A DNA stretch of 45,000 nucleotides, from IMG/VR virus record IMGVR_UViG_3300044998_001139, positions 1-45,000 of that record; one strand, written 5' to 3'. A program made the translations under genes and the position numbers. Shown here one piece after another: positions 1 through 45,000 of this stretch. The notes beneath the pieces were generated by a model. That model saw nothing but the letters and a program-made list of their open reading frames with translations. It ran no database searches and had not been told where the DNA came from. This DNA is from a virus. Numbering within the stretch: position 1 is the stretch's first letter; every line of letters begins with the position of its first letter.

Positions 1-506
1 CCGCTGCTCAAGGTTGTGACGGTGCCATCGTGCCTCAACCAGCTCAGGCCCCGGCTCCCGCACCTGCTCCGGCTCCCGCCCCGGCGCCTGCTCCGGCTCC
101 CGCCCCGGCGCCGGCCCCGGCCCCGGCTCCCGAGCCCGTGGCGGCCGCTGCCAAGGTGACTTACGCTGCCGACGCCTTCTTCGACTTCGACCGTGCCGTG
201 CTGCGCCCTGAAGGCCGTGCCCGTCTGGACGACCTGGTCGAGAAGATCCAGGGCATCAACCTGGAAGTGATCATCGCCGTCGGCCACACCGACTCCACCG
301 GCCCTGCCGAATACAACCAGCGCTTGTCCGAGCGTCGTGCCGAGGCCGTCAAGGCTTATCTGGTCAGCAAGGGTATCGATGCCAACCGCATCTACACCGA
401 AGGCAAGGGCGAGACTCAGCCCGTGGCCGACAACAGCACCCGCGAAGGCCGTGCCAAGAACCGCCGCGTGGAAATCGAAGTGGTGGGCACCCGTCCCAAC
501 AACTGA
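1..506 (+). CDS. OmpA-family outer membrane protein, C-terminal part
   Basis: The reading frame is open from base 3, so the start lies off the left edge; about 167 residues are visible. A long Pro-Ala alternating linker (about 33 residues) is followed by an OmpA C-terminal peptidoglycan-binding domain. Its signatures are FFDFD near the domain start, GHTDSTG, then a [10 protein letters not shown] segment and a NRRVEIEV ending. In this family the domain sits in the periplasm and grips the diaminopimelate of peptidoglycan through an Asp and an Arg in these segments, while the missing N-terminal part would be the beta-barrel or anchor. The Pro-Ala linker is typical of OmpA proteins of Comamonadaceae. 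An intrinsic terminator follows 25 bases after the stop. This is core chromosome rather than island. The exact paralogue cannot be named from the fragment. Confidence 0.93.
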
Positions 507-530
507 TCCACCGATCGCATCACGGATCGC

Positions 531-558
531 AAAAAACCGCGCTTCGGCGCGGTTTTTT
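531..558 (+). terminator. Intrinsic terminator after the OmpA-family gene
   Basis: There is a perfect 12-bp inverted repeat (aaaaaaccgcgc / gcgcggtttttt) with a TTCG tetraloop, ending in a T run. It starts 25 bases after the OmpA stop and ends before ubiG, so it separates the two transcription units. The symmetrical A and T tracts would let it work in both directions. Confidence 0.9.
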
Positions 559-592
559 GTTGTCTGCCATTGGGCAAGGCGATAATCCCCTC

Positions 593-1306
593 ATGGACAG
601 AAACGTCAATGCCGATCCGGCCGAACTGGCCAAATTTTCTGAATTGGCCCACCGCTGGTGGGACCCAGAAAGCGAATTCCGCCCCTTGCACCAGATCAAC
701 CCCTTGCGGCTGGAGTGGATCGACCGGCTGGCCGCTTTGGCGGGCAAGGCGGTGCTGGACGTGGGGTGCGGAGGGGGCATTCTGGCCGATGCCATGGCCC
801 GCAAAGGCGCCGAGGTCCTGGGCATCGATCTGGCGGGCAAGGCGCTGAAAGTGGCGCAACTCCACGCGCTGGAGGCGGGCACCACGGGGGTCCAGTACCG
901 GGAGGTCAGCGCCGAGCAACTGGCCGAAGAGCGCCCCGAAAGCTTCGATGTGGTCACCTGCATGGAGATGCTGGAGCATGTGCCCGATCCGGCCTCGGTG
1001 GTCCAGGCCTGTGCTCGCCTCGTCAAGCCAGGGGGGTGGGTGTTCTTCTCCACCATCAACCGCAACCCCAAGTCTTTTCTATTCGCCATCGTGGGCGCGG
1101 AGTATGTGCTGCAACTGCTCCCCAAAGGCACGCACGAGTACGCCAAATTCATCAAGCCGAGTGAATTGGCGGCGCATTGCCGCGCTGCTGGCCTGACGCT
1201 TCGGGCCACGCGAGGCATGGAGTACAACCCACTGACGCGTCGTTACTGGCTCAGTGGCGATACCAGTGTGAACTACCTGCTGGCGACGCAAAAGGAGCCT
1301 GCATGA
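593..1306 (+). CDS. ubiG: Ubiquinone biosynthesis O-methyltransferase UbiG
   Basis: The 237-residue class I SAM-dependent methyltransferase is close to E. coli UbiG along its whole length. UbiG carries out both O-methylation steps of ubiquinone synthesis, using SAM, at the inner face of the membrane. The SAM-binding motif I is DVGCGGG (about residues 56-62). The family signature [11 protein letters not shown] lies at 123-133, and [14 protein letters not shown] and [12 protein letters not shown] segments follow. I chose the ATG at 593 because the product then begins where UbiG proteins begin; a TTG at 557 lies inside the upstream terminator. The stop overlaps the gph start (ATGA), so the two genes are translated from one message. 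A ubiG-gph pairing is common in beta-proteobacteria. Confidence 0.97.
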
Positions 1307-1971
1307 AGTTTGCGGGCGTGCAGGCGGTGCTGTTCGATCTGGATGGCACCCTGGTGGACAGTGCGCCCGATCTCGGGTATGCGGCAGACCAGATGCGGGT
1401 TGCCCGTGGTCTGCCCTCACTGCCTTTGGCACGCTACCGACCGTTGGCCGGCGCCGGTGCCCGTGGCATGATTCAAGTCGCGTTTGGCTACGGGCCGGAT
1501 CATCCCGATTTCGAGGGCTTGAAGCAGGAGTTCTTTGACCGCTATCAAGCCTGCATGACGCAACGCACGCAGCCGTTTGACGAAGTGGATGAGATGCTGC
1601 GCGCCTTGCAGAACCACGGCTTGGCGTGGGGGGTGGTGACCAACAAGCTGGAGCGCTTTGCGTTGCCGTTGACCGCAGGCATGCCGTTGTTTGCGGGGGT
1701 GGGAGCCGTTGTTGGCGGAGACACCACGCCGCACCCCAAGCCCCACCCGGCTCCGCTCCTCGAAGCCGCACGGCGTCTGGGGGTGGCGCCCGATCGATGC
1801 ATTTATGTGGGCGATGATCATCGCGACATCGTCGCCGGCAAAGCCGCGGGCATGCCGACGATTGCGGCCCGGTATGGCTATTTGGGTGTGGAAACCGATG
1901 TGAACGCCTGGGGGGCCGATGCCGTCATCGAGACACCCATGGCCCTCTTGAACTTTCTGGACTTGACGTAA
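1303..1971 (+). CDS. gph: Phosphoglycolate phosphatase, HAD superfamily
   Basis: The 222-residue HAD hydrolase removes phosphate from 2-phosphoglycolate, a by-product of DNA 3'-end repair and of oxygenase activity. Motif I is FDLDGT (residues 11-16, nucleophile D12 and acid/base D14). Motif II is VVTNK (111-115), motif III is KPHP (146-149, Lys), and motif IV is GDDHRD (170-175). The alpha-helical cap between motifs I and II has the size usual for Gph. The start overlaps the ubiG stop by four bases. A related HAD phosphatase acting on N-acetylmuramic acid 6-phosphate (MupP) is sometimes found in this position in other bacteria, so the substrate is assigned by similarity only. The stop codon lies within the candidate ssrA -10 element. 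Confidence 0.9.
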
Positions 1972-1974
1972 ACT
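1948..1974 (+). promoter_or_regulatory. Candidate ssrA promoter inside the end of gph
   Basis: TTGAAC (1948-1953) and TAAACT (1969-1974) are separated by 15 bases and lie just before the mature 5' end of tmRNA at 1985. The spacer is shorter than the usual 16-18, and pre-tmRNA may begin a little upstream and be trimmed by RNase P. Only 13 bases separate gph from ssrA, so any separate ssrA promoter must lie inside gph. Confidence 0.35.
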
Positions 1975-1984
1975 AAGCGGCTAT

Positions 1985-2360
1985 GGGGCTGCATTGGTTT
2001 CGACGTGGGTTCGGGCACGCAGCAGGGCATGTCGAGGTTCTGTCACCTCGTTAAACCGCAGAAAAAAAGTAACTGCAAACGACGAACGTTTCGCACTCGC
2101 CGCCTAATCCGGCGAGCCTCGCAACAGTCGGCCTGTGGGCTGGGTGAGGGTGGCTGCAAAGCCGTCCTGACTGCGAGGGAATTCACATAGGCTGGCTGTC
2201 AGGCGGGCAACTTGCTTGGCAGCGAGACTCAAGGTTGCTGGCTTGGCTTGCAGCGTGTCGCTGCGCGGCTTGTCAGGCGAGATCCAATCAGACGACTACA
2301 CATGTAGAACTGCGCGAAGAAGGCTTGCGGACGGGGGTTCGATTCCCCCCAGCTCCACCA
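1985..2360 (+). ncRNA. ssrA: Transfer-messenger RNA (tmRNA)
   Basis: This is a one-piece tmRNA of about 376 bases that rescues stalled ribosomes with SmpB. The 5' end GGGGCUG pairs with the 3' CAGCUCC that precedes the encoded CCA, forming the seven-pair acceptor stem with one G-U. A T-arm with GGTTCGATTCC is visible near 2335-2346. The tag frame starts at a resume codon GCA at 2075 and reads ANDERFALAA, ending with TAA at 2105-2107, the tag form known from beta-proteobacteria. Short open frames across this gene are not real. The 3' end is a common integration site for genomic islands. The gene here is intact and followed by a terminator. Confidence 0.97.
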
Positions 2361-2368
2361 CTTTTCAG

Positions 2369-2399
2369 AAAACCAACCGTTCTCGGTTGGTTTTTTTTC
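2369..2399 (+). terminator. Intrinsic terminator of ssrA
   Basis: The stem aaaaccaacc / ggttggtttt (2369-2378 and 2385-2394) has a six-base loop and continues into a run of eight Ts. It begins nine bases after the CCA end. Confidence 0.92.
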
Positions 2400-2617
2400 G
2401 CCCGTTCTTCCCAGTGTTGGCGCGGGTTCGGGCCTCGCTGCGACGGACGCTGCCGGCCTAGACAGCCCCGTTTCGGGTGGTTTTTCGTTCTCAGTGCCCG
2501 CCTATTCTCTGTTTCTGCGAAGGGGGACTTCGCACCCGACCCCGCATTGGCGCGGGTTTGCGGCGGCCTGTTCGGCACGGAAGCCGCCTTCACGCAGGCG
2601 CCCCGCCCCGGACGGGG
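2400..2617. other. Noncoding junction between ssrA and the minus-strand operon
   Basis: I find no convincing gene here. A 12-base direct repeat TTGGCGCGGGTT occurs at 2417-2428 and 2547-2558. A weak terminator-like CCCCGTTTCGGGT followed by a T run lies near 2466-2488. A GC hairpin (gccccg / cggggc, 2600-2618) touches the stop codon of the QueC-like gene and could end its transcript. The stretch is probably the left junction of the island. I see no remnant of an integrase. Confidence 0.5.
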
Positions 2618-4729
2618 CTACTCGTTCACAATGGGGCGGACATCCCAGGTGATGGGCACCCCGGGCCGGTAGACGACCTCGTTGCCAAATTTGATGCTGG
2701 CCTTCAGGTGTTCAGCCAGCGGCTTATCCCATTTCTCAATCTGCTTGATCGCCCGGTTGACGGCGTTGCGGAAGGCGTCCCGGACGTTTTTCCGTTTGTC
2801 GCCAGCCTTGCGAAGCTTGCCGCCCTTGCCGACACCTGCCGTGATCGCATCAGCGATCTGGGCCATCTCGTCCTCAATTTCCTCCACACGCTGGTGATCG
2901 CCGTCTTGCTCGGCTTCAGCCTTCTCGGTAACCAGTGACTGGTACTTGGCTCGGTATTGCTCGACTGCCTTCCTGTCCACCACGACTCCCGCGTTGCCCA
3001 GCGGTGCTCCGGTCGTCACCTGAAAACCTTCCTCGATGTCATCGTGCTCCAGCCCGGAATTCGCGTGATCGGCGACGCCCAGCGCATAGCCGCATACGAC
3101 TTCGTAGACGGACGCTTCCCGATCCGGATGCGCCAGCAGCAGGTTGATGTATTCCGCGCCCTTGTCCACGCCTATGATATTGATCGTGTTCCCTCGATTG
3201 AACCGAGCCTCCCAACCGCCTCCGCGCTTGCGAAAGAAGTTATCTGGCTGCTTTTCCTTCGGCGACACCGTTGGCACCGAGATCACCGATGCGGATTCAT
3301 GTACGGTGCGCAGCAAGGCATCGCCCGGCATGGTGCGCTCCCGGATCGCCGTGGCATGGCGGCGAACCATCTCGTCTAACGCGGCGTTCACCTCGCTGGC
3401 GTGCCGCTTGTAGAGATCGAAAACGAGCTGGGCAGCCTGTGCAGTGCTTCCGCCGATGAAGCGCAGCACCCGATTCACCTCGGCGTATTTGGCGAGGAAC
3501 TGCCCTACGTTCTCCAGCGATCTCACTTGGTTGGCCCGCTCCAAGTAGGATGCGGACATGATCTTGTCGTCGTCCTTGTTCCGGCTCTGGGTGAACACGT
3601 CCGTCTTGTAATGCTCAATTGGATCGTACTGATCGGCCTTGGCGGCGATGACGGCAAAACGCCGGTCGATGCATTGCGAGCATAGGCCGCAGTGGGTGTG
3701 CTGATTCGTCATCTCCCACGTGTGGGTGCAGGTCATCGAGTGCTTGATGAGGTCGGCGCAGCCCAGCTTGACGATCTGTTCGACGACTTCGGCCTTGGTC
3801 TTCCAGATATACGGGTTCTCGACCGTGAATGGCGCTTCAGCCACCAGTGTGATGATGTCCTGGAACCCCTTCATCACCTTGGGGTGTGTTGTCCGCGTGG
3901 CGCGACCACCGACCACTTGAGCGCACACCGGCAGATTCAGGCTGATCACACCGTTCTCGTAGAAACGCACGCTGCTTAGGCCGAGCATTTTGGCGATGGT
4001 CGCGCCAATCGAGACGAACAGGAACGAGCGGCTGCGCTGCGTGTATTCCCGGTTCAGCGGCTTCTTCTTGTGAACGCGCACGCTGATCTGATGCGGCGCG
4101 TTGTCTCCCGCTTTCTGCGCCAGCAGATCTTGAAGCGTCTTGTGCCGGGTGTTGAGCTTGGGCGTGGCCTTGTGCGTGACCAGCACTACACGCCGCCTCT
4201 GGCCCAACACTTCGTCCAGCGCGCCTGCCAGTGAGTCCAAACCACCGGAAAACATCACCACCTGATCCGGTTTGCCATACAGGGTCTGTGCGTCGTTGAA
4301 CTCCAGGTAGTCCTGGAACGAATGATCCTGTTCCAGCTTGACGAAGCTGAACGCGTAGTTGTCGTCCGAGAGGAAGCCCAGCGTCGAGGTGAGCGCGTTC
4401 TTCACCTCCTCGCCGTTCCAGAAATCCGGGTTGCGCACCGGCACGACGAAATGCAGATCGCGCCGCCATCCATCGCCGAAGCTGTCAACGTCGTCTGCAC
4501 CGCGCAGAATCACCTGATCGGCGCTGTAGACGTAGGCGGCGATTTCCAGCAGGTCATGGAACTTGGTCGGCACCGTACCGAACATCTTGCTGTGGATGTC
4601 CTCGATGCGCAGCGTGACGTTGCCTTCTCCTTTCACGCCAGAGAGCCGAAGGCGAATTTCGTTCTTCGGATCGTCGCTGATTCCCTTGGCCGAGGCGTTT
4701 CCGCAAATGACGAATTTCTTAGTTTGCAC
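2618..4729 (-). CDS. QueC-like PP-loop enzyme with C-terminal fusion; putative defence protein
   Basis: The product has 703 residues, about three times the length of housekeeping QueC, which makes 7-cyano-7-deazaguanine. Residues 1-150 form an N-terminal extension. The PP-loop nucleotide-binding motif SGGLDSLAG is at 161-169, and an ENG...LNLP segment typical of QueC relatives is at 258-266. C334, C347, C350 and C353 match the QueC zinc site. The region after about 490 resembles a small wHTH-like module (GGWEARF...KGAEYINLLLAHPDRE), followed by a charged coiled-coil segment (585-630) and a helical tail. I know that C-terminal pattern from large regulatory proteins of other bacteria. The other queuosine genes (queD, queE, queF) are not nearby, and an 11-base overlap couples the gene to the Met-Gly protein upstream. 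Family knowledge points to antiviral relatives (QatC, type IV CBASS QueC-like). The function here is inferred. Confidence 0.8.
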   Translation of the reverse strand: MQTKKFVICGNASAKGISDDPKNEIRLRLSGVKGEGNVTLRIEDIHSKMFGTVPTKFHDLLEIAAYVYSADQVILRGADDVDSFGDGWRRDLHFVVPVRNPDFWNGEEVKNALTSTLGFLSDDNYAFSFVKLEQDHSFQDYLEFNDAQTLYGKPDQVVMFSGGLDSLAGALDEVLGQRRRVVLVTHKATPKLNTRHKTLQDLLAQKAGDNAPHQISVRVHKKKPLNREYTQRSRSFLFVSIGATIAKMLGLSSVRFYENGVISLNLPVCAQVVGGRATRTTHPKVMKGFQDIITLVAEAPFTVENPYIWKTKAEVVEQIVKLGCADLIKHSMTCTHTWEMTNQHTHCGLCSQCIDRRFAVIAAKADQYDPIEHYKTDVFTQSRNKDDDKIMSASYLERANQVRSLENVGQFLAKYAEVNRVLRFIGGSTAQAAQLVFDLYKRHASEVNAALDEMVRRHATAIRERTMPGDALLRTVHESASVISVPTVSPKEKQPDNFFRKRGGGWEARFNRGNTINIIGVDKGAEYINLLLAHPDREASVYEVVCGYALGVADHANSGLEHDDIEEGFQVTTGAPLGNAGVVVDRKAVEQYRAKYQSLVTEKAEAEQDGDHQRVEEIEDEMAQIADAITAGVGKGGKLRKAGDKRKNVRDAFRNAVNRAIKQIEKWDKPLAEHLKASIKFGNEVVYRPGVPITWDVRPIVNE

Positions 4730-5507
4730 TGGTGCGCGCCCCCAACTTCAATTCATCCTTCATCTTCTTCAGCGCGAAGCCAGCAAAGCCATCGGACGAT
4801 TTTCTTGAAATGTCACCGCCTTCCTCGTAGCGGTGTTTGGAAAACCATTGGGACGAGAAATCTCGAACGATCACCGATGCTTCCCACGTATGCGTGCTCA
4901 GCGCGTGATCGAAAAGCGCTTTCTGGTTCATCGTCGCAAAGCGCATTCCTTCACCCACATGGGTCGCCAGCGTCTTGGACAGGAAATATTGGAGGCTCTG
5001 GTTGGCCAGCCGGTCGAAGAACGAACGCGACAGATCGCCGAATTCCTTTTGCGTTCCGAGTTTGGAAAGCGCCGCACGCATCGTGTCCTTGTCGTTTGGG
5101 AATAGACCGTTAAAGTGGGGCTGAAGCGCGTCGGCCACCGCGCCGACCAGCGCGCGTCCGGCGATTTCGGCAAGATCGGAGCGCCTGCGGGAATTGTCGA
5201 CGGCACGATCCAAGGCCTCGGTGAGGCTCGCCGTCACATCGGGCAGTGTTGCGTCGTCCGGCAAGGAAATGCCGACGGATCGAAGATGGGCGTAGAGATC
5301 ATTCTTCTTGGCGGCAATGGCCAATTGCGTCATCAGCCACACGGCCTCCGTGTACCCCTTGTCATCCATCACGAACGAGAACGCCTTTTCTGCGGCGGCG
5401 ATGGTGGCGTTGGCAACTTGGGACACGTCTGCGCCAGAGGCGATCAGGCCGACGACCTCCTTCCATGCTTTCGTCCTTGGCAGTACCCCGAGCCGAACGT
5501 GCCCCAT
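4719..5507 (-). CDS. Conserved Met-Gly-starting partner of the QueC-like enzyme, function unknown
   Basis: This 262-residue protein is soluble and mostly helical, without a signal peptide or membrane segment. It starts MGHVRLGVLPRTKAW, and I recall similar N-termini in proteins encoded beside QueC-like genes. A SRSFFDRLANQSLQYFLSK segment lies at about 160-178, and a conserved-looking end contains VRDFSSQWFSK, GFAGFALKKMKDELK. No catalytic motif is recognisable. AGGGG lies about eight bases before the ATG. The end overlaps the QueC-like gene by 11 bases, which implies translational coupling and a shared role. Removal of the initiator Met would expose Gly2. In the type IV CBASS and Qat systems, QueC-like enzymes have been reported to act on an N-terminal glycine of a partner. 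That makes this protein the likely substrate, which is inference. Confidence 0.6.
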   Translation of the reverse strand: MGHVRLGVLPRTKAWKEVVGLIASGADVSQVANATIAAAEKAFSFVMDDKGYTEAVWLMTQLAIAAKKNDLYAHLRSVGISLPDDATLPDVTASLTEALDRAVDNSRRRSDLAEIAGRALVGAVADALQPHFNGLFPNDKDTMRAALSKLGTQKEFGDLSRSFFDRLANQSLQYFLSKTLATHVGEGMRFATMNQKALFDHALSTHTWEASVIVRDFSSQWFSKHRYEEGGDISRKSSDGFAGFALKKMKDELKLGARTSAN

Positions 5508-5542
5508 TCAGGATTCCCCTTGTTGAGATCAGTGCATCGCGA

Positions 5543-5776
5543 TCACTCGTGCCGTTTCACGATCACGATGCTCCGGGCTTTTTTTTCTTCTTTTCTCAAA
5601 TACCCCTTGCGTACCAGCTGCGCGATTTGTTCATGAGCGCTGGCGTGGCTGATGCCCAGCGCTTCGGCCAATTCCTTGACGGTAGGCGGCAGGCCCGTGC
5701 TGTCGAAGATTTGGCAAATCGCCCTCAGCGTTCTGGTCTGCGGCTCAGTGATGCCTTCTGTCTTGCGCTTGCTCAT
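5543..5776 (-). CDS. LexA-type winged-helix regulator without peptidase domain
   Basis: The 77-residue protein matches only the DNA-binding domain of LexA. It has a first helix (TEPQTRTLRAICQIFDS), then GLPPTVKELAEALGISHAS (28-46), a recognition-helix region AHEQIAQLVRKGYL (47-60) and a basic wing. The S24 self-cleavage domain of LexA (Ala-Gly site, Ser/Lys dyad) is missing, so RecA-driven cleavage cannot switch it off. GAGGAG sits seven bases before the ATG (5784-5789). It is the first gene of the minus-strand operon, 35 bases ahead of the Met-Gly protein gene. A palindrome within its promoter is the obvious binding site for autorepression. Alternatively it could respond to a ligand or to the partner proteins. 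Confidence 0.8.
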   Translation of the reverse strand: MSKRKTEGITEPQTRTLRAICQIFDSTGLPPTVKELAEALGISHASAHEQIAQLVRKGYLRKEEKKARSIVIVKRHE

Positions 5777-5801
5777 GGCATTGCTCCTCGCCGATTTCGG
5801 G

Positions 5802-5830
5802 AATATATGACCTGATAAACATCAGGTCAA
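5802..5830 (-). promoter_or_regulatory. Promoter with palindromic operator for the QueC-like operon
   Basis: On the minus strand TTGACC (5830-5825) and TATATT (5807-5802) are separated by exactly 17 bases. A perfect inverted repeat TGACCTGAT-GTTT-ATCAGGTCA (5808-5829) fills the spacer and overlaps the -35. The transcript would start near 5795, about 20 bases before the regulator's ATG. A repressor bound here would block RNA polymerase directly. The first gene product is the likely ligand. I found no second copy of this palindrome in the window. Confidence 0.85.
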
Positions 5831-5865
5831 TGGAGGCGACCCAACGCAGAAAATCTCTGGTCTGA

Positions 5866-6390
5866 CTACGGGCGCGAGGCGCGGCGCCAGTCCCAAGGAG
5901 CTATCGGATCGGCATCGCGCCACAGTCCGGCGTGGCGGCCGCGCGCCTCCTGTTCGGCGAACTCGTAGGCACCGGCATCCTCGGCGGACTGCTCCTGTGC
6001 GTACTGCCGGTACCACCAAGCCATCCCAGCTGTGATCTGGGCCAGCCCTGCGTCGAGTGTCTTCGGACACGTGCTTGCGGCGCAGGAGGGGTCGGCGACT
6101 AGCACCTTGCCCACGAGCCGCCCGTAGCGGTCGCGCTTGCTGCTCATCACGACGACGTCTTTGCCGAATACGAGGTCGGACATTGACGCCTTGGATCTCT
6201 GCCCGAACGCCTGATTCTTCTCCGGCGCATCGATCCCAGCCACCCTGATCTTGTGCTGCGTCCTATCAGCATCAAGCACGGTGACCGTGTCCCCATCGGC
6301 CACGCCAACCACTCTGCCCATGATGGTCTCCGCGCTGGCACTCCACGCAGCCAGGGCGATCAACGTCGCCCAGAAAAATCTCCTCGAAAT
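5866..6390 (-). CDS. Secreted thermonuclease (staphylococcal-nuclease-like)
   Basis: This is an SNase-fold, calcium-dependent sugar-nonspecific nuclease of about 174 residues. GRVVGVADGDTVTV (about 25-38) carries the metal Asp, and IRVAGIDAPE (48-57) carries the catalytic Arg49 and Glu57. DRYGRLVG (87-94) supplies Arg91, matching R35, E43 and R87 of the staphylococcal enzyme. Two cysteines (CAASTC, 103-108) could form a disulfide. The export signal RRFFWATLIALAAWSASA fits cleavage before ETIMG, so the protein is probably periplasmic. No ATG, GTG or TTG lies in the right place: the frame gives ATT at 6388-6390, preceded by GGGAGA, while a TTG at 6363 would remove the signal's basic start. A longer form from 6609 would have an unlikely 70-residue lead overlapping the opposite-strand gene. 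The product is confident; the start is not. Confidence 0.8.
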   Translation of the reverse strand: MSRRFFWATLIALAAWSASAETIMGRVVGVADGDTVTVLDADRTQHKIRVAGIDAPEKNQAFGQRSKASMSDLVFGKDVVVMSSKRDRYGRLVGKVLVADPSCAASTCPKTLDAGLAQITAGMAWWYRQYAQEQSAEDAGAYEFAEQEARGRHAGLWRDADPIAPWDWRRASRP

Positions 6391-6487
6391 CTCGCTCTCC
6401 CTATCTGATGCACGCTGAAACGGGATACCCCGACCGCCCTGTGTGCATATTCTTCGTAACGGTCTGACAACTTTACTGGCTACCGAA

Positions 6488-6676
6488 ATGACCGTCGAAC
6501 AAACACTCCCTGAATTGATGTCCCCTCGCCAACGGGCGCGCGAGGCCGCGGAAATCATCGCAACCGCCATCGCACGCTTGCATTCCACGCGCCCCAAAGA
6601 TGGCGACATTCCTCTTGGCTTCTCGGCACCCGAGCGCGTTCATACGAACCCCTCTACAAAAGGAGTTTTGAAATGA
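6488..6676 (+). CDS. Small conserved protein at the head of the recombinase cassette
   Basis: The 62-residue acidic-to-neutral protein ([20 protein letters not shown]...) has a predicted helix rich in Ala and Arg (ARHSTRP-like end) and no known domain. The ATG at 6488 is chosen because a GTG at 6443 would add an unconvincing leader; neither has a strong Shine-Dalgarno. The stop overlaps the next start (ATGA at 6673), so it belongs to the DUF2924-recombinase operon. Its role is unknown; a helper of integration or excision is a guess from position. Confidence 0.55.
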
Positions 6677-7134
6677 ACGCACCCGCAACACCCCTCTCGC
6701 TGGCGGCGCAAATCGCTAATCTGCCGAAGCTGCCCATGAAAGCTCTGTGGGCTATCTGGGACAAGTATTTCCCGCAGCGACCGCCGCACCATAACCGGGC
6801 TTATGTCGAAGGCCGCGTCGCCTACAAAATTCAAGAGGAAGCGCTGTGCACTACGCTACTTGTCCAAAAACAAATGGCGCGGATTGGCGAAGCCCAATCC
6901 AAGATCAAGACGCAGCGCGGCGTCGAAGTTCAGGTCATCCCCGGCACTGTGTTGGTGCGGGAGTTTGACAGCCGCGAACATCGCGTCACCGCGCTGGCAG
7001 ACGGATCTTTCGAATACGAAGGCCGCCGGTTCAAAAGCCTGTCAGCCGTTGCCCGCCACATCACCGGCACCCAGTGGTCGGGTCCCCTGTTTTTTGGGCT
7101 TACCAAGAACAAGCGGCGAGGAGGCGGGAAATGA
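6673..7134 (+). CDS. DUF2924 family protein
   Basis: The 153-residue product matches the DUF2924 pattern. An N-terminal [21 protein letters not shown] segment is followed by the conserved [19 protein letters not shown] strand-turn and [20 protein letters not shown]. It closes on WSGPLFFGL and a basic tail. AAAGGAG precedes the ATG. DUF2924 genes are characteristically found directly upstream of large serine recombinases in proteobacterial prophages, as here, where the stop overlaps the recombinase start. The C-terminal basic segment suggests DNA binding. A role as recombination directionality factor is possible but is inference from linkage only. Confidence 0.85.
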
Positions 7135-8498
7135 ATAGCGTTGTGACCAAAAAGCGCTGCGCCGTCTACACCCGTGTCTCCACCGACGAGCGCCTGGATC
7201 AATCCTTCAACTCTCTTGATGCCCAGCGCGAAGCAGGCCATGCCTACATCGTGAGCCAGCGTGCCGAGGGCTGGTTGCCGGTCGCCGATGACTACGACGA
7301 CGGCGGCTACTCAGGCGGCAACATGGAACGCCCGGCATTGAAACGGCTGATGGCCGACATCATGGCCGACCAGATCGACATCGTGGTCGTCTACAAGATC
7401 GACCGCTTGACACGCAGCCTGGCCGACTTCGCCAAGCTGGTGGAGCTCTTCGAGCGCCACAAGGTGTCGTTCGTGTCGGTGACACAGCAATTCAACACCA
7501 CCACGTCGATGGGGCGGCTGATGCTGAACATCTTGCTGTCCTTCGCCCAGTTCGAGCGCGAGGTCACCGGCGAGCGCATCCGCGACAAGATCGCCGCCAG
7601 CAAGCGCAAGGGTCTATGGATGGGGGGATACACGCCGCTGGGCTACGAGGTCAGAGACCGCAAGCTCGTTGTTGTGGAAAAAGATGCGGAGGTCATCCGG
7701 CGAATCTTCATGCGATTTACCGAGACACGCTCCATCACAGACATCGTTCGCGAAATGGCCTTGGAGGGAATCACCACCAAGCCCAACCGCCTGAAGGATG
7801 GCCGCGTGCGTAACGGCACGCCAATGGACAAGAAGTACATCTCCAAGGTACTGCGCAACCCGATCTACGTCGGCGAAATTCGCCACAAGGGAGCGGTGTT
7901 TGCCGGGCAACACGAGCCAATCATCACGCGCCAGCTGTGGGACCGAGTGCAGACCATCCTTGCCGAAGATGCCCATCAGCGCATGGGCAAGACCCAGACC
8001 CGGCACAAGACCGACGCCTTGTTGCGCGGCCTGATGTTCGGCCCTGATGGCGGCAAATACCACATCACCTACAGCAAGAAGCCATCCGGCAAGAAGTACC
8101 GCTACTACATCCCCAAGGCAGACAGCCGTTACGGCTACCGCAGCAGCGCCACCGGGATGATCCCGGCCGACCAAATCGAGGAGGTGGTGGTGAACCTGAT
8201 TGTGGGGGCGCTCCAGTCACCAGAAAGCATCCAGGGCGTCTGGAACGCGGTGCGCAGCAAGTACCCGGAGATCGACGAGCCCACGACCTTGCTGGCCATG
8301 CGCCATCTCGGAGAGGTCTGGAAAGCCTTGTTCCCCGCTGAGCAGGTGCGGCTGGTCAATCTGCTGATCGAGCGCGTCCAGCTTCTCTCCGATGGCGTCG
8401 ACATCGTCTGGCGCGAGTCGGGATGGCGGGAACTGGCCGGTGAGTTGCAGGCGGACAGCATCGGCGGCGAACTGCTGGAAATGGAGATGGCCCCATGA
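7131..8498 (+). CDS. Large serine recombinase (phage integrase)
   Basis: The product has 455 residues. The N-terminal resolvase domain (about 8-155) has YTRVST with nucleophile Ser17. It also has KIDRLTR with the active-site arginines (92, 95) and [15 protein letters not shown] near its end. A recombinase domain follows (about 165-270, [23 protein letters not shown], then [12 protein letters not shown]). The family catalyses attP x attB integration by double-strand cleavage and rotation. The zinc-ribbon region (about 300-330, [14 protein letters not shown]) lacks the usual cysteines, as in a known subgroup. ATG 7131 follows AGGAGG and overlaps the DUF2924 stop. The target site is unknown. It is the only integrase seen, so it probably inserted the prophage. 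Confidence 0.93.
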
Positions 8499-8971
8499 AC
8501 CGCACGTCCAAGAAGCTGGTCGGCGATGGCATACCCCACGAGCGCCGCCATCCGCTGGAGGGGGGAGGTGTCCGGATCACGACTTTCGTGCCCGTCCATT
8601 TCAAGAAGCGCGGTATCAAAAAGGTGATCGTTGCCCCGGAAGGCATCACCCAGCCAATTGCCATCACCAATACCCCGGTACTGACCCCCGAACAGGATCG
8701 CCCACTGCTCAAGGCGCTGGGGCGCGGTATCTACTGGCAGCAGTTGATCGACAACGGAACGGTGGCCAGCAGCGTCGAGATTGCCGAACGGGAGCGCATC
8801 CACCGTTCCACGGTCAACGATCTGCTGCGGCTGGCGCTTCTCGCCCCCGACATTGTCCAGGCCGCCTACGAAGGACGCCTGCCCCGGGCGGTGTCCTTGG
8901 AAGCCCTGCTGCGTGCCAAGGTGCCCTTGGACTGGAATGAGCAACGCCGTCTGATCGCTTCCCTCGGGTAG
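8495..8971 (+). CDS. HTH protein of the serine-recombinase cassette
   Basis: The 158-residue protein starts inside the recombinase stop (ATGA). The N-terminal half is basic (FVPVHFKKRGIKKVIVAPEG). The C-terminal half has a helix-turn-helix-like stretch (ASSVEIAERERIHRSTVNDLLRLALLAPDIV, about 89-120) followed by ALLRAKVPLDWNEQRRLIASL. Proteins of this type consistently follow recombinases of the DUF2924 linkage group. Likely roles are DNA binding during recombination or control of the cassette. The function is not established. Confidence 0.7.
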   Translation: MNRTSKKLVGDGIPHERRHPLEGGGVRITTFVPVHFKKRGIKKVIVAPEGITQPIAITNTPVLTPEQDRPLLKALGRGIYWQQLIDNGTVASSVEIAERERIHRSTVNDLLRLALLAPDIVQAAYEGRLPRAVSLEALLRAKVPLDWNEQRRLIASLG

Positions 8972-8997
8972 CGGAGGGTCCAGCAAAAAAATTTTCC

Positions 8998-9089
8998 GCT
9001 ACGCCAAATGTAGCTGTTGCTACGCCAGATGTAGCGCCTTCCCCGATGAAGGCGTGCATCGGTCATCAACGGCCAGTACAGGACTGGCC
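8998..9089. promoter_or_regulatory. Repeat- and dyad-rich control region before the early operon
   Basis: Two 17-base direct repeats differ at one position: GCTACGCCAAATGTAGC (8998-9014) and GCTACGCCAGATGTAGC (9019-9035). Each is itself a GCTAC...GTAGC dyad. They are followed by hairpins cgccttc/gaaggcg (9035-9054) and ggccagt/actggcc (9071-9089). The 159-base gap between integration cassette and early operon is the natural place for a phage operator or a recombinase accessory site. No clear -35/-10 was found. Confidence 0.5.
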
Positions 9090-9130
9090 ACCGGTCGCGC
9101 CCCAATCCCTGAACGGGAAGGAGCACGGCA

Positions 9131-9457
9131 ATGGCCTATTCATTGGCACTGGCTGGAGGCTCCGGTAGTACACCGGGCCTCAATTCCGGCATCGGGTTCA
9201 GTTCGACGCCTACCCCTGAAACCACGGCGCTGTCCCAGCGGCGCTTCCTGAGCGAGGTCGAACTCGCCAATCGCTGGGGCATGTCCCCCAAGACCCTCAC
9301 GCGCTGGCGCGGCATGGGCAAGGGCCCCTTTTTCGTCAAGTTCTCGAAGAAGGTCGCCTATCCCCTCGATGGCGAGAACGGGGTGCTCGATTATGAGAAA
9401 CGCCACGTCTATGCCTCGACGTCCGAGCGTGTGCCGGTGAAGGGAGGTCAGTCATGA
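9131..9457 (+). CDS. Excisionase-like helix-turn-helix protein
   Basis: The 108-residue protein has a disordered Ser/Gly/Thr-rich start (1-40). A MerR/excisionase-type wHTH core follows (FLSEVELANRWGMSPKTLTRWRGMGKGP, about 38-66) and then a strand-turn FVKFSKKVAYPLDG. Such domains select a DNA site by residues in the second helix and occur in AlpA/Xis and phage Cox-like regulators. AAGGAG precedes the ATG. It is the first gene of the early operon, and a Xis or repressor role fits the position. No other repressor candidate is obvious in the prophage. Confidence 0.7.
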   Translation: MAYSLALAGGSGSTPGLNSGIGFSSTPTPETTALSQRRFLSEVELANRWGMSPKTLTRWRGMGKGPFFVKFSKKVAYPLDGENGVLDYEKRHVYASTSERVPVKGGQS

Positions 9458-9936
9458 AAGAACTGACCCTCTACCCAGCCGACCTCGCGGCCATGAGCAC
9501 GGCCCAGTTGGCGGCGCTACCGATCAGCGACTTCGTCGCCGCTGAGCGCAATGTCGATGAGGCCGTCGCTTACCTCAAGCACCTGCGCGCCAAGCTGGAT
9601 ACCGCCAAGCTCCAGCGGTACGGCGAGCAGGCTCGAACGGCCCTGCGCGAATCCGGCCGCGATTTCGGCACCGCCCACATCTGCGACGGGGCGCTGCACG
9701 TCAAGTATGAACTCCCCAAAAAGGTGACCTGGAACCAGGCCATCCTCAAGGAGATGGCCGAGCGCATCGTCGCTGCGGGCGACAAGGTCGAGGACTACAT
9801 CGACATCAAGCTGTCGGTGTCCGAGACCCGCTACAGCAACTGGCCGCAGGCCTTGCAGCAGCAGTTCGCGGCTGCCCGCACGGTCGAGGAAGGCAAGCCG
9901 ACCATCACCCTGACGCTCGATGGGGGTGCCGCATGA
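9454..9936 (+). CDS. Phage early protein, function unknown
   Basis: The 160-residue helical protein is rich in Ala and charged residues. It has a central KLDTAKLQRYGEQARTALRESG helix and a DGALHVKYELPKKVTWNQAIL strand-helix part. GGAGGT precedes the ATG, which overlaps the previous stop; its own stop overlaps the next gene. I recognise no catalytic motif. Its position directly before the Sak4-like ATPase suggests a role in DNA recombination, as such small proteins often accompany that ATPase. Confidence 0.6.
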   Translation: MKELTLYPADLAAMSTAQLAALPISDFVAAERNVDEAVAYLKHLRAKLDTAKLQRYGEQARTALRESGRDFGTAHICDGALHVKYELPKKVTWNQAILKEMAERIVAAGDKVEDYIDIKLSVSETRYSNWPQALQQQFAAARTVEEGKPTITLTLDGGAA

Positions 9937-10781
9937 AAAAGCTCCCCATCGTGTCCGCCATCGAGCGGATGGCCGAGCGCAAGGGCGTGAAGCTGCTGAT
10001 GCTGGGCAAGTCCGGCATCGGCAAAACCACGCGGCTCAAAGACCTCGACCCGGCCACCACGCTGTTTCTCGACATCGAGGCCGGTGACTTGGCGGTGGCC
10101 GACTGGCCGGGCGACACCATCCGTCCGGCTTCGTGGCCGGAGAGCCGCGACTTCTTCGTGTTCCTCGCGGGCCCAGACAAGTCGCTGCCGCCGGAGGCCG
10201 CGTTCTCGCAGGCGCATTACGACCACGTCGTCGAAAAGTTTGGCGACCCGGCGCAACTCGACCGCTACCAGACCTTCTTCGTCGATTCGATCACGCAGCT
10301 GTCGCGCCAGTGCTTCGCGTGGTGCAAGACGCAGCCGGGCTCCGTCAGCGACCGCACCGGCAAGCCAGACCTGCGCGCGGCATATGGCCTGCTCGGTCAG
10401 GAAATGATCGCGGCGCTGACCCACCTGCAGCACGCACGCGGCAAGAACGTGGTGTTCGTGGCCATCCTCGACGAGCGGCTCGATGACTACAACCGCAAGG
10501 TGTTCGTGCCGCAGATCGAGGGCAGCAAGACCGCCCTCGAACTGCCCGGCATCGTCGACGAGGTCGTCACGCTGGCCGAGATCAAGGCCGAGGACGGTAG
10601 CGCCTACCGCGCGTTCGTCACCCACACCGTCAATCCCTACGGCTACCCGGCCAAAGACCGCAGCGGTCGGCTCGACCTGCTCGAACCGCCCAACTTGCGC
10701 GCGCTGATCGCCAAGTGCGCGGGCGCAACCGCCGCGCCAGCCAGCGCCGCCACCCCCAAACACATCGAATCTCAGGAGTAA
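9933..10781 (+). CDS. Sak4-like RecA-fold ATPase
   Basis: The 282-residue phage nucleotide-binding protein is of the AAA_24 type. Walker A is GKSGIGKT (25-32), and Walker B is FFVDS (115-119). The strand LFLDIEAGD (44-52) and the KNVVFVAILDERLDDY segment are typical. Relatives (Sak4) act as single-strand annealing or strand-exchange ATPases with a phage SSB, working on replication intermediates. The next gene product looks like that SSB partner. It lies in the early operon with a start overlapping the preceding stop. Confidence 0.85.
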   Translation: MKKLPIVSAIERMAERKGVKLLMLGKSGIGKTTRLKDLDPATTLFLDIEAGDLAVADWPGDTIRPASWPESRDFFVFLAGPDKSLPPEAAFSQAHYDHVVEKFGDPAQLDRYQTFFVDSITQLSRQCFAWCKTQPGSVSDRTGKPDLRAAYGLLGQEMIAALTHLQHARGKNVVFVAILDERLDDYNRKVFVPQIEGSKTALELPGIVDEVVTLAEIKAEDGSAYRAFVTHTVNPYGYPAKDRSGRLDLLEPPNLRALIAKCAGATAAPASAATPKHIESQE

Positions 10782-10786
10782 TCGCC

Positions 10787-11413
10787 ATGACCAGCAACTG
10801 GAACGACTTCAATGACGCCGAACAGCAGCAAGGCTTCGACCTCATCCCCAAGGGCACGCTGGTACCGGTGCGCATGACCCTCAAACCGGGCGGTTATGAC
10901 GACCCGTCGCAGGGATGGACGGGCGGCTACGCCACCGAGTCTTTCGAGACCGGCTCGATCTACCTCGCCGCCGAATTCGTGGTCACCGCCGGTGAGCACG
11001 CCAAGCGCAAGATGTGGAGCAACATCGGCCTTCACTCCAAGAAGGGGCCGACCTGGGGCCAGATGGGGCGCAGCTTCATTCGCGCCGTGCTCAACAGCGC
11101 ACGCAACGTTCATCCGCAAGACAACAGCCCGCAGGCCGCCGCCGCGCGGCGCATCCAGGGCTTCCATGAACTGGACGGTATCGAGTTTCTGGCCCGCGTG
11201 GACATCGATAAGGACGCCAAGGGCCAGGACCGCAACGTGGTCAAGCTCGCGGTCGAACCCGACCACCCCGAGTACGCCAAGCTCATGGGCGTGCCGCCCA
11301 AGGCCAAGACCGGCGGCGGCACCTCGGGCGCTCCGGCACAGGCAGCACCCGCGTATCAGACCTCGGCTACGCAACGCGCACCCGTGACGGGCAAACCGTC
11401 GTGGGCGCAGTGA
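10787..11413 (+). CDS. Probable phage single-stranded DNA-binding protein
   Basis: The 208-residue protein has a beta-rich N-terminal part (DLIPKGTLVPVRMTLKPGG, ESFETGSIYLAAEFVVTAGEHAKRKMW). A central helix-strand region (FHELDGIEFLARVDIDKDA) precedes a low-complexity Gly/Ala/Thr tail ending in Trp-Ala-Gln. A compact OB-like body plus flexible C-terminal tail resembles SSB design, though the classic acidic tip is missing. GGAG precedes the ATG. Position next to a Sak4-like ATPase supports the call; identity is inferred from context more than from motif. Confidence 0.6.
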   Translation: MTSNWNDFNDAEQQQGFDLIPKGTLVPVRMTLKPGGYDDPSQGWTGGYATESFETGSIYLAAEFVVTAGEHAKRKMWSNIGLHSKKGPTWGQMGRSFIRAVLNSARNVHPQDNSPQAAAARRIQGFHELDGIEFLARVDIDKDAKGQDRNVVKLAVEPDHPEYAKLMGVPPKAKTGGGTSGAPAQAAPAYQTSATQRAPVTGKPSWAQ

Positions 11414-11424
11414 GGGAGGAGGCC

Positions 11425-12282
11425 ATGAACGTATCCATGCTCACTGCCAGCCACTACGGCGTCGTGCATTTCGGCGATCTCGACTGCGAGGCGGTCGTGC
11501 TCACCACCGGCGAGCGCGGCTACGTCCAGCGCCAACTGGCGCGTGCCTTGGGTCTGCGGGACAAAAGTCCGGGTACGCAAATCGGCGCCTTGATCCGTGA
11601 ATTCGCCGCTAACTCCTTGTCAGTATTCGAGAAACAAGGGTACGCAAAGGTGCGCCTGCCGTCCGGTCAGACCGGGACGTTCTTCCCCGCGGGCATCCTG
11701 AGCGACGTTGCGCTCGGCATCATCGAGGCCGCGCTGCAAGGGCGTCTGCATGCCAAGCGAAAGCACATCATCCCCAACTGCCAGAAGATTCTCTCAGCGC
11801 TGGCCACCACCGGCGAAATTGCGCTGATCGACGAGGCCACCGGCTACCAGCACCACCGCGCACCGGATGCGCTGCAGGAGCTGATCTCCAAGTTGCTGCG
11901 CAAATCCTGCGCATCGTGGGAGCGGCGTTTTCACCCGGATTACTACCGCGCCATCTATCGGTTGTTCGGCTGGAAGTACCACGGCCACGACCAGAACCCG
12001 CCGCATGTCGTCGGCCAGATCACGCTGCGCTGGGTCTACGGGCCGGTGCTGCCGGAAGACTTGCTGGGCGAGATCCGCAGTCGCAAGGGCATCTCGCAGA
12101 AGCACCACCAGTGGCTGTCCGATCAGGGACTCGCACATCTGGAATCGCAGATTCACGCGGTCACGGCGATTGCGCGCAGCTCGATGAGCTATCCCGACTT
12201 CAAGCGCCGCTGCGAGGCCGCCTTTGCTGGCGCTGCCCTGCAGTTGGGCCTGCTGCTCGATGAACTCGAGGAGGGGGCGTGA
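11425..12282 (+). CDS. P63C-domain phage protein
   Basis: The 285-residue protein carries the P63C domain signature ALIDEATGYQHHRAPDALQELI (about 134-155), followed by KSCASWERRFHPDYYRAIYRLFGW and a long helical end. The N-terminal part (GDLDCEAVVLTTGERGYVQRQLARALGL) resembles anti-repressor or Bro-like DNA-binding beginnings. P63C proteins are found in phages and phage-derived loci; their activity is unknown. GGGAGGAGG precedes the ATG, and the stop overlaps the next GTG start. Confidence 0.8.
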   Translation: MNVSMLTASHYGVVHFGDLDCEAVVLTTGERGYVQRQLARALGLRDKSPGTQIGALIREFAANSLSVFEKQGYAKVRLPSGQTGTFFPAGILSDVALGIIEAALQGRLHAKRKHIIPNCQKILSALATTGEIALIDEATGYQHHRAPDALQELISKLLRKSCASWERRFHPDYYRAIYRLFGWKYHGHDQNPPHVVGQITLRWVYGPVLPEDLLGEIRSRKGISQKHHQWLSDQGLAHLESQIHAVTAIARSSMSYPDFKRRCEAAFAGAALQLGLLLDELEEGA

Positions 12283-12779
12283 AATGCTGGGTCTGCAAAC
12301 GACAGGCCCGGGGCTACGGCCACACCGACAACCGCCACGGTGTGGGCGACCCCCGGCGCTATCCCATCGACTGGGTGTTCTGTTCCCGTCGCTGCCAGGA
12401 AGCGTTTCACGCGCTGTACGGCAACTGGCTACGGGCCAGGGAAGGTCGCATCGACAAGACGGAGGTCGCCATGATCGATCCGTCTGATGTCGAACTTGCC
12501 GCGATGAAGACGTGCCTCAAGGCCTTCGGCGAGGCAGCGGGCGAGATCGGCTTCGCCAAGGCGCTGGGCGATTACTCCGAAGCCGAGGCCCTGCGGGTGA
12601 TCGACGCCATCGTCACTTGCTGGTCGGACGCAATGGTCGCGCACCACGAGTCAAGCAAGTTTCCGCCCGTGCGGGGCTTGCCGCCCACGCCCGATCCGCT
12701 GGCACTCGATGCCGCCAATCCGTTCACGGATCTGGAGGACGACCTGCCCTGGGAAGAACCGAAGGGGAAGAGGCCATGA
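12279..12779 (+). CDS. Zinc-finger phage protein (DUF6511-like)
   Basis: The 166-residue protein starts at GTG (overlapping the previous stop, with GAGGAGG ahead). The N-terminal zinc ribbon is CWVC (3-6) paired with CSRRC (35-39), followed by a helix reminiscent of phage recombination accessory proteins. The C-terminal half is acidic with a Pro-rich end (PFTDLEDDLPWEE). DUF6511-type proteins are common in early operons of such phages. It lies directly before the Cas4-like nuclease and may assist DNA processing; this is inferred from position. Confidence 0.7.
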   Translation: MKCWVCKRQARGYGHTDNRHGVGDPRRYPIDWVFCSRRCQEAFHALYGNWLRAREGRIDKTEVAMIDPSDVELAAMKTCLKAFGEAAGEIGFAKALGDYSEAEALRVIDAIVTCWSDAMVAHHESSKFPPVRGLPPTPDPLALDAANPFTDLEDDLPWEEPKGKRP

Positions 12780-13510
12780 TGGACTTCAATTCCTCATCGA
12801 GCATCGCGGGCCAGGTCACCGCCTTGGTCGACGCCGGGTTGCAGCAGGCCCGCGCTCGTCAGTCTGAGCGCCAGTACCTCGGGGCCTCGCGCCTCGGGGT
12901 GGCCTGCGAGCGCGCGCTGCAGTTCGAGTACGCCAAGGCGCCCATCGACCACGGACGGGACACCCCGGGCCGGATGCTGCGCATCTTCGAGCGTGGCCAT
13001 GTCATGGAGGACTGCATGGTCGCGTGGCTGCGGGACGCAGGCTTCGACCTGCGCACGCGCAAGGCGGACGGCGAGCAGTTCGGCTTCTCGGTGGCCGATG
13101 GCCGACTGCAGGGCCACATCGACGGCGTCATCGTCGCGGGCCCCGAGGGCTTCGCCTATCCCGCGCTCTGGGAGTGCAAAGCCTTAAGCAACAAGTCCTG
13201 GCGCGAGCTGGAGAAAAAGGGCTTGGCCATCGCCAAGCCCATCTATGCCGCGCAAGTGGCGATTTACCAAGCCTATCTCGAACTGCACGAGCATCCGGCG
13301 ATCTTCACGGCGCTCAACGCCGACACGATGGAGATCTACACCGAGCTCGTGCCCTTTGACGCGGCGCTGGCCCAACGCATGTCGGACCGGGCGGTGAAGG
13401 TCATCACGGCGACTGGGGCGGGAGAACTCCTGCCACGCGCCTTCCATGACCCGACCCACTTCGAATGTCGGATGTGCGCGTGGCAAGACCGTTGCTGGAG
13501 AGAGCAATGA
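12776..13510 (+). CDS. Cas4-like PD-(D/E)XK exonuclease with Fe-S cysteines
   Basis: The 244-residue RecB-family nuclease has His75 in RGHVMED, Asp116 in GHIDGVI, and the Glu133-x-Lys135 pair in LWECKAL. Together these form the metal site. Cys44 (GVACERAL) with Cys231, Cys234 and Cys240 at the C-terminus form the 1+3 arrangement that holds a 4Fe-4S cluster in Cas4, Dna2 and AddB. Such phage enzymes resect DNA ends for annealing, which matches the Sak4-like ATPase and SSB upstream. No CRISPR array or cas gene is near. Two ATGs (12776, 12779) are possible; the first overlaps the preceding stop. Confidence 0.85.
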   Translation: MMDFNSSSSIAGQVTALVDAGLQQARARQSERQYLGASRLGVACERALQFEYAKAPIDHGRDTPGRMLRIFERGHVMEDCMVAWLRDAGFDLRTRKADGEQFGFSVADGRLQGHIDGVIVAGPEGFAYPALWECKALSNKSWRELEKKGLAIAKPIYAAQVAIYQAYLELHEHPAIFTALNADTMEIYTELVPFDAALAQRMSDRAVKVITATGAGELLPRAFHDPTHFECRMCAWQDRCWREQ

Positions 13511-13719
13511 ACCATACCCAATCGCACGTACCTACGGCGGAACCGATGGTAGGGGCGCGCCACGCTGCCCGTCTGCTCAATCTTCCGCCGTACTACTTCA
13601 CCAAACCTCGGTGCCGCGTCTCGAAGCGGATTCCTCATTACCGGATTGGCCAGATGGTTCGATTCCGGATGTCGGAGCTCCGGGCATGGGCAGTTGCGCA
13701 AGGAGACGCTCATGAGTGA
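13507..13719 (+). CDS. Small excisionase-like DNA-binding protein
   Basis: The 70-residue protein has MVGARHAARLLNLPPYYFTKPRCR, a MerR/Xis-like helix-turn-helix, followed by a basic wing (RIPHYRIGQMVRFRMSELRAW). The start overlaps the nuclease stop (ATGA), and the end overlaps the next gene by eight bases. It could be the excisionase partner of the recombinase or an early transcription factor. Confidence 0.65.
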   Translation: MNHTQSHVPTAEPMVGARHAARLLNLPPYYFTKPRCRVSKRIPHYRIGQMVRFRMSELRAWAVAQGDAHE

Positions 13720-14308
13720 CTACCGTGTTCGCATCACCGTGCGCAATGCCCGTTTGCTGCGCGCCATTGAGCGGGCGGGTCACAGGCCGGGCGCACCGTT
13801 TGCTGCCGCCGTCGGCATCAGCTACTACGGGGCACTGTTGCCCTACCTCAATCTCACACGCTCGCCGCTGACACCGGATGGGTTGTTGCGGGAATGTGCA
13901 TGGGCCTTGTGCGACTTTCTGAACGCATCCCCCTCCGATCTGTGGTCGGATGCCCAGCTCCGACCACTGGAGACAAACCATTCCAGCGTCGATCTGGATG
14001 CAGACAGCGTGCAAGCCCTGGCCTGTGGAACGGCATCTGCCGACCCGCTGCGGCTCGCCAGCCACGCGCAGGCAGGTCGCATCATCCAGGACGCCCTCGA
14101 TTCGCTGACACCGCGTGAGGCGGATGTGATCCGCGAGCGCTTCTTTGCGGGATCGTCGCTCGACGAAATCGCCGAGAAGATGAAGGTCACGCGCGAGCGC
14201 GTCCGTCAGATCGAGGGGAAGGCGCTGCGCAAGTTGCGCCACGAATCTCGCATCCCGCAGGAGCTGGCCGGTGTCGCCGATGTGATCGGAGGTGCTGCCG
14301 ATGCTTGA
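13712..14308 (+). CDS. Regulator with sigma-70 region 4 domain
   Basis: The 198-residue product ends in a clear sigma-70 region 4: LTPREADVIRERFFAGSSLDEIAEKM followed by VTRERVRQIEGKALRKLR (about 135-180). In sigma factors this reads the -35 element. The N-terminal 90 residues resemble an XRE-like fold seen in phage proteins (NARLLRAIERAGHRPGAPFAAAVGISYYGALLPY) rather than region 2, so it is not a complete sigma factor. It may redirect host polymerase or serve as an activator for later genes. AAGGAG precedes the ATG. The following primase gene overlaps it by eight bases. Confidence 0.75.
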   Translation: MSDYRVRITVRNARLLRAIERAGHRPGAPFAAAVGISYYGALLPYLNLTRSPLTPDGLLRECAWALCDFLNASPSDLWSDAQLRPLETNHSSVDLDADSVQALACGTASADPLRLASHAQAGRIIQDALDSLTPREADVIRERFFAGSSLDEIAEKMKVTRERVRQIEGKALRKLRHESRIPQELAGVADVIGGAADA

Positions 14309-16592
14309 CTTCAATGACACCCCAAAACCAGTCGAGCCCACGCGCATCCTTGATGACAGCGAACGCGAAGAACTGCGTGCCGAACTGCTCGCGCGTCTTG
14401 AATCCGTTCTGATCGCCTTGTTCCCAGCGGGCAAGAAGCGCCGTGGCAAATTCCTGATCGGTGATGTGCTGGGCAGTCCTGGCGATAGCCTCGAGGTGGT
14501 GCTCGATGGCGAGAAGGCCGGACTGTGGACGGATCGCGCGACGGGCGATGGCGGCGACATCTTTTCGCTAATCGCCGGGCATTCTGGCCTCAACATCCAT
14601 ACCGAGTTCAGTCTTGTTCTGGGTGCGGCTGCTGATCTGCTCGGTCGCGCCCGCGAGATGCCAGTGCGCCGATCCCGCAAGAAGGACGCGCCGGTGGACG
14701 AACTCGGCCCAGCCACCGCCAAGTGGGATTACCTCGATGAGGCGGGCCGTCTCATCGCCGTCGTCTACCGCTACGACCCACCCGGTCGCAAGAAGGAGTT
14801 TCGGCCCTGGGATGCCAAGCGGCGCAAGATGACGCCGCCCGAGCCGCGCCCGCTGTACAACCAGCCAGGAATGACCCGTGCCGCGCAAGTGGTGCTGGTC
14901 GAGGGCGAGAAGTGCGCGCAGTCGCTGATCGACGCGGGCATCGTGGCCACCACCGCGATGCACGGCGCGAACGCTCCGGTCGACAAGACCGACTGGTCGC
15001 CGCTGAAGGACAAGGCCGTGCTGATCTGGCCCGACCGCGACAAGCCGGGCTGGGAGTACGCAGCACAAGCCGCACAGGCGGTGCTGGCAGCAGGCGCAAA
15101 GTCCTGCCACATCCTGTATCCGCCCGAGGAGGCGCCGGAGGGTTGGGATGCGGCGGACGCCATCGCCGAAAGCTTCGACGTCGCCACCTTCCTCACTCAC
15201 GGCCCGCGCCTGCAGATGCACGACGTGGCCGATGTCGACGAACCGGTGGTCGGCAGCGACGAGTCCGTATGGGGTACGGAGGATGCGCTGGCGCTGGCCT
15301 TCACCCGCCGCTACCACCGGGATTGGCGCTATGTCGCGGCGTGGGGCCGTTGGCTGGTGTGGGATGGCCAACGCTGGCGCACCGAGGACACGCTGGCCGC
15401 CACCGATCTGATCCGCAGTGTCTGCCGCCAGACCGCCGTGCGCGCTGACAACCCCAAGGTCGCGGCCAAGTTGGCCAGCGCCAGTACGGTTGGCGGCGTC
15501 GAGCGACTGGCGCGTGCCGACCGCAGGCATGCGGCCACCACCGACGAGTGGGATGCCGATCCGTGGCTGCTCAATACGCCCGGTGGCGTGGTCGATCTCA
15601 AAACCGGACGCAAGCGGCCAAATGAGCGCTCTGACCGGATGACCAAGATCACCACGGCCACCCCGGACGGCGAATGTCCGCAGTGGATGGCATTCCTGGC
15701 CGACATCACGGGCGGCGATGTTGATCTGCAGTCGTATTTGCAGCGCATGGTCGGCTACTGCCTGACAGGGGTCACCAGCGCGCACGCCTTGTTCTTCCTG
15801 TACGGCACCGGTGCCAACGGCAAGAGCGTATTCGCCAACGTCATCAGCACCATCCTCGGCGACTACGCCGCCACCGCCTCGATGGACACCTTCGTCGAAA
15901 CCCGTGGAGACCGCCATCCGACCGATCTGGCAGGCCTGCGTGGCGCGCGTTTCGTGACCGCCATCGAAACCGAGCAAGGCCGTCGCCTGAACGAATCCAA
16001 GGTCAAGGCCATCACGGGCGGAGACAAGATTTCTGCGCGCTTCATGCACAAGGACTTTTTCGAGTACACGCCGCAGTTCAAACCGGTGATCGTGGGCAAC
16101 CACAAGCCCGCCATCCGCAACATCGACGAGGCAATAAAACGGCGGATGCACCTGATTCCTTTCACGGTGACGATTCCACCTGAGCGGCGCGATCCGCGTT
16201 TGACGGAAAAGCTGCTGGCCGAACGGGACGGCATCCTCGCATGGGCCGTGGCCGGGTGTCTTGCGTGGCAGCGCGAAGGCTTGAAGCCACCCGCCAGCGT
16301 TGTGTCGGCAACCGAGGAGTATTTCGAGGCCGAGGACGCGCTGGGCCGCTGGATTGACGAGCGCTGTGTGCGGGAGGCCAACGCCAAGTCACTGACTGCA
16401 GAGCTGTTCACGGATTGGAAGCAGTGGGCCGAGGCATCGGGCGAGTTCATCGGCTCGCAGCGACGTTTCTCCGATCTGCTGATCACCCGCGGACTCGAGA
16501 AGTGGCGCAACAGCATGGGCGTGCGCGGATTCCGGGGCATTGGCCTCAAGCATCCGCCGATGCCTGCCTATACGCCCTATGCGGACGACTGA
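14301..16592 (+). CDS. Phage primase-helicase, P4/D5 type
   Basis: The 763-residue protein joins a primase half and a helicase half. A TOPRIM-like region has VVLVEGEKCA (Glu201) and WPDRDKPG (Asp245, Asp247). A P4-type linker follows (about 335-450). The SF3 helicase has Walker A GTGANGKS (502-509), and its D5/P4 signature ends in VIVGNHKP and RRMHLIPF. It would open the origin, unwind DNA and make primers for phage replication. GGAGGT precedes the ATG at 14301; a GTG nine bases earlier is also in frame. An imperfect palindrome just downstream could be the origin. Confidence 0.92.
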   Translation: MLDFNDTPKPVEPTRILDDSEREELRAELLARLESVLIALFPAGKKRRGKFLIGDVLGSPGDSLEVVLDGEKAGLWTDRATGDGGDIFSLIAGHSGLNIHTEFSLVLGAAADLLGRAREMPVRRSRKKDAPVDELGPATAKWDYLDEAGRLIAVVYRYDPPGRKKEFRPWDAKRRKMTPPEPRPLYNQPGMTRAAQVVLVEGEKCAQSLIDAGIVATTAMHGANAPVDKTDWSPLKDKAVLIWPDRDKPGWEYAAQAAQAVLAAGAKSCHILYPPEEAPEGWDAADAIAESFDVATFLTHGPRLQMHDVADVDEPVVGSDESVWGTEDALALAFTRRYHRDWRYVAAWGRWLVWDGQRWRTEDTLAATDLIRSVCRQTAVRADNPKVAAKLASASTVGGVERLARADRRHAATTDEWDADPWLLNTPGGVVDLKTGRKRPNERSDRMTKITTATPDGECPQWMAFLADITGGDVDLQSYLQRMVGYCLTGVTSAHALFFLYGTGANGKSVFANVISTILGDYAATASMDTFVETRGDRHPTDLAGLRGARFVTAIETEQGRRLNESKVKAITGGDKISARFMHKDFFEYTPQFKPVIVGNHKPAIRNIDEAIKRRMHLIPFTVTIPPERRDPRLTEKLLAERDGILAWAVAGCLAWQREGLKPPASVVSATEEYFEAEDALGRWIDERCVREANAKSLTAELFTDWKQWAEASGEFIGSQRRFSDLLITRGLEKWRNSMGVRGFRGIGLKHPPMPAYTPYADD

Positions 16593-16646
16593 CTCCTATG
16601 AAAACCATGCTGCCTGACACAACCGACACATTTGCACTAAATCACG

Positions 16647-16672
16647 CTACACGCGTGCGCGCGCACGTGTAG
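16647..16672. repeat. GC-rich palindrome between primase and resolvase genes
   Basis: CTACAC...GTGTAG arms flank GTGCGC/GCGCAC with a two-base GC bulge, giving about 12 pairs with no loop. It lies in a 139-base gap with little else. Position next to the primase-helicase suggests an origin or a regulator site; it is not followed by a T run, so it is not a terminator. Confidence 0.45.
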
Positions 16673-16731
16673 AGAAGTTATGTGCGACTGCGCCAGTTGC
16701 GTCAGATCGGCAAGAAACCGGGACTGACTTT

Positions 16732-17208
16732 ATGACCACGACCCTCCTTGCCCTCGATCTGGGCACTACCACCGGCTGGGCGCTGCGTGGACCCGACGGC
16801 CACATCACGAGCGGCTCCGAGAGCTTCCGGCCGCAACGCTTCGAAGGCGGTGGCATGCGCTATCTCAGGTTCAAACGCTGGCTCACCGAGATCAAGCAAT
16901 CCTGCGACGGCATCGACTGCCTGCACTTCGAAGAAGTGCGCCGCCACGTCTCGACCGACGCCGCTCACGCATATGGCGGGTTTCTGGCCACGCTTACCGC
17001 CTGGTGCGAGCACCACGGCATCGCCTACCAGGGCGTACCGGTGGGCACGATCAAGAAGCACGCCACCGGCAAAGGCAACGCCAGCAAGGACGAGATGATG
17101 GCGTCCGTCCTTACCCGCGGTCACAGCCCCGCCGACGACAACGAGGCCGATGCGCTGGCCCTACTGTACTGGGCTATCGAACACCACGACTTCGAGCAGG
17201 AGGCGTGA
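16732..17208 (+). CDS. RuvC-like Holliday junction resolvase
   Basis: The 158-residue RNase H-fold nuclease has Asp9 in LALDLGTTTG, Glu67 in LHFEEVRRH and acidic residues in PADDNEADALAL (Asp136, Asp140), the set that holds two metal ions in RuvC. The segment GVPVGTIKKHATGKGNASKDEM is typical of phage RuvC relatives. It would resolve branched DNA before packaging. It stands 139 bases after the primase gene and is followed one base later by a DUF6362 gene. Confidence 0.87.
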   Translation: MTTTLLALDLGTTTGWALRGPDGHITSGSESFRPQRFEGGGMRYLRFKRWLTEIKQSCDGIDCLHFEEVRRHVSTDAAHAYGGFLATLTAWCEHHGIAYQGVPVGTIKKHATGKGNASKDEMMASVLTRGHSPADDNEADALALLYWAIEHHDFEQEA

Positions 17209-17209
17209 T

Positions 17210-17632
17210 ATGGCGCGTAACGACTGGACGATCGAGGACGTGGCAGCCCGCTTCGAAGAGGCCGCCAGCACTGGGCGACGCCTGCCCCCGGTGCGGGTAC
17301 AAGGCTATTTCAACACTTGGCCGGCCTTCGTCCGCCAAGAGTGGGAGGCATTCGCAGCTGACGAGAAGGTCTACCGCGCGTTCCCACCGAGCCCCGAGGC
17401 CATCGACCGGATGCTGGAGACGATGCGCTGGGTGCAGTGGCTGGAAGTCGAGCAGCGCCACCTGGTGTGGATGCGGGCCAAGCGCTACGGCTGGCGCGAC
17501 ATCACGATCCGCTTCGCCTGCGACCGCACTACGGCGTGGCGGCGCTGGCAGAAGGCCTTGCAGACAGTGGCCGACCATCTCAACCGCCGCGTCGTCAAAG
17601 GATCGTGTTTGAACGCGAATGGGCGTGGATAA
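17210..17632 (+). CDS. DUF6362-like phage protein with C-terminal HTH
   Basis: The 140-residue protein is of the type placed at the end of phage early operons. WTIEDVAARFEEAASTGRRLPPVRVQGYFNTWP is the characteristic start. The C-terminal part has a helix-turn-helix-like RYGWRDITIRFACDRTTAWRRWQKAL (about 98-122). AGGAGG precedes the ATG. The likely role is DNA binding near the start of the packaging region; possible regulator of late genes. The function is unproven. Confidence 0.7.
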   Translation: MARNDWTIEDVAARFEEAASTGRRLPPVRVQGYFNTWPAFVRQEWEAFAADEKVYRAFPPSPEAIDRMLETMRWVQWLEVEQRHLVWMRAKRYGWRDITIRFACDRTTAWRRWQKALQTVADHLNRRVVKGSCLNANGRG

Positions 17633-17833
17633 GCTGTCATACGCTGTCATCGGCAACCAGCATCGGTTTTTGCCCCTGCAACAAAGCAAGCCGATCAGGG
17701 GTAGTATTTCAGCTATCTTCTGGACAGCAGTGACGGTTGAGGGGACGGCCCAAGGCAAAAGGGGTCCTTCTTGCCGAAAGTCCCATGCGGGGGGCGCGAG
17801 CGCGGCATCGCCCTAGCGTCAGGGCGCCAAGCA

Positions 17834-17888
17834 GGTTACCACCCGGCCAGGTTACCGGCCCCGGTTACCACCCCGCAGAACGGTGACC
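17834..17888. repeat. Cluster of four GGTNACC palindromes
   Basis: GGTTACC occurs at 17834, 17850 and 17863, and GGTGACC at 17882. That makes four six-base-specified palindromes in 55 bases, where chance gives about one per 4 kb. The spacing (16, 13, 19) is irregular. They stand just before the terminator and start of the first ParB-methyltransferase gene. They may be binding or methylation sites of the encoded proteins, or terminase-binding repeats beside cos. Confidence 0.75.
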
Positions 17889-17915
17889 GCTCCACCCGAA
17901 CCCGAACTCACATGA

Positions 17916-17951
17916 CCCGCCTGGCGGCAACGCCCGGCGGGTTTTGCTTTT
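17916..17951 (+). terminator. Intrinsic terminator ahead of the methyltransferase genes
   Basis: The stem CCCGCC-T-GGCG / CGCC-C-GGCGGG with a GCAA tetraloop (17916-17941) is followed by TTTTGCTTTT. It closes the early operon and argues against the in-frame ATG at 17912 as the start of the next gene. Confidence 0.8.
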
Positions 17952-17962
17952 GGACTTCTCCC

Positions 17963-19366
17963 TTGAACACCCTGCACGTCGAGTACCGCCAGGTCGAGGC
18001 GCTGATCCCCTACGCGCGCAACCCGCGCACGCATAGCGATGCGCAGATCGCCAAGATCGCCGCTTCCATCGCGGAGTTCGGCTTCACCAACCCGATCCTG
18101 GTCGATGGCGCAAGCGGCGTCATCGCCGGGCATGGGCGCTTGGCCGCGGCGCGCCGGCTCGGGCTCGAGCAGGTGCCGGTGATCGAACTCGCGCACCTCA
18201 CTCCGGCGCAAAAGCGCGCTCTCGTTCTGGCGGACAACCGCCTGGCGCTCGATGCGGGCTGGGATGAGGAACTGCTGGCGCTGGAACTGGCCGAACTCGC
18301 CGAGGCCGGCTACGACCTGGCGCTCACCGGGTTCGACGGATCCGAGATCGAAGCGATGCTCGCCGAGGCGGCAGTCGATGCCGCGCAGGAACCCGCGACC
18401 GAGGAGACGGACACCGCCGACGACGTGCCCGAGGCCCCGACTGTGCCGGTTGCCCGCACCGGCGACCTCTGGGTGCTCGGCCAGCACCGCCTCATCTGCG
18501 GCGATGCCACCGACCGGAGCGTGGTGGCCGCGCTGATGCAGGGCGAAACGGCTGCCTTGTGCTTCACCTCGCCGCCCTACGGCAACCAGCGCGACTACAC
18601 CACCGGCGGCATTGCCGATTGGGACGGCCTGATGCGTGGCGTCTTCGCCCATCTGCCCATGGCCGAAAGCGGTCAGGTGCTGGTCAACTTGGGCCTGATC
18701 CACCGCGACAACGAAGTGATCCCGTACTGGGACGGGTGGATGGCCTGGATGCGCCAGCAAGGCTGGCGGCGCTTCGCGTGGTACGTCTGGGATCAAGGTC
18801 CGGGGATGCCCGGCGACTGGCAGGGGCGGCTGGCGCCTGCCTTCGAGTTCGTCTTTCACTTCAACCGAGAAAGCCGCAAACCGAACAAGATCGTGCCGTG
18901 CAAGTTCGCCGGGCAAGAGACCCACCTGCGCGCCGATGGATCATCGACGGCGATGCGCGGCAAAGACGGCGAAGTGGGCGGCTGGACCCATGCCGGCCAG
19001 CCCACGCAGGACACTCGCATCCCCGACTCGGTGATTCGCCTGATGCGCCACAAGGGCAGGATCGGCCAGGGCATCGACCACCCGGCGGTGTTCCCGGTGG
19101 CGTTGCCGCAGTTCGTGATCGAGGCCTACACGGATCCCGGCGATCTCGTGTTCGAACCCTTCGGCGGCAGCGGCACGACCATGCTGGCCGCCGAGCGCAC
19201 CGGCCGGATCTGCCGCAGCGTGGAGATCGCGCCGGAGTACGTGGACGTGGCCATCGAGCGCTTCCGGCAGAACCACCCTGGCGTGCCGGTGACGCTGGCC
19301 GCCACCGGCCAATCCTTCGAGGAGGTGGCGACCGAGCGGCGGGCAACGGAGGGCGTTGCGGCATGA
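17963..19366 (+). CDS. ParB-domain DNA methyltransferase, SPPY type
   Basis: The 467-residue protein has an N-terminal ParB/Spo0J-like domain (about 1-110, with VIAGHGRLAAARRLG). The beta-class methyltransferase core carries motif IV SPPY (203-206) and SAM motif I FGGSGTT (400-406). SPPY is usual for N4-cytosine methylation, DPPY for N6-adenine, so the base is inferred. It would mark phage DNA against restriction. The TTG at 17963 is chosen because it aligns with the start of the paralogue downstream and lies after a terminator; upstream ATG 17912 would read through that hairpin. Translation is coupled to the second copy (ATGA). Confidence 0.87.
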   Translation: MNTLHVEYRQVEALIPYARNPRTHSDAQIAKIAASIAEFGFTNPILVDGASGVIAGHGRLAAARRLGLEQVPVIELAHLTPAQKRALVLADNRLALDAGWDEELLALELAELAEAGYDLALTGFDGSEIEAMLAEAAVDAAQEPATEETDTADDVPEAPTVPVARTGDLWVLGQHRLICGDATDRSVVAALMQGETAALCFTSPPYGNQRDYTTGGIADWDGLMRGVFAHLPMAESGQVLVNLGLIHRDNEVIPYWDGWMAWMRQQGWRRFAWYVWDQGPGMPGDWQGRLAPAFEFVFHFNRESRKPNKIVPCKFAGQETHLRADGSSTAMRGKDGEVGGWTHAGQPTQDTRIPDSVIRLMRHKGRIGQGIDHPAVFPVALPQFVIEAYTDPGDLVFEPFGGSGTTMLAAERTGRICRSVEIAPEYVDVAIERFRQNHPGVPVTLAATGQSFEEVATERRATEGVAA

Positions 19367-20625
19367 GTGCGTCGTGGCTGGCCGAGCGGATCGAGCACTG
19401 GCCGATCGCCAAGTTGCTGCCCTACGTCCGCAACGCCCGCACCCACTCCGAGGAGCAGGTGGCGCAGATCGCCGCCAGCATCGCGGAGTTCGGCTTCACC
19501 AACCCGATCCTGGTAGGCAGCGACGGGGTGATCGTCGCCGGACACGGGCGGCTGGCGGCCGCCCGCAAGCTCGGGCTGGAGCGGGTGCCGGTGGTCGTGC
19601 TCGACCATCTCACGCCGACCCAGCGCCGGGCGCTCGTGATCGCCGACAACCGCATCGCGGTGAACGCCGGCTGGGACGAGCAACTGCTGCGCATCGAGCT
19701 GCAAGACCTGCAGGCCGAGGGCTTCGATCTGGACCTGACCGGCTTCGACGCCGACGCGCTGGCCGAACTGCTCGCGGGCGACGAGCCAGAGCACATCGGC
19801 CAGACCGACGAGGACGCGGCACCCGAGGTGCCGGACACCCCGGTGTCCCGCCCTGGCGACGTTTGGGTCTGTGGGCATCATCGGGTGCTCTGCGGTGATG
19901 CCACCGAGCCGCAAGCCTACGCCACGGTGCTGGGCGACGAGATCGCGGACATGGTCTTCACCGACCCGCCGTACAACGTGAACTACGCGAACTCAGCGAA
20001 AGACAAGCTGCGCGGCAAGGACCGCGCCATCCTCAACGACAACCTGGGAGATGGCTTCCGCGACTTCCTGCTGGCGGCCTTGAGGCCCACCATCGCCCAC
20101 TGTCGAGGGGCGATCTACGTGGCCATATCCTCCAGCGAGCTGGATGTGCTGCAATCGGCCTTCCGGGCTGCCGGCGGCCACTGGTCCACCTTCATCATCT
20201 GGGCCAAGCACACCTTCACGCTGGGCCGCTCCGACTACCAGCGCCAGTACGAGCCGATCCTCTACGGCTGGCCGGAAGGAGCGAATCGCCACTGGTGCGG
20301 CGACCGCGACCAGAGCGACGTGTGGCACTTCAACAAGCCGCAGAAGAACGACCTGCACCCGACGATGAAGCCGGTGGAGTTGGTCGAGCGGGCGATCCGC
20401 AACTCCAGCCGCCCGGGGAATGTCGTGCTCGATCCGTTCGGAGGCTCGGGCACCACGCTGATCGCAGCAGAAAAGTCCGGCCGCATCGCGCGGCTGATCG
20501 AGCTCGATCCCAAGTACGTGGATGTGATCGTGCGCCGCTGGCAGGACTGGACGGGCCAGCAGGCCACCCGCGAGGCGGATGGCGTGGCGTTCGATCAGGC
20601 GGCGTCCTGCTCGATGATCCTGTAG
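19363..20625 (+). CDS. ParB-domain DNA methyltransferase, DPPY type
   Basis: The 420-residue protein is a paralogue of the preceding gene, with ParB-like residues 1-110 (VIVAGHGRLAAARKLG), motif IV DPPY (201-204) and motif I FGGSGTT (359-365). DPPY suggests N6-adenine methylation. The two N-terminal domains are nearly collinear, which implies tandem duplication followed by change of the catalytic half. It overlaps the first gene by four bases, and its last 31 bases overlap the convergent DUF3489 gene. Confidence 0.9.
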   Translation: MSASWLAERIEHWPIAKLLPYVRNARTHSEEQVAQIAASIAEFGFTNPILVGSDGVIVAGHGRLAAARKLGLERVPVVVLDHLTPTQRRALVIADNRIAVNAGWDEQLLRIELQDLQAEGFDLDLTGFDADALAELLAGDEPEHIGQTDEDAAPEVPDTPVSRPGDVWVCGHHRVLCGDATEPQAYATVLGDEIADMVFTDPPYNVNYANSAKDKLRGKDRAILNDNLGDGFRDFLLAALRPTIAHCRGAIYVAISSSELDVLQSAFRAAGGHWSTFIIWAKHTFTLGRSDYQRQYEPILYGWPEGANRHWCGDRDQSDVWHFNKPQKNDLHPTMKPVELVERAIRNSSRPGNVVLDPFGGSGTTLIAAEKSGRIARLIELDPKYVDVIVRRWQDWTGQQATREADGVAFDQAASCSMIL

Positions 20626-21188
20626 ACGCGCTCGCTGCCCTGGGGTTTCTCGGAGACGATGGTCAGGCCCAGCTTCTTCTTCAGCGCCCCGGCCAGGGCG
20701 CCGCGCACGGTGTGCGCCTGCCAGCTGGTGGCTTCCATGATCTGGCGGATCGTGGCGCCCCCAGGACGCCGCAGCATCGCGATCACCTGCGCCTGCTTGC
20801 TGTCGGCACGGGTGCGACGCGGCGCATCGTCCTTGGCCTGCGTCCACGTGGCTTCGGCAGCAGTCACGGCCGCCTTCAGTTCGGGATCGCTCGCGGCGGT
20901 TGCTTGCTCCGCGTTGGCGATGATCCGATCGAGCTGGGCTTCGAACGAGCCCACGCGCGGTGTCTTCGCGCCCGGGCGTGGCAGCCCCAGGACGGCGTAG
21001 CCCTCGGCGGCGACGAACCAGTCGATCCCCGCGGGGGCGATCAGGGCACGGTTGGCAAGGCCTTCCAGCACCTTCTGGCGCGCGCCGCCCTTGATGTGCT
21101 CGGGGAACCAGTCGATCTTGCCGCCGCTGTGCTCGATGGCGTAGGCCAGGATGGCGTGCTGGGTGGGTGTCAGGGCGATGGTGGTCAT
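20595..21188 (-). CDS. DUF3489 family protein
   Basis: The 197-residue minus-strand gene runs against the rest of the phage. The N-terminal part TPTQHAILAYAIEHSGGKIDWFP is followed by AEGYAVLGLPRP. The C-terminal SKQAQVIAMLRRPGGATIRQIMEATSWQAHTVRGALAGALKKKLGL (about 140-185) is a winged helix characteristic of DUF3489. GAAGGAG precedes the ATG. The tail overlaps the methyltransferase gene end to end by 31 bases. A DNA-binding role is likely. This and the next two minus-strand genes look like a moron cassette inserted between cos/methyltransferase and terminase. Confidence 0.85.
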   Translation of the reverse strand: MTTIALTPTQHAILAYAIEHSGGKIDWFPEHIKGGARQKVLEGLANRALIAPAGIDWFVAAEGYAVLGLPRPGAKTPRVGSFEAQLDRIIANAEQATAASDPELKAAVTAAEATWTQAKDDAPRRTRADSKQAQVIAMLRRPGGATIRQIMEATSWQAHTVRGALAGALKKKLGLTIVSEKPQGSERVYRIIEQDAA

Positions 21189-21224
21189 GGGCTTGCTCCT
21201 TCGCAGGGGTGGATCGGGTGACGG

Positions 21225-21269
21225 GATGAACGCGCTGTTCGGGGCCCAAGCCAAGCGTTTCGGCTTGGC
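21225..21269 (-). repeat. Leader repeat copy 1 with hairpin
   Basis: The core (plus strand) GATGAACGCGCTGTTCGG at 21225-21242 is followed by the hairpin gccaagc/gcttggc (21250-21269). It lies in the 96-base gap ahead (minus strand) of the DUF3489 gene, with the ribosome site next to it. Copies 2 and 3 stand before the other two minus-strand genes. Confidence 0.7.
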
Positions 21270-21284
21270 ATGGGCCTTTCGCAA

Positions 21285-21482
21285 TCAGCGGTTGGCCTCA
21301 TCCGGCGACTTGGCACGGCGACCTTGTTCGAGTCCCGCGCTGAAGGCCGCCTCCAGCGCGGCGCGGATGTTCCACACCGCCAGGTCGTGGAAATCCAGGC
21401 TGTCCGAGTGGCGGGTTTGCAAGGTCTCGATGCCGAGATGCTGCTGGGCGATCTGGGTCAGGAGGGCGTCGATGGGGCGCAT
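21285..21482 (-). CDS. DUF6900-like small protein
   Basis: The 65-residue protein (ALLTQIAQQHLGIETLQTR, then SDSLDFHDLAVWNIRAALEAAF) matches the pattern I associate with DUF6900. These short proteins occur in phages and integrative elements beside DUF3489 genes. AAAGGA precedes the ATG. It has no catalytic motif. The role is unknown. Confidence 0.7.
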   Translation of the reverse strand: MRPIDALLTQIAQQHLGIETLQTRHSDSLDFHDLAVWNIRAALEAAFSAGLEQGRRAKSPDEANR

Positions 21483-21517
21483 GGTGGGTTCCTTTCGGGG
21501 GTGGTTGGCGCGATGGA

Positions 21518-21565
21518 ATGAACGCGCTGTTCGGCAGTGAAGCCAAGCGCTTTCTGCTTGGCTTC
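21518..21565 (-). repeat. Leader repeat copy 2 with hairpin
   Basis: The core ATGAACGCGCTGTTCGG (21518-21534) matches copy 1 exactly. A perfect 10-bp stem gaagccaagc/gcttggcttc follows (21539-21548 and 21556-21565). It lies in the gap before the DUF6900-like gene. Confidence 0.75.
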
Positions 21566-21575
21566 ACGCGGTGAG

Positions 21576-21842
21576 TCAGGCCTTGCGCAGCACCGCGATG
21601 CCGGCTTGCGCGAGTTCCAAGGCCGCGGCATGGAACGCCATCTCGCCGATCCAGGGGGCGGCGCGGGCGTCGTCGAGCAACTGGTCGATGACCGGCCTGG
21701 CCTTGGCGCGCATCGCCGCACAGGCGGCCTCCAGGTCGTCGCGGCTGGCGGCCGCCACCTCGGTGCGGCAGCTGCGCACCAGGACGGTCAGCGCCGCTTC
21801 GGCCAGCTTCGTGGCCAGGGTATCGAGAGTGTTGGCGTTCAT
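21576..21842 (-). CDS. Small Ala-rich protein of the minus-strand cassette
   Basis: The 88-residue helical protein (LDTLATKLAEAALTVLVRSCRTEVAAASRDDLEAACAAMRAKARPVI) contains two Cys. AAAGGA lies ahead of the ATG. It is the first gene of the three-gene minus-strand group. I recognise no domain. The common leader suggests control with its two neighbours. Confidence 0.6.
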   Translation of the reverse strand: MNANTLDTLATKLAEAALTVLVRSCRTEVAAASRDDLEAACAAMRAKARPVIDQLLDDARAAPWIGEMAFHAAALELAQAGIAVLRKA

Positions 21843-21877
21843 CGGGGATCCTTTCGATGGTGGGTTGGCGTGACGTG

Positions 21878-21908
21878 ATGAACGCGCTGTGGCCGAGGAA
21901 AGCCAAGC
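21878..21908 (-). repeat. Leader repeat copy 3, partial
   Basis: ATGAACGCGCTGT (21878-21890) followed by AAGCCAAGC (21900-21908) keeps the core and one arm of the copies 1 and 2 hairpin. The second arm is lost. It lies ahead (minus strand) of the first gene of the cassette, in the gap to the divergent terminase genes. Confidence 0.6.
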
Positions 21909-21950
21909 TCGATCTGCAAAGAAACGAACAGATGTTGGAAGACGGCGACG

Positions 21951-22496
21951 ATGGGACTGTCGATACGCGCCTACGCGCGCCACCGGGGCGTGTCGCACGT
22001 GGCCGTGAAAAAGGCCATCGACACCGGGCGCATCACGCCGCTTGCCGACGGCACGATCGACCCCGAGACGGCCGACGCGCAGTGGGCGCGCAACACCGTG
22101 CAGCCGCGCCGCGCCCCTGAGCAAAACATCCCGACCTCTCCGAGAGGGCAGGCCCGGCCCGAGCGCCAGATCCCCGACCCCGTCCCCCCGCCGTTGCCCA
22201 GCGGCGGCACGTCGCTGCTGCAGGCGCGCACGGTCAACGAGGTGCTCAAGGCCCAGCTCCACAAGGTCGAGCTGGCGCAGCGCAAGGGCGAGCTCGTCGA
22301 CCGCGCGCAGGCGGTGGCGCATGTGTTCAAGCTCGCGCGCACCGAGCGCGACGCGTGGCTGAACTGGCCGGCGCGCATCTCGGCGCAGATGGCCGCACGG
22401 CTTGGCGTCGAGCCCCACGCGCTGCACGTGGCGCTCGATGCGGCCGTGCGCGAGCACCTGCAGGAACTGGGCGAACTGCGGCCACGCGTGGACTGA
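21951..22496 (+). CDS. Terminase small subunit, Nu1-like
   Basis: The 181-residue protein begins with a wHTH (RAYARHRGVSHVAVKKAIDTGRIT, 6-29). A Pro-rich linker and a helical C-terminal half follow (LLQARTVNEVLKAQLHKVELAQRKGELV). This matches lambda Nu1-type small subunits that bind cosB repeats and recruit the large subunit. It starts the packaging operon, two bases ahead of the TerL gene. GGAAGA precedes the ATG. Confidence 0.8.
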   Translation: MGLSIRAYARHRGVSHVAVKKAIDTGRITPLADGTIDPETADAQWARNTVQPRRAPEQNIPTSPRGQARPERQIPDPVPPPLPSGGTSLLQARTVNEVLKAQLHKVELAQRKGELVDRAQAVAHVFKLARTERDAWLNWPARISAQMAARLGVEPHALHVALDAAVREHLQELGELRPRVD

Positions 22497-22498
22497 CG

Positions 22499-24460
22499 AT
22501 GATCGACTACGACGGCGCCGACGCGATCGAGCGCGCCTGGCGCGAAGGACTCACCCCCGATCCGCCGCTGACCGTCTCCGAGTGGGCCGACCGCCACCGG
22601 GTGCTGTCCAGCAAGGCCTCGAGCGAGCCGGGGCGCTGGCGCACGAGCCGCACGCCTTACTTGCGCGAGATCATGGATTGCCTGTCGCCCAGCTCGCCCA
22701 TCGAGCGGGTGGTGTTCATGAAGGCCGCGCAGCTGGGCGCCACCGAAATGGGCAGCAACTGGATCGGCTACGTGATCCACCACGCACCCGGGCCGATGAT
22801 GGCGGTATGGCCCACGGTGGAGATGGCCAAGCGCGCCTCCAAGCAGCGCATCGACCCGCTGATCGAGGAGTCGCCGGTGCTCTCCGAACTCATCGCCCCG
22901 GCGAGGAGCCGGGATTCGGGCAACACGATCCTGGCCAAGGAGTTTCGCGGCGGTGTGCTGGTGATGACCGGCGCCAACAGCGCGGTGGGCCTGCGCTCGA
23001 TGCCGGTGCGCTATCTCTTCCTCGACGAGGTGGACGGCTATCCGCTCGACGTCGAAGGAGAAGGCGATGCGATCTCGCTGGCGGAAGCCCGCACCCGCAC
23101 CTTCGCGCGGCGCAAGATCTTCATCGTCTCGACGCCCACCATCGCGGGGGCCTCGGCCATCGAACGCGAGTACGAGGCCAGCGACCAGCGCCGCTACTTC
23201 GTGCCCTGTCCGCACTGCGGCCACCGGCAATGGTTGCGTTTCGATCGGCTGCGCTGGGAGAAGGGCCGCCCGGAGACGGCGGCCTACGTCTGCGAATCCT
23301 GCGAGGCGCCCATTGCCGAGCACCACAAGACCTGGATGCTCGAGCACGGCCAGTGGCGCGCGACGGCGCAGGGCAAGACGGCGGGCTTTCACCTCTCGTC
23401 GCTGTACAGCCCGCTGGGCTGGCGCACCTGGCGCGACATCGCCGCGGCCTGGGAGGCGGCGATCGGCAAGGAAACCGGGTCGAGCGCCGCGATCAAGACC
23501 TTCAAGAACACCGAACTGGGTGAGACCTGGGTCGAGGAAGGCGAGGCGCCGGATTGGCAGCGCCTGCTCGAGCGCCGGGAGGACTACCCTCTGGGCCGGG
23601 TGCCGGCGGGCGGCCTGCTGCTGGTGGGCGGCGCCGACGTGCAGAAGGATCGCATCGAGGCCTCGATCTGGGCCTTCGGGCGTGGCAAGGAGGCCTGGCT
23701 CATCGAGCACCGGGTGCTGATGGGCGATACGGCCCGCGATGCGGTGTGGCAGCGCCTGGCCGAGCTGGTCGCCGAGACCTGGACCCACGCCTCGGGCGCC
23801 GCGATGCCGCTGGCCCGCTTCGCGCTGGATACCGGCTTTGCGACCCAGGAGGCCTACGCCTTCGTGCGCGCCTGCCGCGATGCGCGCGTGATGGCGGTCA
23901 AGGGGGTGTCGCGCGGAGCAGCCCTGATTGGCACGCCCACCGCGGTGGACGTCTCGCTCGCCGGCAAGAAGCTGCGCCGGGGCATCAAGGTGTATTCGGT
24001 GGCGGTAGGGCTGGCCAAGCTGGAGCTCTACAACAACCTGCGGAAGATGCCTGAGGTGGCCGAGGACGGCGCGACCCCGGTCTATCCGGCCGGATACGTC
24101 CACCTGCCCAAGATCGACGCCGAGTTCATCCAGCAGCTGTGCGCCGAGCAACTCGTCACCCGCCGCGACCGCAACGGCTACCCGGTGCGCGAGTGGCAGA
24201 AGATGCGCGAGCGCAACGAAGCCTTGGACTGCTACGTGTATGCCCGCGCGGCGGCCAGTGCCGCGGGGCTGGATCGTTTCGAGGAACGCCACTGGCGCGA
24301 ACTGGAGCGGCAACTGGGGCTGCCGCCGCCCGGCGAGTCCATGCCGTCGAACGAAATGCCCATCGAACGACCTCCCGAGGCCACCAATCGAGGTGGCATC
24401 AAGGTTTCTGCAACCCGCCACCCCGGCCGGCGTGTGATCCGCAGCCCCTGGCTGCGCTGA
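22499..24460 (+). CDS. Terminase large subunit, GpA family
   Basis: The 653-residue GpA-type packaging motor has the lambda-like deviant Walker A MKAAQLGATEMG (74-85) and Walker B LFLDEVDG (about 173-180). A zinc-ribbon follows (CPHCGH...CESCEAP). The nuclease half contains Asp380 in GGADVQKD and Asp444 in LDTGFA. It cuts concatemers at cos and drives DNA into the prohead. The ATG at 22499 begins MIDYDGADAIERAW; frame-extended starts upstream lie in terS. Confidence 0.95.
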   Translation: MIDYDGADAIERAWREGLTPDPPLTVSEWADRHRVLSSKASSEPGRWRTSRTPYLREIMDCLSPSSPIERVVFMKAAQLGATEMGSNWIGYVIHHAPGPMMAVWPTVEMAKRASKQRIDPLIEESPVLSELIAPARSRDSGNTILAKEFRGGVLVMTGANSAVGLRSMPVRYLFLDEVDGYPLDVEGEGDAISLAEARTRTFARRKIFIVSTPTIAGASAIEREYEASDQRRYFVPCPHCGHRQWLRFDRLRWEKGRPETAAYVCESCEAPIAEHHKTWMLEHGQWRATAQGKTAGFHLSSLYSPLGWRTWRDIAAAWEAAIGKETGSSAAIKTFKNTELGETWVEEGEAPDWQRLLERREDYPLGRVPAGGLLLVGGADVQKDRIEASIWAFGRGKEAWLIEHRVLMGDTARDAVWQRLAELVAETWTHASGAAMPLARFALDTGFATQEAYAFVRACRDARVMAVKGVSRGAALIGTPTAVDVSLAGKKLRRGIKVYSVAVGLAKLELYNNLRKMPEVAEDGATPVYPAGYVHLPKIDAEFIQQLCAEQLVTRRDRNGYPVREWQKMRERNEALDCYVYARAAASAAGLDRFEERHWRELERQLGLPPPGESMPSNEMPIERPPEATNRGGIKVSATRHPGRRVIRSPWLR

Positions 24461-24496
24461 TTCCCGCCGGCCGATCTGACGCCGCAAGGAGAACCC

Positions 24497-24988
24497 ATGA
24501 GTCTGGCCACCCGCCTCGAAAGCCTGGTCATCCGCGTCGCGCAGGAGTTCAACGACGTCCGCGCCAAGGCCGGGAATCTCGCCAACCTCACCACCACCGA
24601 CAAATCCAGCCTGGTGGCGGCCATCAACGAGCTCAAGGCCGCGGTGCTGGCATCGGGCGCGATCGACGACAGCCAGGTCGCCACCACCAGCACCTATTCG
24701 TCGAGCAAGATCGTCACGCTGCTCGATGCGCTCAAGGCCGAGATCCTGGGCGGCGCGGACGCCGCCTACGACACCTTGCTGGAGATCCAGCAGCTGCTGC
24801 AAAACGGCACCAGCGGCCTGGATGCCTTACTGGCGGCGGTCAACAACCGGGTGCGCTTCGACGCGGCGCAAACGCTGACCGCGGCCGAAGCCGCGCAGGC
24901 GCGCAGCAACATCGGCGCGGTGGCCGCCAGCGAGGTGGGCGACACCGACACCGACTTCGTCGCCGTGTTCGAAGGGGCGCTGCTCTGA
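24497..24988 (+). CDS. Fibre-like structural protein in the head module
   Basis: The 163-residue protein resembles the N-terminal parts of phage fibres, with MSLATRLESLVIRVAQEFNDV, NLTTTDKSSLVAAINEL and later RVRFDAAQTLTAAEAAQARSNIGA. Fibres of this type are usually tail proteins, but this gene lies between terminase and gpW. It may decorate the head or portal vertex. It starts 36 bases after TerL with AGGAG ahead, and TGATG links it to the next gene. Confidence 0.75.
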   Translation: MSLATRLESLVIRVAQEFNDVRAKAGNLANLTTTDKSSLVAAINELKAAVLASGAIDDSQVATTSTYSSSKIVTLLDALKAEILGGADAAYDTLLEIQQLLQNGTSGLDALLAAVNNRVRFDAAQTLTAAEAAQARSNIGAVAASEVGDTDTDFVAVFEGALL

Positions 24989-25380
24989 TGAGCCTGGCCG
25001 CGCGCATCGCCGCCTTGGCCAGCCGCATTGGGATCGAGGTCCAGACCAAGATCGATGCCGGCCATCCGGGGCTGGCGCGGGCCTGGGTGTGCTTCGGTTG
25101 GGTCGGCAACCAGATCGTCGTGCGCGCCGCGCACAACGTGGCCGCGGTGACCCGCACCGCAGCCGGCCGCTACCGCGTGAGCTTTGCCACACCGATGCCG
25201 GATGCGAACTACTGCTGGGTGGGTGTGGCCCGCAGCAACACCAACACGGGCACGCAGCGGCTGCTGATCGTGCGCTCGACCTTGGATGAGAAGACGCCGA
25301 CGCACGTCGATGTGGGCTGCGCGACCACCGCGGCGTCCTTCGCCGACTCCACCGAAATCAACCTCGTGGTCTACCGCTGA
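24988..25380 (+). CDS. Second fibre-like head protein
   Basis: The 130-residue product starts MSLAARIAALASRIGIEV, like the gene before it, and then turns to a beta-rich body (GRYRVSFATPMPDANYCWVGVARS) ending LVVYR. That body resembles fibre-tip or collar domains. Together the two genes could give shaft and tip of one head fibre. Start and stop overlap both neighbours by single bases (TGATG). Confidence 0.65.
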   Translation: MSLAARIAALASRIGIEVQTKIDAGHPGLARAWVCFGWVGNQIVVRAAHNVAAVTRTAAGRYRVSFATPMPDANYCWVGVARSNTNTGTQRLLIVRSTLDEKTPTHVDVGCATTAASFADSTEINLVVYR

Positions 25381-25601
25381 TGGCCTATACCCAAGCCCAT
25401 CTCGAAGCCTTGGAAGCGGCGCTGGCCAAAGGCGAAAAACGCGTGACCTTCGGCGACAAGACCGTCGAGTACCGCAGTGTCGAGGAACTGCAGGCTGCGA
25501 TCGCGGCGGTCAAGCGCGACCTGTTCGAGCAGGCGGCTGCCACGGGACTGTGGCCCGGCGCGCCGCGGCAGATCCGCATCACCACGAGCAAGGGGTTCTG
25601 A
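25380..25601 (+). CDS. Head-tail connector gpW
   Basis: The 73-residue protein matches gpW of lambda in size and place. It has an N-terminal helix TQAHLEALEAALAKGEKRVTFGDKTVEYRS and a helix VEELQAAIAAVKRDL with a basic end. gpW seals the portal after packaging and readies the head for the tail. It is coupled to both neighbours by overlaps. Confidence 0.85.
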   Translation: MAYTQAHLEALEAALAKGEKRVTFGDKTVEYRSVEELQAAIAAVKRDLFEQAAATGLWPGAPRQIRITTSKGF

Positions 25602-27088
25602 TGGCCTGGTACGCGAAGATCCGCAGTCTGTTTGGCGGGCCGCCGGTGCACGAGGCCGCCGGCCGTGGCCGTCGCTCCTTGGCGTGGATGCCCGGTAACC
25701 CCGGCGCGGTGGCGGCGATGCTGGCCACGAGCGCCGAACTGCGCACCAAGAGCCGCGACCTGGTGCGGCGCAACGCCTGGGCCAATGCCGGTATCGAGGC
25801 GTTCGTCGCCAACGCGGTGGGCACTGGCATCAAACCGCAGTCGATGGCCGAGGATGAAGCCTTCCGCGCCGACGTGCAGGCACTGTGGCGCGACTGGACG
25901 GAGGTGGCCGACACCACCGGGCAGACCGACTTCTACGGCCTGCAGGCGCTCGCCTGCCGGGCCATGCTCGAGGGGGGCGAGTGCCTGATTCGCCTGCGCT
26001 GGCGGCGTCCTGAGGACGGCCTGATCGTGCCGCTGCAATTGCAGCTTCTCGAAGCCGAGCATCTGCCGCTGCATCTCAACACGGAGCTGCCCTCGGGCAA
26101 CGTCGTGCGCGCCGGCATCGAGTTCGACAGCCTGGGGCGGCGCGTGGCCTACCACCTGTATCGCTCCCACCCCGAAGATGGGCGGCTTGCGCCCATGTCG
26201 GGCCAGGGCGGGCAGGAGACGGTGCGAGTTCCGGCAACCGAGATCATGCACCTCTACCGGGTGCTGCGCCCTGGCCAGATCCGCGGCGAGCCGTGGCTCG
26301 CGCGCGCGCTGGTCAAGCTCAACGAGCTGGACCAGTACGACGACGCCGAACTCGTGCGCAAGAAAACCGCGGCCATGTTCGCCGGCTTCATCACGCGGCT
26401 TGCTCCCGAGGACAACCTGATGGGCGAAGGCGTGGCCAACGATGCCGGCATCGCGCTGGCGGGGATGGAGCCTGGAACCTTGCAGATTCTGGAGCCGGGC
26501 GAGGACGTGAAGTTCTCCGATCCGGCCGACGTGGGCGGCAGCTACGGCGAATTCCTGCGCGCGCAGTTTCGCGCGGTCGCCGCGGCCATCGGCGTGACCT
26601 ACGAGCAATTGACCGGAGACCTCTCCGGCGTGAACTACTCCTCCATCCGTGCCGGGATGCTGGAATTCCGCCGCCGCATCGAGGCGATCCAGCACGGCGT
26701 GCTGGTGCACCAGTTGTGCCGCCCGGTGTGGAACGCCTGGCTCGATCAGGCCGTGCTGGCCGGCGGCCTCACGGCACCCGGCTACGCCCGGCGTCGGCGA
26801 GAGTACCTGGCCTGCAAATGGATTCCCCAGGGCTGGCAGTGGGTCGACCCCGAGAAAGAGTTCAAGGCGATGCTGCTGGCGATTCGGGCGGGCCTCATGA
26901 GCCGCTCGGAAGCGATCTCGGCCTTTGGCTACGACGCCGAGGATGTCGACCGCGAGATCGCCGCCGACAACCAGCGTGCCGATGACCTCGGCCTGATCTT
27001 CGACTCCGATCCGCGCCGCACGACCAAGGGCGGCGGCAGCGCCGAGTCCAACGCACAGGCCGCCGATAGCCCTGCGCCGGCCGCCTGA
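25601..27088 (+). CDS. Lambda-family portal protein
   Basis: The 495-residue portal forms the ring at the head vertex through which DNA moves. It shows ARAWIEAFVANAVGTGIKPQS-type features (LVRRNAWANAGIEAF), the EIMHLYRVLRPGQIRGEPWLARALVKLNELDQY segment typical of lambda-type portals (PF05136), and SYGEFLRAQFRAVAAAIGVTYEQLTGD. The start at 25601 is directly joined to gpW. The C-terminus is Ala-rich and flexible. Confidence 0.93.
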   Translation: MAWYAKIRSLFGGPPVHEAAGRGRRSLAWMPGNPGAVAAMLATSAELRTKSRDLVRRNAWANAGIEAFVANAVGTGIKPQSMAEDEAFRADVQALWRDWTEVADTTGQTDFYGLQALACRAMLEGGECLIRLRWRRPEDGLIVPLQLQLLEAEHLPLHLNTELPSGNVVRAGIEFDSLGRRVAYHLYRSHPEDGRLAPMSGQGGQETVRVPATEIMHLYRVLRPGQIRGEPWLARALVKLNELDQYDDAELVRKKTAAMFAGFITRLAPEDNLMGEGVANDAGIALAGMEPGTLQILEPGEDVKFSDPADVGGSYGEFLRAQFRAVAAAIGVTYEQLTGDLSGVNYSSIRAGMLEFRRRIEAIQHGVLVHQLCRPVWNAWLDQAVLAGGLTAPGYARRRREYLACKWIPQGWQWVDPEKEFKAMLLAIRAGLMSRSEAISAFGYDAEDVDREIAADNQRADDLGLIFDSDPRRTTKGGGSAESNAQAADSPAPAA

Positions 27089-27098
27089 AGGAACCCGC

Positions 27099-28307
27099 AT
27101 GATCCCGTTGCCGCATCTGGCGGCGCGTCTGTTTGGCGCGCCGCTGCTGATCCATCGCCCGAAACTTGAGGTCATCCTGGCCGTGCTGGGGCCGCGCATC
27201 GGTTTGGCGGATAGAGGAGCGCCGCTACCGCCACCCGCTCTGCGCAGCCAGCCTGCCGCCAAGGCGGGCATCGCCGTCTTGCCGATCCACGGCACGTTGG
27301 TGCGGCGCACTGGCGGGCTGGAAGCCGCTTCGGGGCTGACCAGCTACCAGGACATCGCCGCGCAGCTGGATGCGGCGATCGCCGACCCGGAAGTTGCGGC
27401 CATCGTGCTCGATATCGACTCACCCGGCGGCGAGTCCGGTGGTGTGTTCGACCTGGCCGACCGCGTGCGTGCGGCTGCGCAGATCAAGCCAGTCTGGGCG
27501 CTGGCCAACGATATGGCCTACTCGGCGGCCTACGCCATCGGCTCGGCCGCCAGCCGCCTCATGGTCACCCGCACCGCAGGCGTTGGCTCGATTGGCGTCA
27601 TCGCCATGCACGCGGATCAGTCAGTGCGCGATGCCCAGGACGGCATCCGGTACACGACCGTGTTCGCCGGCGCGCGCAAGAACGATCTCAACCCGCACGA
27701 GCCGATCTCGGACGAAGCCCACGCCTTGCTCAAGCGCGAGGTGGATCGGATCTACGGCCTGTTCGTCGACACCGTGGCCCGCCATCGCGGCCTGAGCACG
27801 GACGCGGTGCGTGCCACCGAAGCCGGCGTGTTCTTCGGACAGGACGCCGTTGCGGCAGGGCTGGCCGATGCCGTCGGCAGCTTCGACGACCTGCTGACCG
27901 ATTTGACCGCGGCACTTTCACCGCCGGCGACGCGTGCCATCGCGCCGCCGGGACGCCTTCACCCACCACGACTGGAGCCTCTCATGAATGAACCCGGAAC
28001 CCTTGCTGATCCTGGGCTTGGCGCTGATCCTGAGCGCGCTGCTGGCGCGCATGCGCCGATGACCATCGAGGACGCACAGGAGATCGCCGAGCTGTGCGCG
28101 CTGGCGGGCTGCCCCGAGCGCATTGCCGCTTACCTCGCCGCACGCACGCCACCCGCCCTGGTGCGCAGCCAGCTGCTGGCTGTCCGCGCCAGCGGGCAGG
28201 AGATCAACAGCCACATCGCGCCGGATGCGGCCAAGCCGAATCCTCCATCCCTCCACGACAACCCCCTGGTGCAGGCGGCCCGCGCCCGCGCCGGCAAGGA
28301 GAAGTGA
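27099..28307 (+). CDS. S49-family head maturation protease
   Basis: The 402-residue SppA/ClpP-fold serine protease (lambda gpC type) has Ser142 in YSAAYAIGSA as nucleophile and Lys194 in GARKNDLNP as general base. IVLDIDSPGGESGG (about 106-119) lies in the core. It trims portal and scaffold in the prohead. The C-terminal 110 residues are the scaffold region, also made separately from an internal start. It begins 11 bases after the portal stop with AAGGA. Confidence 0.92.
   Translation: MIPLPHLAARLFGAPLLIHRPKLEVILAVLGPRIGLADRGAPLPPPALRSQPAAKAGIAVLPIHGTLVRRTGGLEAASGLTSYQDIAAQLDAAIADPEVAAIVLDIDSPGGESGGVFDLADRVRAAAQIKPVWALANDMAYSAAYAIGSAASRLMVTRTAGVGSIGVIAMHADQSVRDAQDGIRYTTVFAGARKNDLNPHEPISDEAHALLKREVDRIYGLFVDTVARHRGLSTDAVRATEAGVFFGQDAVAAGLADAVGSFDDLLTDLTAALSPPATRAIAPPGRLHPPRLEPLMNEPGTLADPGLGADPERAAGAHAPMTIEDAQEIAELCALAGCPERIAAYLAARTPPALVRSQLLAVRASGQEINSHIAPDAAKPNPPSLHDNPLVQAARARAGKEK
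27984..28307 (+). CDS. Nested scaffold protein (Nu3-like) in frame with the protease
   Basis: ATG 27984 lies at codon 296 of the protease gene and is preceded by GGAG six bases away. The 107-residue product (MNEPGTLADPGLGADPER..., IEDAQEIAELCALAGCPERIAAYLAARTPP) would be a helical scaffold. Lambda C and Nu3 show the same nesting. Expression is inferred. Confidence 0.6.
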   Translation: MNEPGTLADPGLGADPERAAGAHAPMTIEDAQEIAELCALAGCPERIAAYLAARTPPALVRSQLLAVRASGQEINSHIAPDAAKPNPPSLHDNPLVQAARARAGKEK

Positions 28308-28308
28308 C

Positions 28309-28686
28309 ATGCCCGCCATCACCGAAGGACTGAATCTCGGCGATCTTCTGAAGTACGAAGCGCCCAATCTCTATTCCCGCGACCAGGTCACGGTCGGCGC
28401 GGGCCAGAACCTGCCCCTGGGTGCGGTCGTGGGCTTGGTCACCGCCACCGGTAAGGCCAAGAGACTCGACCCATCGGCCACCGATGGCAGCCAGGTGGCC
28501 GCCGGCGTGCTGATGCAAGACGTAGACGCCACGCTCATCGACCGCGAGGACGGCCTGATGCTGGCCCGCCACGCCATCGTCGCCGATCACGCCCTGGTGT
28601 GGCCCGCCGCCATCACCGCCTCGGAAAAGCAGGCTGCCATCGCGCAGCTCAAGAGCCTGGGCATCCTCGTGCGCAAAGGAGTCTGA
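28309..28686 (+). CDS. Head decoration protein D
   Basis: The 125-residue protein matches the lambda gpD fold. It has SRDQVTVGAGQNLPLGAVVGLV, then AAGVLMQDVDATLIDRE, and ARHAIVADHALVWPAAI. Trimers stabilise the expanded head. It is placed between protease and capsid, as in lambda. Confidence 0.9.
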   Translation: MPAITEGLNLGDLLKYEAPNLYSRDQVTVGAGQNLPLGAVVGLVTATGKAKRLDPSATDGSQVAAGVLMQDVDATLIDREDGLMLARHAIVADHALVWPAAITASEKQAAIAQLKSLGILVRKGV

Positions 28687-28688
28687 CG

Positions 28689-29690
28689 ATGAACAACCCC
28701 TTCGAGAACCCCGCCTTCTCGATGTCGGCGCTGACCGCCGCCATCAACATCCTGCCCAACAACTACGGCCGCCTGGAAGAGATGGGTCTGTTCCCAGCCA
28801 AGCCGGTGCGCTTCCGCTCGGTCGCCGTGGAGGAGAAGAACGGCGTGCTCACCCTGCTGCCGACGATGCCGGTGGGCTCGCCCGGCACGGTGGCCAAGCG
28901 CGGCAAGCGCAAGCTGCGCTCGTTCGGCATTCCGCACATCCCGCACGACGACGTGGTGCTGCCCGAGGAAGTGCAGGGCATCCGCGCCTTCGGTTCGGAG
29001 ACCGAGGTGCAGACCGTGGCGGCGGTGATGGCCGAGCACCTGCAGGCAATGCGCAACAAGCACGCCATCACCCTGGAGCATCTGCGCATGGGCGCCTTGA
29101 AAGGCAGCATCCTCGATGCCGACGGCACCGAGCTCTACAACCTGTTCGACTTGTTCGAGATCTCGCCCAAGGTCATCAACTTTCAGCTCGGCAACCCGGG
29201 CACCGACGTCAAGAAGAAGTGTCTCGAGCTCAAGCGCTACATGGAAAAGAACCTCATGGGCGAGCGCATGACCGGCATCCACTGCCTGGTGTCCGAGGAG
29301 TTCTTCGATGCGCTGACCAGCCATGAGAAGGTCGTCGCCGCCTACGACCGCTGGCAGGACAGCCTGGCCCTGCGCTCGGACATGCGCGCGGGCTTTACCT
29401 TCGCTGGCATCACCTTCGAGGAATATTCGGGCGAGGCCAGCGACGGCGACACCACGCGCCGCTTCATCGCCGCCGGCGAGGGCCATGCCTTCCCGCTGGG
29501 CACGGTGGACACCTTCGCCACCTACTTCGCGCCGGCCGACTTCAACGAGACGGCCAACACGCTGGGCCAGCCGCTGTACGCCAAGCAGGAGCCGCGCAAG
29601 TTCGACCGCGGCACCGACATCCACACCCAGTCCAACCCACTGCCGATGTGCCATCGCCCGGCCGTGTTGGTGAAGGTGCTGGCGTCCTGA
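28689..29690 (+). CDS. Major capsid protein E
   Basis: The 333-residue protein of the gpE family (HK97 fold) has MPVGSPGTVAKRGKRKLRSF (about 61-80). It continues with PHIPHDDVVLPEEVQGIRAFG and later MRAGFTFAGITFEEYSG and IAAGEGHAFPLGTVDTFATY. It forms the head shell. Its stop overlaps the next start (TGATG). Confidence 0.93.
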   Translation: MNNPFENPAFSMSALTAAINILPNNYGRLEEMGLFPAKPVRFRSVAVEEKNGVLTLLPTMPVGSPGTVAKRGKRKLRSFGIPHIPHDDVVLPEEVQGIRAFGSETEVQTVAAVMAEHLQAMRNKHAITLEHLRMGALKGSILDADGTELYNLFDLFEISPKVINFQLGNPGTDVKKKCLELKRYMEKNLMGERMTGIHCLVSEEFFDALTSHEKVVAAYDRWQDSLALRSDMRAGFTFAGITFEEYSGEASDGDTTRRFIAAGEGHAFPLGTVDTFATYFAPADFNETANTLGQPLYAKQEPRKFDRGTDIHTQSNPLPMCHRPAVLVKVLAS

Positions 29691-29968
29691 TGGACGTTGA
29701 AACGCTGTACGAAGCGGCCCGCAATGCCGGACTGCTGACTGCCGTCACGGTCGCGGGCACCACGGTGCATTGCGCCTTCCGCGCCCCGGACGAGACGGTG
29801 CTCGACGGGCTGGCACTGTCGCGGGACTACCAGATCGACTACCCGGCGTCTTGGATGACGCTGGCCGTCGGGGACACGGTCGAGGTGGCGGGCAGCAGCT
29901 ATCAGGTGCGCGACGTGCGCGCCATCGGCGACGGCGCCGAGCATCGCGCCTTTCTCTCCCAGCTCTGA
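29690..29968 (+). CDS. Head-tail joining protein, FII-like
   Basis: The 92-residue beta-rich protein (VTVAGTTVHCAFRAPDE, LAVGDTVEVAGSSYQVRDVRAIGDG) sits where lambda FII does, after the capsid gene, and has its size. It would link gpW-sealed heads to tails. Identity is based on position and a general pattern. Confidence 0.7.
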   Translation: MDVETLYEAARNAGLLTAVTVAGTTVHCAFRAPDETVLDGLALSRDYQIDYPASWMTLAVGDTVEVAGSSYQVRDVRAIGDGAEHRAFLSQL

Positions 29969-29978
29969 GGAATGCCCC

Positions 29979-30404
29979 ATGAACTCCATCCGCGAGCGCC
30001 TCTTGCGGGAGGTCGTCGCACGCTTGTCATCGGCGATTGCACCGATCCCGGTGCTGCGCATGCCGGCCGTGCCGGTTACCCGCGAGGCCAGTCCGGCGCT
30101 GCTGCTGTTCGTCGAGAGCGACAGCATCACGGCCCACGCCAACCATCTCGTCGACCGGCAGCTGTCTGTCCGGCTTGCCGTGGTGGCGCGCGGCGCGGAT
30201 GCCTTCGACGTGGCCGACCGGCTGCTCACCGCGGCGCACGCGGCCATGCTCGCCGACCCGAATCTGGGCGGTTTGGCCATCGCCGTGCGCGAGATCGACT
30301 GCGAATGGGAGTTCGACGAAGCCGACGCCGGGGCCGTCGCGCTGCCCGCCCGTTACGAAATCCGCTACCGCACCCACGCCCTCGACCTCACCCAAACAGG
30401 ATGA
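29979..30404 (+). CDS. Minor tail / tail terminator protein
   Basis: The 141-residue protein (SIRERLLREVVARLSSAIAPIPVLRMP, later ARYEIRYRTHALDLTQTG) resembles tail completion proteins of the gpU/gpZ place. A long helix and central strands fit a tail terminator that caps the tube. AGGA precedes the ATG. Confidence 0.65.
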   Translation: MNSIRERLLREVVARLSSAIAPIPVLRMPAVPVTREASPALLLFVESDSITAHANHLVDRQLSVRLAVVARGADAFDVADRLLTAAHAAMLADPNLGGLAIAVREIDCEWEFDEADAGAVALPARYEIRYRTHALDLTQTG

Positions 30405-30411
30405 ACCCCTT

Positions 30412-30636
30412 ATGCCAAATCTCTCCATCGAGCTACTGAAACCCCATACCCACGCAGGCAAGCGCCTCGCTGTGGGTGAGCGCCTCGACATCCACGAGGC
30501 CAGCGCCCGCTGGCTGATCGCCCAGGGCGTGGCCCGGCTCGTCACGCCGGAGTCCTCGACCCCATCCCTCAAACCCTCGCGCCGTGACGGTTCCGCCGTC
30601 GGGGCCCCGTCCACGCACACCCCCACGGGAGACTGA
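30412..30636 (+). CDS. Small tail-region protein
   Basis: The 74-residue protein has a compact front (IELLKPHTHAGKRLAVGERLDIHEASARWLIAQGVA) and a disordered Ser/Pro-rich tail. Similar short proteins stand between tail completion and tube genes in many phages. The function is unknown. Confidence 0.65.
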   Translation: MPNLSIELLKPHTHAGKRLAVGERLDIHEASARWLIAQGVARLVTPESSTPSLKPSRRDGSAVGAPSTHTPTGD

Positions 30637-30638
30637 CC

Positions 30639-31391
30639 ATGGCCTACTTCTCCGGACAGGGACGCGTCTACATCGGCGCGCGCGACTCGGCCGGCAATCC
30701 GGCGGGGCTGACCTTCGTCGGCAACGTGCCGGAACTGAAGGTGTCGCTGTCGGTGGACACCATCGAGCACCAGGAGGCGCAGTCCGGCCAGCGCCTGACC
30801 GACCTGCAACTGATCAAGACCAAGAAGGGCGAGTTCGCCTGCACGCTGGAAGAACTCATCCCGACCAACCTGGCGCTGGCGCTCTACGGGCACAGCACCC
30901 AGGTCACGCCGGGCACGGTCACCGGCGAAGCCTTGCCCAACCCGGTCACGCCGGGGCATCTCTATCCGCTCGCGATGCAAAACGTCTCGGCGGTGCAGGT
31001 CCAGGACTCGGACAGCCCGCCCAAGACGCTGCCGGCCAGCCAGTACACCGTCAACGCCAAGCACGGCTCGCTGGTGATCCTGGATGCCACCACCGGCGGC
31101 CCGTACACCGAGCCCTTCACGGTGGACTACGCGTTCGGGGCGGCCAGCCACACGGCCATGTTCACGCAAGCTTTGCCCGAGCGCTGGATCCGCTTCGAGG
31201 GCCTCAACACCGCCGACGGCAACCGCGAGGTGGTGATCGACCTCTATCGCGTGGCCATCAATCCGGCCAAGGATCTGTCCATCATCACCGACGAGCTGCT
31301 CAAGTTCGAACTCTCCGGCCAGGTGCTGGCGGACCTCACCAAGCCGGTCGGCGGCGATCTCGGCCAGTTCGGCCGCCTGGTGCTCCTGTAA
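30639..31391 (+). CDS. Major tail tube protein
   Basis: The 250-residue beta-rich protein starts AYFSGQGRVYIG and contains TIEHQEAQSGQRLTDLQ and SLVILDATTGGPYTEPFTVDYAFG. Placement just before the chaperone frameshift pair and tape measure identifies the tail tube of a long noncontractile tail. No sheath gene is present, so the phage is siphovirus-like. Confidence 0.8.
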   Translation: MAYFSGQGRVYIGARDSAGNPAGLTFVGNVPELKVSLSVDTIEHQEAQSGQRLTDLQLIKTKKGEFACTLEELIPTNLALALYGHSTQVTPGTVTGEALPNPVTPGHLYPLAMQNVSAVQVQDSDSPPKTLPASQYTVNAKHGSLVILDATTGGPYTEPFTVDYAFGAASHTAMFTQALPERWIRFEGLNTADGNREVVIDLYRVAINPAKDLSIITDELLKFELSGQVLADLTKPVGGDLGQFGRLVLL

Positions 31392-31401
31392 GAGGAAGGC
31401 G

Positions 31402-31809
31402 ATGACCCACACGAGCCCCGACTTCCAAACCTTCCCGCCCGTGCCCAGGGTGGTGACAGTGGCCGGCACCGCGCTGGAACTGACGCCGATCCGGCTGGGC
31501 GAGTTGCCGCGCCTCCTCGCGGCGGTGCGGCCCCTCGCCGCCGATCTCTCGGCCGAGCCGGACTGGTTCGACCTCTTGGCCCGACATGGCGAGGCCGTGC
31601 TGGAGCTGCTGGCCATCACCACCCGGCGCGAGCGGGCGTGGGTGAACGATCTGTCGCTGGAGGATGCCGTGACGCTCGCGGCAGCCGTGTTCGAGGTGAA
31701 CGCGGATTTTTTCGTGGGGCGGGTGGTGCCGGCGATCCAGGGCGCGGCGCAGCATCTGGCGCCGATCCTGGAGCAGATGCAGGCTGGGACCAGGCGGTTG
31801 CCCGCCTGA
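31402..31809 (+). CDS. Tail assembly chaperone (G-like)
   Basis: The 135-residue helical protein (LTPIRLGELPRLLAAVRPLAADL, TLAAAVFEVNADFFVGRVV) lies between tube and tape measure, the standard place for gpG-type chaperones. A TTTTTTC slippery site at codons 102-104 lets some ribosomes shift to -1 and continue. AGAGGAAGG precedes the ATG. Confidence 0.82.
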   Translation: MTHTSPDFQTFPPVPRVVTVAGTALELTPIRLGELPRLLAAVRPLAADLSAEPDWFDLLARHGEAVLELLAITTRRERAWVNDLSLEDAVTLAAAVFEVNADFFVGRVVPAIQGAAQHLAPILEQMQAGTRRLPA

Positions 31810-32003
31810 TCCGCGCCGGGCACCGGCTCGATGAGGTGATGCGCTACACGCTGCCGCAGGCGCGGGCCTTGCTGGAGGCCGATGCACGGATCGAGCGGCA
31901 GCACCTCGCCCTGCGGCTGGCCTTGCACGCGGTGGCGGCCCAGGGCGACCGGGCGGCCATCGAGCGGCTGCAACGCGAGTTGTGGGAGGACGTGAGGCCA
32001 TGA
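31713..32003 (+). CDS. T-part of the frameshifted tail chaperone (GT-like)
   Basis: The heptamer T TTT TTC (31707-31713) is in the correct phase with the G-like frame for a -1 slip. After slipping, translation continues with RGAGGAGDPG... to WDQAVARLIRAGHRLDEVMRY and ends at 32003. The fused product is about 200 residues. The extension has no good start of its own. GT fusions bridge the chaperone to the tape measure in lambda. The exact slip site is inferred. Confidence 0.7.
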   Translation, partial: RGAGGAGDPGRGAASGADPGADAGWDQAVARLIRAGHRLDEVMRYTLPQARALLEADARIERQHLALRLALHAVAAQGDRAAIERLQRELWEDVRP

Positions 32004-32641
32004 AACTGACTCTCACCACCTCCGGACTGCTCGATCCGAGGCGGCTCTCGGCCTGGAGCGCCGAACGCCGGCGGGCGATCCACGCGGCGGTGGCCAAAGG
32101 GATGGCCGCAGGCGGCCGCGAGGTGCGCGAGGCCGCCCGCGCCCAGATGCGCAGCGCCTTCCAGGTCCGGCGTGCGAACTTCGTCGCCTCGCTGCAGGCC
32201 AAGGTGTTCAACCGCAAGCCCGATCGCCTGCCCGCGCTGTGGGTGGGCAGCCGCATCCCCTGGCTGGGTATCCACGAACGCGGCGGCACGGTGGCGGGCC
32301 GGATGCTGATCCCGCTGCTGCCCACCCGCATCGGCCCCAAGCGTTTCAAGGCCGTGATCGACAGCCTGATGCGTTCGGGCAACGCCTTCTTCGTCGAGAA
32401 GAACGGTCGCGTGCTGCTGATGGCCGAAAACATCCGCGAGAACGCCAACGTGCTCGGGCGGTTCAAGCGTGCCGAGCGCGAGCGCAGCGGCGTCAAGCGC
32501 CTGCAGCGCGGCCAGGAGATCCCCATCGCCGTGCTGGTGCGGCGGGTGGAGTTGAAGCGCCGGTTCGACCTTGGCGCTGCCGTGCAACCCGCCTTGTCGG
32601 GCTTGGCGCGGGCGATTCAACGGGAACTGGACCAGGCCTGA
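32000..32641 (+). CDS. Minor tail protein, DUF6441-like
   Basis: The 213-residue basic protein (REVREAARAQMRSAFQVRRANFVASLQAKVFNRKP, LWVGSRIPWLGIHERGG) is placed directly before the tape measure. Proteins of this class join the tail tip or completion complex. The start overlaps the T-part stop. The family name is a tentative match. Confidence 0.55.
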   Translation: MKLTLTTSGLLDPRRLSAWSAERRRAIHAAVAKGMAAGGREVREAARAQMRSAFQVRRANFVASLQAKVFNRKPDRLPALWVGSRIPWLGIHERGGTVAGRMLIPLLPTRIGPKRFKAVIDSLMRSGNAFFVEKNGRVLLMAENIRENANVLGRFKRAERERSGVKRLQRGQEIPIAVLVRRVELKRRFDLGAAVQPALSGLARAIQRELDQA

Positions 32642-35340
32642 TGGCAAACAACCGCGCCCAAATCCTCATCCGCGCCGTCGACGAGACGCGCGGCGCCTTC
32701 GACTCGGTCAAGCGGAGCCTGGGCGGCCTGGCCGATGCCGCCCGCAGCGTCAACGGCGTGCTCGCCGGGCTCGGGGTGGCCCTGTCGGCCGCGGGTCTCG
32801 GGGCCATGGTCAAGTCGGCGCTGGAGTCGGCCGACGCCCTCAACAAGCTCTCGCAGCGCGTGGGCATCACGGTGGAGTCGCTCTCCACCCTGGTGCCGGC
32901 GGCGGAACTGTCCGGTGTCTCGGCGCAGACCTTCGAGACCGGGCTCAAGAAGCTCGCCACCGCGATGCTCGAGGCGGCCACGGGCTCGGAGGAGTCCGCC
33001 CGGCGCTTTGCGGCACTCGGCGTGGCGTTCCAGGACCAGGACGGCCGGCTTCGCGCGACCGACGCGGTGCTGCTCGATCTGGCCGAGCGTTTCCAGGCCA
33101 TGCCCGACGGGGCGCAGAAGTCGGCGCTGGCGGTGCAGTTGTTCGGCAAGAGCGGCGCCGAACTCATCCCCTTCCTGAACCAGGGGCGCGAAGGCATCGC
33201 GGCATTGACCGGCGAGATGCAAGCGCTGGGCGTGCAGATCGGCGGGCAAACGGCTGCGCAGGCCGAGGCGTTCAACGACGCCTTGGCCAAGGTCAAGCTC
33301 GCCACCACCAGCATCGCCAACCGGGTGATCGAGGCCTTCCTGCCGGCGATGAACGAGATGGCGGGCGGCATGGTCGAGTCGGCCAAGCAGGGCGGGGCCT
33401 TGCGCGCGATCCTGGATGGCGTGGTGCTGGTGCTCAAGACCCTGGCGCTGGGTGCCGCCACCGTCGGCAAGGCCTTCGTCGCCCTGGGTGAGGCGATCGG
33501 CGCTGGGGTGGCGGCCGCCGTGCAGGCCTTGCGTGGCAACACCGCCGGGGCCAAGGCGATCATCGCCGAACTCAAGGGCAGCCTCGTGCGGCGGCTGGAC
33601 GAACTGGCCGAGTTCCGGGACAGCCTCTTCGACCCCAAGCCCATCGAGGTGCAGGCGCCCAAGGTGCAGGCCGACCCGGCGCTGTTGCAGCGGCTCACGG
33701 CTCCGGGCAAGACCCGCGACACCGCGAGCGCTCAGGCTGCGTTGATGAAGGCTCGGCTCGACGCCGAGTTCGCCTTGCTCGAGGACGGATTGGCCCGCCA
33801 GCAGCGCGCGCTCGACGCGGCGCTGCAAGACCGGCTGGTCTCCCTCCGCGACTACCACGCGCAGAAGACCGCGCTCGAGCAGCGCGAGCTCGACGCCGAG
33901 ATCGCCCGCCGCCGGCAGGCACTCGCCGCTAGCCAAGCCGTCGCGACCAACCCACGCGCTGCCGAATCGGACCGAATGCGCGCCCAGGCGGAGATCGCCA
34001 AGCTCGAGGCCGACCTCATCGTCCTCAACGACCGCCGCGCCGACATCGAACAGGCCAACGCTAGAGCCGCCGCCCAGGCCGAGCGCGAACTGGCCGATGC
34101 GCTGGCCGCCGCGCGCGAGGAACTGGTCAGGCTCACCGGCACCGACACGGCGCAGGACCGCAGGGCCGCGATCGAGCGCAGTTATCGTGACCTGCGCGCG
34201 CGCCTGGCGGCCGAGAGCGATGCCGACGGCGTGTCGATCATCGACCGGCTGATCGACGTCAAGGCCGCGCAGGCCAACCTCGAGGCGATCGAAGCGCAGT
34301 GGCGGCAGGTCACCGAGCGGCTGCGCAACGCGCAGGAGGGCCTCCAGATCCAGCAGCAGGCCGGGCTGCTCACCGAAGCCCAGGCGCGGCAGCAGATCGT
34401 GGCCTTGCAGCGCGACTCGGCGGCCGAGATGCAGCGCCTGCTGCCCGCGCTGGAGCAGGCCGCGCAGGCCATCGGGCCGGAGGCGGTGCTGCGCGTGCAG
34501 GCCTTCCGCACCGAGCTTGCGCGCACGCGGCAGGTCACCGATGAACTCGCCCCGGTGTGGAACCGCATCGGCGAGGCCTTCGGGCAGGCGGTGCAGGGGA
34601 TCGTCAGCGGCGCGCAATCCCTGCGCGAGGCGCTTTCCAACGTCTTCCGCAGCATCGCGGACGCCTTCCTGCAAGAGATGGTGCTCAAGCCCTTCCAGCA
34701 GTGGGTGGCGATGCAGGCGCGCATGCTCGCCGTTAAGTTGGGCTTGCTCCAGCAGGAACAGGCCGCCGAGACCGCCGCCGCGGCGCAGTCGGTGGCGACC
34801 AAACAGGCCGAGGCGGCGGCCAAGGTCAGCGCCAACGCCGCCGAAGCCGGATCCGGGGCGGCGGCCTCGCAGGCCGCGATCCCCGTCGTGGGCCCGGGGC
34901 TGGCCATCGCCGCGATGGCGGCGATGGTGGCCGCGGTGATGGCGCTGCTGGGCAACATCAAGAAGTTCGCCGCCGGCGGCTACGTCACCGGCCCGGGGAC
35001 CGGCACCTCCGATTCCATCCCCGCGCGGCTGTCCGCCGGCGAGTACGTGGTGCGCGCGGCGGCCGTGCAGCGCGTGGGCGTGGCGTTCCTGGATGCGATC
35101 AATGGCCTGCGCACCCCGCCCGTGTGGGACGGGCAGCGCCTGGCCTTCGCCGCCGGCGGGCTGGTGCCGCAGGTGAGCGCGCCGCCCGCCCCGCCGCCGG
35201 TGCAGCAGGCCGTGCGCATCGTCAACGCCATCGACCCGGGCGTGACCCACGACCATCTGCAAACGCCCGCCGGCGAACGGGTGATCCTCAACATCATCGG
35301 CAGGAACGCCCGCGCGGTCCGTGCCGCACTCCAGGGGTGA
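32641..35340 (+). CDS. Tail tape measure protein
   Basis: The 899-residue protein is long, Ala-rich and mainly helical. Hydrophobic segments near 40-60 and 245-300 and a Gly/Ala stretch (about 735-775) are present. QLFGKSGAELIPFLNQGREGI and a C-terminal FAAGGYVTGPGTGTSDSIPARLSAGEYVVRA are the usual signatures. It sets tail length and probably is ejected with DNA. It starts on the last base of the preceding stop. Confidence 0.93.
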   Translation: MANNRAQILIRAVDETRGAFDSVKRSLGGLADAARSVNGVLAGLGVALSAAGLGAMVKSALESADALNKLSQRVGITVESLSTLVPAAELSGVSAQTFETGLKKLATAMLEAATGSEESARRFAALGVAFQDQDGRLRATDAVLLDLAERFQAMPDGAQKSALAVQLFGKSGAELIPFLNQGREGIAALTGEMQALGVQIGGQTAAQAEAFNDALAKVKLATTSIANRVIEAFLPAMNEMAGGMVESAKQGGALRAILDGVVLVLKTLALGAATVGKAFVALGEAIGAGVAAAVQALRGNTAGAKAIIAELKGSLVRRLDELAEFRDSLFDPKPIEVQAPKVQADPALLQRLTAPGKTRDTASAQAALMKARLDAEFALLEDGLARQQRALDAALQDRLVSLRDYHAQKTALEQRELDAEIARRRQALAASQAVATNPRAAESDRMRAQAEIAKLEADLIVLNDRRADIEQANARAAAQAERELADALAAAREELVRLTGTDTAQDRRAAIERSYRDLRARLAAESDADGVSIIDRLIDVKAAQANLEAIEAQWRQVTERLRNAQEGLQIQQQAGLLTEAQARQQIVALQRDSAAEMQRLLPALEQAAQAIGPEAVLRVQAFRTELARTRQVTDELAPVWNRIGEAFGQAVQGIVSGAQSLREALSNVFRSIADAFLQEMVLKPFQQWVAMQARMLAVKLGLLQQEQAAETAAAAQSVATKQAEAAAKVSANAAEAGSGAAASQAAIPVVGPGLAIAAMAAMVAAVMALLGNIKKFAAGGYVTGPGTGTSDSIPARLSAGEYVVRAAAVQRVGVAFLDAINGLRTPPVWDGQRLAFAAGGLVPQVSAPPAPPPVQQAVRIVNAIDPGVTHDHLQTPAGERVILNIIGRNARAVRAALQG

Positions 35341-35343
35341 CGC

Positions 35344-36411
35344 ATGGCCTTGCTCTTCATCGACGGCTTCGACCACTACGACCCGCAACAGCTCGATGCC
35401 TTCGGCGATCCGTGGCTGGCACGCGGCAAGGCGGCGTATCTCTCGCCGCAGGCCACGCGCATCCAGGGCCGGCGACCATCGTCCTATGCCTTGCGCCTGC
35501 CGGCAGGTGCCGGCGGCGGCTACGTCAAGAACCTCGATGCCACCAAGACCAGCCTCATCATGGGTGCCGCTGTGCGCGTGGCGCCGTTCGAGAACACCGG
35601 TGAGGAGCCGGTGCTGCTCGGCGTGCGCGACACCACCGCGCAGGTGACGCACCTCGTGCGCATCGGCGAGGACGGCCGGCTCAAGCTCTACCGGCGGACG
35701 GGATCGGGGATGAGCGGCTGGGACCAGTTGATCTCGACCTCGGTCATGACGGCGGCCGTGCGGGGGTGGCACTACGTCGAACTGCAGGTCGTGCAGGGCA
35801 CGAGCAACGGTACGTTGAACGTGCGCCTCAACGGCGTGCTCGCGATCACCCTGTCGGCGCAGAACACCACCCAGGGCGGCGGGCCGCTGCTCACCGCCTT
35901 CGCAGGCAGCGTGCCGGGCCAATCCTGCCCGGTCACCGTCGATGTGGACGACCTCTACCTCGCCGATACCTCGGGCACGCTCAACACCACCTTCCTGGGC
36001 GATGTGCGGGTCGATGCACTCGAGGCACAGGCCGACGGGGCACTGAACCAGTGGACCGTCGAAGGCGCATCCAGCGCTTGGGCTGCGGTGAGCGACGGCG
36101 ATGAGGCCAGCGGCATCCGCGCGGATGCGGCCGGCCTGCGCCAGAGCTTCGACATCGCGCCGCTGCCGGCGATGGCCACGCCCGCCATCCACGGCGTGCA
36201 GGTGACGCTGCTGGCGCGCAAGACCGATGCCGGTCTGGGCAGCGTCAAGGGCCTGGTCAAGAGCGGCACGCAGATCGCCGTCAGTTCCAGCCTTGTCCTG
36301 CAAGAGCAACTGGCCTGGCACACGGCGCTGTTCGAGCGCAACCCGAACGGCAATGTGCAGTGGACGGAAGCCGCCTTCAACGCGGCGGAGTTCGGCGTGG
36401 AGTCGGCATGA
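35344..36411 (+). CDS. Tail protein with lectin-like (LamG/concanavalin) fold
   Basis: The 355-residue protein begins ALLFIDGFDHY and has VTVDVDDLYLADTSGTLNTTFLGDVRV (about 198-224). It ends in TEAAFNAAEFGVES. This is a known phage type with a jelly-roll module that may bind surface sugars. It lies three bases after the tape measure, in the distal tail part. Confidence 0.72.
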   Translation: MALLFIDGFDHYDPQQLDAFGDPWLARGKAAYLSPQATRIQGRRPSSYALRLPAGAGGGYVKNLDATKTSLIMGAAVRVAPFENTGEEPVLLGVRDTTAQVTHLVRIGEDGRLKLYRRTGSGMSGWDQLISTSVMTAAVRGWHYVELQVVQGTSNGTLNVRLNGVLAITLSAQNTTQGGGPLLTAFAGSVPGQSCPVTVDVDDLYLADTSGTLNTTFLGDVRVDALEAQADGALNQWTVEGASSAWAAVSDGDEASGIRADAAGLRQSFDIAPLPAMATPAIHGVQVTLLARKTDAGLGSVKGLVKSGTQIAVSSSLVLQEQLAWHTALFERNPNGNVQWTEAAFNAAEFGVESA

Positions 36412-37970
36412 CCGAGCGCACCGTCGCCGAGCAACGGACGGAGTTGGCCAGCGCGCCGGCGCCGGGCAGCTGGCTGGCCGCCTTGCGTGGCGAAGCGCTC
36501 GCCCGGGCGGCCTTCGGTGCGGCCGCGGCTCACTTCACGCCGGAGACGGCCGCCTCGACCTGGCCGCCCGATCGGGCCGCAGCACTGTTGGCGGAATCGC
36601 TGGCTGCGCCGGTTCCGCCCGTTGATGCGCCAGCTTTCTTGGTTGAAGTGTTGCGCCGCGACACGGCCGCGGCCGCCATCGTCGCCACCGGCATGGACGC
36701 CTTCGGCGATGCGCCGTGGCCGGATGCTCAGCGCGGCGTGTTCGCCTTCCGCCACGACTGGGCCGAACCGCTCATCGAACGCCTGCAGTGGCAGACGGCC
36801 GTCGCGCGGCTGGCCAGCGGCAACGAGGCGCGGCAGGCGCTGCGCCTGGTGCCGCGCCGCACGCTGACCTACCACGTCGGTCATGGGCGCGCCAGCGATG
36901 CGCTGGTCGCGGACTGGCTGGCCGACCATCTCGGGCAACTGGCGCTGTGGCCGTTGCCGCAGGACGCGGTGCACCTGACCGAAGCCTGTCCGCGCGGCGC
37001 CATGGCGCTGGCCGTGACGGCGGCCGACGAGCGCCGCTTCGGGCCGACCACGGCCGATCTGCGCCTGCGGTTCGACGGGGTGCAAGGCTGGGACGGGGAC
37101 GAGCGCTGGGTCCTGATCCTCGCAGCCGATGGCTGGCAGACCGCACGGCTGGCGCACCTGGACACCGAGCGGCTGTGGCTGGCCGCCCCGCTGGCGCGCG
37201 CGGTGCCGGCAGGCGCGGCAGTCATGCCGCTGGTGTGGGGCCGGGCGCTGGAGGCGGCCGATCTGGCGCAGTGGGTGCCCGGCGTGGCCGGCGGCCGCGT
37301 GAGCGCCAGCCTCACGCCATCCCCGACGCCGGATATGGGCCTGCCGGGCGATCCGCTGCTCGACGGCCTGCCGGTCTGGCCCGACGGCAACTGGCGCGAC
37401 GATCCGGCCGCCACCGTGCAGGGCATCGTCACCCGGATGGATGTTTCGCCTGCCGATGCCTGGGTGCGCCGCGATGATCCGTGGCCGACGACGACGTTCC
37501 AGCGGCGCTATCTGGCCGCCTCACTCGATGAGATCCAGATCTGGCGCGCGCGGCTGTGGCGCACGCAGGGCCGCCTTAAAGCCTTCTGGCTGCCCGATGG
37601 CCTGGCGCCGGTGCTGCGGGTGACGGCAGAGGCTGACCCCGAAGACGGCTTCCTGCGAGTGACGGGCGAGGACATCTCTGCGTTCTGGCACCGCCCGGCG
37701 GGCGCGCTGATCCTGCACCCGGACGGCAGCCGGCAGCACGCGCTGACCGCGACCTGCCACCGCGATCAGGGCGGCGTGCTGGTATTGCGCTCGGGGCTGG
37801 ACGTGCCGGTGCCCGCCGGCAGCCGCGTGGTGCGGCTTGCTCGCTGCCGCCTCGACCACGACGCCGTCGATCTTTACTGGCACACGCCCACGCTGGTCGA
37901 GATGCCCATCACCGCGTGTCAACTGCCGCATCCGCGCGGCAATGACCGCGTCCTCTATGTCGGTTACTGA
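36408..37970 (+). CDS. Distal tail protein
   Basis: The 520-residue Ala/Trp-rich protein has repeated beta-sandwich-like segments (RRTLTYHVGHGR, WPTTTFQRRYLAASLDEIQIWRARLWR) and ends MPITACQLPHPRGNDRVLYVGY. It lies between the lectin-like protein and a BR0599-family protein, which fits a distal tail hub part. I do not recognise a catalytic motif. Confidence 0.6.
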   Translation: MTERTVAEQRTELASAPAPGSWLAALRGEALARAAFGAAAAHFTPETAASTWPPDRAAALLAESLAAPVPPVDAPAFLVEVLRRDTAAAAIVATGMDAFGDAPWPDAQRGVFAFRHDWAEPLIERLQWQTAVARLASGNEARQALRLVPRRTLTYHVGHGRASDALVADWLADHLGQLALWPLPQDAVHLTEACPRGAMALAVTAADERRFGPTTADLRLRFDGVQGWDGDERWVLILAADGWQTARLAHLDTERLWLAAPLARAVPAGAAVMPLVWGRALEAADLAQWVPGVAGGRVSASLTPSPTPDMGLPGDPLLDGLPVWPDGNWRDDPAATVQGIVTRMDVSPADAWVRRDDPWPTTTFQRRYLAASLDEIQIWRARLWRTQGRLKAFWLPDGLAPVLRVTAEADPEDGFLRVTGEDISAFWHRPAGALILHPDGSRQHALTATCHRDQGGVLVLRSGLDVPVPAGSRVVRLARCRLDHDAVDLYWHTPTLVEMPITACQLPHPRGNDRVLYVGY

Positions 37971-37972
37971 CC

Positions 37973-38761
37973 ATGAGCGAAACGACACTTGCCGAAGTCG
38001 AGCTCTACGCCTTCGCCAGCAACAGCGCGCAGTTCCATCTGACCCCGCACGAGTTCGACGTCGATCTGGGCGGTACGGTGTACGTGAGCACGCCCATCGA
38101 GCGCAACGAACTGGCGCTGGGTGCCGAGGCCGCCAAATCGGCGCTGGAGCTGAAACTGCCGCAGACCTGCGATCTGGTGCGGCATCTGCTCGCCAATGCG
38201 CTGACCGGCGACACCACGGCCATCACCCTGCGCATCGCCCGGCGCGACCCCTGGGGCGACACCTGGTGGATCGCCGGCACGCGCTGGATGGGCCGGGTGC
38301 TGGGCGTCGAAGTGGCGGACGATGCGGCGCGCGTGCGCTGCGAATCCGCGCAGGTCAGCCTCAAGCGCATCGGCTTGCGGCGGCTCTACAGCCGCACCTG
38401 CTCGCACGTGCTGTATTCGGCGGCCTGCGGGGCCTCACCGATCACGGCCAGCGCCATCGTGGGCGGCAGCACGGGGCGCAGCGTCGATCTCGCTGGCGGC
38501 GTGCCCGGCAGCGTCAGCGGCGGCCTGGCCGGTGGATGGCTGCAAACCCCGGAAGGGGCGCGCCACATGATCGTGAGTGAAACGGGCGGCGGCGTCGAGT
38601 TGCTCTATCCCACGACCATCGAGCCCGGCACCGAGGTGCTGCTGACGGCGGGCTGCGACCACAGCACGGCCACGTGCGCGTCGCGCTTCGGCAACCTCGA
38701 CAACTACGGCGGCTTCCCGTTCATCCCGAGCAAAAACCCGTTCTCGACGGGCGTGTTCTGA
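37973..38761 (+). CDS. BR0599-family (DUF2163-like) tail protein
   Basis: The 262-residue protein has the signature end CDHSTATCASRFGNLDNYGGFP (conserved cysteines) and FIPSKNPF. This family is frequent beside tail tip genes of siphoviruses and gene transfer agents, and the product is likely a baseplate hub. The cysteines may form structural bonds. Confidence 0.87.
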   Translation: MSETTLAEVELYAFASNSAQFHLTPHEFDVDLGGTVYVSTPIERNELALGAEAAKSALELKLPQTCDLVRHLLANALTGDTTAITLRIARRDPWGDTWWIAGTRWMGRVLGVEVADDAARVRCESAQVSLKRIGLRRLYSRTCSHVLYSAACGASPITASAIVGGSTGRSVDLAGGVPGSVSGGLAGGWLQTPEGARHMIVSETGGGVELLYPTTIEPGTEVLLTAGCDHSTATCASRFGNLDNYGGFPFIPSKNPFSTGVF

Positions 38762-38779
38762 ATCCCTGGAGACAGCGCC

Positions 38780-39007
38780 ATGTGGTACCTCGTCGTCATC
38801 GTGGTGGCGGCGCTGGTCTCGGTCGCGCTCGCGCCGAAACCGCCCGAGCCCAAACCGGCGTCCCTGTCCGACGTCGATGCCCCCACCGCAGAAGAAGGCC
38901 GGCCCATTCCCGTCGTCTTCGGCGCGGTGCTCATCCGCGGCGCCAACGTCGTCTGGTACGGCGACCTGGAAGCCGAACCGATCAAGAAGAAAGGCGGCAA
39001 GAAATGA
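38780..39007 (+). CDS. Small tail-tip protein with N-terminal membrane segment
   Basis: Of the 75 residues, 1-18 (MWYLVVIVVAALVSVALA) look like a membrane or signal segment. PIPVVFGAVLIRGANVVWYGDL resembles the N-terminal module usually fused to gpJ-type tail tip proteins. Here it is a separate gene, ending with a Lys-rich tail. Confidence 0.7.
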   Translation: MWYLVVIVVAALVSVALAPKPPEPKPASLSDVDAPTAEEGRPIPVVFGAVLIRGANVVWYGDLEAEPIKKKGGKK

Positions 39008-39213
39008 GCAGCGACGTCCTCGTCACCATCGCCCACGTGCGCGCCGCGGGCCTGTGCGTGCACGGCACGCGCGCCTGGTTTGCGCGCCAGGGCCTGGACT
39101 TCCGGGCCTTCCTCGCCCGTGGGCTTCCCGCCTCGATCTTGCTCGCCACGGGCGATGCGATGGCCGCACGCGTGGTCGAGGTCGCCCGGCATGGCCATGA
39201 GGAGCCGCGCTGA
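39004..39213 (+). CDS. Small conserved tail-region protein
   Basis: The 69-residue protein (SDVLVTIAHVRAAGLCVHGTRAWFARQGLDF, then RAFLARGLPASILLATGD) overlaps both neighbouring genes by a few bases. A membrane-free helical fold is likely. Proteins of this sort directly precede gpJ-like genes in related phages. The function is unknown. Confidence 0.6.
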   Translation: MSSDVLVTIAHVRAAGLCVHGTRAWFARQGLDFRAFLARGLPASILLATGDAMAARVVEVARHGHEEPR

Positions 39214-41486
39214 TGGGCGGCAGCAGCAAAAAGCAAACCGTCGGCTACCGCTACCGGATGGGCCTGCATCTGGTGCTGTGCCAGGGGCCGGTGGACGCCG
39301 TGCAGGAAATCCAGATGGGCGAGCGCACCGCGTGGGGCGATGCCGACCGCGCGCCGCTCGCAAGCGGCCACGGCCTCGCCAGCCTCTGGATCGACAAGCC
39401 CACGCTGTTTGGCGGCGACGAGCGCGAAGGCGGCGTGGTCGGCACCATCGATGTGCTCTCGGGCCATGCCGGTCAGGAGCGCAACGACTACCTGATGAGC
39501 CGCCTGGGGTCAGCCATTCCGGCCTTCCGGGGTGTGCTGTCCTTGGTGGCACGCAAGATCCTGTTCGCGGCCAACAACCCCTACATCAAACCGTGGGCCG
39601 TGCGCGTGCGGCGCTTCACGGCGGGTTGGTTCGATGCGCCGTGGATGGAATGGAACGCCGAAGTCCGCACCTGGGATGAGGACGAAGGCCGTGAGATCAG
39701 TGTCGGTATGAACCCGGCGCACATTCTGGTGCAGTGCCTCACCGATCCGCATTGGGGCATGGGCTATCCGCAGAGCACCATCGGCTGGAGCTTCTGGAAC
39801 GCGGCGTGGGCTTTGTCGAGCGAGGGCTTCGGCCTCAATCTGATCTGGACGCGCCAGCAGCCCATCGAGAGCTTCATCGGCCAGGTCCTCGACCACATTG
39901 GCGGCATCCTCTACACCGAGCTGGAGCAAGGCACGTTCGAGCTGAAACTGCTGCGCGACGACTATTGGATCGACAGCCTGCCGCAGTTGGGGCCTGACGA
40001 AATCGTGCGGTTGGAACGCTTCGAGCGCGCCCAGTGGGGCGAGTTGCCCAACGAGATCACCGTGGTCTACACCGACTGGGCCACAGGAGGTGAGGCGACC
40101 GTCTCCGTGCAGAACCTCGCCGCCATCCAGTTGCAAGGCGGCGTCATCAACCAGCGCCGCGACTATCCGGGCGTGAACCACGGGCCGCTGGCCGCGCGGC
40201 TGGCGCTGCGCGACCTGCGCGCGCTGGGCTCGCCGCTGGCCCGGATGAGCCTGACCGTGGCACCCGACACGCTGGAGCGTGCGCCGCTGCCGGGCGATGT
40301 GTTCCTGCTGCACTGGCCGCGGCTGGGCATCGAGCGCATGGTCGTGCGCGTGACCGGCATCGACACCGGCACCCTGGGCGCAGCCGAGTGGCGCATCGAG
40401 GCGGTGGAGGACGTGTTCGGGATGAGCAACACCGTGCTGTCGCCGCCGCCACCACGCGCCGAAGAACCGACCATTGAGCCGCTGCCGCCCGCCCTGGTGC
40501 TGGCGGTGGAAGTGCCGTACTGGGAACTGGCCCGGCGCCTGAGCCGTGCCGAGCTGGACTACCTGACCGACACCGACACCTACGTTGGCGCACTGGCGGC
40601 AGCAGGCGGTACCGGGCAGTTGAATTGGCAACTGGCCAGCGGCGCGTCTGCAAGCAGCCTCTCGCCAGTCGTGGGCGAGGACTACGCGCCGCTGCTCACG
40701 CTCGATGCGGCGCTGCCTGCGAGCGAAGCCGATGCACTGGCCGCGCCGGTGACGGCCACCAGCCAGCCGCAGCGACTGGCCGTGGGCGACTACGCCTACC
40801 TGGTCGATGCCGCAGGCCAGATCCGCGAAGCCGTGGCGATTCTCGCCTTCGATGCCACCGCGGGCACGGTCGATCTCGCCCGCGGCGTGCTCGACACCAC
40901 ACCGCAAGCCCATCCGGCCGGCACGCAGCTCATCGGCGTGGGTGAATGGATGACTGCCGAGACCACCGAACGCGCGCCGGGCGAGTCGGTGTTCGTCGCC
41001 GCCATTCCGCGCACCACCACCGACCAGGGCGACGCGGTGCTCGCCGCCAACGGCCAGCCGCTGGTGCTGACCGGCCGCCAGGCACGGCCGTATCCACCCG
41101 GGCGCATCCGGCTCAACGGCCAGCGCGAGCCCGCCGTGGTGGCCGGCGACTTGACCCTCACCTGGGCGCACCGCGACCGCATCCAGCAGACCGCCTACCT
41201 GGTCCAGCAGGACGAGGGCGACATCGGCCCCGAGCCCGGCACCACCTACACCGTGCGCCTGCGCGACCGCAACGGCACCCTCGTGCGCAGCGAAACGGGC
41301 ATCGCCGGCAACACCTGGACCTGGGACGTGGCCAGTGCCGCCCTGGACGCCGGCGTCGCGGGCGATACCGTCACCGTCGAGCTCGAGGCCGAGCGCGACG
41401 GCCTGAGCAGTTGGCAGGCGCAGGTGCGCAGCGTCGAGCGCGCCGGCTACGGCCTGCACTGGGGGCAGTACTGGGGAGGTGTGTGA
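39213..41486 (+). CDS. Tail tip / host-specificity protein (gpJ-like)
   Basis: The 757-residue protein begins MGGSSKKQTVGYRYRMGLHLV. It shows tip hallmarks: KPWAVRVRRFTAGWFDAPWMEW, NPAHILVQCLTDPHWGMGYP, and a later fibronectin-like end. It forms the central hub and contacts the host receptor. It overlaps the previous gene by one base and is followed by a glycosyltransferase-like gene. Confidence 0.87.
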   Translation: MGGSSKKQTVGYRYRMGLHLVLCQGPVDAVQEIQMGERTAWGDADRAPLASGHGLASLWIDKPTLFGGDEREGGVVGTIDVLSGHAGQERNDYLMSRLGSAIPAFRGVLSLVARKILFAANNPYIKPWAVRVRRFTAGWFDAPWMEWNAEVRTWDEDEGREISVGMNPAHILVQCLTDPHWGMGYPQSTIGWSFWNAAWALSSEGFGLNLIWTRQQPIESFIGQVLDHIGGILYTELEQGTFELKLLRDDYWIDSLPQLGPDEIVRLERFERAQWGELPNEITVVYTDWATGGEATVSVQNLAAIQLQGGVINQRRDYPGVNHGPLAARLALRDLRALGSPLARMSLTVAPDTLERAPLPGDVFLLHWPRLGIERMVVRVTGIDTGTLGAAEWRIEAVEDVFGMSNTVLSPPPPRAEEPTIEPLPPALVLAVEVPYWELARRLSRAELDYLTDTDTYVGALAAAGGTGQLNWQLASGASASSLSPVVGEDYAPLLTLDAALPASEADALAAPVTATSQPQRLAVGDYAYLVDAAGQIREAVAILAFDATAGTVDLARGVLDTTPQAHPAGTQLIGVGEWMTAETTERAPGESVFVAAIPRTTTDQGDAVLAANGQPLVLTGRQARPYPPGRIRLNGQREPAVVAGDLTLTWAHRDRIQQTAYLVQQDEGDIGPEPGTTYTVRLRDRNGTLVRSETGIAGNTWTWDVASAALDAGVAGDTVTVELEAERDGLSSWQAQVRSVERAGYGLHWGQYWGGV

Positions 41487-42121
41487 TGGTTGCGACCCTC
41501 GACATGAATGAGCAGCCGCGCATCGACGTGCACCTGCTCACCCTCGACGAGCCCCAGCACTGGCGCGAGGAATGCCTCGCGAGCCTCGAAGGCGCGCCGA
41601 TCCAGCTGCACGTGCTGCCGGGTATTCCGGGTCGGATCGGTGAGGCGCGCGCAGCCGGCTACGCGCGAGGGACTTTGTCGCTGGTGTCCTTCGTCGATCC
41701 CGACGACCGCTACGAGGCCGCGGCATTCGCGCCCCTGGCCGATGCGCTCGAGGCCTGCCCCTCGGCGGTGCTCGCCTACACCGACGAGGCGCTGATCGAC
41801 GAGGACGGCCGCCCCCTCGGCGTGCGGCGGCTGGCCTACAGCGCCTTCCAGCACGCCCACTCGGCCAGCCATGTCCATGGTCTGATCGTGATGCGCCGAG
41901 CAGTCGTCGAAGCCGTGCTCGCCGCCACCACCGACATCCACCCCATGGCCGACTGGCTGTTGACCCGGCTGGTGGCCCAGCGCGGTGGCGTGCTGCACCT
42001 GCCCATCGTCGGGCGGCACTGGCGGAAGCATCCGAACCAACACCACCGCCGCGCGCGCAGCACGGCTTTGGGGCACTGCCGAGTCTTGCGACACCTTGAG
42101 GAGATGAACCGATGCCATTGA
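41486..42121 (+). CDS. GT-A glycosyltransferase-like phage protein
   Basis: The 211-residue protein follows a GT2-style layout. It has a first strand RIDVHLLTLDE, a metal-binding-type acidic motif SFVDPDDRYE (about 70-79) and LAYTDEALIDEDG. It closes on ADWLLTRL and LPIVGRHWRKHPNQHHR. No membrane helix or signal is seen. In a phage it may glycosylate a tail protein or a host surface. It overlaps gpJ by one base and the next gene by 10 bases, so it is part of the tail operon. Confidence 0.62.
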   Translation: MVATLDMNEQPRIDVHLLTLDEPQHWREECLASLEGAPIQLHVLPGIPGRIGEARAAGYARGTLSLVSFVDPDDRYEAAAFAPLADALEACPSAVLAYTDEALIDEDGRPLGVRRLAYSAFQHAHSASHVHGLIVMRRAVVEAVLAATTDIHPMADWLLTRLVAQRGGVLHLPIVGRHWRKHPNQHHRRARSTALGHCRVLRHLEEMNRCH

Positions 42122-42462
42122 CCGATCCGAACCTGGGACTCGTCTACGGCTGGACGCTGGGCGAGTCCGGCTGGCACACAGGGATGGATGCGAATCTGAA
42201 GCGCCTGGGCGCCATCGTCGGCCTGTCCGTCAAAGACCGCGGCCTGACCGCGCCACCCGCCAGTCCGGCCGATGGCGACCGCTACATCATCCCGCCAGGA
42301 GCCACCGGCGACTGGGCCGGCCGGACCGACCAGATTGCCGTGCGGATCAACGGCGCCTGGGAGTACCACGCGCCCCAGGTCGGCTGGCTGGCCTACATCG
42401 AGGACGAGGACAAACTCACCGTCTTCAAGCCAACCGGCTGGAGCGCAGGCGTCGCCATCTGA
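42112..42462 (+). CDS. DUF2793 tail/fibre protein
   Basis: The 116-residue protein matches DUF2793 (GWHTGMDANLKRLGAIVGLSV, APPASPADGDRYIIP, WEYHAPQVGWLAYIEDE). It is a beta-rich module known from the tail region of siphoviruses of proteobacteria. It closes the tail operon, and a terminator follows 22 bases later. Confidence 0.85.
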   Translation: MPLTDPNLGLVYGWTLGESGWHTGMDANLKRLGAIVGLSVKDRGLTAPPASPADGDRYIIPPGATGDWAGRTDQIAVRINGAWEYHAPQVGWLAYIEDEDKLTVFKPTGWSAGVAI

Positions 42463-42484
42463 TTTCCCATCTTCGTACCCACCA

Positions 42485-42515
42485 GAAACCCGCCCCAGAG
42501 GCGGGTTTCGCATTT
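42485..42515 (+). terminator. Intrinsic terminator after the tail operon
   Basis: A perfect 10-bp stem gaaacccgcc/ggcgggtttc (42485-42494, 42500-42509) with a five-base loop is followed by GCATTTTT. The lysis genes begin right after and may rely on read-through. Confidence 0.9.
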
Positions 42516-42527
42516 TTGGAGACCGCC

Positions 42528-42833
42528 ATGACCGAATCCGAACAACAACCGCCCGCCCTCGTCGAGAACATGCTCCTCTTGCGCCGCGAGGACTTCGATG
42601 AACTGCTCGACCGCGCCGCCGAACGTGGGGCCGAGAAGGTCTTGTCTCACCTTGGTCTGGAGAACGGCCGTGCCGCCAAGGACATCCGCGAGCTGCGCGA
42701 CCTGCTCGAAGCCTGGCGCGATGCCCGCCGCACGGCCTGGCAGACCGCCGTCAAGGTCGTGACCACCGGCATCCTGGCCGCGCTGCTGGTGGGCGCCGCC
42801 ATCAAGCTGAAGCTGATGGGAGGTAGCCAATGA
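42528..42833 (+). CDS. Small membrane protein of the lysis cassette (DUF6127-like)
   Basis: The 101-residue protein has an acidic, helical front (LLLRREDFDELLDRAAERGAEK) and one C-terminal membrane segment (VVTTGILAALLVGAAIKL, about 77-94). The start at 42528 follows GGAG; an in-frame TTG at 42516 sits in the terminator tail. It is placed before the holin and may help or delay lysis. Confidence 0.7.
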   Translation: MTESEQQPPALVENMLLLRREDFDELLDRAAERGAEKVLSHLGLENGRAAKDIRELRDLLEAWRDARRTAWQTAVKVVTTGILAALLVGAAIKLKLMGGSQ

Positions 42834-43306
42834 TCGAGACCTTGCTCGGTGGCCTTCTCGGCGGGGCCTTCCGTCTGGCCCCCGAGGTCCTCAAGTGGCT
42901 GGACCGCAAGGGAGAGCGTGGCCACGAACTGGCGATGCAGGACAAGGCGCTGGAGTTCGAGAAGCTGCGTGGCGCGCAGCGAATGTCGGAAATCGGCGCG
43001 GGTGCCGACGCCGCGTGGAACGTCGGAGCCATCGAAACCCTGCGCGAAGCCGTTCGCACACAGGGCGAGAAAACCGGCGTGCGCTGGGCCGATGCCTTGT
43101 CCTGCAGCGTTCGCCCCGTCATCACCTACTGGTTCATGGCACTGTACTGCGCCGCCAAGACCGCAACAGTCGCAGCCGCCGTGACAGGGGGCGCAGGCTG
43201 GGGTGTGGCCATCCTGTATGCCTGGACGGAGGCAGACCAAGCTCTGTGGGCCGGGGTGCTGAACTTCTGGTTCCTCGGGCGCGTGTTCGACCGGGTGCGG
43301 CCGTGA
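42830..43306 (+). CDS. Holin with two to three membrane segments
   Basis: The 158-residue protein has hydrophobic stretches at about 4-16, 98-124 (VITYWFMALYCAAKTATVAAAV) and 126-150. A charged middle includes ERGHELAMQDKALEFEKLR. It resembles the 3TM holin family of prophages and gene transfer agents. The overlap with the lysozyme (GTGA) supports the pairing. Confidence 0.8.
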   Translation: MIETLLGGLLGGAFRLAPEVLKWLDRKGERGHELAMQDKALEFEKLRGAQRMSEIGAGADAAWNVGAIETLREAVRTQGEKTGVRWADALSCSVRPVITYWFMALYCAAKTATVAAAVTGGAGWGVAILYAWTEADQALWAGVLNFWFLGRVFDRVRP

Positions 43307-43761
43307 TCGAGGTACCCCAGGCGGCCATCGACCTGGCCAAGCGCTTCGAGGGCTTTCACCGCGTGCCAAAGAACGATCCCGGCCGCGCGCACCCCTATGT
43401 ATGCCCGGCTGGCTACTGGACGATCGGCTACGGCCACCTCTGCGATCCGAAGCATCCTCCGATCACGGAGGCTGAGGCGGAGCGCTATCTGGCGGAAGAC
43501 TTCAGGATCGCGCTGGCTGCGACCCTGCGCTACTGCCCGGTGCTGGCGACCGGGCCCGAGGGGCGGCTGGCTGCCATCGTCGACTTCACCTTCAACCTCG
43601 GCGCGGGGCGGCTGCAGACGTCGACGCTGCGGCGGCGGGTCAACCAGCGAGACTGGGCTGCCGCCGCAACGGAGCTACGTCGCTGGGTCTACGGCGGCGG
43701 AAAGGTGCTGCCTGGGTTGGTCGCTCGCCGTGAAGCAGAAGCGCGAATGCTGTCGGCCTGA
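43303..43761 (+). CDS. Phage endolysin, T4-lysozyme family (GH24)
   Basis: The 152-residue muramidase starts at GTG (overlapping the holin stop). Glu16 (KRFEGFH), Cys34 and Thr40 (CPAGYWTIGYGH) hold the E-(D/C)-T catalytic set; Cys replaces the T4 Asp, as in P22/R21-type enzymes. An insert of about nine residues separates Glu16 and Cys34 compared with T4. LAAIVDFTFNLG and WVYGGGKVLPGLVARREAE complete the family signature. No signal peptide; export depends on the holin. No Rz/Rz1 follows. Confidence 0.9.
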   Translation: MIEVPQAAIDLAKRFEGFHRVPKNDPGRAHPYVCPAGYWTIGYGHLCDPKHPPITEAEAERYLAEDFRIALAATLRYCPVLATGPEGRLAAIVDFTFNLGAGRLQTSTLRRRVNQRDWAAAATELRRWVYGGGKVLPGLVARREAEARMLSA

Positions 43762-43774
43762 ATCACTTCAGGGC

Positions 43775-44665
43775 TTAGGCCCAGACTTCATCCAGATTCT
43801 TTGCCGCCAGCAGCTTTTCCCGCAGCGCGTAGCGGGACGACTGCATATTGATTTCGCTGTTCTCCGGGCGCGGGATTGGGACAATCGCAGTCGCCGGCCC
43901 TTTGAACTTGATCATGTACTTCCCGGTGTCGTTGTAAGGCAGGATCGCCTCGACCTCGGCAATGTGAGTGATCGCAGCGACAGGGGCGACCTGATAGGCC
44001 GCGATGAACTTCAGCTTCGAGATGTGCTTGGCATTGATCCGAACGGCAAACCAGCAGTTCTCGTTCAGGAAGCGTTGTTTGAATCCTTCCTCGCGCGCGG
44101 GAACGACGATGGTGTCGAACTTGTCGTTCTCCGATCCAACGGGCTGCACCTGATCGCTCGGGTCTTCCTGCTTCGGCGGGGTGAAAGCGTTGATGCCAAG
44201 CATCGGCAGGATCAGCAACATGTCGGCCAGGAAGGCCTGCGCCGTTGCCCTGGCTGCTGGGGCCATCGTCGGAGCCGTCGGGTTGTTTTTGTTCAGAAGG
44301 ATGGCCCGGTCATGCTTCTTGGCCAGCGCCACCAGCGCCGACTCCAGGTACTGCACCTCGGTCTTGCCGATCTTGTGGTTGCGGTCGAAGAAGTAGACGC
44401 CCCATACCCAGCCTTCCTTATTCGAGACGTGGTTCTTCAGCCGGTCACCGACGGGGTCGGCCTCGCCGATGTAGATGGTTTCCTCGGCGGCGTTGCCAAC
44501 CAGGATGTAGATGCCAGCCTGCGAGAAACCCGGCTCCTGCTTTAGCTGATGGAACAGCTCCTTGGTGAAGACAACGCCGTAGCCCGACCAGTTCGACTTG
44601 TCGACGTGGCGAATTCCCTCGGGGTCACCGGTGGTGGCAAACAGTGTGATGGAAAACGGCTGCAT
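43775..44665 (-). CDS. GIY-YIG domain protein linked to a type I restriction locus
   Basis: The 296-residue protein has a GIY-YIG domain (about 48-130): GIY 51-53, YIG 65-67, Arg75, Glu108 in QYLESALVAL and Asn125, the residues that build the nuclease site. The C-terminal half (VPAREEGFKQRFLNENCWFAV, LKFIAAYQVAPVAAITHIAEVE, ATAIVPIPRP) looks like a compact beta domain, possibly PUA-like. Such proteins stand between hsd genes in many bacteria. GGGGAG precedes the ATG. The stop is only 13 bases from the phage lysozyme stop. Confidence 0.8.
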   Translation of the reverse strand: MQPFSITLFATTGDPEGIRHVDKSNWSGYGVVFTKELFHQLKQEPGFSQAGIYILVGNAAEETIYIGEADPVGDRLKNHVSNKEGWVWGVYFFDRNHKIGKTEVQYLESALVALAKKHDRAILLNKNNPTAPTMAPAARATAQAFLADMLLILPMLGINAFTPPKQEDPSDQVQPVGSENDKFDTIVVPAREEGFKQRFLNENCWFAVRINAKHISKLKFIAAYQVAPVAAITHIAEVEAILPYNDTGKYMIKFKGPATAIVPIPRPENSEINMQSSRYALREKLLAAKNLDEVWA

Positions 44666-44762
44666 TTAGTTGCTCCCCAGCGCGGGCGACGTAGGCCGGG
44701 CCGTTCCATAAAACGCTAGCGGCCAACCGCACCTTCTACGGTGAATATCTTGATCACTCATT

Positions 44763-45000
<238 letters not shown>

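What the first reader, a model, noticed from the sequence alone, without database searches (positions are those of the whole stretch)
2618..5830. Three-gene QueC-like / Met-Gly protein / LexA-type operon: putative undescribed defence or protein-modification system
Seen: a minus-strand operon with coupled translation, encoding a stand-alone LexA-type wHTH, a 262-residue Met-Gly protein and a 703-residue QueC-like enzyme with intact PP-loop and zinc cysteines. No queuosine pathway genes are near. Known: QueC-like enzymes are parts of Qat and type IV CBASS defence. Here the QatA ATPase, the QatD TatD nuclease and the CD-NTase are all absent, so it is not a standard copy of either. Location between ssrA and a prophage, near a nuclease and an hsdR, fits a defence island. 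Inference: the enzyme attaches a deazaguanine-type group to its partner, which acts in phage defence.
Basis: partly seen in the sequence, partly recalled or inferred. Interest (0 to 1): 0.87.

Follow-up and report, generated by a model that had tools for sequence, protein, structure and literature searches.

The report
Prophage-borne QatBC-like immune module
A family of bacterial viruses carries, next to the gene they use to insert into the chromosome, a small self-regulated operon whose enzyme looks built to attach a chemical group to the tip of a partner protein, probably to protect the infected cell from other viruses; it is a cousin of the known Qat defence system that lacks two of its four genes and has the modifying pair.

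Summary
The three genes are real, intact and linked: L (LexA-type wHTH, 77 aa), B (262 aa, Met-Gly) and C (703 aa, QueC fold). The order L-B-C recurs in about 20 loci of several genera; the B-C pair recurs in 96 of 106 loci, with tightly correlated divergence (r=0.94). C is a sister clade of QatC with the same active-site residues (T278/T280, PP-loop, zinc cysteines) plus an extra C-terminal domain. B is a remote QatB homologue whose N-terminus, MGHxRLGxLPRTxxW, is the most conserved stretch of the protein. QatA and QatD are absent from all 162 loci searched. The setting is not a host defence island: the operon is the attL-end cargo of a ~52-kb prophage integrated in ssrA, beside its serine integrase. 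A palindromic operator inside the only promoter, unique in the prophage, marks L as a likely dedicated repressor. The cassette is fixed in the window's phage lineage (27/27) but rare in a sister integrase lineage (3/80), where other PADLOC families sit nearby: cargo-like behaviour. Best reading: a prophage-encoded QatBC-type protein-modification module for superinfection immunity. Function and chemistry are inferred; CDG as the donor is doubtful.

The parts
2618..4729 (-). C: QatC-like PP-loop enzyme, 703 aa, with extra C-terminal domain
   Evidence: hhalign to QatC 100% prob; Foldseek to QatC 9y01_B E 2.9e-20, TMt 0.77
4232..4249 (-). PP-loop SGGLDS (C residues 161-166)
   Evidence: S161, G162, G163, D165, S166 invariant in 32/32 relatives and 12/12 QatC
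3881..3898 (-). TRTTHP motif (C residues 278-283), the QatC-type substrate-pocket threonines
   Evidence: T278 28/32 (Ser in the rest), T280 32/32; T278/T280 essential in QatC (PMC13279940)
3671..3730 (-). zinc site C334-C347-C350-C353, followed by IDRR
   Evidence: all four Cys invariant in 32/32 and 12/12
2621..3274 (-). C-terminal extra domain of C (residues 486-703), possibly winged-helix plus coiled coil; replaced by PhoB-type wHTH or a DpnII/MboI-type nuclease domain in relatives
   Evidence: no Pfam family for the window's own version; homology to the PhoB-type version only weakly supported (hhalign 16%)
4719..5507 (-). B: QatB-like helical partner, 262 aa, Met-Gly-His N-terminus
5463..5507 (-). 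conserved N-terminal tail of B, MGHVRLGVLPRTKAW (putative modification site Gly2)
   Evidence: lowest-entropy 21-residue window of the protein starts at residue 1; residues 1-9 mostly pLDDT <50 (flexible)
5543..5776 (-). L: stand-alone LexA-type wHTH, 77 aa
   Evidence: LexA_DNA_bind 51 bits; present upstream of B in the close loci, not found in the divergent ones
5802..5830 (-). promoter TTGACC-17-TATATT of the L-B-C operon
   Evidence: only sigma-70-type match in 2300-6700
5808..5829 (.). palindromic operator TGACCTGATAAACATCAGGTCA overlapping the promoter
   Evidence: 1 match, 0 expected; palindrome, sometimes with one imperfect arm position, upstream of L in 19/19 loci; no second site with <=5 mismatches in 55.6 kb
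2361..2617 (.). conserved noncoding block between C and attL, ending in a terminator hairpin
   Evidence: no Rfam family; covariation does not support an RNA fold
2351..2360 (+). putative attL core AGCTCCACCA at the 3' end of ssrA (tmRNA 1985-2360); attR-like AGCACCACCA at 54678-54687 of the 55.6-kb record
7074..8498 (+). large serine integrase of the prophage (context of the cassette)
   Evidence: phrog_95, 371 bits
6673..7134 (+). small phage gene that accompanies the integrase (context)
   Evidence: phrog_11806, unknown function

Best explanation
The operon is a prophage-encoded, autoregulated QatBC-type protein-modification module. C binds B, uses ATP (PP-loop) to activate a small carboxylate, and couples it to the free amine of Gly2 of B after removal of Met1. 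The modified B, or the modified B-C complex, acts against superinfecting phages and so protects the lysogen and its resident prophage. L represses the operon through the palindrome that overlaps its only promoter. Shown here: the gene set, homology to QatB and QatC, conservation of catalytic residues and of the Gly2 tail, prophage location, absence of QatA and QatD, conserved operator. Inferred: the modification itself, its donor, the antiviral role, and repression by L.
For: C is a sister clade of QatC (99/92 support) and matches the QatC crystal structure over about 475 alignment columns; diagnostic QatC residues, including T278/T280 and R76/W88/R90, are conserved. B matches a QatB profile collinearly over 163 columns (score 40.4; best of 20 column shuffles 21.4; reversed 16.9). 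B and C divergence is tightly correlated (Mantel r 0.94). MGH tail nearly invariant from Betaproteobacteria to Leptospira. Literature: QatB-QatC without QatA/QatD protects E. coli from lambda, and Gly2 and PP-loop mutants abolish qatABCD defence (PMC13279940). Cargo behaviour: fixed in one phage lineage (27/27), but in only 3/80 and 1/15 (plus one partial C match) loci of two sister integrase lineages, with PADLOC families such as Orf5, RmrA, HEC-06 and PDC-S68 in the integrase flanks of the former. Operator and promoter.
Against: No functional test exists for any member. Foldseek of the B model did not find QatB among its best 50 matches although the QatB-QatC entry is in that library, so B is at best a remote relative. 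Its tail is about 12 residues, against 30-90 in many QatB. Fixation in the window's phage lineage beside the integrase is also what a phage core function would show. The chemistry of QatC itself is unresolved.
Confidence: 0.6

Rival explanations
1. B-C serves the phage's own life cycle (for example control of integration or excision, lysogeny maintenance, or modification of a phage or host protein at induction) and is not a defence against other phages.
For: Always present in the window's phage lineage (27/27 integrase loci with enough upstream DNA); integrase lies 0.5-4.6 kb away in 83 of 106 loci; C-integrase divergence correlates (r 0.62) about as well as integrase-Sak4 (0.56).
Against: Absent from most members of two sister integrase lineages, so dispensable for phages of that type; its nearest relatives are a defence pair; the operon has its own promoter and unique operator, separate from phage control.
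Confidence: 0.22
2. A sub-case of the best explanation: the chemistry is exactly type IV CBASS deazaguanylation, with C conjugating 7-carboxy-7-deazaguanine (CDG) from the host queuosine pathway to Gly2 of B.
For: QueC fold with intact PP-loop and zinc site; 13 of 14 carrier genomes encode canonical QueC above cut-off; Gly2 substrate logic shared with Cap9/CD-NTase (PMC11996544, PMC13279940).
Against: The Tyr/Asp pair that holds CDG is replaced by the QatC Thr/Thr pair (PMC13279940); one carrier (G340, 5.5 Mb, completeness unknown) has no QueC or QueD match and no convincing QueE.
Confidence: 0.3
3. L-B-C is an autoregulated toxin-antitoxin-like or addiction module whose main role is prophage maintenance.
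For: Small repressor plus apparently autoregulated operon; coupled genes; location at a prophage end.
Against: L is missing from divergent loci and from Leptospira while B-C persists; no toxin fold was recognised in B; C is an enzyme of the QatC clade.
Confidence: 0.1
4. C makes preQ0 for 7-deazaguanine DNA modification that shields the phage from restriction.
For: Phages do carry preQ0 genes (PMC13329287); PHROGs names a related family 'QueC-like queuosine biosynthesis' (phrog_1550).
Against: C falls with QatC, not QueC; QatC did not restore queuosine in a queC mutant (PMC13329287); the only recurrent partner is B.
Confidence: 0.03

Closest known systems
Qat (qatABCD) anti-phage system, core pair QatB-QatC
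   Same: QatC-clade enzyme with the same diagnostic residues; partner with Met-Gly N-terminus, a conserved Pro/Trp tail motif and a helical body; coupled B-C gene order; QatBC alone is enough for lambda defence (PMC13279940)
   Different: No QatA or QatD; tail motif MGHxRLG instead of MGTS and much shorter; C carries an extra 150-250-residue C-terminal domain; dedicated LexA-type regulator in one clade; carried by serine-integrase prophages; separate clade in the tree; below the NCBIfam QatC cut-off
Type IV CBASS Cap9 / CD-NTase deazaguanylation
   Same: QueC-fold ligase plus a partner with a Met-Gly N-terminus
   Different: No CD-NTase found in the cassette and no match of B to one; C is far larger than Cap9 (about 185 aa) and has Thr/Thr instead of Tyr/Asp in the base pocket
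Canonical QueC (preQ0 synthase)
   Same: Rossmann PP-loop core, zinc site
   Different: QatC-type motifs, extra N- and C-terminal domains, no queuosine genes beside it
RexAB and BstA type prophage exclusion systems
   Same: Defence genes carried by a prophage and used in the lysogen (functional analogy only, from general knowledge and titles)
   Different: Unrelated proteins and mechanism

Membership tests
Qat system (qatABCD) | QatC-type QueC-like enzyme | tested here: met
   sister clade, not inside the sampled QatC; 222.8 bits against the NCBIfam cut-off of 280
Qat system (qatABCD) | QatB partner with an essential N-terminal glycine | tested here: inconclusive
   profile homology supported against shuffled and reversed controls, no fold hit; Gly2 invariant but motif MGH, not MGTS
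Qat system (qatABCD) | QatA KAP-family ATPase in the operon | tested here: not met
   none in 162 loci and the 55.6-kb record; control found it in 12 of 13 canonical loci
Qat system (qatABCD) | QatD TatD-family nuclease in the operon | tested here: not met
   none; control found it in 13 of 13
Type IV CBASS | CD-NTase whose N-terminal glycine is modified | tested here: not met
   B has no Pfam, NCBIfam or PADLOC CD-NTase match
Type IV CBASS | Cap10 (TGT-like) partner | not tested
   conserved neighbours were clustered but no Cap10 model was run
Queuosine / preQ0 synthesis (QueC) | QueC equivalog and neighbouring queD/queE | tested here: not met
   28.5 bits against a cut-off of 150.3; the neighbours identified are phage genes
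LexA | LexA DNA-binding domain plus S24 peptidase | tested here: not met
   DNA-binding domain met (51 bits), no peptidase in 77 aa
Anti-phage defence system | Protects cells from phage | not testable with these tools
   needs plaque assays; only homology, cargo pattern and neighbouring PADLOC families are on hand
Temperate phage cargo | Lies between att sites of a prophage with integrase and virion genes | tested here: met
   (att sites inferred from sequence)

The most novel reading that the evidence does not exclude
These phages carry a self-contained protein-conjugation immune pair that uses a donor other than CDG on an MGH-type glycine, so that QueC-fold ligases make more than one kind of N-terminal modification, and the C-terminal domain of C (wHTH-like, PhoB-type wHTH, or nuclease) is a swappable targeting or effector module doing the job of QatA/QatD.
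Probability: 0.3. Interest if true: 0.82.

Novelty: new variant of a known kind. Interest (0 to 1): 0.62.

Why it matters
What QatC attaches, and how a modified QatB stops phages, are stated open questions in the 2026 structural work (PMC13279940). This family is a natural minimal version: the same active site, no QatA or QatD, a short and almost invariant substrate tail, and a C-terminal domain that differs between lineages. Comparing it with Qat should show which residues set the donor and where effector function lies. It also shows that a QatBC-type pair travels as prophage cargo, apparently under its own repressor, and is missed by present annotation: B has no Pfam or PHROGs family, and C is below the QatC cut-off.

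Tried and rejected
Host defence island: rejected, because C ends about 260 bp from the 3' end of ssrA or tRNA-Ala(CGC) in many loci, prophage genes follow, and an att-like repeat lies at 54.7 kb. B-C as an obligate part of every serine-integrase phage: suggested by 27/27 in the window's lineage, then weakened by 3/80 and 1/15 elsewhere. B as QatB by fold: Foldseek gave nothing; only the profile comparison supports it. C-terminal domain of the window's C as a PhoB-type wHTH: plausible by eye, hhalign only 16%, left as inference. Noncoding block as an RNA: no Rfam match and no covariation support. E. coli genomes: no match. Phage records: only two weak QueC-like hits. First attempt to compare the slot next to the primase failed because few loci share it. 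Nearby hsdR: not found. Literature searches for a phage-borne QatBC pair found none in the held library.
Full report
What is there. L is a LexA-type DNA-binding domain without peptidase; C carries the QueC domain and matches PADLOC QatC at 4e-60, but scores 222.8 bits against the NCBIfam QatC cut-off of 280; B matches no Pfam family.

Conservation. A scan of GTDB genomes gave 31 loci. About 20 of them hold all three genes in the same order with near-constant spacing, in Burkholderiales and other Betaproteobacteria, Xanthomonadales and Desulfobacterota. A profile scan of IMG/VR gave 68 loci with C down to 36% identity. Over 106 loci with C, 96 have B; most of the rest are contig edges or remnants. 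L027 has a B with an internal deletion, and L028-L030 hold pieces of C, so the cassette also decays. In a phylum-wide sample the B profile matched 2 of 397 Pseudomonadota genomes besides the seed genome, so it is rare.

B. The N-terminus MGHxRLGxLPRTxxWxxVV is the most conserved 21-residue window of the protein (mean entropy 1.19 against 1.90 elsewhere; M1-G2 in 34/34, H3 in 33/34). It is kept in a Leptospira noguchii plasmid protein that is only about 21% identical overall (MGHERLGILPKTRSW). The AlphaFold model is all-helical (pLDDT 82.9), with residues 1-9 mostly of low confidence. Against QatB from canonical qat loci, hhalign aligns 163 columns collinearly (score 40.4); 20 column-shuffled controls reach at most 21.4 and the reversed control 16.9. 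Foldseek did not list QatB among its best 50 matches. I read B as a remote QatB homologue; the fold evidence is missing.

C. The core aligns with QatC at 100% probability, and the model matches the QatC crystal structure (9y01_B, E 2.9e-20, TM 0.77 on the target). A tree separates the phage family plus Leptospira from 14 QatC sequences (99/92). PP-loop, zinc cysteines, D71, R76, W88, R90, ENG, T280, H282 and RR are invariant in 32/32; T278 is Thr in 28 and Ser in 4. T278/T280 are the positions that replace the CDG-binding Tyr/Asp pair in QatC and are essential there (PMC13279940). C has an additional C-terminal domain: PhoB-type wHTH (PF00486, up to 38.8 bits, cut-off 26.2) in four relatives, a DpnII/MboI-type nuclease domain (PF18742, 38.3 bits, cut-off 27) in Leptospira, and an unassigned wHTH-like plus coiled-coil domain in the window's clade. 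A canonical Bradyrhizobium QatC is fused to a TatD domain. This makes the C-terminal position look like a slot for DNA-related modules; that is inference.

Missing Qat genes. QatA and QatD queries hit none of 162 loci nor the 55.6-kb record, but recovered QatA in 12 and QatD in 13 of 13 canonical control loci.

Setting. The window lies in a 55,605-base IMG/VR record. Phage genes include a serine integrase, Sak4, primase, major head and tail proteins. In many relatives C ends about 260 bp from the 3' end of tmRNA or tRNA-Ala(CGC), and an att-like AGCACCACCA with a second terminator lies at 54,678. The cassette is therefore inside the prophage, at attL. Its integrase lies 0.5-4.6 kb away in 83 of 106 loci, and in all five loci drawn from the genome searches that were examined over 20 kb.

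Regulation. The only sigma-70-type promoter match in the region, TTGACC-17-TATATT at 5802-5830 on the minus strand, contains the palindrome TGACCTGAT-N4-ATCAGGTCA. The palindrome is upstream of L in 19/19 loci examined, sometimes with a small imperfection, including Desulfobacterota loci where its distance to L differs, and it is unique in the prophage. L is the obvious candidate repressor; binding was not tested.

Cargo or core? In the window's own integrase lineage, 27 of 29 loci with more than 2 kb upstream have the cassette, and the two without are the 49-56% identical outliers. In two sister lineages it is found in 3 of 80 (B and C) and 1 of 15 loci, plus one partial C match. The integrase flanks of the first sister set hold matches to PADLOC families such as Orf5, RmrA, HEC-06 and PDC-S68 (63 representative ORFs; only 25 of 60 matching families were shown, and some, such as a methyltransferase, may be ordinary phage genes). 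This pattern fits defence cargo better than a core phage function, but fixation in one lineage leaves the latter open. B and C divergence correlate at r 0.94, C and integrase at 0.62.

Donor. 13 of 14 carrier genomes have canonical QueC, but one (G340) has no QueC or QueD match and no convincing QueE; its completeness is not told, and the QueD model also missed two carriers that do have QueC. With the Thr/Thr pocket this makes CDG doubtful as the general donor. The QatC reaction itself has not been reconstituted (PMC13279940).

Verdict. A prophage-borne, probably autoregulated QatBC-type module, a new variant of a known kind. Protein modification at Gly2 and superinfection immunity are the best-supported inferences, not demonstrated facts.

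Noticed in passing
window 2361-2617: A noncoding block of about 240 bp between C and attL is 82% identical on average across 14 prophages of different hosts and ends in a terminator hairpin like that at the displaced host end (54.7 kb); the phage may carry a replacement ssrA/tRNA terminator. The rest of the block is unexplained.
   Followed up: partly
G000 (L038 10519-14390), record positions about 50.5-54.4 kb: The attR end carries HsdS, HsdM, a WYL-type regulator and a SIR2-like ORF (partly masked; named by eye from the translations), a second possible defence cargo at the other prophage end.
   Followed up: no
L033 7207-9851 (Leptospira noguchii plasmid): B-C pair whose C ends in a DpnII/MboI-type nuclease domain, downstream of an IS982 transposase.
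   Followed up: partly
L150 1348-3477 (Bradyrhizobium plasmid): Canonical QatC fused to a TatD domain, that is, a QatC-QatD fusion.
   Followed up: no
L037 1004-6757 (Bradyrhizobium USDA 123 plasmid): QueC-like gene with a glycine-rich Met-Gly partner (MGSGSFGGGSGSF...), a 1041-aa protein and an ASCH-domain protein; very long branch in the tree, possibly another QueC-family conflict system.
   Followed up: no
window 6673-7134: phrog_11806 protein of unknown function recurs directly beside the serine integrase in most loci; possibly an integrase accessory factor.
   Followed up: no
window 5866-6609: Staphylococcal-nuclease-like protein recurs between L and the integrase in the window's clade only.
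   Followed up: partly
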